This document shows, in pieces, positions 1 through 34,763 of a stretch of DNA of 34,763 nucleotides. Numbering within the stretch: position 1 is the first letter of the stretch; each line of letters opens with the position of its first letter. The notes below the pieces were generated by a model. It was not told the DNA's origin and ran no database searches. It saw only the letters and a list, made by a program, of their open reading frames with translations. A program made the translations under genes and the position numbers. Origin of the DNA: Pseudomonadales bacterium (GTDB lineage: Bacteria > Pseudomonadota > Gammaproteobacteria > Pseudomonadales > Ketobacteraceae); NCBI GenBank assembly GCA_002708905.1, contig PAPM01000013.1:1-34763 (forward strand), in the 5' to 3' direction.

Positions 1-1
1 G

Positions 2-103
2 CTTGCGAAAGCCAACTTGCACGGGGCGAATGATCAAAAAGTGCTCGCTGGCGGTGATAGGGAAAGTGTCGGCGCCGGCTTCACGGATTCAGGTATCCAT
101 TAG
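2..103 (+). CDS. Possible C-terminal end of a gene running in from the left edge
   Basis: The frame beginning at base 2 is open from the window edge to a TAG at 101-103 and would encode 33 residues ending DSGIH. The opposite strand is also open over the same stretch, so the direction of coding is uncertain. No family is recognised. The interval from 104 to 359 shows no convincing gene. Confidence 0.22.
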   Translation, partial: LAKANLHGANDQKVLAGGDRESVGAGFTDSGIH

Positions 104-284
104 AAAGCGTGTGGCTGATGTGAGGGAGACCAAATCCCCATGCCTTGTTGTAAATCAGATTTCCAAATCACCTGATACGCTGATACAAACCTGTCATTTT
201 GCATTGAAATTGTGATCAAAGCCCTTGAACCGGTTACATAAATCAACACGAAATGGCCGCGAACTACTTTGCAATTTTTGTAAC

Positions 285-314
285 TTGAGGATTACAATTC
301 ATAAAATTTATACA
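285..314 (+). promoter_or_regulatory. Possible sigma-70 promoter of the HD-GYP gene
   Basis: TTGAGG at 285-290 and TATACA at 309-314 are separated by 18 bp in an AT-rich stretch about 45 bp upstream of the HD-GYP start codon. The match is moderate, and the ATG at 360 has no strong Shine-Dalgarno sequence. Confidence 0.35.
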
Positions 315-359
315 ATAAACACCTGTTCTACTTTTATTTAACACTCTGATAAGCACTCC

Positions 360-1640
360 ATGGCCGTTCGCACCCAGAAACTGATAACGGATGATTTACA
401 AATAGGTATGTTCGTTTCGGGCATTGATCGCCCGTGGCGCGAAACGCCGTTTCCGATTCAGGGGTTTCACATTGAGAACCGCGCCCAACTGGAAAAGATC
501 CAGCACCTGTGTAAATGGGTCTACGTGGATGTGCAGAAGTCCCGCACCCTGAACAGTGTTTCTCCGGCCCAGGATTTCACCTTTGTTTCCGGTTATTTTG
601 AAGAGAAACAGCGCAAGAACGGGCGGGAGTTGCTGAACCTGCGCATCCGCACCATGCAGAACGACCGCCCCTACAAACGCCTCACCAACCTGAACACGGA
701 AATGCGCCAGGCCCGCAAGGTACACAAGCGCATTCGGGATCGCATCAAGCGCACCCTCAGGGCCATGAGCGGGGAAGGCCGGCTCAGCATTGAAGATTTA
801 CGGGACGTCTCCAATGAGCTGGTGAACAGTGTGATTCGCAACCCGGATGCCTTTGCCTACCTGTCGCGGATCGATTCCCATAGCGAGGATGTGCTGAACT
901 ACAGCATCCGGGTGGCATCCTGGGCGGTACTCACCGGCCGTCATCTGGATCTCACCCGGGAGGCCATGTCAGACCTGGCCCTGGCGGCACTGCTCTGCAA
1001 GATCGGCTACACCACCATTCCCCAGGAGATCCTGCGGGTAAAAGGCACCCCCACCCCCCACATGAACGAAATGCTCAAGTGGTCCCTGATGAAGGGGGTC
1101 AAACTGCTGCGTGCCAGCGACCAGTTCAGCAGCCGTATAGTAAAACTGGTATCCCATCACCTGGAACGATATGACGGCAGCGGTTTCCCAAGGGGCGTCT
1201 CCGGTCGCCACATTCCCTTTCTGTCCCAGGTTATCGGCCTGTCGGATTATTATGAAAGCCTGGTGAGTTACGACTTCCGCGACGAGCCCATGTCCTCAGC
1301 TGATGCCGTGCGGGAATTGTTCAGCCAGCGGGATCTGCTGTTCGATGCGGCCCTGGTGGAAGAGTTCATACAGGCCATTGGTCTGTATCCTACCGGCTCG
1401 GTTGTAACCTTGAATGATGACCGTTTAGCGGTGGTCATCGGACAGAACAAGGCCCGCCTGAAACCCAAACTGCTGATCCTGGAAGATCAACGCAAACCCT
1501 GGCAGCTGTTCAAGCGTCGCGTATTGGACCTGGAGACAGCCACCGGTGAGGATTTCATTGTGTCCAGCCAACCGGCACTACCACCGGACAGCGAACACCG
1601 TGCACGCCACTACTTTCGACACGCAGGTGCCTCCATTTAA
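360..1640 (+). CDS. DUF3391/HD-GYP domain protein, catalytically degenerate
   Basis: The protein has 426 residues. An N-terminal DUF3391-like region (about 1-130, starting KLITDDLQIGMFV) is followed by an HD-GYP domain (about 165-350). HD-GYP proteins are normally metal-dependent c-di-GMP phosphodiesterases. Here the canonical LLHDIGK is LLCKIGY (C213, K214), so the metal-binding HD pair is missing. The next conserved histidine region reads MLKWSLMKG, the HHE motif is HHL (266-268), and the GYP signature is GFP (275-277, within DGSGFP). The fold looks intact but hydrolysis is unlikely. By inference it may be a c-di-GMP sensor or an adaptor. The membrane diguanylate cyclase lies 117 bp downstream on the same strand, which supports a shared c-di-GMP function. 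The ATG at 360 fits the usual N-terminus of the family. Confidence 0.88.
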   Translation: MAVRTQKLITDDLQIGMFVSGIDRPWRETPFPIQGFHIENRAQLEKIQHLCKWVYVDVQKSRTLNSVSPAQDFTFVSGYFEEKQRKNGRELLNLRIRTMQNDRPYKRLTNLNTEMRQARKVHKRIRDRIKRTLRAMSGEGRLSIEDLRDVSNELVNSVIRNPDAFAYLSRIDSHSEDVLNYSIRVASWAVLTGRHLDLTREAMSDLALAALLCKIGYTTIPQEILRVKGTPTPHMNEMLKWSLMKGVKLLRASDQFSSRIVKLVSHHLERYDGSGFPRGVSGRHIPFLSQVIGLSDYYESLVSYDFRDEPMSSADAVRELFSQRDLLFDAALVEEFIQAIGLYPTGSVVTLNDDRLAVVIGQNKARLKPKLLILEDQRKPWQLFKRRVLDLETATGEDFIVSSQPALPPDSEHRARHYFRHAGASI

Positions 1641-1757
1641 CAAGCCGTTTTAGTCGATTTATCAACCGCCTATCGGCCGGGGCAGGCAGATAAGGGGAAG
1701 TTCTGCTAAACCTAATAAAAAATAATCAGAATTGCCCCAGGTAACCCCTGACCCAGA

Positions 1758-3029
1758 ATGTCCCAACTCATCCTCCGCACCGATAACCTGATTATCACCG
1801 ACCCGGCACTCAAGCACGAGATTGAGCATGTGTTGGCGTCCGGATTCAGGATGCTGCGTTTCCCCGATTTTCTGGAACACCACTTCGCCGCGTCCTATCG
1901 CAAGCTGGCCCTGAAGAACATGCTTTCCAATGCCCTTTATCTGTTGGGGCTCTACCTTATTATGGGCATTGTGGTGTTCATCCAGTACGCTGATCTGGAT
2001 AAAGGCTGGTTCCCGGCTGCTTATGTCATCAGCGGTTTCGGGCTGGTCTTCATTAATGTCTGTGCCCGCCTGCCCTCCATGGATCGGGCTTTTCACTGGT
2101 ATACCGGCATCACCTCACTGGTGATACTCACCGCCATCATGGTGAGCTCCACCACCATCAAGGACCCACTGGCTCAGGCCGGCATTCACGCCATCAATAT
2201 CTACGTGGTCATCATTATCTATTCCATGTCGAAGATGCGCTTCTACAACACCGTTGTGTGGTGTCACCTGGCGGGGCTCTGTACTTTGCTGATCAGTAAG
2301 GCAGTGGCCTTGCACTACACCCAGTTCGAGTTTCAGACCTTCTTTGTGTTTGCCAATATCATCGGCATGGGCATCGCCTATATTATTGAACATCGGGAGC
2401 GGGCCATGTTTCTGCAGGGCCTGCTGCTGGACATCGACAAGAGGGAAAAGGACCTGCTCAATCAATATCTGGAACGCCTGTCACGGGAAGACTCCCTCAC
2501 CGGGCTGGCCAACCGGCGTTACTTCGACGAACGCCTGAAGATGGAATGGAACCGCTGCCTGCGGGAGAAAAAGCCGCTCTCTGTCATCTTGCTGGATATC
2601 GATTATTTCAAGCAGTATAACGACCATTATGGTCATATGGCTGGGGACCATTGCCTGATTCAGGTGGCCAGAGCATTGAAAAAAGAAGCCAGTCGCCCGG
2701 CAGAACTGGTGGGGCGCTATGGTGGTGAAGAATTTATTTTGCTCTACCCCAACATTGATGCCACCCAGATCAAGAATACCCTGATCCGTATCCAGCAACG
2801 GATTCTGGACCTGGCAATACCGCACGAAAGTTCCCTGGTGAAGAAGGTGGTCACCGCCAGCCTGGGCGCTGCCACAGTCTACCCGGTGAAAAGCCTGGAT
2901 GCCGAAAAACTGGTGAGTGCCGCGGATCAAATGCTGTATAAGTCCAAGGAAAACGGCCGCAACGGCTGGTCCAGCACCCAACTTTCCCGCTACGAACCCG
3001 AACAACAAAGCCTGATCCAACTGAACTGA
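1758..3029 (+). CDS. Membrane-anchored GGDEF diguanylate cyclase
   Basis: The protein has 423 residues. Residues about 55-210 form several hydrophobic membrane segments with no recognised extracellular sensor domain. A short coiled linker (about 215-245) leads to a GGDEF domain starting at DSLTGLANRRYF. The active-site motif is GGEEF (322-326), and the metal-binding region ILLDIDYFKQYND is present, so it should convert two GTP to c-di-GMP. The usual RxxD product-inhibition site upstream of GGEEF reads RPAE (313-316), so feedback control may be weakened. It follows the degenerate HD-GYP gene on the same strand. The ATG at 1758 has only a weak upstream ribosome-binding sequence, so the start is less certain than the domain call. 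Confidence 0.9.
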   Translation: MSQLILRTDNLIITDPALKHEIEHVLASGFRMLRFPDFLEHHFAASYRKLALKNMLSNALYLLGLYLIMGIVVFIQYADLDKGWFPAAYVISGFGLVFINVCARLPSMDRAFHWYTGITSLVILTAIMVSSTTIKDPLAQAGIHAINIYVVIIIYSMSKMRFYNTVVWCHLAGLCTLLISKAVALHYTQFEFQTFFVFANIIGMGIAYIIEHRERAMFLQGLLLDIDKREKDLLNQYLERLSREDSLTGLANRRYFDERLKMEWNRCLREKKPLSVILLDIDYFKQYNDHYGHMAGDHCLIQVARALKKEASRPAELVGRYGGEEFILLYPNIDATQIKNTLIRIQQRILDLAIPHESSLVKKVVTASLGAATVYPVKSLDAEKLVSAADQMLYKSKENGRNGWSSTQLSRYEPEQQSLIQLN

Positions 3030-3036
3030 TCCGGTC

Positions 3037-3060
3037 ATGTGGTTAAGCCGACAACCACAT
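3037..3060 (+). terminator. Stem-loop after the diguanylate cyclase gene
   Basis: A perfect 8-bp inverted repeat, ATGTGGTT (3037-3044) and AACCACAT (3053-3060), with an 8-nt loop, lies just after the TGA at 3029. There is no T tract, so termination is uncertain. Confidence 0.3.
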
Positions 3061-3090
3061 AGTAAGATCCTTCCAAGAGTAAGCCACCAC

Positions 3091-3110
3091 ACAATAATAA
3101 TCGGAGAACC
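3091..3110 (+). promoter_or_regulatory. CA motif next to the lipase-chaperone ribosome-binding site
   Basis: ACAATAATAA (3091-3100) contains AATAATAA, which fits the AAYAAYAA-type Hfq/Crc target. It is followed at once by the Shine-Dalgarno CGGAGA before the ATG at 3113. The placement is the one expected for Crc/Hfq translational repression, but a single copy in an AT-rich leader can occur by chance. Confidence 0.4.
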
Positions 3111-3112
3111 CA

Positions 3113-4087
3113 ATGAAACGGCTTTTGGCTATCGCCGCCTGTGTCGCCCTGATCACCCTCGCCATTTTATTCTGGGGCAGTATTGAGGAACCGACACCGC
3201 AAAAGGCGCCCGTCAGCCAGCACCAAGCGCCTGTGGAATCGAATGTGGAACCGACCGTGGGCAACACCTCTCCCCCGCCCCCCGTAACAGCCGGTTTACC
3301 TGCAGAAGTCAGCATTAACGGATTCCCGGTACACCGCGACGGCCGCGGTAATCTGCTGCCCGGGCCGGAAACCCGGGCACTGTTCGACAGCCTGGCACGA
3401 GAGCAGGGGCAGGTTCCCGCTGACCTGTGGAAAGATTCCGTGCTGGAATCCTATCGCGGCCGCTTGGGGGATAAGGCCTACGCGCAACTGGAGGAACTGC
3501 TTAACCGCTATATCGAGTACAACCTGGCCCTGCAACTGCTGCCCATGGACGGTGTTGCCAGTCTGGCGGATGCCCTGGATCATGTCCGCCAAATCCGCAT
3601 GGATTACCTGGGCCCGGCAGCGGGCGCCATGTTCCGTGATTGGCAACAGATGGAAGGATTTACCCGGCAGTTTGTGGAGCAGGTAAAGAACAACTCGCAG
3701 GACATCACACAGTTGCAACAGTCGTTGCAGGAGCAGGTTTACGCCCTGCCCCCGACGGTACAACCCAACGCCCAGAAAGTGCTGGATCAGAGTCAGGATC
3801 TTTTCTCAGCCCTGGCAGGGTCAGCGCAGGCCGATACGGATGTGGTGCAGGGCATCGCCGAGCAGATGGCCGCCCAGGCCCTGATCCAGCCGGATTTCAC
3901 CTTCGGTGAACCCACTGCAGAGTTCATGGCTCAGTACAACGAGTACACTGCAGCCAAACAGAACCTGCTGCAGCAGGGCGAAATCCGCTCGGAAGATGAC
4001 CCTGCGCTGGAAGCGCTGCGCCAACGTTATTTTTCCGGCAGTGAATTGCTGCGGGTCAAAACCCTGGATCGGGCCGAGATGTATTGA
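3113..4087 (+). CDS. Lipase-specific foldase (lipase chaperone)
   Basis: The protein has 324 residues, normal for the LifO/Lif family. These are inner-membrane-anchored periplasmic foldases that fold secreted class I lipases before type II export. An N-terminal membrane anchor (about 3-20) is followed by a Pro-rich linker (about 24-65). The conserved block reads VSINGFPVHRDGRGNLLPGP, then TRALFDSL, a divergent form of the family RxxFDY motif. Long helical segments follow, with a C-terminal LRQRYFSGSELLRV typical of the family. The Shine-Dalgarno is CGGAG, 8 bp before the ATG. The gene is odd in lacking an adjacent lipase: upstream is a diguanylate cyclase, and downstream is an opposite-strand serine hydrolase that is not a class I lipase. 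Its client presumably lies elsewhere. Confidence 0.85.
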   Translation: MKRLLAIAACVALITLAILFWGSIEEPTPQKAPVSQHQAPVESNVEPTVGNTSPPPPVTAGLPAEVSINGFPVHRDGRGNLLPGPETRALFDSLAREQGQVPADLWKDSVLESYRGRLGDKAYAQLEELLNRYIEYNLALQLLPMDGVASLADALDHVRQIRMDYLGPAAGAMFRDWQQMEGFTRQFVEQVKNNSQDITQLQQSLQEQVYALPPTVQPNAQKVLDQSQDLFSALAGSAQADTDVVQGIAEQMAAQALIQPDFTFGEPTAEFMAQYNEYTAAKQNLLQQGEIRSEDDPALEALRQRYFSGSELLRVKTLDRAEMY

Positions 4088-4096
4088 GTGGGTTGA

Positions 4097-5386
4097 TCAG
4101 GGCTGGGGCACCAATTCCAACACATTGGAAACAAAACGCCCCATGTCGAAATCATCCGGCTGGGCGCTGAAGCCGATCCGCACCACCACAACATCGGCAG
4201 AGGGTACCGCCACCACATAGCGGTCGTATGAACCGGCAAACGCAAACACATCCTCCGACAACTCCGGGAACAGATTCTGCCCCAGATTCAGCCAGATGCC
4301 GGCACCGTAATCGTAATTGGTGGCGCTGGGCGTGAGGGAATAATTGACCCACTCAGGGGACAGGATCGAATGCCCATTGAGTTCACCCCCATGCATATAA
4401 ATGGAGGCCAGTGCCGCCCAACCCCGGGTGGTAAGGTACACGCCCTCCCCCAGTAACGGCACCCTTCCATCCGGCGAAAACTCCAGGGTGAAAGAGGATT
4501 CAAGATCCCAGCCGGGATCAAACCAATCATCATAACGCACCAGAGCCGACGCGAGATTCATAAAGTCGCCGCTGGAATAGTTGAACGCCTGCCCCGGCAA
4601 CTGGGCCACCGGTTTGGTGGCGGCATAGGCAGCAGGATCAGCACTGTTATACAGCATCTGGCCCTGGTCATTGTCTCTCCCCAGGGAGGCTTCATGCCAC
4701 TGCAGCCCACTGGCCATATGCAGGCTGTGGTCATAGGTAATCAAGGATCGCTGGTCCAGTTCCCAGCCGTCCAGCTGCATGGGGTCATCCTGATGTAACA
4801 GGCCGCGCCCAACCAGCCGACCAATCAGCAGATTGGCAAAACTCTTCGACATGGAGAATCCCTTGAGCGGTGAATCCGGACCCAAGCCATCCCGGTAGGC
4901 TTCCGCCACCACAATATTGCCCTTCAATACCAGCATGGCCGTAGTGTGTTCCGGCGCGCCCACATCCACCACGGATTGGAGGTACCGTTGCAACGCTGAG
5001 TTCGGGTCAAGCTGTGTGATCAGGCCGGAATCCGGTCCGTTGGGAATGGGGTAGTAATAGGCCAACTGCCGGTCCAGATAGTGGTTGCGGCAATCGGTGC
5101 GGGGTTCGGCACCGGATATTGAGGCATGCTGGGCAGCAATCCACGGGAACCAGTAATTATCCACCTGCACGCTGTTTTCACCGACCTGGACTTTCCAGCT
5201 GGGCTGGATAACAGGTGCCACATTGGTGACGTATTTAACCGCTGCTGCCTGCTGATAGCCTTCCTGCCAGATCGAAGCACATACGTTCTTGGCGACGTAA
5301 CGCCCCAGCAAAGGCAAATCTTTTGCGTTTTCACATCCCCCAAGCGCGAGCGCAAGGAGTAGAAACATCCCTGTTCTTTTAATCAT
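4097..5386 (-). CDS. Beta-lactamase-fold serine hydrolase lipoprotein
   Basis: The protein has 429 residues from the ATG at 5384-5386 (MIKRTGMFLL). This start is preferred over an upstream GTG because it begins a proper lipoprotein signal with lipobox LGGC (Cys18) and has GGGGA just upstream. The family is the class C beta-lactamase / 6-aminohexanoate-dimer hydrolase / penicillin-binding-like esterase group. The SxxK catalytic motif is SMSK (178-181), and the likely second catalytic tyrosine is Y270 in NYSSGD. The third motif is not clear. The substrate is unknown; ester or amide hydrolysis in the periplasm is inferred. It converges on the lipase-foldase gene with 9 bp between stop codons. 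It is not a lipase of the foldase-dependent class, so it is a poor candidate for the missing client. Confidence 0.82.
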   Translation of the reverse strand: MIKRTGMFLLLALALGGCENAKDLPLLGRYVAKNVCASIWQEGYQQAAAVKYVTNVAPVIQPSWKVQVGENSVQVDNYWFPWIAAQHASISGAEPRTDCRNHYLDRQLAYYYPIPNGPDSGLITQLDPNSALQRYLQSVVDVGAPEHTTAMLVLKGNIVVAEAYRDGLGPDSPLKGFSMSKSFANLLIGRLVGRGLLHQDDPMQLDGWELDQRSLITYDHSLHMASGLQWHEASLGRDNDQGQMLYNSADPAAYAATKPVAQLPGQAFNYSSGDFMNLASALVRYDDWFDPGWDLESSFTLEFSPDGRVPLLGEGVYLTTRGWAALASIYMHGGELNGHSILSPEWVNYSLTPSATNYDYGAGIWLNLGQNLFPELSEDVFAFAGSYDRYVVAVPSADVVVVRIGFSAQPDDFDMGRFVSNVLELVPQP

Positions 5387-5464
5387 GACATCCCCAGTTG
5401 CCACTTCCCCGAATTTGAAGGCCCACTCTAATCAGATTACCCAATAGGCACAACCTCCCAACCG

Positions 5465-5656
5465 ATGAGCTGTCGCAATTGGCCATATTGGACAACTAAT
5501 TTACTGACGGAACTGGCCCAGGCGACAGGCGGAGAAACCGGCTACTGGCAGTTGCCGGAGGAAGTTCAGGTGCGGTTCCGGGACAGGGTGCCCATGATGG
5601 ACCAGCCCATCATGTTTCAAAAGGAGTTCGGCCGTTTTCTGAAAGCAGGAGATTAA
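5465..5656 (+). CDS. Small hypothetical protein
   Basis: A 63-residue frame starts MSCRNWPYW and ends FGRFLKAGD. It has no signal peptide, membrane segment or recognised domain. It starts 78 bp from the divergently transcribed hydrolase gene and ends 193 bp before the chemoreceptor gene. No strong Shine-Dalgarno is visible. The composition is protein-like (mixed charged and aromatic residues). It could be a genuine small protein or the remnant of a longer gene. No function is assigned. Confidence 0.35.
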   Translation: MSCRNWPYWTTNLLTELAQATGGETGYWQLPEEVQVRFRDRVPMMDQPIMFQKEFGRFLKAGD

Positions 5657-5849
5657 AACCCGATTCTTAGCACCGAAAATTCATAAGAAACGCAGAATTG
5701 TTTGATCAGGCCCATTAAGGCCGGTGAATTTAACCCGTTTTTTGCGCCGGCTTCCCAAATCCGCTTTCCTAGCTGAAATCCTTTTCTACACTGAATAGAC
5801 ACGGATTGAATTTAATACCTCCCGCTTCTATCGATAGAAAGGACTGATC

Positions 5850-8456
5850 ATGCGCGTCAACATGCCGGTGACCCAAAAAGAGGTCAAGCTGGCCCCAGGC
5901 CAAACCATCGTTTCCAAAACCAATCCTAAAGGCGTCATCACCTATATCAACCAGGATTTCATTGATATCAGTGGCTACGCCGAGTCTGAGTTGATCGGTC
6001 AGGCCCATAACCTGATTCGCCACCCGGACATGCCCCAAGCCGCCTTTCAGGACCTGTGGGATACCGTTCAGGTCGGCAAACCCTGGCGTGGCATGGTTAA
6101 AAACCGCTGCAAAAATGGCGATCACTACTGGGTGGAAGCCAACGTCACCCCTATTTGGGAAAACGGCGAAGTGGTGGAATACATGTCGGTACGCCATGCC
6201 CCCAGCACTCAGCAGATACGGGATGCCGAAAACCTCTATGCACGTCTCAACGCGGGAGAGGATGTGCAACCGGCCCCCGTTGATCGGGCGATGAATTACT
6301 TTCGACAACTCTCGCTCAACGCCAAACTGGGCTGGATCATCGGTGTTTTCGCTGCGGTGATGCTGGCGGACTACCTGGTAAGCGGGCAGGCACTGCCCTG
6401 GCCTTACCTGATCACGCTGGCCATTGGTGTGGTGGCCCTGTTCCAGTTCCTGAAACACAGCGTGATCAACCCCATGCAGGTGGCATCGGATTCCCTGTTG
6501 AAAATCAGCAGCGGCAATTTCGATGTCAATCTGCCGATTGATCAGAATGATGAACCCGGCCGCGTGCTGCAAGGCATGCAGTGCATGAAGATCAAATTGA
6601 ATTTTGAACTTGAGAACACCCAGAAGATCGCCAGGGAAGCCCTGCGGGTGAAAAATGCCCTGGACGTTTGCAACACCAACGTAATGCTGGCGGACAAGGA
6701 CTACAACATCATCTATATGAATGAATCCCTCAACCAGATGATGAAAGTGGCGGAAGCAGACCTGAAAACCGTCCTCAAGAATTTCAATGCCGAGAAACTC
6801 ATGGGCTGCAATATGGATATCTTCCATAAAAACCCGGCTCACCAGCGCAAGATTCTGGATCAGGCCACCACCACCTATAGCCAGGAAGTGGCCGTGGCGG
6901 GACGCCACATTGTCATCACCGCCACCCCGGTATTCGATGATAAGAAAAACCGCCTGGGCACCGTTATCGAGTGGTTGGACCGTACCGAAGAACTACGCAA
7001 ACAGGAAGAAGAACAACGCATTGAGCAGGAACGCCTGGATGCCGAGCGGCTGGTGGCCAATGAGAATCTGCGTATTCGCCAGGCCCTGGATTCCGTCTCC
7101 GCCAATGTCATGGTGGCCGACCCCGATCTGAATATTGTCTACACCAACAACGCCGTTATCGAGATGATGCGTAACGCGGAAGCGGACATTCAGAAAGAAC
7201 TGCCCAATTTCCATGTCAACAAACTGATGGGCGCCAATATCGACATCTACCACAAAGACCCCAGTCATCAACGGCGATTGCTGGCCAATCTGAAGGAACC
7301 GGTCAGCTCCAGCTTTGTATTAGGTGGTCGTCACCTAACGGTGTTTGCCAGCCCGGTCTGCAATGAGCAAGGTGAGTCCATCGGTACCGTGGTGGAATGG
7401 GCGGATCGCACCGAAGAAGTGGCCATCGAGAAAGAGCTGGATCATATGATTCGCTCTGCCGCCATCGGCAACCTGACTCACCGCGCCACCACCGAAGGCC
7501 GCAGCGGCTTCTTCCTGGGCTTGAGCCAGGGCATTAACCAACTGCTGGACATCTGTGAGGATGTGGTAGGCGAAATGGTTAACATCATGGAAAAAATGGC
7601 CGAAGGGGATCTGCGGGATTCCATTCAAAAAGAATATGAAGGCGAGTTCGGCCGCCTTAAGGATAACGTCAACAATACTATCCACCGACTGGTCTCCATC
7701 GTCGGGGAAATCAGCGAAGCGTCCTCCTCCGTTCTGCAAGGCGCCAACGAAATCGCCCATGGTAATGCGGACCTCAGCCAGCGCACGGAGGAACAAGCAT
7801 CCTCACTGGAGGAAACCGCTTCCAGCATGGAAGAGATGACCAGTGTGGTGAAACAGAGTGCGGACAACGCGCGCCGGGTGGAAGAGCTCGCCAACACCAC
7901 CCGCAAGAATGCCATGCGCAGTGGTGAAGTGGCACAAAAGGCCGTAGAAGCCATCAACGAAGTCAATCAAAGCAGCAAGAAGATCGCCGACATCATCAGT
8001 GTGATCGATGAAATTGCCTTCCAGACCAACCTGTTGGCCCTGAACGCTGCAGTGGAAGCCGCCCGCGCCGGTGAACAAGGACGTGGTTTTGCGGTAGTGG
8101 CGGGAGAAGTCCGCAACCTGGCGCAGCGCTCTGCCAACGCCGCGAGAGAGATCAAGGAATTAATCAGCCTGAGCGTCAATCAGGTGGAAAACGGGACAAC
8201 GCAAGTGCAGGAATCCGGGCGCATGCTGAACGACATTATTGCCTCCATCAACGATGTCAGCAAACTGATTTCCGAGTTGGCACAGTCCTCCCAGGAACAG
8301 ACGTCCGGCATTGAGCAGGTCAATGTAGCCGTGAGTCAGATGGATGAAATGACCCAGCAAAATGCGGCCTTGGTGGAAGAGGCCTCCGCCGCCAGCGAAG
8401 CCATGGCGGACCAGGCTCGCCGGCTGGGAGAACAAATCGCCTTCTTTAAAATCTAG
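5850..8456 (+). CDS. Aer-type methyl-accepting chemotaxis protein with three PAS modules
   Basis: The protein has 868 residues, and the start is supported by AAGGA upstream of the ATG. An N-terminal Aer-like PAS (about 18-118, with [20 protein letters not shown]) is followed by a short membrane hairpin (about 158-205) with almost no periplasmic part, then a HAMP-like region. Two PAS-like modules (about 268-375 and 407-515) are clear duplicates of each other: [13 protein letters not shown] against [13 protein letters not shown], and [15 protein letters not shown] against [16 protein letters not shown] second HAMP-like region precedes the signalling domain with the conserved hairpin [20 protein letters not shown]. 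It should signal through CheW/CheA in response to an intracellular cue such as redox state or energy. No C-terminal CheR/CheB-tethering pentapeptide is seen; the protein ends EQIAFFKI. Its stop shares CTAG with the stop of the convergent gene. Confidence 0.93.
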
Positions 8457-9253
8457 TTGAGTGGCGTTTCCACGTTAAACGTCACACGGACGGGCGTGAT
8501 GCCATTACGGAGCACGCCCTGCAACTCTCCTTCCACCCAGACGTTACCACGGGAATGAATGGTTAACGTGCCCTGGGAAATTTCATCGTACGCCGTCAGC
8601 GTGGTATTAGCCCAGTGTGAACCGGAAAAAATCACCATGGCATCTTCATTGCCATAGGGCTCAATGTTATAGGTTCCTTCCTGCAGCGGCCCTTCCGTTC
8701 GAATGGTTACCAGTAACGGTCTTCCCAATACCTGGGTGGTCAATACCAGCGAATCCCCCAAATCCGTTTCTGAAAACTGCACACAGACCAGGTTCGATGC
8801 CACCACGTCCGGCAGCAGGGGCGAACTGACATTGAACTCCCCCATATTGAACTGTGCCAGCGTATCCATTTTCTCGAAACGGCGGGTCTGGTTGTCATAC
8901 TGCCATTCCATGGTGTCGTTGTTCACCACCACCAGATCCGCCAGGTCATGGTTATATCCCGAATAGAGGTTACCCTGCCGGGTCATGCTGTCGGCCTCAA
9001 AAGCGCGACTGCAATCGGTCATGATGACGTTATTACCCGTACCCTGAATCAATGCTGTCGAATAGAACGTCTCACCCTGAAAATCCTCCATGATGCGCCA
9101 CAGGCCCAGGGTATTGCTGCTGCCGGAGGTTTTACGCACCACGTCATCCGGCGGGGTTTCCTCGCCACCACAGCCGGGCAACAAGAGTGTGGAGGATACC
9201 ACCATGGAGATTACCACTGGCAGCCGCCATCCTTTCGTCATTACTGTTTTCAT
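8453..9253 (-). CDS. Hypothetical lipoprotein, partner of the GMC oxidoreductase
   Basis: The protein has 266 residues with a lipoprotein signal (about 1-27) ending in the lipobox LPGC, followed by GGEETPP. The remainder is rich in beta-strand-like segments with two further cysteines (TDCSRAF and NLVCVQF) that might form a disulfide. No family is recognised. It begins 39 bp after the end of the upstream GMC oxidoreductase gene on the same strand, so the two are probably one operon, and this protein may act with the oxidase in the cell envelope (inference). GTGAAGG serves as the ribosome-binding site. A CA motif sits just upstream of it, suggesting Hfq/Crc control. Its stop overlaps the convergent chemoreceptor stop. 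Confidence 0.75.
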
Positions 9254-9270
9254 TGTTCGAAACCTTCACT

Positions 9271-9284
9271 GTTATTGTTGTTAT
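9271..9284 (-). promoter_or_regulatory. CA motif (Hfq/Crc-type target) upstream of the lipoprotein gene
   Basis: On the minus strand ATAACAACAATAAC lies in the 39-bp gap between the GMC gene and the lipoprotein gene, about 5 nt upstream of the GTGAAGG ribosome-binding site. It matches the blocks in the predicted CrcZ RNA at 21533-21550. Confidence 0.6.
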
Positions 9285-9292
9285 GCCGGCCA

Positions 9293-10909
9293 TTAAAAGT
9301 CGTTCAGCAGAATGTTTTCGATATTGCGTTCCGCCAACGCTGAAATGGTCAAAGAGGGGTTCACGGCACCGGTACTGCCGTTGATCATGGCGCCATCCAT
9401 CACATACAAACGGTCATACCCCATCAATCGACCATGGGCATCTGCCGCCTGTCCCAGGATCGCGCCACCCAATGGATGGGCCGTGAAGGAGTCATTCACA
9501 TCCGGCACCACGCCCAACAGACCAGGCAGCGTCAGGCTGGCTTCGGCAATGCGGTTATTCATTTCCCGTGTTGCCGCCACCACATCCGCGTTACCCTCTT
9601 TGGGCCAGAGCAACGTAGTGGAGTCTGTGACAGGGTCATACTGGAAACGACAGCGGTTGGTCATATCAAACCCCATACCCAATGAGCCGATGGCGGAGAG
9701 ATTGACCGGCACATGCAGCGCATACCAGTTCTCCATCGTGATCGGCGTACCGAAGCCGGCATCGTGGATAATGCCGGCCGAAGGAGAGGCCTGGTACAGC
9801 CCCTGCAGTTCACTGGCGGTACGGACGACGGCGGTATCCCCATTGGTGCCCCAGCCTTCGCCAATAAACTCATTGAGGTTGGGCAAGTCGCCCAGCTCGC
9901 GGGCTTTGAGCAGCAATTCGGTGGTGCCGATGGAACCGGCCGCCATAAACAGGTAATCGCAGGCCAAAGTATACTGGTCGATGATTTCCCCCATGGGGTC
10001 GATCTGATCCACCTGAATCAGATAACGACCGTTACCATCCTGCCCCAGACTCTTCACCTGCATACCGGGATAGATAGTGGTATAACCACTGTCTTCCGCA
10101 TACTTCAGATAATTTTGGGTCAGATCAAACTTGGCCCCGTTACTGTTGCCATGGTTGCTTTCGCCGATGGAAGCAGAAGGACGGCTACGATAATGGAATT
10201 CCTTGCGTACCACATCCCAGTTCCAGATGCCATCAATGGGCTGGGGATCATAACCCGCCAGACGCACCTGTTTGTCCCACACCCGGGAATGACCAAAAGA
10301 AGGTTTGTAATACAGATCCCTGGGCAGCGGACTCAAGCGCAACATCTCCCTCACCCGCGGGTAATAGATGTTGTGCATCTCTTCGTAATTCACCACATCG
10401 CCGAAGATGGCTTCGAAATAATTACGCTGCGGTTCAATCATCACGCCGGTAAACACTTTCGAGCCACCGCCGACACAGGCACCCCGCCAGACATCAATGT
10501 GGTCATATTCCGTAACATCCAGCAAGCCTCCGAATTTATCAAAGGAGACAGTCAGCCCGGTCAGCTGCTTGGCACTGGTGCGGTGCCAAAAGGCGCGGCC
10601 GTCCGGGAAAAAATCGTTGGGATGAATTTTGCGCCAGGGATCGATGGGCCAACGGCAACCGCGTTCCAACACTGTGGTTTGAATGCCCGCCTGCGCCAGA
10701 CGGTAAGCAGAAATGGCACCGCCAAACCCGGAACCGATGACGATAGCAGGCGTATAGGCAGGGGGCCTGCTAACCGGTGCAAATAATTCCGGAACCTGCA
10801 AACGATACTTTTCCTCAGGAGTAGTGGCATGGGCCAGTTTGGGCAAGGCGGCACTGGCTCCGAGCACACCCAGACCGGCGCCCGCCTTAAATAAGTCTCG
10901 ACGTTTCAT
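9293..10909 (-). CDS. Tat-exported GMC oxidoreductase, cholesterol-oxidase-like
   Basis: The protein has 538 residues from the ATG at 10907-10909, chosen because it begins a twin-arginine signal (KRRDLFKAGAG, likely cleavage near AHA at about residue 27). An FAD-binding GxGxxG motif (VIGSGFGGAISA) is followed by ACVGGGSKVFTG, a GMC/cholesterol-oxidase signature. Near the C-terminus HPLGG supplies the conserved histidine, and AVNPSLTISALAER carries the conserved Asn of the flavin active site. The closest relatives I recognise are type I cholesterol oxidases (3-beta-hydroxysteroid oxidation and isomerisation), but the substrate could be another sterol or alcohol. It probably acts in the periplasm or outside the cell. 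The lipoprotein gene follows in the same operon. The leader is full of CA motifs reaching up to the start codon, predicting carbon catabolite repression. Confidence 0.87.
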   Translation of the reverse strand: MKRRDLFKAGAGLGVLGASAALPKLAHATTPEEKYRLQVPELFAPVSRPPAYTPAIVIGSGFGGAISAYRLAQAGIQTTVLERGCRWPIDPWRKIHPNDFFPDGRAFWHRTSAKQLTGLTVSFDKFGGLLDVTEYDHIDVWRGACVGGGSKVFTGVMIEPQRNYFEAIFGDVVNYEEMHNIYYPRVREMLRLSPLPRDLYYKPSFGHSRVWDKQVRLAGYDPQPIDGIWNWDVVRKEFHYRSRPSASIGESNHGNSNGAKFDLTQNYLKYAEDSGYTTIYPGMQVKSLGQDGNGRYLIQVDQIDPMGEIIDQYTLACDYLFMAAGSIGTTELLLKARELGDLPNLNEFIGEGWGTNGDTAVVRTASELQGLYQASPSAGIIHDAGFGTPITMENWYALHVPVNLSAIGSLGMGFDMTNRCRFQYDPVTDSTTLLWPKEGNADVVAATREMNNRIAEASLTLPGLLGVVPDVNDSFTAHPLGGAILGQAADAHGRLMGYDRLYVMDGAMINGSTGAVNPSLTISALAERNIENILLNDF

Positions 10910-10948
10910 TATTGTTGTTATCCGTTTTTTGTTGGTTTTTATTATTGG
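10910..10948 (-). promoter_or_regulatory. CA-rich Hfq/Crc-type target at the start codon of the GMC oxidase
   Basis: On the minus strand the leader reads CAATAATAAAAACCAACA, a short spacer, then ATAACAACAATA directly abutting the ATG. It holds at least two AAYAAYAA-type elements and no good Shine-Dalgarno. The block next to the ATG is nearly identical to those in the predicted CrcZ decoy RNA. Confidence 0.65.
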
Positions 10949-11076
10949 TGTAGAGGTACAGCTCGAGCCAATACTACTCAAGCGTTCTCAAGTTCGATTG
11001 TTAATAGAGGGGAAATCGCAGGTTGCTTTGGCCAAATAAAACCAAAGTTCACAAAAAAAGAGGGGAGCCAAAATAA

Positions 11077-11100
11077 AAAAGGCGACCATGGTCGCCTTTT
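11077..11100 (-). terminator. Intrinsic terminator after the MAPEG gene
   Basis: A perfect palindrome, with GGCGACC and GGTCGCC as the stem and AAAA/TTTT flanks, is followed on the minus strand by a T-rich run (TTTTTTATTTT). It lies 27 bp beyond the MAPEG stop codon and separates that gene from the GMC operon. Confidence 0.8.
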
Positions 11101-11126
11101 GGAGTCACTGCTACAACATCGTAGAG

Positions 11127-11501
11127 CTAGGCGCTCACCACAAACAACCCAACCACACAGCCCAAAGCGGCAAACCAACAGATGGAACGCAAGGTGGCTT
11201 GGTCAACCACGTAGGCATACCCGTAGGCAAGCCGCAGTATCAGAAAGTTAATGGCCAGCAAATCGATCCAGAACTGGGAAGCGCCTGCCAGGTGCGCCAC
11301 AATGACGGCGCCAATAAATCCGGGCAAGGCTTCGAAGGTATTCATTTGCGCCCAGTTGGCGCGGGCTCCCCTTCCCTCCAGTTCAGCCAACCAACTGCGG
11401 GGTTTGTTGTTGTCGAACCCCCGCTTGCTGGCTTTGGCAATGCCGGTGAACACGTAAGGCAACAGAATGGCGACCAGAATGCACCAATAACCGATAGTCA
11501 T
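11127..11501 (-). CDS. MAPEG family membrane protein
   Basis: The protein has 124 residues from the ATG at 11499-11501, chosen over an upstream in-frame codon because GAGGGGGAAA sits just before it. It has four hydrophobic segments (about 4-22, 55-75, 78-95 and 105-123). The central ARANWAQMNTFEALPGF is the hallmark of the MAPEG superfamily (membrane-associated proteins in eicosanoid and glutathione metabolism). Bacterial members are small inner-membrane proteins, mostly of unknown function. The gene is monocistronic, ends at a strong terminator and is divergent from the bfd-like gene. Confidence 0.85.
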   Translation of the reverse strand: MTIGYWCILVAILLPYVFTGIAKASKRGFDNNKPRSWLAELEGRGARANWAQMNTFEALPGFIGAVIVAHLAGASQFWIDLLAINFLILRLAYGYAYVVDQATLRSICWFAALGCVVGLFVVSA

Positions 11502-11772
11502 GATTTCCCCCTCATCTATGTTGATCTTGTTGATATAGGTCTTGTCGGATTTGAGACAAGAGATTAGCACCCACACGAACCTGGACGCATCGCCTTGTCC
11601 CTTTTACTACAAAGAGGACTACAAAAGGCTTGGCTGCTGCGCAGGGCCAACCCGAATACTTACTAAAAACTACCGATATTTCAATAAAATAACCTCACGA
11701 ATGCGAATGCTTGTTATTGGCGTGCGTTTTGCTGGAGAGACGATAGGTTCTACCACCAGAGCGAGAAGGCCT

Positions 11773-11976
11773 ATGTACGTCTGTCTGTGCAAAGACATAA
11801 CGGACCATCAGTTGCGGGAATCCATCCGCGAGGGTGCCGGTGATTTCAGTCAGGTACGACGCCGCTGTAAAGTGGGCGCGAAATGCGGTAAGTGTATGCA
11901 GGAGGCCAAACTGATTGTGCAAAATGAACTGATGGCACAGACCGAATGTGTCGGGGCCACCTGTGGTACATCCTGA
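11773..11976 (+). CDS. bfd: Bacterioferritin-associated ferredoxin-like [2Fe-2S] protein
   Basis: The protein has 67 residues from the ATG at 11773, with GAAGG just upstream. Cysteines at 4, 6, 38 and 41 reproduce the C-x-C...C-x2-C ligand pattern of Bfd, which binds a [2Fe-2S] cluster and donates electrons to bacterioferritin to release stored iron. Cys32 is also present. The C-terminal tail carries two extra cysteines (59 and 64). No bacterioferritin gene is adjacent. A longer frame reaching upstream lacks the family pattern and is not favoured. The 270-bp region before it, shared with the divergent MAPEG gene, is AT-rich; a Fur site there is not convincing. Confidence 0.85.
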   Translation: MYVCLCKDITDHQLRESIREGAGDFSQVRRRCKVGAKCGKCMQEAKLIVQNELMAQTECVGATCGTS

Positions 11977-12022
11977 AAATTTGGTATGGTGATAGACCAT
12001 TCCTTCAACGTGATCGTTCATT

Positions 12023-12757
12023 ATGTCTGCAGTCGAGCCAATCCTGCTGTCCATTGCCCAGATAACCACCTGCAATCAAAACCAACAACTCACCAACGCC
12101 ACCGGATTTTTCTTTGAGCGCAACAACCGCCTTTTCCTGATCACCAGCCGCCATGTCTTCATCGATGAAGCCGGCAACCATTTTCCGGACCGCATCCTGA
12201 TCAAGCTGTTCACCGACACCGAAAACCTGACGCAAACCACCGGCTTTTCCATCCCACTCTACCGCTCCGGCAAAGCCCTCTGGACCCAGGCTAAAGACAG
12301 CTCAGGCACTATCGACGTGGTCGCCATTGAATTAAAACAGTCGGCCATGCCGAACAGCGTGCTTTATGAAGCGTTTTCCCCGGCCACCGTCTGCCAACCG
12401 GACACCCACGTCGAAGTAGGCACGCCACTCATGGTAGTCGGCTTCCCCCTGGGATTCTCGGACACTTTGCACAACCTGCCCGTCGTACGTCAGGCCATCG
12501 TGGCATCCTCATTCGGTCTGCGCTTCCAGGGCATGGGCTATTTTCTGACGGATGCACGTACCCACCGCGGCATCAGCGGCGCGCCGGTGGTCATGCGGGT
12601 GGAAAAGGGACCGAGCTCCCGGCCGGAATTCCACTGGTTGTTGCTGGGAGTCCACTCATCCCGTCTGGACGTGGGTACGCGGGATCTGCAATTAGATGAG
12701 GCCCTCGGTCTGAATTGCGCCTGGTATGCGGATATTCTGATGACCCTGACCGAGTGA
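12023..12757 (+). CDS. Trypsin-like serine protease without a signal peptide
   Basis: The protein has 244 residues. The trypsin-fold triad can be placed at H44 (ITSRHVF), D98 (GTIDVVAIE) and S185 (HRGISGAPVV), the last in a glycine-rich nucleophile motif. No signal peptide or membrane segment is seen, so a cytoplasmic location is inferred, unlike most DegP-like proteases; no PDZ domain follows. The substrate is unknown. The gene ends one base from the stop of the convergent sfsA. The start at ATG 12023 has a weak ribosome-binding site but begins the only plausible N-terminus. Confidence 0.78.
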   Translation: MSAVEPILLSIAQITTCNQNQQLTNATGFFFERNNRLFLITSRHVFIDEAGNHFPDRILIKLFTDTENLTQTTGFSIPLYRSGKALWTQAKDSSGTIDVVAIELKQSAMPNSVLYEAFSPATVCQPDTHVEVGTPLMVVGFPLGFSDTLHNLPVVRQAIVASSFGLRFQGMGYFLTDARTHRGISGAPVVMRVEKGPSSRPEFHWLLLGVHSSRLDVGTRDLQLDEALGLNCAWYADILMTLTE

Positions 12758-12758
12758 C

Positions 12759-13460
12759 CTACAGCTCAACCGGAAGCGGGCGGGCAACCCGGATCTCATG
12801 CGCATTCATATCACATTGCCAGGCCATTATCTCGACGCCGGCTGCATGGGCATGGCGTAATGCCTCACCGTATTTGGGATCAATATGATCTGCCGGTTTG
12901 GCAACTGTGACCCCGGTGTGCTGGACGCAGAAAAACAACACTGCGCGGTGTCCCTGTTGCACCATGGCTTCCAACTCACGCAAATGCTTGCGACCCCGCT
13001 CCGTTACTGCGTCGGGGAAATAACCGATATCACCTTCCCCCAACGTCAGGTTTTTAATTTCCACATAACAATGCTGCTGCGGTGATTCCAACAACAGATC
13101 AATACGGCTGTTTTCCTCGCCGTATTTCACTTCGCTGCGAATAGTTGAATAACCTTGTAACTCCGATATGGTGCCCGCTTCTATGGCCTCTTTAACCAAG
13201 GCATTGGCGCGTCCGGTATTGATGCCTGCCAGAGCATTTTCACCTACGGCAACGATTTCCCAGGTATGGCGATACTTTCGTTTTGGATTTTCACTGTCGG
13301 AAAACCAAACCTTACTGCCCGGTTCGTTGCAGTTTTTCATGGAACCGGTATTGGGGCAGTGCAACGTCAACTCGCTGCCATCGGGCAACCTGATGTCCGC
13401 CAAAAAGCGCTTGTAACGTTTTATCAACGTACCCTGAATTAAGGGAGGATCAAATTTCAT
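12759..13460 (-). CDS. sfsA: SfsA family DNA/RNA nuclease-like protein
   Basis: The protein has 233 residues, the normal SfsA length. The OB-fold-like N-terminus ([17 protein letters not shown]), the signature [10 protein letters not shown], and the C-terminal half with the PD-(D/E)XK-like core (SRIDLLLE, then [10 protein letters not shown]) are all present. E. coli SfsA was first linked to maltose metabolism and the family is now viewed as nuclease-like; the physiological role is unsettled. It lies downstream of the aminotransferase gene on the same strand, with a 67-bp AT-rich gap that may contain its own promoter. The aminotransferase-sfsA-dksA neighbourhood is typical of Pseudomonadales. 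Confidence 0.93.
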
Positions 13461-13527
13461 TTTACTTAGCTACTAATGTTTAATTATCTATTGGTTAATC
13501 ATTTCAAACTGGATAACGACTGAAAAA

Positions 13528-14706
13528 CTAACGGCCGATAAACTGCCCTATACGGTCAATGGCTTCCTGCAGACGCTCCATGTTGGCGCTGTAAGCAATC
13601 CGGATATAACGCTTGGCCTGGTGCTCACCAAAATCTATGCCCGGCGTTACCGCCACGCCGCAGCCGTTTAACAACTGCTGGCAAAAAGCAAAACTATCAT
13701 CAGTTATAGCCGACACGTCACAATAGAGATAGAACGCTCCCTGGGGCACACAGGGAATGGAAATTCCCAGCCGGGGCAACCGCTCAAGCAAAAAATCACG
13801 ACGCCGCCCCATAATGCCCCTGCGCTCTTCGTACAACGCGATAGACTCGGGAGAAAACGCTTCCAGAGCAGCATGTTGGGCAATAGTTGGCGCCGCCAGA
13901 TAATAATTCTGAGCCAGCTTTTCCAGATCGGAAACGTGCTGCTGCGGCGCCACCAACCATCCCAAACGCCAACCGGTCATATTGAAGTATTTTGAAAAGC
14001 TGTTGATCACAAACAGGCTGTCCTGCTCGTCCGGCAACGACAACACAGTTTCCGGCTCTGAGTCATACACCAGGTTGTGATATATCTCATCCACCAGCAA
14101 AGCGCCTTCCCGTGCATCCACTTCCTGTTTGATGGCGGACATTTCTGCCATGGGAATCAGCGTGCCAGTGGGATTGGAAGGCGACGCCAGCCAGGCGGCC
14201 CGGGTGTGGTCCCGCCAATGCTCCCGAACCAACGGCGCCGACAATTGATAGCCTGTCTCTGCACCTACCGGAATGCGTTGCGGTAGAGCCCCCACCTGAC
14301 GCAGGAAGTTATCATTACAGGGATAGCCGGGATCTGTCAGCAATACCCCATCCCCGGGATTGAACAATAACGTGTTTAGCAATCCCAATGCTCCGGATGC
14401 ACCAGGCGTAATCAAAATGCGACTGGCGGGTACCGCCACACCAAAACGGTTTTGGTAAAAGCCGGCAATGGCTTCCCGTAGCGCCGGCAGCCCCAATGCG
14501 GTGGTATAACGGGTTTTACCTGCTTCCATCGCCCTTACACCCGCTGTCACCACATTTTCAGGCGTTGGGAAATCGGGCTCTCCCACTTCCAGATGGATGA
14601 TATCCCGCCCCTGCATTTCCAATTGCTGGGCCTGCTCCATCAGCACCATCACATGGAAAGAGGTAATACTCGCCAGTCTGTCCGCCAGTTTTCGCAAAGC
14701 TGCCAT
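13528..14706 (-). CDS. PLP-dependent class I/II aminotransferase
   Basis: The protein has 392 residues and a fold-type I aspartate-aminotransferase-family architecture. The PLP-binding lysine is K239 in NSFSKYFNMTGWRLGW. The conserved Asn178 (SPSNPTG), the cofactor-contacting Asp206 (LLVDEIYH) and the substrate carboxylate-binding arginine in the C-terminal YIRIAYS are visible. It transfers amino groups between an amino acid and a 2-oxoacid in the cytoplasm; the specific substrate cannot be told from sequence. It is divergent from dksA across a 336-bp region and probably precedes sfsA in its transcription unit. Confidence 0.9.
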   Translation of the reverse strand: MAALRKLADRLASITSFHVMVLMEQAQQLEMQGRDIIHLEVGEPDFPTPENVVTAGVRAMEAGKTRYTTALGLPALREAIAGFYQNRFGVAVPASRILITPGASGALGLLNTLLFNPGDGVLLTDPGYPCNDNFLRQVGALPQRIPVGAETGYQLSAPLVREHWRDHTRAAWLASPSNPTGTLIPMAEMSAIKQEVDAREGALLVDEIYHNLVYDSEPETVLSLPDEQDSLFVINSFSKYFNMTGWRLGWLVAPQQHVSDLEKLAQNYYLAAPTIAQHAALEAFSPESIALYEERRGIMGRRRDFLLERLPRLGISIPCVPQGAFYLYCDVSAITDDSFAFCQQLLNGCGVAVTPGIDFGEHQAKRYIRIAYSANMERLQEAIDRIGQFIGR

Positions 14707-14981
14707 CCTCTTGTCATTGTTTTTTCATAAAAGTGGTAAAAGATCACACCCTCTTACTATTCCATAGCCCTAAAAATGGGGTTATGATCGGGCGCTTGTT
14801 GTCGGAACCGGGTGATCGGTGCCCCATATAACAAGGGGTTATAAAATGCTCGCCCACCTGATCATAACGTTTCAGGTCCGATAGTTCTAAACCCTGACAT
14901 AAACCCTGAGTGGATTGGCCCAGGCACCACAGGATGGAAAGCCTAATGTGGAATACCGTAAGGTCAAGCAATATCAAGGAT
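14707..14981. other. Intergenic region upstream of dksA with long inverted repeat
   Basis: This gap between the divergent aminotransferase and dksA genes holds no credible gene. It contains an interrupted inverted repeat: GTTATGATCGGGCG (14781-14794) pairs with CGCCC (14851-14855), a 4-nt bulge, then GATCATAAC (14860-14868). An inner hairpin lies between the arms (TATAAC-AAGGG-GTTATA, 14827-14843). It could be a structured RNA, part of a 5' leader or a regulatory DNA site. Confidence 0.45.
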
Positions 14982-15010
14982 TTGCCAATCTTGGAATTTG
15001 CTGATATAGA
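14982..15010 (+). promoter_or_regulatory. Sigma-70 promoter of dksA
   Basis: TTGCCA (14982-14987) and TATAGA (15005-15010) have an ideal 17-bp spacer and lie 32 bp before the dksA ATG. Confidence 0.6.
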
Positions 15011-15042
15011 TTAAAGATTGAGCAGTTGCGAGGAATACGCTA

Positions 15043-15489
15043 ATGGCAACAAGAAAAAAGAAAAACGTCGTCGAGCTTTCACGTTCACACTTCGAACCCT
15101 ATGAGCCCGCCAAAGACGAAGAGTACATGAGCAAAGGCCAGCTGGAACACTTCAAACAAATCCTGTTGAACTGGCGCCAAGAACTGATGGAAGAAGTGGA
15201 CCGCACGGTTCACCACATGAAAGACGAATCCGTCAACCTCCCTGATGCAGCCGATCGCGCTACCCAAGAAGAAGAATTCAGCCTGGAACTCCGCACCCGC
15301 GATCGTGAGCGCAAGTTGATCCGTAAAATCAATCAGGCGTTGGATTCCATCGAAAAAGAAGAGTACGGCTGGTGTGAAGCCTGTGGCATCGAAATCGGCA
15401 TTCGTCGACTGGAAGCCCGCCCCACCGCCACCCTCTGCATCGACTGCAAAACACTGCAGGAAATCAAAGAGAAACAGTGGGGCACTTGA
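15043..15489 (+). CDS. dksA: RNA polymerase-binding transcription factor DksA
   Basis: The protein has 148 residues. DksA inserts its coiled coil into the RNA polymerase secondary channel and, with ppGpp, mediates the stringent response. The coiled-coil tip residues D68-A-A-D71-R-A73 are intact. The four-cysteine zinc finger (C111, C114, C132, C135) is complete, so this is the zinc-containing form. The block EEFSLELRTRDRERKL is highly conserved. GAGGA precedes the ATG at a suitable distance. It has its own promoter and ends in a strong terminator, so it is transcribed apart from gluQ despite their fixed order. Confidence 0.97.
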   Translation: MATRKKKNVVELSRSHFEPYEPAKDEEYMSKGQLEHFKQILLNWRQELMEEVDRTVHHMKDESVNLPDAADRATQEEEFSLELRTRDRERKLIRKINQALDSIEKEEYGWCEACGIEIGIRRLEARPTATLCIDCKTLQEIKEKQWGT

Positions 15490-15535
15490 TCCCAACCGGA
15501 CAAACTGTCAGGTAGTGCGATCGCAACCATTACTC

Positions 15536-15565
15536 AGGCACGGTGTTCACACCGTGCCTTTTTTG
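15536..15565 (+). terminator. Intrinsic terminator of dksA
   Basis: AGGCACGGTG pairs with CACCGTGCCT, followed by TTTTTTGTTT, starting 47 bp after the dksA stop codon. Confidence 0.85.
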
Positions 15566-15594
15566 TTTAGCTTGCTTGCCCTGTATCAACGGTC

Positions 15595-16488
15595 ATGAAG
15601 AGCCATCACTACGTCGGGCGCTTCGCCCCTTCACCCACCGGCCCATTGCATATCGGCTCGCTGCTGACGGCGGTGGCCAGCTATGTGGACGCCAAATCCC
15701 ATAACGGCAAATGGCTATTACGCATGGAAGATATCGATCCGCCCCGGGAAATGAGCGGTGCGGCGGATTCGATTTTACAAACGCTGGAACATTATGGGTT
15801 ACGCTGGGATGGCGACGTGCTGTTCCAAAGCCGGCAACACAGCCGTTATGAAGCAGCGGTGCAACAACTGCTGGCATCCGGCAAGGCATTTTACTGCACC
15901 TGTTCCCGCAGCCAGATTCTCGCAGCCTCCGGCTCCAGCTCGTATCCAGGCACCTGCCGCCAGCGCCATCAGCCGCCGGATCAACCGTTTGCAATCCGCC
16001 TGCAGGTGCAGGACCGGGAAATTCATTTTGAAGATGGACTGCAAAGATACCAACGCTGCAACCTGCAGCAACAGGGCGGCGACTTTGTTATCAAACGCAA
16101 AGAGGGACTGTATGCCTACCACCTGGCAGTGGTGCTGGACGACGCACTGCAGGGAGTCACCCACGTCGTTCGCGGCAGCGACCTGTTGGACGCCACCTTC
16201 TGCCATTGGTATCTGCAGGACGTGTTGGAACTTCCCCACCCCCAGTACGCGCACCTGCCGGTAATCGTCAACGCTGAAGGACAGAAGCTTTCCAAACAAA
16301 CTTTTGCAGAGCCGGTTCCCCTCGCGGATCCCGGGCCTTACTTGCTCTACTGCCTGCAGGCACTGGGTCAGTCACCCCCTGATTCCCTGCGTGGCGCCTC
16401 TGCGGCTGCTATCCTTGAATGGAGCTGTGAGCATTGGCAAATGCAGCGGGTGCCACATCAACGCTGCATCCCTCAGCAAACGGCTTAG
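15595..16488 (+). CDS. gluQ: Glutamyl-Q tRNA(Asp) synthetase
   Basis: The protein has 297 residues, the short length of GluQ-RS, which lacks the anticodon-binding domain of GluRS. It activates glutamate and attaches it to queuosine in tRNA(Asp). The class I motif HIGS (19-22, after APSPTGPL) and KLSKQ (231-235, the KMSKS equivalent) are present. The zinc site C101-x-C103...Y117-x3-C121 matches the family. It follows dksA, as in many gammaproteobacteria. Its ATG at 15595 is directly behind the dksA terminator with little room for a promoter, so some read-through from dksA is possible. Confidence 0.95.
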   Translation: MKSHHYVGRFAPSPTGPLHIGSLLTAVASYVDAKSHNGKWLLRMEDIDPPREMSGAADSILQTLEHYGLRWDGDVLFQSRQHSRYEAAVQQLLASGKAFYCTCSRSQILAASGSSSYPGTCRQRHQPPDQPFAIRLQVQDREIHFEDGLQRYQRCNLQQQGGDFVIKRKEGLYAYHLAVVLDDALQGVTHVVRGSDLLDATFCHWYLQDVLELPHPQYAHLPVIVNAEGQKLSKQTFAEPVPLADPGPYLLYCLQALGQSPPDSLRGASAAAILEWSCEHWQMQRVPHQRCIPQQTA

Positions 16489-16563
16489 CCCGCTCAACGG
16501 CAAGCTTTGCATCACCTGGCGTCCTCACGTACCATCTGTTTACGTCATAGTCTGGTTGTCTTT

Positions 16564-16740
16564 ATGTACATCGATCGGCTGGTTTTAATCTTCATCGTAG
16601 GCGCCTATGTGCTGTCGCCATCATTGATGCAATGGTGGGCGGAGAGCGGCACGGCCTGGTGGCGCCCCTTTATTATATGGGGCCTGCTGATCGCCGTTAC
16701 TTTCTGGATTGCGCGGAGTCGGGATCTGGATGGCTTTTAG
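16564..16740 (+). CDS. Small two-helix membrane protein overlapping cbrA
   Basis: The protein has 58 residues, from MYIDRLVLIFIVGAYVL to SRDLDGF. It has two hydrophobic segments (about 5-18 and 35-50), separated by MQWWAESGTAWWRPF. Its last 11 nt overlap the cbrA ATG (16730), a layout that suggests translational coupling. I recall a similar short frame at this position in Pseudomonas, which would make it a conserved member of the cbrAB locus. No function is established. A partnership with the CbrA transporter-like domain is an inference from overlap and topology. Confidence 0.7.
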   Translation: MYIDRLVLIFIVGAYVLSPSLMQWWAESGTAWWRPFIIWGLLIAVTFWIARSRDLDGF

Positions 16741-19717
16741 TGTTGCCCAGCTGTTTGGTATCGGGGTTGGCTACCTACTGTTATTCTTCCTGGTTGCTTA
16801 TCTCACAGAACATGGTTTTGTCCCGGCGCGCCTGGTGCGTCATCCCATTACCTATGTTTTGTCGCTGGGGGTGTTTGCCAGTGCCTGGGCGATTTACGGT
16901 GCCGTTGGTTTTGCCCATGATTTTGGTTACAACTTCCTGGCGTACTACCTGGGCATTTCCGGCGCGTTTATGCTGGCCCCCATTTTATTGGCCCCCATAC
17001 TCAGGCTCACCCAAACCTATCAGCTAGGCTCACTGGCCGACTTGCTGTCCTTTCGCTATCGCAGCCCGGTGGTGGGTGCGGTTGTCACCATTGCCATGCT
17101 GCTGGGCATCCTGCCGTTAATCGCACTGCAGATACAGGCCGTCGCCGATGCGGTGCACATTCTTAATGAAGAAACGTCCCAGGAAATTCTGGCTTTTGTG
17201 TTTGTGGTATTGATCATCATGTTCGCCATCCTGTTTGGTGCCCGTCACATCAGCACCCGGGAAAAACACGAAGGACTGGTGGTCGCCATCGCCTTTGAAT
17301 CCCTAGTGAAACTGATTGGCTTTCTGCTGGTGGGCGGCGTCATTCTGTTTGATGTTTTCGGCGGACCTGACGGCCTTAATACCTGGTTGGAGGAACACCC
17401 GGAACAATTGGTGTCACTGTATCAACCCTTGGAAGAAGGCCCCTGGCGTGCATTGGTGGCTGCGTTTTTTGTGGCGTCCGTGGGCATGCCCCACATGTTC
17501 CATATGGCGTTCACCGAAAACCTGAACCCCCGGGCCATCATGACGGCGAGCTGGGGCCTGCCGCTCTACATGTTCTTCATGGCCATTCCGGTGTTGATCA
17601 TCGTCTGGGCTGCCGCGAAACTGAATATCTTCAGCAACCCCGAATACTTCACGTTACTGGTTCCGGAAGCCCTCAACTCCAAATGGCTGGCCATCTTGGG
17701 CTTCGCCGCCGGCCTGTCTGCCGCCAGTGGCGTCATCATTGTCTGCACCCTGGCGCTATCCGCCATGTTCCTCAATCACATTATTCTGCCCATGGCACCC
17801 TTCTATCGCCGCAGCAACCTTTACTCCTGGCTGCTGTGGACGCGACGTATTCTGATCGCCGCCATTGTGCTGGTGAGTTACGGCTTTTATGTCATCATGC
17901 AGAACAAGCACACGTTATCGGAACTGGGTTTTCTCGCTTTCGTTGCCACCATGCAGTTCGTACCCGGACTGTTCGGCGTGTTGCTCTGGCCCAAGGCCAA
18001 CAAAGACGGCTTCCTGGCAGGCCTTGCCGCCGGTCTCAGTGTTTGGCTGTTTGGACTATTACTGCCCGTCCTGCTTGGCATTCAATTCCACATTTCCGCG
18101 CCACTGTTTTTTGACGATCTGTTTCCTACGCCGAACAACAGTTACATGGTAGCGACCTTTGCCATCTTCATTAACTCAACCATCTTCGGCATTGTCTGCA
18201 TGCTGACGGAATCCTCACCGGCCGAAATGCAGGCGGCAGAAACCTGCAACGTGGACAACCTGCGTCGCCCACAACGCTGGGAGCTCTCCATCTCTTCTGC
18301 CCGGGAGTTTATCGGGCGCCTGTCAAAACCTCTGGGTGCCAGCACTGCGCGCCGGGAAGTTGAACTGGCGCTAAACGATCTGGCCATGAGCCTGGACGAA
18401 ACCCGGCCCTACGCATTACGCCGCTTGCGGGATCAACTGGAGAGCAACCTGTCCGGCTTACTGGGGCCGTCCGTTGCCCATGAAATCATGAACAGCTCCA
18501 TTCCGTATGTGATTAAAAGTAATGACACCAGCAGTCAGGACATTCACTTCATTGAAAGCCGGCTGGAGGAATACCATGACAAACTCTCCGGATTGGCGGG
18601 CGAACTGGACAGCCTGCGTCGCTTCCACCGGCAGACGCTACAGGATCTGCCGGTAGGTGTGTGCTCACTGGGAAGTGATGGTGAGGTGCTGGGCTGGAAC
18701 AGTGCCCTGGAAACCATCACCCGGGTTTCTCCGGATCAGATCCTGGGTTCCCAGATCAGTCATCTGCCGGAACCCTGGAACAGCGTCTTCAGTCAGTTTA
18801 TTGAAAACGAATCCCGCACTCTGCAAGTGGAAGTGGAGTTGGATGGGGTACAGCGCTGGATCAGTCTGCACAAAGCCGCGGTAGGACTGGGCAAGATGAA
18901 CCAGATTAACAGTGGTCAGGTGGTGGTGGTGGAAGACACCACGGAAGTAAAAATGCTGGAACACCATGTGGCCCACAACGAGCGCCTGGCCTCCGTGGGC
19001 CGCCTGGCCGCAGGCGTGGCCCACGAGATCGGCAACCCGATCACCGGCATTGCCTGTCTGGCTCAGAATCTGCGTTACGACAGCCGTGAACCGGCTATTC
19101 TGGATAGTGCCGATCAAATCCTGGATCAAACCAAGCGCATTAGCCGAATCGTCCAATCCTTGGTAAGTTTCAGCCACAGCGGTACCACAGAAGTGGCCAT
19201 GGAACCGGTTTACGTGTATGAATGTGCCCAGGAAGCCATTGACCTGCTCAACCTGAATAAAGAAGTGGCCCAGGTGAACTTCATCAACCAGGCGGACCCC
19301 AATCACTGTGTAAAAGGGGATCAGCAGCGCTTGACCCAGGTATTCATCAATTTGTTGAGCAACGCCAGAGACGCCATGGGCGAAGGCGGCGAAGTCAGGG
19401 TCATCAGCCACGCCCGCGACCACACCATCGTGATTGACGTGGAAGACAACGGCTGCGGGATCCCAGCAGAGGTGCTCAAGCGCATTTATGAGCCCTTCGT
19501 CACCACGAAAGACCCCGGCAAGGGCACCGGATTGGGTATGTCGCTGGTCTACAGTATTGTTGAAGAGCATTACGGGCAAATTGTGATTCAAAGCCCACTG
19601 GATTCCGAAAACGGCGGAACCCGTGTTACCATAACTCTCCCCCGCTATACACTGTTAGCGGAGGAGCATTCTGAAGTCGACCATGAGGAACAGCATGAGC
19701 CACATCCTGATCGTTGA
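16730..19717 (+). CDS. cbrA: CbrA sensor histidine kinase with SLC5-like transporter domain
   Basis: The protein has 995 residues, close to Pseudomonas CbrA. The start at ATG 16730 ([10 protein letters not shown]) is chosen over an upstream TTG by resemblance to CbrA N-termini. Residues about 1-500 form a Na+/solute symporter-like (SLC5) membrane domain with about 13 helices. A linker follows, then a PAS domain (about 620-740, [15 protein letters not shown]), then HisKA with the phosphoacceptor in [11 protein letters not shown], and a HATPase domain with [19 protein letters not shown] and [10 protein letters not shown]. CbrA senses carbon/nitrogen status, linked in Pseudomonas to histidine uptake, and phosphorylates CbrB. 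It overlaps the small membrane gene upstream and cbrB downstream, so the three are coupled. Confidence 0.96.
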
Positions 19718-21095
19718 AGACGAAGCGGTTATACGTAACGCGCTGCGACGTCTTTTAGAGCGTAACGGCTACCAGATTAGTGAAGCCGGTGCGGTACAGG
19801 ATGCCATCGACAGTTTCAAATTGGGCGACTTTGACCTCATTATCACTGACCTGCGCCTCCCGGGTGCGCCCGGTACCGACATCATTCCCCAGGCTGACGG
19901 CGTGCCGGTACTGGTGATGACCAGCTATGCCAGTCTCAAGTCTGCTGTGGAATCCATGAAAATGGGTGCTGTGGATTATATTGCCAAGCCTTTCGACCAT
20001 GACGAAATGCTGATGTCGGTGGAGCGCATTCTCAAAGAGAAAGCGCTGGAGCGGGAGAATCACGCCCTCAAATCCCAGTTAAACCGGGATTACCCTTTGA
20101 GCGGCATGATCGGCGAATGCGAATCCATGCAGGTCCTGTTCAAGAATATTCAAAAAGTGGCCCCCACTGATTCCACCGTATTGGTGCTGGGGGAATCCGG
20201 TACCGGTAAGGAACTGGTGGCCCGCGCGGTTCATGACCAGAGCCAACGCCACGACGGCCCCCTGATTTCGGTGAACTGTGCCGCCATTCCGGAAACCCTG
20301 ATCGAGTCCGAGCTGTTCGGTCATGAGAAAGGGGCCTTCACCGGTGCCAATGCCAATCGCAAGGGCTTGGTAGAAGCGGCTGATGGTGGCACCCTGTTCC
20401 TGGACGAAATCGGCGAATTGCCTCTGGAAGCCCAGGCCCGCCTGCTGCGTCTGCTGCAGGAAAAGGAAGTGCGCCGGGTTGGTTCCGTGCAGTCAAAAAC
20501 CGTGGATGTCCGGCTGGTGGCCGCGACCCACCGCAACCTGAAGCACCTGGCGAAAGAAGGCCGCTTCCGGGAAGATTTGTATTACCGCCTTCACGTTGTG
20601 GAGCTGAAACTGCCACCACTGCGGGAACGGGGCAAGGACGTGGAAAAACTGGCCCGAGAGCTCCTGGCCCGCACCACAAGGCGCATGGCCAAGCAGGAAA
20701 TGTCTTTTTCCAAGGAAGCCATGGACGCCATCAACAAATACAGCTGGCCGGGTAACGTGCGCGAACTGGAGAACGCCATCGAGCGTGCAGTGATTCTGTG
20801 CGACGGCCAGGTCATCATGCCGGACCTGATGGCCCTGGATCTGCATTCCGAGCCGGAATATCAACTGGACGACGATGTCACCCTGCCCCGCCCCAGCAGC
20901 CGCAGCAATCTGGAAGAAGTGGAAGACCCTGCGGAAGACCTGTCCCTGGAAGACTACTTCCAACGCTTTGTACTGGAACACCAGGAACAGATGACCGAAA
21001 CCGAGCTGGCACAAAAGCTTGGAATCAGTCGCAAATGCCTGTGGGAACGCCGTCAAAGACTTGGCATTCCCCGCAAAAAGCCCGCCTCCCGCTGA
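19695..21095 (+). CDS. cbrB: CbrB sigma-54-dependent response regulator
   Basis: The protein has 466 residues from the ATG at 19695. This start gives [10 protein letters not shown] as in known CbrB and has AGGA five bases upstream; an in-frame ATG at 19683 is weaker. It has an NtrC-type layout: a receiver with phospho-Asp52 (DLRLPGAPG), an AAA+ domain with Walker A GESGTGKE (166-173), the sigma-54-contacting GAFTGA (213-218) and Walker [13 protein letters not shown], and a C-terminal Fis-type helix-turn-helix ([20 protein letters not shown]). It activates sigma-54 promoters, in Pseudomonas above all crcZ. The first 23 bases overlap the end of cbrA. Directly downstream lie enhancer-like repeats, a sigma-54 promoter and a CrcZ-like RNA. 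Confidence 0.97.
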
Positions 21096-21121
21096 AGACG
21101 AAAACCCGACACATCATCAGC

Positions 21122-21353
21122 GGTAACACCTGACTATTTTTTGACCTTATGTTACGGATTGTTACTGGCCAGTCTCAGACAATTGGCCAATTCTGTCCCT
21201 CGCCCCTGACCCTTTGATCCTTTTTCCCAGTCAAAACCTTGAATTGTTAACAAATTTAACCAAGCGTAACGGATGTGTTACCTGTGTTCCCCCACACCAA
21301 AGTGTTACCGTCATACACACCAACGGGAACACATACACATAAAACCGGTAACA
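21122..21353 (+). promoter_or_regulatory. Candidate CbrB upstream activating sequences
   Basis: There are seven copies of the half-site TGTTAC / GTAAC(A): 21123-21128, 21150-21155, 21160-21165, 21266-21270, 21276-21281, 21303-21308 and 21348-21353. They include an inverted pair, GTAAC-N6-GTTAC (21266-21281). They lie about 110-340 bp upstream of the predicted crcZ start, the right range for enhancers of a sigma-54 promoter. TGTTAC-type palindromes have been reported for CbrB in Pseudomonas; the assignment here rests on that and on position. Confidence 0.6.
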
Positions 21354-21436
21354 GAATATTGACCATTTACCACGTTTACATACTGCAACATTTATAACTG
21401 GCTGTTATATCTGCCTTTTTTTATTTTCAGCCAAGT

Positions 21437-21452
21437 TGGCACGCGCCCTGCT
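21437..21452 (+). promoter_or_regulatory. Sigma-54 promoter of the CrcZ-like RNA
   Basis: TGGCAC (21437-21442), a 5-bp spacer and CTGCT (21448-21452) give the -24 GG and -12 GC with exact spacing against TGGCAC-N5-TTGCW. The predicted transcription start is near 21463. No coding region begins behind it until pcnB at 21997, so the product is an RNA. Confidence 0.85.
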
Positions 21453-21462
21453 ATATATCTAG

Positions 21463-21857
21463 CGTACCAACAAGGGTCAGCCAAAAATAACTAATAACAA
21501 TAATAAACAGGCCCCCTTGAACAGTCGAAAGCAATAACAACAATAATAAAGCTCGGTGGTCACTTTTTAGGTGGCATACAGAAAGAGGACAACCTTCGGG
21601 TTGTGAGCCATAACAAGAACAATAATAAATGGCTTAGATTGTAAAATCCCTCTTACTGCCACAACCACCAAAAAAAATGAAACAACAATAAAAATAAGAA
21701 ACGCGATAACAACAACAAAAACAAGTCGCTAAAAAACAACAATAAGAGTCGGCACAAGACTGGGCCTTCGGGCCCAGTCAGAAAAAAGAATAGAGCTTCT
21801 ATAAAAACTACTACAAGCATGAAGCGTAAGGGAAAGTCGAAAGGCTTTCCCTTTTTG
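21463..21857 (+). ncRNA. crcZ: CrcZ-like Hfq/Crc-sequestering small RNA
   Basis: The predicted transcript is about 395 nt, close to the ~407 nt of P. aeruginosa CrcZ, and lies at the same position between cbrB and pcnB. It carries six CA-rich blocks: 21493-21508, 21533-21550, 21612-21629, 21681-21701, 21706-21724 and 21731-21747, for example AATAACAACAATAATAAA. Each contains one or more AAYAAYAA-like motifs. Two UUCG-capped hairpins (21589-21604 and 21758-21779) separate or follow the blocks, and an intrinsic terminator ends it. No credible open reading frame with a ribosome-binding site is seen. In Pseudomonas, CbrB with sigma-54 makes CrcZ when preferred carbon is absent, and CrcZ titrates Hfq/Crc away from target mRNAs. 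The same role is inferred here. crc and hfq are not in the window. Confidence 0.85.
21829..21857 (+). terminator. Intrinsic terminator of the CrcZ-like RNA
   Basis: AGGGAAAG pairs with CTTTCCCT, with two extra inner pairs closing on a GAAA tetraloop, followed by TTTTT and a second T run. It marks the 3' end about 140 bp before pcnB. Confidence 0.85.
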
Positions 21858-21996
21858 CTTTTTAGCCCCCCAAACTTCTCCAATCCGCTGAAAAACGGCT
21901 AACCTATTGAATAGAGTGTATTAGTCCGGCCACTCGGTGTTAGAATCGAGCCCATCTCAATCCACCGCTCAACATTACGGATAACTGACCTGCAGC

Positions 21997-23358
21997 ATGC
22001 CTAAACGGCTTATCAAAAAAATTAAAGGTTTAATCTCCGGCGACCAGGGCAAACCAACCCTGCGGGTGATTCCCCGCGGCGAACATCATTTCCCGGAAGA
22101 AGATATCCGCCGCAATGTTCATATCGTATTGGATGGGCTCACTGACGCAGGTTACGAAGCCTATCTTGTCGGTGGTTCCATTCGGGATGGCCTGATTGGC
22201 CTGCACCCCAAAGACTTTGATATCGCCACCAGCGCCACTCCCGAACAAATCAAAGCGGTTTTCCCCCGTAACTGTCGCCTGATCGGCCGTCGCTTTCGCC
22301 TGGCCCATGTGCGCTTCGGCCGTGAGATTCTGGAAGTGGCCACCTTCAGGGCCGGCCACGGCAAAGCGGAAGACAACGAACACCACTCCGCCCAATCGGA
22401 AGAAGGCATGTTACTGCGGGATAATGTATTCGGCACCCTGGATGAAGACGCCATCCGGCGGGACTTCACCGCCAATGCACTCTACTATCGTCACACCGAT
22501 GGTGCCGTGCTGGATTTCGTCAATGGCTACGAAGATATTCGCCATCAAACCCTGCGCCTGATCGGCGATCCGGAACAACGTTACCGGGAAGATCCGGTGC
22601 GCATGCTGCGAGCTGTGCGCTTTGCCGCCAAGCTGGACTTTGAGATTGAAACCAAGACCGCCGCTCCCATTCGCGAATTATCCGAATTGCTGGGGCTGAT
22701 CCCGCCCGCCCGCCTGTTCGAAGAAGTACTGAAATTATTTTTGGGTGGCTACGCCCAGTCGGTGTGGCCGCTGATGCTGGAATATGATCTGGCACGCTGG
22801 TTGTTCCCCCTGTCGGTGCCGGAAGTCAACGATAACGCCGGCGTGCAGACCATGATCGAGCTGGCACTGCGCAACACCGACAATCGACTGGCTGAGGGTA
22901 AACCGGTAACCCCGGCATTCCTGTTTGCCGTACTACTCTGGGGACCATTACAGAAAGAATGGCTGCGGGCTCAGGAAAACGGTATACATGCCGCTCCAGC
23001 CTTGCAAAAAGCCATTCAAAAAGTAACAGCTAAACAAGCCCAACATACTTCCATTCCCAAACGCTTTGGTTTACCCATGCGGGAAATCTGGGAACTGCAG
23101 GGACGATTGGACCAACGCTCCCCCAAGCGTTGTGAATCCCTGGTCCAACACCCCCGCTTCCGTGCCGCCTATGATCTGTTGTTGTTGCGGGAGGAAGCCG
23201 GTGAGATTGAGCCCGGACTGGGAGAATGGTGGACCCGCTATCAGGAGGCCGATACTGACGAGCGTGAGAAACTGTGCCAGGGCCTGGGCGGCAGCAAGAA
23301 GCCACGCCGTCGACGCCGCTACAAGAATCGCCGCCGCAGTACACCGCCCAACTCATGA
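21997..23358 (+). CDS. pcnB: Poly(A) polymerase PcnB
   Basis: The protein has 453 residues, typical of class II bacterial poly(A) polymerases, which add 3' poly(A) tails that promote RNA decay. The nucleotidyltransferase signature YLVGGSIRDGLIGLHPKDFDI (about 57-76) holds the catalytic DFD (73-75), followed by the RRDFTANALYY and RYREDPVRMLRAVRFAAKL motifs of the tRNA-nucleotidyltransferase superfamily. The Arg-rich tail (PRRRRRYKNRRR) suits RNA binding. The ATG at 21997 has no strong Shine-Dalgarno. The gene starts about 140 bp after the CrcZ-like terminator, and its TGA overlaps the folK start as ATGA. Confidence 0.95.
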   Translation: MPKRLIKKIKGLISGDQGKPTLRVIPRGEHHFPEEDIRRNVHIVLDGLTDAGYEAYLVGGSIRDGLIGLHPKDFDIATSATPEQIKAVFPRNCRLIGRRFRLAHVRFGREILEVATFRAGHGKAEDNEHHSAQSEEGMLLRDNVFGTLDEDAIRRDFTANALYYRHTDGAVLDFVNGYEDIRHQTLRLIGDPEQRYREDPVRMLRAVRFAAKLDFEIETKTAAPIRELSELLGLIPPARLFEEVLKLFLGGYAQSVWPLMLEYDLARWLFPLSVPEVNDNAGVQTMIELALRNTDNRLAEGKPVTPAFLFAVLLWGPLQKEWLRAQENGIHAAPALQKAIQKVTAKQAQHTSIPKRFGLPMREIWELQGRLDQRSPKRCESLVQHPRFRAAYDLLLLREEAGEIEPGLGEWWTRYQEADTDEREKLCQGLGGSKKPRRRRRYKNRRRSTPPNS

Positions 23359-23837
23359 CGCACATGGCTTACATCGGCCTGGGCAGCAATCTGGAATCTC
23401 CGGTGCAACAGCTGCAGCAGGCCGTCGACCGCATTGCATCCATCCCCCAGTCCAGACTGGTTGCTGTCTCCTCCTACTACGGCAGTACTGCAGTCGGCCC
23501 AGGCGAGCAACCGGATTACGTTAATGCGGCGGTACTACTGGAAACTGAACTGGACGCTCATACGCTGCTGGACCAGCTCCAATCCATCGAGCAATTACAG
23601 GGTCGGATGCGGGGACCGGTGCAATGGGTACCACGCACCCTGGACCTGGATCTGCTGTTATACGACCATGAGCAAATTCAGAGCGAGCGCCTGAGCGTGC
23701 CTCATCCGCGCATGACAGAGCGCAACTTCGTGCTGCAACCATTACTGGATTTGAACCCGGAACTCTGCATGCCGGACGGACGCAGCCTCAGCAGCCTGCT
23801 AAATCAGTTACCGCAAAACGGATTGTGGAAGCTATGA
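23355..23837 (+). CDS. folK: HPPK, 6-hydroxymethyl-7,8-dihydropterin pyrophosphokinase
   Basis: The protein has 160 residues from the ATG at 23355, which overlaps the pcnB stop as ATGA and gives an N-terminus of the usual length before YIGLGSNL. It transfers pyrophosphate from ATP to 6-hydroxymethyl-dihydropterin in folate synthesis. The signature region VPRTLDLDLLLYD contains the two metal-binding aspartates, and LSVPHPRMTERNFVLQPL completes the family pattern. The next gene, a deoxynucleoside kinase, begins at an ATGA overlap, so the three-gene chain is translationally coupled. Confidence 0.95.
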   Translation: MTHMAYIGLGSNLESPVQQLQQAVDRIASIPQSRLVAVSSYYGSTAVGPGEQPDYVNAAVLLETELDAHTLLDQLQSIEQLQGRMRGPVQWVPRTLDLDLLLYDHEQIQSERLSVPHPRMTERNFVLQPLLDLNPELCMPDGRSLSSLLNQLPQNGLWKL

Positions 23838-24463
23838 AATTCATCGTCGTAGAAGGCCCCATCGGCGTTGGCAAAACCACCCTCACCCGCAAACTGGCCC
23901 GCAACTTTGGCTATGAGTTGTTGCTGGAAGGCGCAGCTGAAAATCCCTTCCTGGAACGCTTCTACGGCGATCAAAAACAGTGGGCGCTGCAAACCCAATT
24001 GTTTTTTCTGTTGCAGCGGGCGGACCAGTTAAACGATCTACGTCAGAATGATCTGTTCCAACCGGTGCGGGTGTCTGATTTCTTAATTCACAAAGACCGA
24101 TTGTTTGCCGGGCTCACGCTGGATGATGATGAATTCCGCCTTTACGACAAAGTCTATCAGCACGTCATCACCAATATTCCCCGACCGGATCTGGTGATCT
24201 ACCTGCAAGCGTCGGTGGAGACACTGCAACAACGCATAACGCGCAGGGCGATTCCCTGCGAGCAGGACATCACCGACGATTATCTGTCCCGGCTGAGCGA
24301 AGCCTACGTGGATTTCTTTTTGCGATATGACGAATCGCCATTGTTAATGGTCAATACCGAACACCTAAACTTGGCAGAAAGCACCCGTGACTACGAAAAT
24401 CTGGTGGAGTATATTCTGTCAATTCGCAGTGGCCGCCACTATTTCAACCCGGTCGCCAGCTAA
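23834..24463 (+). CDS. Deoxynucleoside kinase (deoxyadenosine/deoxyguanosine kinase family)
   Basis: The protein has 209 residues from the ATG at 23834 (MKFIVVEGPIGVGKTTL), which overlaps the folK stop as ATGA; an in-frame GTG nine bases upstream is less likely. The P-loop is GPIGVGKTT (8-16). Further family features are EGAAENPFLERFY, FLLQRADQL and the catalytic/lid stretch VSDFLIHKDRLFA. It phosphorylates deoxynucleosides to the 5'-monophosphates for salvage; which base it prefers is not clear. In Pseudomonas I recall folK followed directly by panB, so this kinase marks a lineage difference. Confidence 0.9.
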   Translation: MKFIVVEGPIGVGKTTLTRKLARNFGYELLLEGAAENPFLERFYGDQKQWALQTQLFFLLQRADQLNDLRQNDLFQPVRVSDFLIHKDRLFAGLTLDDDEFRLYDKVYQHVITNIPRPDLVIYLQASVETLQQRITRRAIPCEQDITDDYLSRLSEAYVDFFLRYDESPLLMVNTEHLNLAESTRDYENLVEYILSIRSGRHYFNPVAS

Positions 24464-24535
24464 GCAGGAAATTGTATTTTTCCTGCAAAATCAGCAACAC
24501 AGCACACCGGCATCACAGAGGGAGCATTACTCATC

Positions 24536-25330
24536 ATGGCTATCACCCTTTCCACACTCAACAAACTCAAGCAGGAAGGCAAAAAATTTACCTGCCTCAC
24601 TGCCTACGACAGCACGTTCTCCCATTTGGCCAGCAGTGCCGGCGTGGAAGTTCTGCTGGTGGGGGATTCTCTGGGTAATGTTCTGCAGGGGCATGACAGC
24701 ACCGTACCAGTGAAACTGGAAGACATGGTCTATCACACGGAATGCGTACGCCGTGGCAACCAGGGTGCGCTCATTATGGCAGACTTGCCCTTCATGACCT
24801 ACGCAACCGAAGCACAAACTTTTGAAAGTTGTGCCGCCCTGATGCGGGCCGGGGCCCACGTGGTAAAACTGGAAGGTGGCGACTGGCTGGTGAGCAGCGT
24901 AAAAAAACTGACGGACCGCGGTGTACCCGTGTGCGTACATCTGGGCCTGACCCCGCAATCCGTTAACAAATTTGGTGGCTACAAAGTGCAGGGGCGTGAT
25001 CCGTCAGAACGGGAGGCATTGATTCGGGATTCCATCGCCGCTGAAGAAGCGGGCGCCGCCATCCTGCTTTACGAATGCATCCCGTCTGATCTGATGGAAG
25101 AAATCATGCAAAAGGTTTCCATCCCGGTTATCGGTATTGGCGCGGGGCCGTCGTCGGATGCGCAGGTGTTGGTGCTCCACGATATGCTGGGCGCCACCAC
25201 CCGCAAGCCGGCAAAGTTTGTGAAGAACTTTATGCCGGAAGGTGACGGCAGTATTCAGGGCGCCATCAGCGCCTATGTTAACGCCGTAAAAGACGGTTCT
25301 TTCCCTGGTCCGGAGCATGGTTTCGCCTGA
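24536..25330 (+). CDS. panB: 3-methyl-2-oxobutanoate hydroxymethyltransferase
   Basis: The protein has 264 residues. PanB makes ketopantoate from 2-oxoisovalerate and 5,10-methylene-THF, the first committed step to pantothenate and CoA. Its N-terminal [35 protein letters not shown] contains the metal-binding Asp, and [24 protein letters not shown] and the catalytic-region ECIP follow in the normal order. AGAGGGAG serves as the ribosome-binding site. Its TGA shares one base with the panC ATG. Confidence 0.96.
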
Positions 25331-26178
25331 TGAAAATCGTCAACAGCATTCAAGCATTAAGGGCTGAAGTACACGCCCAACGCATGGCCGGCAAACGGAT
25401 TGGGTTTGTGCCCACCATGGGCAATCTGCATGCGGGCCATATCACCCTGATCACCGAAGGCCACAAACACGCCGACATTATGGTTTCCAGTGTATTTGTG
25501 AATCCCACCCAGTTTGGACCCAACGAAGATTTCGACAACTACCCGCGCACACTGGATGCCGATGCAGCCAAGCTGGAAGCGGCCGGCTGCCATTTTCTGT
25601 TTGCACCACCGGTGGATGAAATGTATCCCGGTGACCAGGACAAATGGGCGAAAGTGGTGGTAACGGAAATAACAGATCGTCACTGCGGTGCCGCTCGCCC
25701 CGGACATTTTGACGGCGTATCCACAGTGGTCACCAAGTTGTTCAATATTGTAAAACCGGATGTAGCCCTGTTCGGGAAGAAAGATTTCCAACAACTGGCG
25801 GTGATTCGGCGCATGACCACGGCACTGTGCTTTGACATCAACGTAATTGGAGTGGACACAGTCAGGGAAGCCAATGGCCTCGCCATGAGTTCCCGCAACG
25901 GCTACCTGACGGAAGATGAAAAGGCACGCGGTGCGACGCTGTATCAATGCCTGTGCAGCGCGAAAGAAGCAATCCAGCAAGGCGAACGGGATTACTCGGC
26001 CATTGCCCACGCTGCTAATGAAAAACTGAAAGCCGCTGGCTTTGAACCCGAGTACTTTACGGTATGTCGAGCCGACACGTTAGAGCCCGCAGTCGCATCT
26101 GACACCGACCTGGTCATCCTGGCGGCGGCGCGCATGGGCAAGGCACGCCTGATCGACAACATTGATTTTCAGGTGTAA
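25330..26178 (+). CDS. panC: Pantoate--beta-alanine ligase
   Basis: The protein has 282 residues. PanC joins pantoate and beta-alanine, using ATP, to give pantothenate. PTMGNLHAGHITL carries the HxGH nucleotide-binding motif, FVNPTQFGPNEDFDNYPR the pantoate site, and AMSSRNGYL the KMSKS-like loop. FGKKDFQQLAVIRRM is also conserved. It starts within the panB stop codon (one-base overlap), so the two are a single operon. panD is not seen; the next gene is an unrelated lipoprotein after 133 bp. Confidence 0.96.
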   Translation: MKIVNSIQALRAEVHAQRMAGKRIGFVPTMGNLHAGHITLITEGHKHADIMVSSVFVNPTQFGPNEDFDNYPRTLDADAAKLEAAGCHFLFAPPVDEMYPGDQDKWAKVVVTEITDRHCGAARPGHFDGVSTVVTKLFNIVKPDVALFGKKDFQQLAVIRRMTTALCFDINVIGVDTVREANGLAMSSRNGYLTEDEKARGATLYQCLCSAKEAIQQGERDYSAIAHAANEKLKAAGFEPEYFTVCRADTLEPAVASDTDLVILAAARMGKARLIDNIDFQV

Positions 26179-26311
26179 ACAGCCGCCTCACGCCATCCGT
26201 TCACAACTCCTTCACAACGGCGTCACACCCTGTTGACGCCACCCGTTCTATCGTGACTCTGCTTGAAAAAACAAGGGCTACGAGGCCCGAATAACCAAGA
26301 GGAGATTCACC

Positions 26312-27733
26312 GTGAACAAATTCAAACTAGCCCCCCTTGCCGTGGCCGCCAGCGCACTATTACTCACCGCTTGTGATGACGAAAAATACGACAAGTTTTT
26401 CCCCAAAGGCGAACTGAGAGTGATCCATGCCTCTCCGGACGCGCCGCCGGTTAACGTGCTGCTAAACGGCAAAGCGTCCATAGAAAACCTGGACTATGCG
26501 GAGAGCTCCGGTTTCACGAGCCTGCGTGTGGGAAGCTACGACATTCAGGTGGAAGGTATCATTCCCGGTGGCAACGCTACAGTGATTGATGTGCCCGGAT
26601 TCCAACTGGAAAAAGGTGCAAGCCCTACCATCATTGCCGTGAATAATGTGGCCAGCATCGAGCCCATTGTTGTGGCTGAATCCAGCGCCTCACCTGGCGC
26701 CGGTGAAGTGGCTTTGGTGGTTACCCATGCCGCCCCGGTAGCCGGAGCAGTGGACGTGTACCTTACAGCCCCCGGAGACAGCATCACAGGCTACACCCCG
26801 GCATTCAATTTTGATTTCAAGGACAGTGTGGACGCCGGGGCACTGGCGGTTGGTATTGTGGAAATCCAGGTGGCCATTGGCTCAACCGTAGTGTACAACT
26901 CCGGCGCCATTGACCTGTCCGCCTTTGCCGGGCAGAAGCTGGTGATCGCCGCCGTCAACAGCGAAAATGACACCGAAAACGCTGCCGCGCCCATCAAACT
27001 GCTGGCGGTCACAGATAGCAGCGCCCTGGAGTTAAGGGATGCGGACACCAGCGTCGGTGCCAAAGTGGTACATGCTTCCCCGGATGCAGCCGCTGCAGCC
27101 GGCGGCCCGGTGGAAGTCTTTGCCAGCAGCAGTGCGCTGGGGATGATGCCGGTTGAGCTGATCGATGCTTTTGACTACACCGACACCGTTCCGTCCACCA
27201 CTACCTATGTTTCGGTCCCGGCCGGCGATTACATCTTTGACGTGGCACCGGATACCGACAGTATCGGCGACAGCGTTTACACCTCGCCCAGCCTCACTTT
27301 CGGCGCTGGTATGGAATACACCGCCATTGCGGCAGGGCGCGTACTCAGCAGCCCCACCTTCGGCCTGCTGGCAACAGTTGACGACAACCGCGCCATTGCC
27401 ACCCAGGGCAGCGTCAAAATCACCCACGCCGCGCCTGCAGCAGGCAACGTCGATGTCTTCGTGACCGCAGCGGGTGCCTTCTCGGCGGCAGAAGTGGCTG
27501 GCGGTCTTGCCGGCGACCCCCTGTTGGCTGACTTCGCCTTCGGCACCATCACCGACTATGTCGCCGTCGCTCCCGGCAGTTACGACATACGGGTAGTAGC
27601 CGGCGGCACCGTGGCGATCAATATCGAAGGACTGGCCGTATCAGGAGGTGACGTACTGCATGCCATCGCCCGTGGCCCCAGCGAGCCCTCCGGAGCCCCC
27701 TCCGATTTCGGTGTGATTCTGTTGAGCAACTGA
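26312..27733 (+). CDS. DUF4397 repeat lipoprotein
   Basis: The protein has 473 residues, with a GTG start supported by GAGGAG eight bases upstream. A lipoprotein signal ends in the lipobox LLTAC (Cys21). The mature part contains four related modules, each opening with a xVxHA(S/A)P motif: RVIHASPDAPP (about 36), VVTHAAPVAG (137), KVVHASPDAA (251) and KITHAAPAAG (369). These are DUF4397-type beta-rich repeats found in bacterial surface proteins; the function is unknown. It is Ala/Val/Gly-rich and nearly free of cysteine after the lipobox. A terminator-like hairpin follows. It stands directly upstream of a histidine kinase gene, but no functional link is shown. Confidence 0.85.
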   Translation: MNKFKLAPLAVAASALLLTACDDEKYDKFFPKGELRVIHASPDAPPVNVLLNGKASIENLDYAESSGFTSLRVGSYDIQVEGIIPGGNATVIDVPGFQLEKGASPTIIAVNNVASIEPIVVAESSASPGAGEVALVVTHAAPVAGAVDVYLTAPGDSITGYTPAFNFDFKDSVDAGALAVGIVEIQVAIGSTVVYNSGAIDLSAFAGQKLVIAAVNSENDTENAAAPIKLLAVTDSSALELRDADTSVGAKVVHASPDAAAAAGGPVEVFASSSALGMMPVELIDAFDYTDTVPSTTTYVSVPAGDYIFDVAPDTDSIGDSVYTSPSLTFGAGMEYTAIAAGRVLSSPTFGLLATVDDNRAIATQGSVKITHAAPAAGNVDVFVTAAGAFSAAEVAGGLAGDPLLADFAFGTITDYVAVAPGSYDIRVVAGGTVAINIEGLAVSGGDVLHAIARGPSEPSGAPSDFGVILLSN

Positions 27734-27751
27734 TCCACTCTCCAGCCACTT

Positions 27752-27781
27752 CGGGTTGCCCGGCACTGCTTGGGCAACCCG
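27752..27781 (+). terminator. Terminator-like hairpin after the DUF4397 gene
   Basis: A perfect 10-bp inverted repeat (CGGGTTGCCC / GGGCAACCCG) with a 10-nt loop lies 18 bp after the stop codon and is followed by a short pyrimidine run (TTCCCTTTC). The T tract is weak. Confidence 0.6.
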
Positions 27782-27809
27782 TTCCCTTTCACCTGAATGA
27801 ACTGTCATA

Positions 27810-29126
27810 ATGTTGCCATTCCAAGCCAATCGAGACATCCAGTTGAAACGCACGGCTATCAACAACAAGTTGCTCAAGATCTTTCTGGTCCAGGTAATCC
27901 TGATCAGCGGCGTCACCGTTATGGGCGTACTGGCTGCAGCACTGATCACTGAAGAAGTCCTGGTGAAACAGGCGCTGGAAAGGGAAGCAACCTATTTCTG
28001 GAAAAAGTTCGGGGAGAATCCCAACACCTCCGCACCGGACACAATCAACCTGGAAGGTTACCTGGTGCAGGACGACGACCTGCGAAGTTTACCTGCAGAG
28101 CTGCAACAACTGCCGTTGGGAAAAAACCGTATTCGTTTTGACGGCAGGGAACCCATTGTCCATGTCTCACGCCAGGGCAACCACCGGCTGTTCCTGATTT
28201 TTAACGAGCAGCAGGTTAGCCAGCTGTCATTCTTTTTTGGTATTGCGCCGCTGGCATTGGTGCTGCTGGTGCTGTATGCCCTTGCCTACTTCACCTATCG
28301 CCAGGCCAAACGGGCGCTCTCCCCCATCCAAAAGCTCGCCAACAGCGTGCGCTACTATGATGTGAACCGGGCCGACAACCCCCTGGACCTGGAGGCGCTA
28401 CCCTGGGATGCCGATGAAGAAACCTACATCCTGGTGGATGCCATTAACACCTTCGTGATGCGGGTCCAGGAGCTGCTTAATCGGGAACGGACTTTCAGCC
28501 GCTACGCCAGCCATGAATTGCGCACACCGTTGGCAGTGATTAAAGGCTCCATCGACAACCTGGAGCGACAGGCACTGCCTGAAGTGGCCCAACGCCACTT
28601 ACTCCGCATGAGAAACACGGTTCAGGATATGGAGCAGATGATGACCGCCCTGCTCGAACTGTCCCGAGATGCCACCAACCAGCCACCGGCAGAACCCATG
28701 CAGCTGAATGACTTGGTGGAACTATTGGTAGAACAACACCAACAACAGCATCCCGACAGCCCCCTGCAAGTAAACGTCAAGCATCAGGCCATGCTGCAGG
28801 TAAACGGCTCACAAAAACTAATCAGCATCCTGATCACAAACCTGTTGAACAATGCCGAATCCTATACTCCCAGCGGACATATCAACGTGATTGTGAACTC
28901 GGACGGTTTTTCAGTGGAAGACACCGGCATCGGTATCCCTGAGGCGGAGCGTGAGAAAGTCTTTAGTCCGTTCTACCGTGTCAATCAGCAGCACGAAAAA
29001 GGCTTCGGCCTGGGGCTGGCCATCGTTGAAAAAATCTGTCGGGAACTGGGCTGGCGCATTGAGGTGCACAGCGAAGAAGGCCGCGGCAGCACCTTTACGG
29101 TGAAGGTGGCAACACCGCCAGCTTGA
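27810..29126 (+). CDS. Two-component sensor histidine kinase
   Basis: The protein has 438 residues from the ATG at 27810; a TTG at 27843 is another possible start. Two membrane helices (about 24-46 and 139-162) bracket a ~90-residue periplasmic sensor region of unknown family. A HAMP-like linker is followed by HisKA with the phosphoacceptor His235 (FSRYASHELRTPLAV) and a HATPase domain with NLLNNAESY, VEDTGIGIP and GFGLGLAIV. It should phosphorylate the OmpR-type regulator encoded convergently just downstream. The two genes overlap by 32 bp at their 3' ends, so they are not in one operon. The signal sensed is unknown. Confidence 0.9.
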   Translation: MLPFQANRDIQLKRTAINNKLLKIFLVQVILISGVTVMGVLAAALITEEVLVKQALEREATYFWKKFGENPNTSAPDTINLEGYLVQDDDLRSLPAELQQLPLGKNRIRFDGREPIVHVSRQGNHRLFLIFNEQQVSQLSFFFGIAPLALVLLVLYALAYFTYRQAKRALSPIQKLANSVRYYDVNRADNPLDLEALPWDADEETYILVDAINTFVMRVQELLNRERTFSRYASHELRTPLAVIKGSIDNLERQALPEVAQRHLLRMRNTVQDMEQMMTALLELSRDATNQPPAEPMQLNDLVELLVEQHQQQHPDSPLQVNVKHQAMLQVNGSQKLISILITNLLNNAESYTPSGHINVIVNSDGFSVEDTGIGIPEAEREKVFSPFYRVNQQHEKGFGLGLAIVEKICRELGWRIEVHSEEGRGSTFTVKVATPPA

Positions 29127-29808
29127 ATCCCTGCCCAGGCACAGTATGCAACAAAGCCTGGTCGAACGGCTTATCAATGGCCTGTCGTAATTTATAGAGG
29201 TGACTGCGCAAAGAGTCGCTATCCGGCATCATATCGCCCCACAGCTCCTGTTCCAGCATCTCCCGAGTTACCAACTTGGGTGATTCCCGCATCAGCACTT
29301 TAAGAATTCGGAAACAGGTGGGAGAAAGCTGAATCAATTTATTCTGCCGCGTTACCGACATGGTTGCCGGGTCCAACACCAGATCACCCACCTGTAATTG
29401 ACCCGGGGAAAGCTCGCCGCGCTGGCGCCGAATCAATGCCACCAGACGTGCCGCCAGCTCAGGCAGATCAAATGGTTTTACCAGATAGTCATCCGCGCCC
29501 CGTTGAAAGCCATCCAATTTATCGTCCAGCTGATCGCGTGCGGTCAGCATGATGATCGGGGTCGCAATGGCCTTGTCCTGGCGCAGGGTTTCACAGAGCG
29601 CCATGCCGTCCATTCCCGGCAACATGATATCCAGGATAATGGCATCGTAGCTATTGGTGGACGCAAGGTGCAATCCACTCAGGCCATCGGCTGCGTAATC
29701 CATGGCAAAGCCCACGCTGGACAGGAAATCCATGACTGTTTCAGCCAGCTGCCTGTGGTCTTCCACCAGCAGTACCGTAGCGTTTGATACCGTTAGGTTG
29801 TCCGGCAC
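29095..29808 (-). CDS. OmpR/PhoB-family response regulator
   Basis: The protein has 237 residues, with a GTG start supported by GAGAGGA just upstream. The receiver domain (about 11-125) has acidic-pocket residues in LVEDH, phospho-Asp60 (ILDIMLPGMDG) and the conserved Lys in YLVKPFDLPEL. The C-terminal winged helix (about 140-235) carries LSPTCFRILKVLMRESPKLVTREML and LRSHLYKLRQAID, typical of OmpR-type DNA-binding domains. It is presumed to pair with the convergent kinase. Tail-to-tail, overlapping placement is unusual for a cognate pair. Target genes are not evident in the window. Confidence 0.92.
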   Translation of the reverse strand: MPDNLTVSNATVLLVEDHRQLAETVMDFLSSVGFAMDYAADGLSGLHLASTNSYDAIILDIMLPGMDGMALCETLRQDKAIATPIIMLTARDQLDDKLDGFQRGADDYLVKPFDLPELAARLVALIRRQRGELSPGQLQVGDLVLDPATMSVTRQNKLIQLSPTCFRILKVLMRESPKLVTREMLEQELWGDMMPDSDSLRSHLYKLRQAIDKPFDQALLHTVPGQGFKLAVLPPSP

Positions 29809-29899
29809 AGCGTCCTCTCCACTTGTTCTTCTTGTAATTCAGACCAGAATGCCACAACAGTACCAGAGCGCAGAGAGCAGGCCAACCCGTTAAAGACGG

Positions 29900-31132
29900 T
29901 CAATCATGACGGGGAATCGTGAGCGCAAATACTGCGGCCAGCAAGACAAACAGGCTGGACACCAGTAAACAGGTTGTCAGCCCATAGGCTTGAAACAACC
30001 AACCGGACAACACCGTACCCAATAAACGTCCCATGGCATTGGCCATATAATAAAAACCGACATCCAGAGAGACGCCGTCTTCATCCGCATAACTGACGAT
30101 CAGATAGCTATGCAAAGAGGAATTCACAGCGAACAGAGCCCCGAAGAGTAGCAGCCCCGCTAACAGGCTTGCTTCCGGTTCCCAGCCGAAAAAGAGGCTC
30201 CCGGCAATAACAACAGGCAATAGCGACAGGGGCAATGCCCAGGCGAAGGCAGTACGACCGTCGGGTAGCTTGCCCTGAGCTTTGCCGGTTCCCGTAAAGC
30301 GCGGGGCCAGAGTCTGAACGAAACCGTAACCAATAACCCATACAGCGAGAAAACCACCCACCTGCCAATGGTCCCACTGGAAGTTCACCGCCAGGTAAAC
30401 CGGTAATGCCACCACAAACCAGACATCACGCGCAGCAAAGAGAAACAACCGTGCCGCCGACAAACGATTGATCGCCGGGCTCTTGGAGAAGATCTGGCTG
30501 AACTTGGGTTTATTCCTGGATTTACCCAGATCCTGACGCAGATAAATCATGCTGAGCAACCAGATCAACGCCAACACCAAGGCCATCGCCAGCACAGCGC
30601 CCTGAAAACCAACTGAAACCAACAACCCGCCGCCAAGAAAAAAGCCCGCACCTTTCAAGGCATTTTTAGAACCGGTTAACAGCGCCACCCACTGGTACAG
30701 CCTGCCCTGGGCATCCGCCGGCACCAGCAGCTTGATAGCGCTTTTCGCACTCATCTTATTGAGGTCTTTGGCAATACCGGATAGAGCCTGCGCCGCCATC
30801 ACCCAGGGCACAGTCAACAGGGGCGCAGGCACCAACAACATGGACAATGCCGCCACTTGCAAAAACAACCCCAGATTCATGGTGCGGTTCAAACCCAGAC
30901 GGGCACCCAACCAACCACCAATCAGGTTGGTGACCACACCAAAGAACTCGTAGAACAAAAACAGCAAAGCAATTTCCAGCGGGCGATAACCCAGCTCATG
31001 GAAATGCAGCACTACCAACATGCGCAGGGCACCATCAGTGAGGGTGAATGCCCAATAATTACCGGTCACCAACAGGTACTGGCGAATAGCCGGTGACAGG
31101 TTTGACAGCCTCACTTTTGACAGGTCCCCCAT
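29900..31132 (-). CDS. arsJ: ArsJ organoarsenical efflux MFS transporter
   Basis: The protein has 410 residues from the ATG at 31130-31132, five bases behind the stop of the GAPDH gene. It is a 12-helix major facilitator protein. The N-terminal NYWAFTLTDGALRMLVVL and FLFYEFFGVVTNLIGGWLG are features I recognise from ArsJ. In the known pathway GAPDH joins arsenate to glyceraldehyde 3-phosphate, giving 1-arseno-3-phosphoglycerate, and ArsJ exports this unstable product. The adjacent GAPDH gene and upstream arsR fit that role. An upstream in-frame start inside the GAPDH gene is not favoured. Confidence 0.92.
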   Translation of the reverse strand: MGDLSKVRLSNLSPAIRQYLLVTGNYWAFTLTDGALRMLVVLHFHELGYRPLEIALLFLFYEFFGVVTNLIGGWLGARLGLNRTMNLGLFLQVAALSMLLVPAPLLTVPWVMAAQALSGIAKDLNKMSAKSAIKLLVPADAQGRLYQWVALLTGSKNALKGAGFFLGGGLLVSVGFQGAVLAMALVLALIWLLSMIYLRQDLGKSRNKPKFSQIFSKSPAINRLSAARLFLFAARDVWFVVALPVYLAVNFQWDHWQVGGFLAVWVIGYGFVQTLAPRFTGTGKAQGKLPDGRTAFAWALPLSLLPVVIAGSLFFGWEPEASLLAGLLLFGALFAVNSSLHSYLIVSYADEDGVSLDVGFYYMANAMGRLLGTVLSGWLFQAYGLTTCLLVSSLFVLLAAVFALTIPRHD

Positions 31133-31137
31133 CGAGC

Positions 31138-32148
31138 CTATGCCTGATCCAGTCGCGCCACTTTTAATACCAGTTCGGCGGTACGATTGGCGTAACCCCA
31201 CTCATTGTCATACCAGGCATACAACTTCACCTGGGTACCATTCACCACCATAGTAGAGAGTGCATCAATAATGCTGGAGCGGGGATCGGTTTTGTAATCG
31301 ATGGAAACCAGGGGCCGCTCTTCATAGCCCAGAATACCGTTCAACTCACCAGCGGCGGCCTGCTGCAACAGGGTATTCACCTCTTCAACAGTAGTGGCAC
31401 GCTTCACTTCGAATACGCAATCCGTCAACGAGGCATTGGCCAGGGGCACCCGCACCGCGTGCCCGTTCAAACGCCCCTTCAATTCCGGAAAAATATGGGT
31501 AATGGCCGTGGCCGATCCTGTGGTGGTCGGGATCAAACTCATACCACAAGCGCGGGCCCGGCGTAGATCCTTATGAGGTGCGTCCAGAATGGTTTGGGTA
31601 TTGGTTATGTCGTGAATGGTGGTCATGGAACCGTGTTCGATACCCAGGCTTTCGTGGATCACTTTCACCACCGGAGCCAGACAGTTGGTGGTGCAGGATG
31701 CTGCAGTAACAATGGGGTGGTTCGCTGGATCGTAAAGCTGATCGTTCACCCCCATCACTACATTAAGCACGCCTTCTTCCTTCACCGGAGCCGTTACCAC
31801 CACCCGTTTTACACCCTGATCCAGATAGGCTTGCAACAGCTCTCTGGTCTTCATTTTGCCGGAGGCTTCAATCACCACATCGCAGCCGGACCAGTCGGTT
31901 TCAGCGATGGTTTTAAACCGGCTACAGGGAATCACCTGCTCGCCAATCATCATGTTGTCCCTGTCGTAGCCGGCTTCCTGCTGCCAGCGTCCATGCACGG
32001 AATCAAAATTCAACAGGTGCGCCAGCGTCGCGGCATCACCGGCCGGATCGTTAATTCGTTGCACACGAATGTCCTGATGCTGAAACAGCGCTCTCAGGGA
32101 AAGCCGCCCCATGCGACCAAAACCATTAATACCAATACTGATCGTCAT
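31138..32148 (-). CDS. gapdh: ArsJ-associated glyceraldehyde-3-phosphate dehydrogenase
   Basis: The protein has 336 residues. The Rossmann motif INGFGRMGR, catalytic Cys152 (SCTTNC) and His179 (TTIHDIT) of classical phosphorylating GAPDH are all present, as is the C-terminal [12 protein letters not shown]. Its position directly before arsJ in an arsR-led operon suggests it serves arsenate detoxification rather than glycolysis: it would accept arsenate in place of phosphate and pass the arsenylated product to ArsJ. GGAAAAG precedes the ATG, which lies 13 bp after the thioredoxin-like gene. Confidence 0.93.
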
Positions 32149-32161
32149 ACAATCTTTTCCA

Positions 32162-32398
32162 TCAGGACTTTAACCAGGCTTCAATATCGACACGATGGGG
32201 AATAGAACCACTGTGCACCAGTTTGTCATCCACCACCACCGCCGGTGTACTCATTACACCAAAGGACATCATTACCTGGGGGTCACTTTCTTTTTCCACC
32301 AGGATCTCTACACCCAATTCTTCGGCAATATGCTTGATACTGTCTGCAGTCTTGTTGCATTTCGTGCAACCGCTGCCCAATACTTTTATCGCTTTCAT
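32162..32398 (-). CDS. Small thioredoxin-like protein (redox-active disulfide protein 2 family)
   Basis: The protein has 78 residues. The CxxC motif is C11-T-K-C14 in GSGCTKCN, and the thioredoxin cis-Pro is in MSTPAVVVD. This compact glutaredoxin/thioredoxin-like family commonly accompanies ArsP/DUF318-type permease genes. The role may be to reduce or deliver substrate to the permease, or to keep its cysteines reduced (inference). GAGGA precedes the ATG. It lies 20 bp behind the permease gene and 13 bp ahead of the GAPDH gene, within the ars operon. Confidence 0.88.
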
Positions 32399-32418
32399 TT
32401 GCGCATCCTCGTAACAAT

Positions 32419-33435
32419 CTACAGAGAAAAGTTCAGTGCATTAAAAATCCAACCCACCAGCGTAAACGCCAGCAGCAACAGGCCAAACACTGTGGCCAAC
32501 AAACGCCACTGCATAACCTGCTTCAACAAAATAAACTCAGGAAAGCTGGCCGCCACGGTACTCATGCAAAACGCCAGGGTTGTGCCTACCGGCAACCCTT
32601 TCAACAGCAGGCTTTCAATCACCGGAATCACACCGGTGGCATTGGAATAGAGGGGAATCCCCATCAATACAGCGGCGGGGACCGTCCACCATTGCCCGCT
32701 GCCAAGGTTATTCTCGAGCCAGCCATCAGGGACATAGCCATGCAGCCCGGCGCCCAGCCCGACACCGATGAAGACCCATTTCCAAACCCGCAGCAAAATA
32801 TCCAGGGTTTCATCTTTGGCGAAGCTGTGACGTTGCGACCAGGTCATACGTTGCGCGGTGGTCTCTCCCAACTGAAGTGTCTGAGCTTGTGCCTGGGGCT
32901 GAGCCCGGGCCTGCTGCAACGCCTTGGCAGCAAAGGGTTGCAACCACCGTTCGGCCCGAATCATGTCAAGCAAGGCCCCACCCAGGATACCAACACCCAT
33001 ACCCACCACCACGTATAGCAGCGTAAACTGCCAACCCAACAGGCTGAGCAACAACATTACCGCCACTTCGTTAATCAACGGCGATGTCAGCAGAAACGCC
33101 ATGGTAATGCCCACCGGAATACCGGCAGAGGTAAACCCGAGGAACAGGGGAATACTGGAGCAGGAACAGAACGGGGTGATGGCACCAAACCCGGAACCCA
33201 ATGCATAACCCAGGGCACGGCGTTTACCCACCAGAAAATCCCGCACCTTTTCGACTCGCAATGACGCTCTGAGCAAAGCAATCACATAGATCATCACCAC
33301 CAGTAACACAAAAATTTTGGTGGTATCTTCAATAAAGAAATGGAGGGCATCTGCCAACTTGGTGCCCGGTTGCAATTTGAGGACATCATAAACCAGCAGA
33401 TCCGCCAGTTTTCCAAATAAGGCCAGTGGAGACAT
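32419..33435 (-). CDS. ArsP-like permease (DUF318 family)
   Basis: The protein has 338 residues with about eight to ten membrane helices and a central cytoplasmic loop (about 165-205). The hallmark PFCSCSSIPLF carries Cys90 and Cys92, as in permeases of the ArsP_1 family; some export trivalent organoarsenicals such as methylarsenite. Whether this one does so, or exports inorganic arsenic, cannot be told. It lies 10 bp after arsR with GAGGAG as ribosome-binding site. No ArsB or Acr3 arsenite pump is present, so this may be the trivalent-arsenic exporter of the operon. Confidence 0.88.
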   Translation of the reverse strand: MSPLALFGKLADLLVYDVLKLQPGTKLADALHFFIEDTTKIFVLLVVMIYVIALLRASLRVEKVRDFLVGKRRALGYALGSGFGAITPFCSCSSIPLFLGFTSAGIPVGITMAFLLTSPLINEVAVMLLLSLLGWQFTLLYVVVGMGVGILGGALLDMIRAERWLQPFAAKALQQARAQPQAQAQTLQLGETTAQRMTWSQRHSFAKDETLDILLRVWKWVFIGVGLGAGLHGYVPDGWLENNLGSGQWWTVPAAVLMGIPLYSNATGVIPVIESLLLKGLPVGTTLAFCMSTVAASFPEFILLKQVMQWRLLATVFGLLLLAFTLVGWIFNALNFSL

Positions 33436-33445
33436 CCGGGTCTCC

Positions 33446-33790
33446 TCAACAACAGATGAGACTGCGTTGGGGGCGATCCCCCATACGGCTTAGGTTGCGG
33501 AGATTCTCCTGCAGGAACCCCTCATTGGCCGCAGCAGTGTCTGCCAAGACGGCCTTGGCCCAATCCCGCATCTGAGGATTGATACGATAGAACACCCATT
33601 GCCCCTGACGCCGATCCAGTAACAGATCACAATTACGCAGTTGGGCCAGATGACGGGAAACCTTCGGTTGGCTTTCCTGCAACGCCGCCATCAACTCACA
33701 GACGCACAGTTCGCCTTCCCGCTCAATCAACAACACACAACGCAGACGGGTTTCCTCAGCCAAACACTTGAAAAGGGATAGTGGATTCAC
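33446..33790 (-). CDS. arsR: ArsR family metalloregulator
   Basis: The protein has 114 residues, with a GTG start. It has a winged-helix ArsR/SmtB fold with the arsenic-sensing ELCVCEL motif (Cys29 and Cys31) at the start of the DNA-binding helix region and the recognition stretch ESQPKVSRHLAQLRN. Extra cysteines (9, 18, 54, and the terminal CC at 113-114) may provide a third thiolate ligand. It should repress the operon until arsenite or an organoarsenical binds. The probable operator, a 28-bp perfect palindrome, lies 47 bp upstream of the start codon. Confidence 0.94.
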   Translation of the reverse strand: MNPLSLFKCLAEETRLRCVLLIEREGELCVCELMAALQESQPKVSRHLAQLRNCDLLLDRRQGQWVFYRINPQMRDWAKAVLADTAAANEGFLQENLRNLSRMGDRPQRSLICC

Positions 33791-33836
33791 AATAACTCGC
33801 CGTTTCTAGCAACCGTTAGGATAGTCGGGAATTATT

Positions 33837-33864
33837 ACACATATATGAAATTTCATATATGTGT
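33837..33864. promoter_or_regulatory. Probable ArsR operator, 28-bp perfect palindrome
   Basis: ACACATATATGAAA followed exactly by its reverse complement TTTCATATATGTGT. It lies between the SIMPL gene and arsR, 47-74 bp before the arsR start codon. Position and symmetry suit the ArsR dimer. A separate -35/-10 pair could not be fixed with confidence. Confidence 0.75.
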
Positions 33865-33903
33865 TTTTGCAGATATACTATATTGATTAGGCTGGCATCG
33901 AGA

Positions 33904-34623
33904 TCAATCGGATAGATAATATTCCACGGTGGAGACCACCCGTACTTTCTTGATGTGGGGATTGTTGTTATCCCGGGGCGTAATGCTGAATTGCCCCTGG
34001 GAAGCGCGCTTGATTTTGCCCAGAGTGCTTTGGGAATCCTCGGCAAACTTCATCGCCACTTCCCTGGCTTGCTTGGTGGCCTCTTCAATCATTTCAGGCT
34101 TTACTGTGTTCAACCCGGTAAACAGATATTCTGTCTGTGCCTGGTAATCGCCCCGGGTAATGACCACCCCCTGTTTGCCCAATTCGGAGAGCTTGCTCAT
34201 CACCTCACGCACCGCAGCAATGTGTTTGGAGTAGACCGTCACCGTTTGCTGGGCCGCATAGCGAAACGCCGCTGCACCACTATTACCATACTGTTGAGCG
34301 GATTTATCGGTAATTGCCGGTGCCGATACAGTGATATCCTCCTCGGCGATACCGTTCGCTTTGAGAAAGGTTTTGATTTTACCGGTACTGGTATCCAGAG
34401 ACGCATACAGTGCCTCCAACTCGTTATTGGCTTCTGTGAATTGAATCGGCCAGATCACGATATCCGCATCCACCTCCCTTTCTGACAGCCCCTTCACCGT
34501 AACCGTACGTTCGTATTCCTTGAATTGAATGGCGGAGCCACCCAGCACATAACCCAACCCCAGTAAGCCTGCACACAGAAACAGACCCAATAAAAAAGCG
34601 GCTACGGTATTTTTCTCAGACAT
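33904..34623 (-). CDS. SIMPL domain (DUF541) membrane-anchored protein
   Basis: The protein has 239 residues. One N-terminal hydrophobic segment (about 8-31) is followed by a SIMPL domain (VTVKGLSEREVDADIVIWPIQF, then AFRYAAQQTVTVYSKHIAAV and a conserved C-terminal ATKQAREVAMKFAEDSQ). SIMPL/DUF541 proteins such as E. coli YggE are periplasmic and linked loosely to stress tolerance; the mechanism is not known. AGGGAG lies upstream of the ATG. The ars operon begins downstream on the same strand but has its own operator, so the genes are probably regulated apart. Confidence 0.88.
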   Translation of the reverse strand: MSEKNTVAAFLLGLFLCAGLLGLGYVLGGSAIQFKEYERTVTVKGLSEREVDADIVIWPIQFTEANNELEALYASLDTSTGKIKTFLKANGIAEEDITVSAPAITDKSAQQYGNSGAAAFRYAAQQTVTVYSKHIAAVREVMSKLSELGKQGVVITRGDYQAQTEYLFTGLNTVKPEMIEEATKQAREVAMKFAEDSQSTLGKIKRASQGQFSITPRDNNNPHIKKVRVVSTVEYYLSD

Positions 34624-34662
34624 GACACACTCCCTGTATTCAGAGGCTTGCTATATTTGGGG

Positions 34663-34683
34663 TTCAGGATTCAGGATTCAGGA
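34663..34683. repeat. Three tandem copies of TTCAGGA
   Basis: Three perfect 7-bp units cover the last sense codon and stop codon of the YaiI-like gene and the adjoining spacer. A replication-slippage product is likely. Confidence 0.8.
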
Positions 34684-34763
34684 TTTTGCCAGAATGCGAT
34701 CCAAATGGTTGGCAAACGCTTGCCGATCACTCTGACTCAAGGCCGGTGGCCCACCGGTTTCCA
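34678..34763 (-). CDS. YaiI/YqxD (DUF188) family protein, C-terminal fragment
   Basis: The last 27 or so residues of a gene entering from the right edge are visible. They include TGGPPALSQSDRQAF and end in AKS. The TGGPxxLSQxDRQAFAxxL pattern is the conserved C-terminus of the YaiI/YqxD family, small proteins with a PIN-like fold and unknown function. The stop codon TGA is at 34678-34680, inside a tandem heptamer repeat. The gene lies upstream of the SIMPL gene on the same strand. Confidence 0.75.
   Translation of the reverse strand, partial: ETGGPPALSQSDRQAFANHLDRILAKS

Follow-up and report, generated by a model that had tools for sequence, protein, structure and literature searches.

The gap between cbrB and pcnB in a Ketobacter bacterium probably holds a gene for a CrcZ-type decoy RNA, driven by CbrAB and sigma-54, which would titrate Hfq alone, without Crc. 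The original prediction, of a decoy resembling CrcZ at the equivalent locus outside Pseudomonas, is supported by synteny, the sigma-54 promoter, the length, the A-rich blocks, and the terminator, with a reservation over the spacing of the CbrB-like site. From this locus we infer transcription of the RNA, activation by CbrB, binding and titration of Hfq, and control by carbon source.

Anatomy of the locus and its predicted RNA

The window (the whole stretch of DNA analysed, 34,763 nt) is the complete contig C12 of a 5.4-Mb genome (G000), which is assembled in 48 contigs and is 99.99% complete. Its PcnB is 91% identical to that of a Ketobacter sp. MAG, the closest named relative, and Ketobacter is classified in the Pseudomonadales, family Ketobacteraceae. 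The features of the locus are as follows.

16709-19717, plus strand: cbrA, predicted start (Pfam HisKA, HATPase_c, and PAS)
19683-21095, plus strand: cbrB, sigma-54-dependent response regulator (Pfam Response_reg and Sigma54_activat)
21303-21308, 21326-21331, and 21348-21353, plus strand: CbrB-like triple TGTTAC-N17-GGAACA-N16-GTAACA, one mismatch to the published consensus
21437-21452, plus strand: sigma-54 promoter, -24/-12 elements, TGGCACGCGCCCTGCT, exact GG-N10-GC
21463-21863, plus strand: predicted CrcZ-like RNA of about 400 nt (from promoter and terminator positions, two-sided pair changes, and fold z)
21493-21507, plus strand: A-rich block 1, A-R-N run
21530-21550, plus strand: A-rich block 2, A-R-N run
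21612-21629, plus strand: A-rich block 3, 17-nt loop of hairpin 21605-21635 with a 7-bp stem
21681-21701, plus strand: A-rich block 4, A-R-N run, deleted in G112
21708-21725, plus strand: A-rich block 5, 17-nt loop of hairpin 21703-21729 with a 5-bp stem, deleted in G112
21732-21749, plus strand: A-rich block 6, A-R-N run
21780-21794, plus strand: seventh, purine-type A-R-N run
21828-21853, to 21863 with its tail, plus strand: intrinsic terminator, stem-loop with an 11-bp stem, 4-nt loop, and T-rich tail
21997-23358, plus strand: pcnB, poly(A) polymerase, the downstream neighbour (TIGR01942, 499.5 bits)

Over about residues 2-985, the cbrA product is 53%–54% identical to that of the cbrB-adjacent gene in five Pseudomonas loci; a symporter domain was not called in it (Pfam, E 0.001). 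CbrB is 67%–68% identical to the product of the equivalently placed gene of five Pseudomonas loci. The intervening gap (21096-21996), originally put at about 900 bp, measures 901 bp, and both of its flanking genes are confirmed by Pfam/NCBIfam matches and by identity. Elsewhere in the window (29900-33435, minus strand) lie MFS and ArsP-type permease genes, for which an ArsJ operon had been named.

The GG-N10-GC at 21437-21452 agrees with the sigma-54 promoter of exact spacing that had been proposed, and the transcription start expected about 12 nt past its GC falls on the proposed position, 21463. The pattern TGGCAY-N7-GCW has a single further match in the 34.8-kb window on both strands, and 22 of the 26 columns from 21437 to 21462 are invariant in six genomes of the genus.

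The CbrB-like triple begins 134 bp 5′ of the -24 element. The published CbrB consensus is TGTTAC-N12-14-GTAACA-N15-19-GTAACA (PMC8871633), whereas the first spacer of the window triple is 17 nt. With the published spacings, the best site in the gap has 4 mismatches, an unremarkable score reached or bettered by 22 of 300 shuffles, and the published spacing was thus rejected as a description of the window site; the triple emerges only when the scan is widened to spacers of 10–20 and 12–22 nt. Scanned in this way, 29 of 56 promoter matches carry a triple with at most one mismatch (among them all 10 loci scanned in the window's family and three of four in f21, the Pseudomonas family), with 27 of these 29 beginning 121–136 bp 5′ of the promoter, and 0 of 1120 mononucleotide shuffles come within two mismatches. 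The same widened scan finds no triple at 14 of the 56 promoter matches, which include one inside pcnB (G123) that is probably false. At the Pseudomonas CrcZ, the CbrB sites lie 123–124 bp 5′ of the -24 element (three f21 loci), compared with 132–135 bp in the window's family (ten loci). At two Pseudomonas-type loci (L125 and L126), the Rfam sRNA P36 lies directly upstream of CrcZ, in the region of the promoter and CbrB sites.

Between 21463 and 21857, AAYAAYAA occurs 15 times in the sense and never in the antisense direction, compared with a mean of 0.39 and a maximum of 5 in 5000 dinucleotide shuffles, and the six CA blocks of this type originally described are thereby confirmed. These blocks are the first six of seven A-R-N runs of at least five triplets in the RNA (2000 shuffles: mean 0.54, maximum 4). 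A-R-N repeats are the motif of the Hfq distal face, and P. aeruginosa CrcZ is a 407-nt RNA with six A-rich stretches bound by that face (PMC4063720). The 17-nt loops approximate to six A-R-N triplets (18 nt) and might therefore fit one Hfq hexamer.

The 403-nt stretch 21463-21865 has a predicted folding energy of -105.3 kcal/mol (z -8.2 against shuffles), with hairpins between and around the A-rich blocks, much as had been described between or after them. The intrinsic terminator expected to close an RNA of about 395 nt is present at 21828-21853, and all six genomes of the genus retain its helix; a simple terminator scan of the gap finds two against a shuffle mean of 1.1 (sd 0.9), which alone is not above chance. 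A small protein-coding gene within the RNA was considered and rejected, as the sole sense ORF of at least 20 aa is 27 aa long and extends through the terminator.

The window RNA has in common with CrcZ of Pseudomonas and Azotobacter (RF01675) its position between cbrB and pcnB, a sigma-54 promoter, a length of about 400 nt, six A-rich blocks, and a terminator, with possible CbrB-type sites upstream of the promoter; it differs in the longer first CbrB spacer, in a genome without detectable crc, and in a sub-threshold score. The covariance-model comparison suggested with the original prediction turned out negative: the locus scores 31 bits with the Rfam CrcZ model against a threshold of 95, and the whole window has no match at the Rfam gathering threshold. 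As controls, four of four f21 (Pseudomonas-type) loci score 268–361, and 0 of 16 non-f21 loci reach 95 (best 66.7). RF01675 has no match over the window's own genome, but the control genomes are likewise without one, and the own-genome search is therefore no proof of absence.

Additional RNAs of the CrcZ type, CrcY and CrcX, are described from P. putida, A. vinelandii, and P. syringae (PMC8871633); they are A-rich like the window RNA and antagonise Hfq/Crc. A second CrcZ-like locus, in contrast, is not seen in the window's genome, where AAYAAYAAYAA reaches at most two overlapping matches per place outside the array; the control column tells nothing in this case, as the pattern is identical when reversed. 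RsmY and RsmZ are decoy RNAs of RsmA. As proposed for the window RNA, they are driven by a two-component system and sequester a protein through repeated motifs, but the window RNA has A-R-N blocks of the Hfq type and just two GGA trinucleotides in 21463-21857. Decoys of the RsmY/RsmZ type also figure in PMC8871633.

Conservation within the genus and spread across the order

The gap was aligned for the six genomes of the window's genus (g1) returned by the searches. All keep the promoter, array, and terminator layout, with one (G112) lacking 57 nt that carry blocks 4 and 5. Invariant columns number 232 of 398 in the transcript (21463-21860) and 84 of 196 in 21241-21436, compared with 39 of 145 farther upstream and 32 of 136 downstream. 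When the structure predicted for the window is laid on this alignment, 95.1% of cells pair, and nine base pairs are changed on both sides, against 1.8 in shuffles (0 of 500 as high) and 0–2 in slid structures; the genomes are six related ones, one of which supplied the structure, and the nine changes are confined to two rows (G187 and G112). The stem of the block 3 hairpin contains two pairs changed on both sides, with 100% of cells paired, and that of block 5 is paired in all five genomes possessing it.

The placing of A-rich blocks in loops was also scored beyond the genus. Across 55 order-wide loci (56 minus G307, dropped for N), predicted folds put 81 of 285 blocks in loops of 12–24 nt with a closing stem of 4 bp or more, compared with a mean of 20.8 and a maximum of 32 over 40 rounds in which the linkers were shuffled and the blocks kept. 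The counts are 14 of 39 in genus g1 (6.65 expected, maximum 10) and 27 of 57 in f36 (3.6 expected, maximum 9), with no excess in f21 (three of 22; 1.5 expected, maximum 4).

For the order as a whole, 390 Pseudomonadales genomes were searched for PcnB, and one representative was taken for each of 60 genera (26 families); these are the genera, of 142, with a PcnB position among the matches listed, and the sample is biased toward better matches. An array was counted where AAYAAYAA occurred at least twice and the shuffle p did not exceed 0.02. Among the 52 Crc-encoding representatives, cbrB lies beside pcnB in 45, and an array is present in 42 and absent from 10; cbrB, sigma-54 box, and array occur together beside pcnB in 40, from 18 families, with AAYAAYAA counts from 2 (five genera) up to 15. 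All eight Crc-less representatives have a cbrB relative, seven of them an array, and two a sigma-54 box too. Genus g1, outside the 60, adds six more loci, that of the window among them, each with an array and a box.

According to a 2022 review (PMC8871633), the cbrA-cbrB-crcZ arrangement is described only in Pseudomonas and Azotobacter, and the matches listed from the open-licence literature, as far as the cited parts of those papers extend, include no report of a crcZ-like locus outside these two genera. CbrA/CbrB transcripts are present in an ocean metatranscriptome, the organisms not being named in the part of that paper cited (PMC5073097), and Crc-based control is mentioned for Acinetobacter baylyi (PMC6456745).

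The number of AAYAAYAA sites is 15 in the window, 2–6 in the four f21 representatives, and 10–15 in f16, where three representatives have an array. Enlargement of the array through loss of Crc was considered but is not supported, given that those three f16 representatives encode Crc and that four crc-less f43 representatives have 3–7 sites.

Several loci depart from the common layout. Hahella (L010) has the sigma-54 box and half-sites, with an array of AAAAATAAAAA-type repeats containing little C. Alcanivorax-type crc-less relatives (L017 and L128-L131; G150, G094, G123, and G296) have TGTTAC/GTAACA half-sites, an A-rich array, and a terminator-like hairpin in the cbrB-pcnB gap; a TGGCA-type sigma-54 box was not found at these loci, which have a TTGCAA element and a possible -10 box in its place, and it looks as if their promoter class has changed. 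The crc-less genus g4 (L007, L090, and L170; G248), a sister genus within the window's family, encodes a CbrB-like protein (47.6% identity) adjoining pcnB, with no array found. G042 (L171 and L204), a member of the window's family with crc beside pyrE, has neither cbrB nor an array within 2.7 kb upstream of pcnB.

Crc and Hfq in the genome

True Crc is recognised by its identity to P. aeruginosa Crc: identity is 84%–85% in Pseudomonas and 45% in Microbulbifer, and the gene adjoins pyrE in both. A profile built from three sequences (A1) matches 334 of the 390 Pseudomonadales genomes. Of these, 20 fall short of 1e-30 (5e-5 to 9e-29) and are taken for probable related nucleases, and about 314 genomes, counted by eye, match at 1e-30 or better. 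The same profile detects Crc in none of the six genomes of genus g1, five of which are drafts and one of which (G080) is a single contig. The 15 genomes of the window's family, some of them incomplete, yield one strong match (G042, 7.3e-81, its crc divergent from pyrE) and one weak match (G165). Family f43, in which the CbrB tree places an Alcanivorax MAG, has nine weak matches and 0 of 17 of the 1e-30 grade.

A PF03372 search of the window's genome returns four proteins, all of which were tested as Crc candidates and rejected. In L205 of that genome, the end of rph at 1468 is followed by the start of pyrE at 1471, the junction being intact and crc-free. An exonuclease-III-type PF03372 protein of the sister genome G001 (107 bits) was not found in the window's assembly, and gaps in that assembly are therefore possible; the lack of a Crc match throughout the genus, one-contig G080 included, is independent of them.

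These results bear on the alternative that the locus belongs to a usual Hfq/Crc/CrcZ system of catabolite repression of the Pseudomonas type, whose Crc would be either too diverged to be recognised or missing from the assemblies. Every feature of the locus matches CrcZ, and both the draft state of five of the six genomes and the possible gaps in G000 leave room for an overlooked gene. The alternative is nevertheless unlikely, as a search that succeeds in about 314 of 390 genomes, and in G042 within the family, finds nothing in any of the six genus g1 genomes, with the PF03372 proteins and the rph-pyrE junction giving the same answer. By the presence of crc, which the original prediction had named as a check, the Hfq/Crc/CrcZ reading fails in this genome. 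Its suggestion that the system reaches further than described holds for CbrAB and the CrcZ-like array, found as they are in 40 of 52 sampled Crc-encoding genera, but not for Crc here.

In a CbrB tree of 58 rows (three from genus g1), Ketobacter, f43, and the Crc-encoding G039 form a group of 10 rows (support 93/82) next to the Crc-encoding f17 (12 rows, 97/91); the crc-less G128, on a long branch, and G010 fall elsewhere. This placement suggests that crc was more likely lost, in one or more events, than primitively absent.

Hfq is present in 30 of 30 genomes examined. In the window's genome, for which Hfq had likewise been named as a check, it has a conserved core, with Phe instead of Tyr at residue 25. 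This substitution occurs in 13 of 13 crc-less genomes examined but also in seven of 17 Crc-encoding ones, and it was rejected as a marker of Crc loss because it is unspecific.

Candidate target genes and the proposed role of the RNA

On the target side, AAYAAYAAYAA has 85 matches genome-wide, nine of them inside the array, and the remaining 76 merge into 67 sites. A gene start, as called by a simple script, lies -12 to 60 nt downstream on the same strand for 25 of the 67 and on the opposite strand for 3 (Fisher p 3e-6); for random positions, the proportion with such a gene start is 3.9%. Sites outside ORFs make up 42 of the 67, compared with 15.9% of random positions. When A-rich 11-mers of identical composition are compared, those out of register being counted in the loci analysed, 28 of 76 in register and 35 of 347 out of register fall at gene starts (Fisher p 7e-8, a rough value, since overlapping matches are counted apart).

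The 25 motif-bearing genes are a mixed set, not purely catabolic: nine have no Pfam match at 1e-6, and the others include genes for a FadL/TodX-type outer-membrane transporter, a Reductase_C reductase, an amidohydrolase, and NRPS-type proteins, as well as for a GGDEF protein, a GST, and a type II/IV secretion ATPase. First-copy FadL genes have an A-rich start tract in five of six genomes (three AAYAAYAA and two looser A-R-N); it was not seen at the best FadL match of G112 (55% identity) or at five second-copy FadL genes, whose starts are uncertain. Within the window, two sites are candidates for Hfq binding.

10909-10919, minus strand: candidate Hfq site at the start of a GMC-type oxidoreductase gene (10909 down to 9293); AACAACAATAA ends on the A of the ATG (10909)
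9272-9282, minus strand: candidate Hfq site of gene 9253-8453, for which no family was found; AACAACAATAA lies 18 nt 5′ of the ATG

Also in the window, AATAATAA occurs at 3093-3100, directly 5′ of the start of a lipase-chaperone-like gene (3113). On contig C23 of the same genome (82255-114132), NRPS-type, aminotransferase, and thioesterase genes have AAYAAYAAYAA at their starts.

Most simply, genes with A-rich starts in Ketobacter would be repressed by Hfq alone, and the RNA would relieve this repression. CbrA-CbrB, acting with sigma-54 at 21437, would transcribe the RNA of about 400 nt, the A-rich blocks of which would fit the distal face of Hfq; once abundant, the RNA would pull Hfq away from the A-rich translation starts of other mRNAs, and their translation would be freed. 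With crc apparently lost, the target of the decoy would be Hfq by itself rather than Hfq complexed with Crc. Such a decoy is mechanistically possible, since it is the distal face of Hfq that CrcZ binds, with Crc strengthening the grip of Hfq on RNA (PMC5815094) and itself reported to be without RNA binding (PMC3662782). In P. aeruginosa, however, suppressors of a crcZ deletion lie mostly in crc, which indicates a strict need for Crc in efficient repression (PMC10714802); a decoy retained without Crc is therefore unexpected, and a Crc-less lineage might well have abandoned the function.

A structured RNA serving a different purpose, be it a pcnB leader or regulator, a base-pairing sRNA, or a sponge, for example of the RsmA type, would suit a position upstream of pcnB and the reported contacts of P. 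aeruginosa CrcZ with RsmA and RsmN (PMC8871633). This also seems quite improbable, given the conserved terminator between the RNA and pcnB, the scarcity of GGA, and an array built from the Hfq distal-face motif (PMC4063720), which clusters at gene starts. Least probable is a decaying relic, purposeless since the loss of Crc, for although Crc is not detectable, G112 lacks blocks 4 and 5, and g4 (G248) lacks the array, the promoter and transcript are more conserved than their flanks, the pair changes are compensatory, and the density of the array matches that in relatives with Crc.

The titration of Hfq by a CrcZ-type RNA thus remains our preferred reading of the locus. There is perhaps an even chance that it holds more widely, with CbrAB, a CrcZ-type RNA, and Hfq forming a circuit across the Pseudomonadales that is workable without Crc; Ketobacter-Alcanivorax lineages would have lost crc and kept the decoy, Hfq alone would repress genes with A-rich starts, and the RNA, with some of its blocks in 17-nt loops, would release them.

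What is new relative to the 2022 review (PMC8871633) is the occurrence of cbrB, sigma-54 box, and array in 40 of the 52 sampled Crc-encoding genera, from 18 families. This order-wide spread makes the age of the circuit testable. An apparently Crc-less lineage in which the decoy and its promoter persist, along with gene starts bearing the motif, constitutes a natural experiment on how Hfq and CrcZ behave in the absence of Crc. Both Ketobacter and Alcanivorax use hydrocarbons, and the question is thus also of applied interest.
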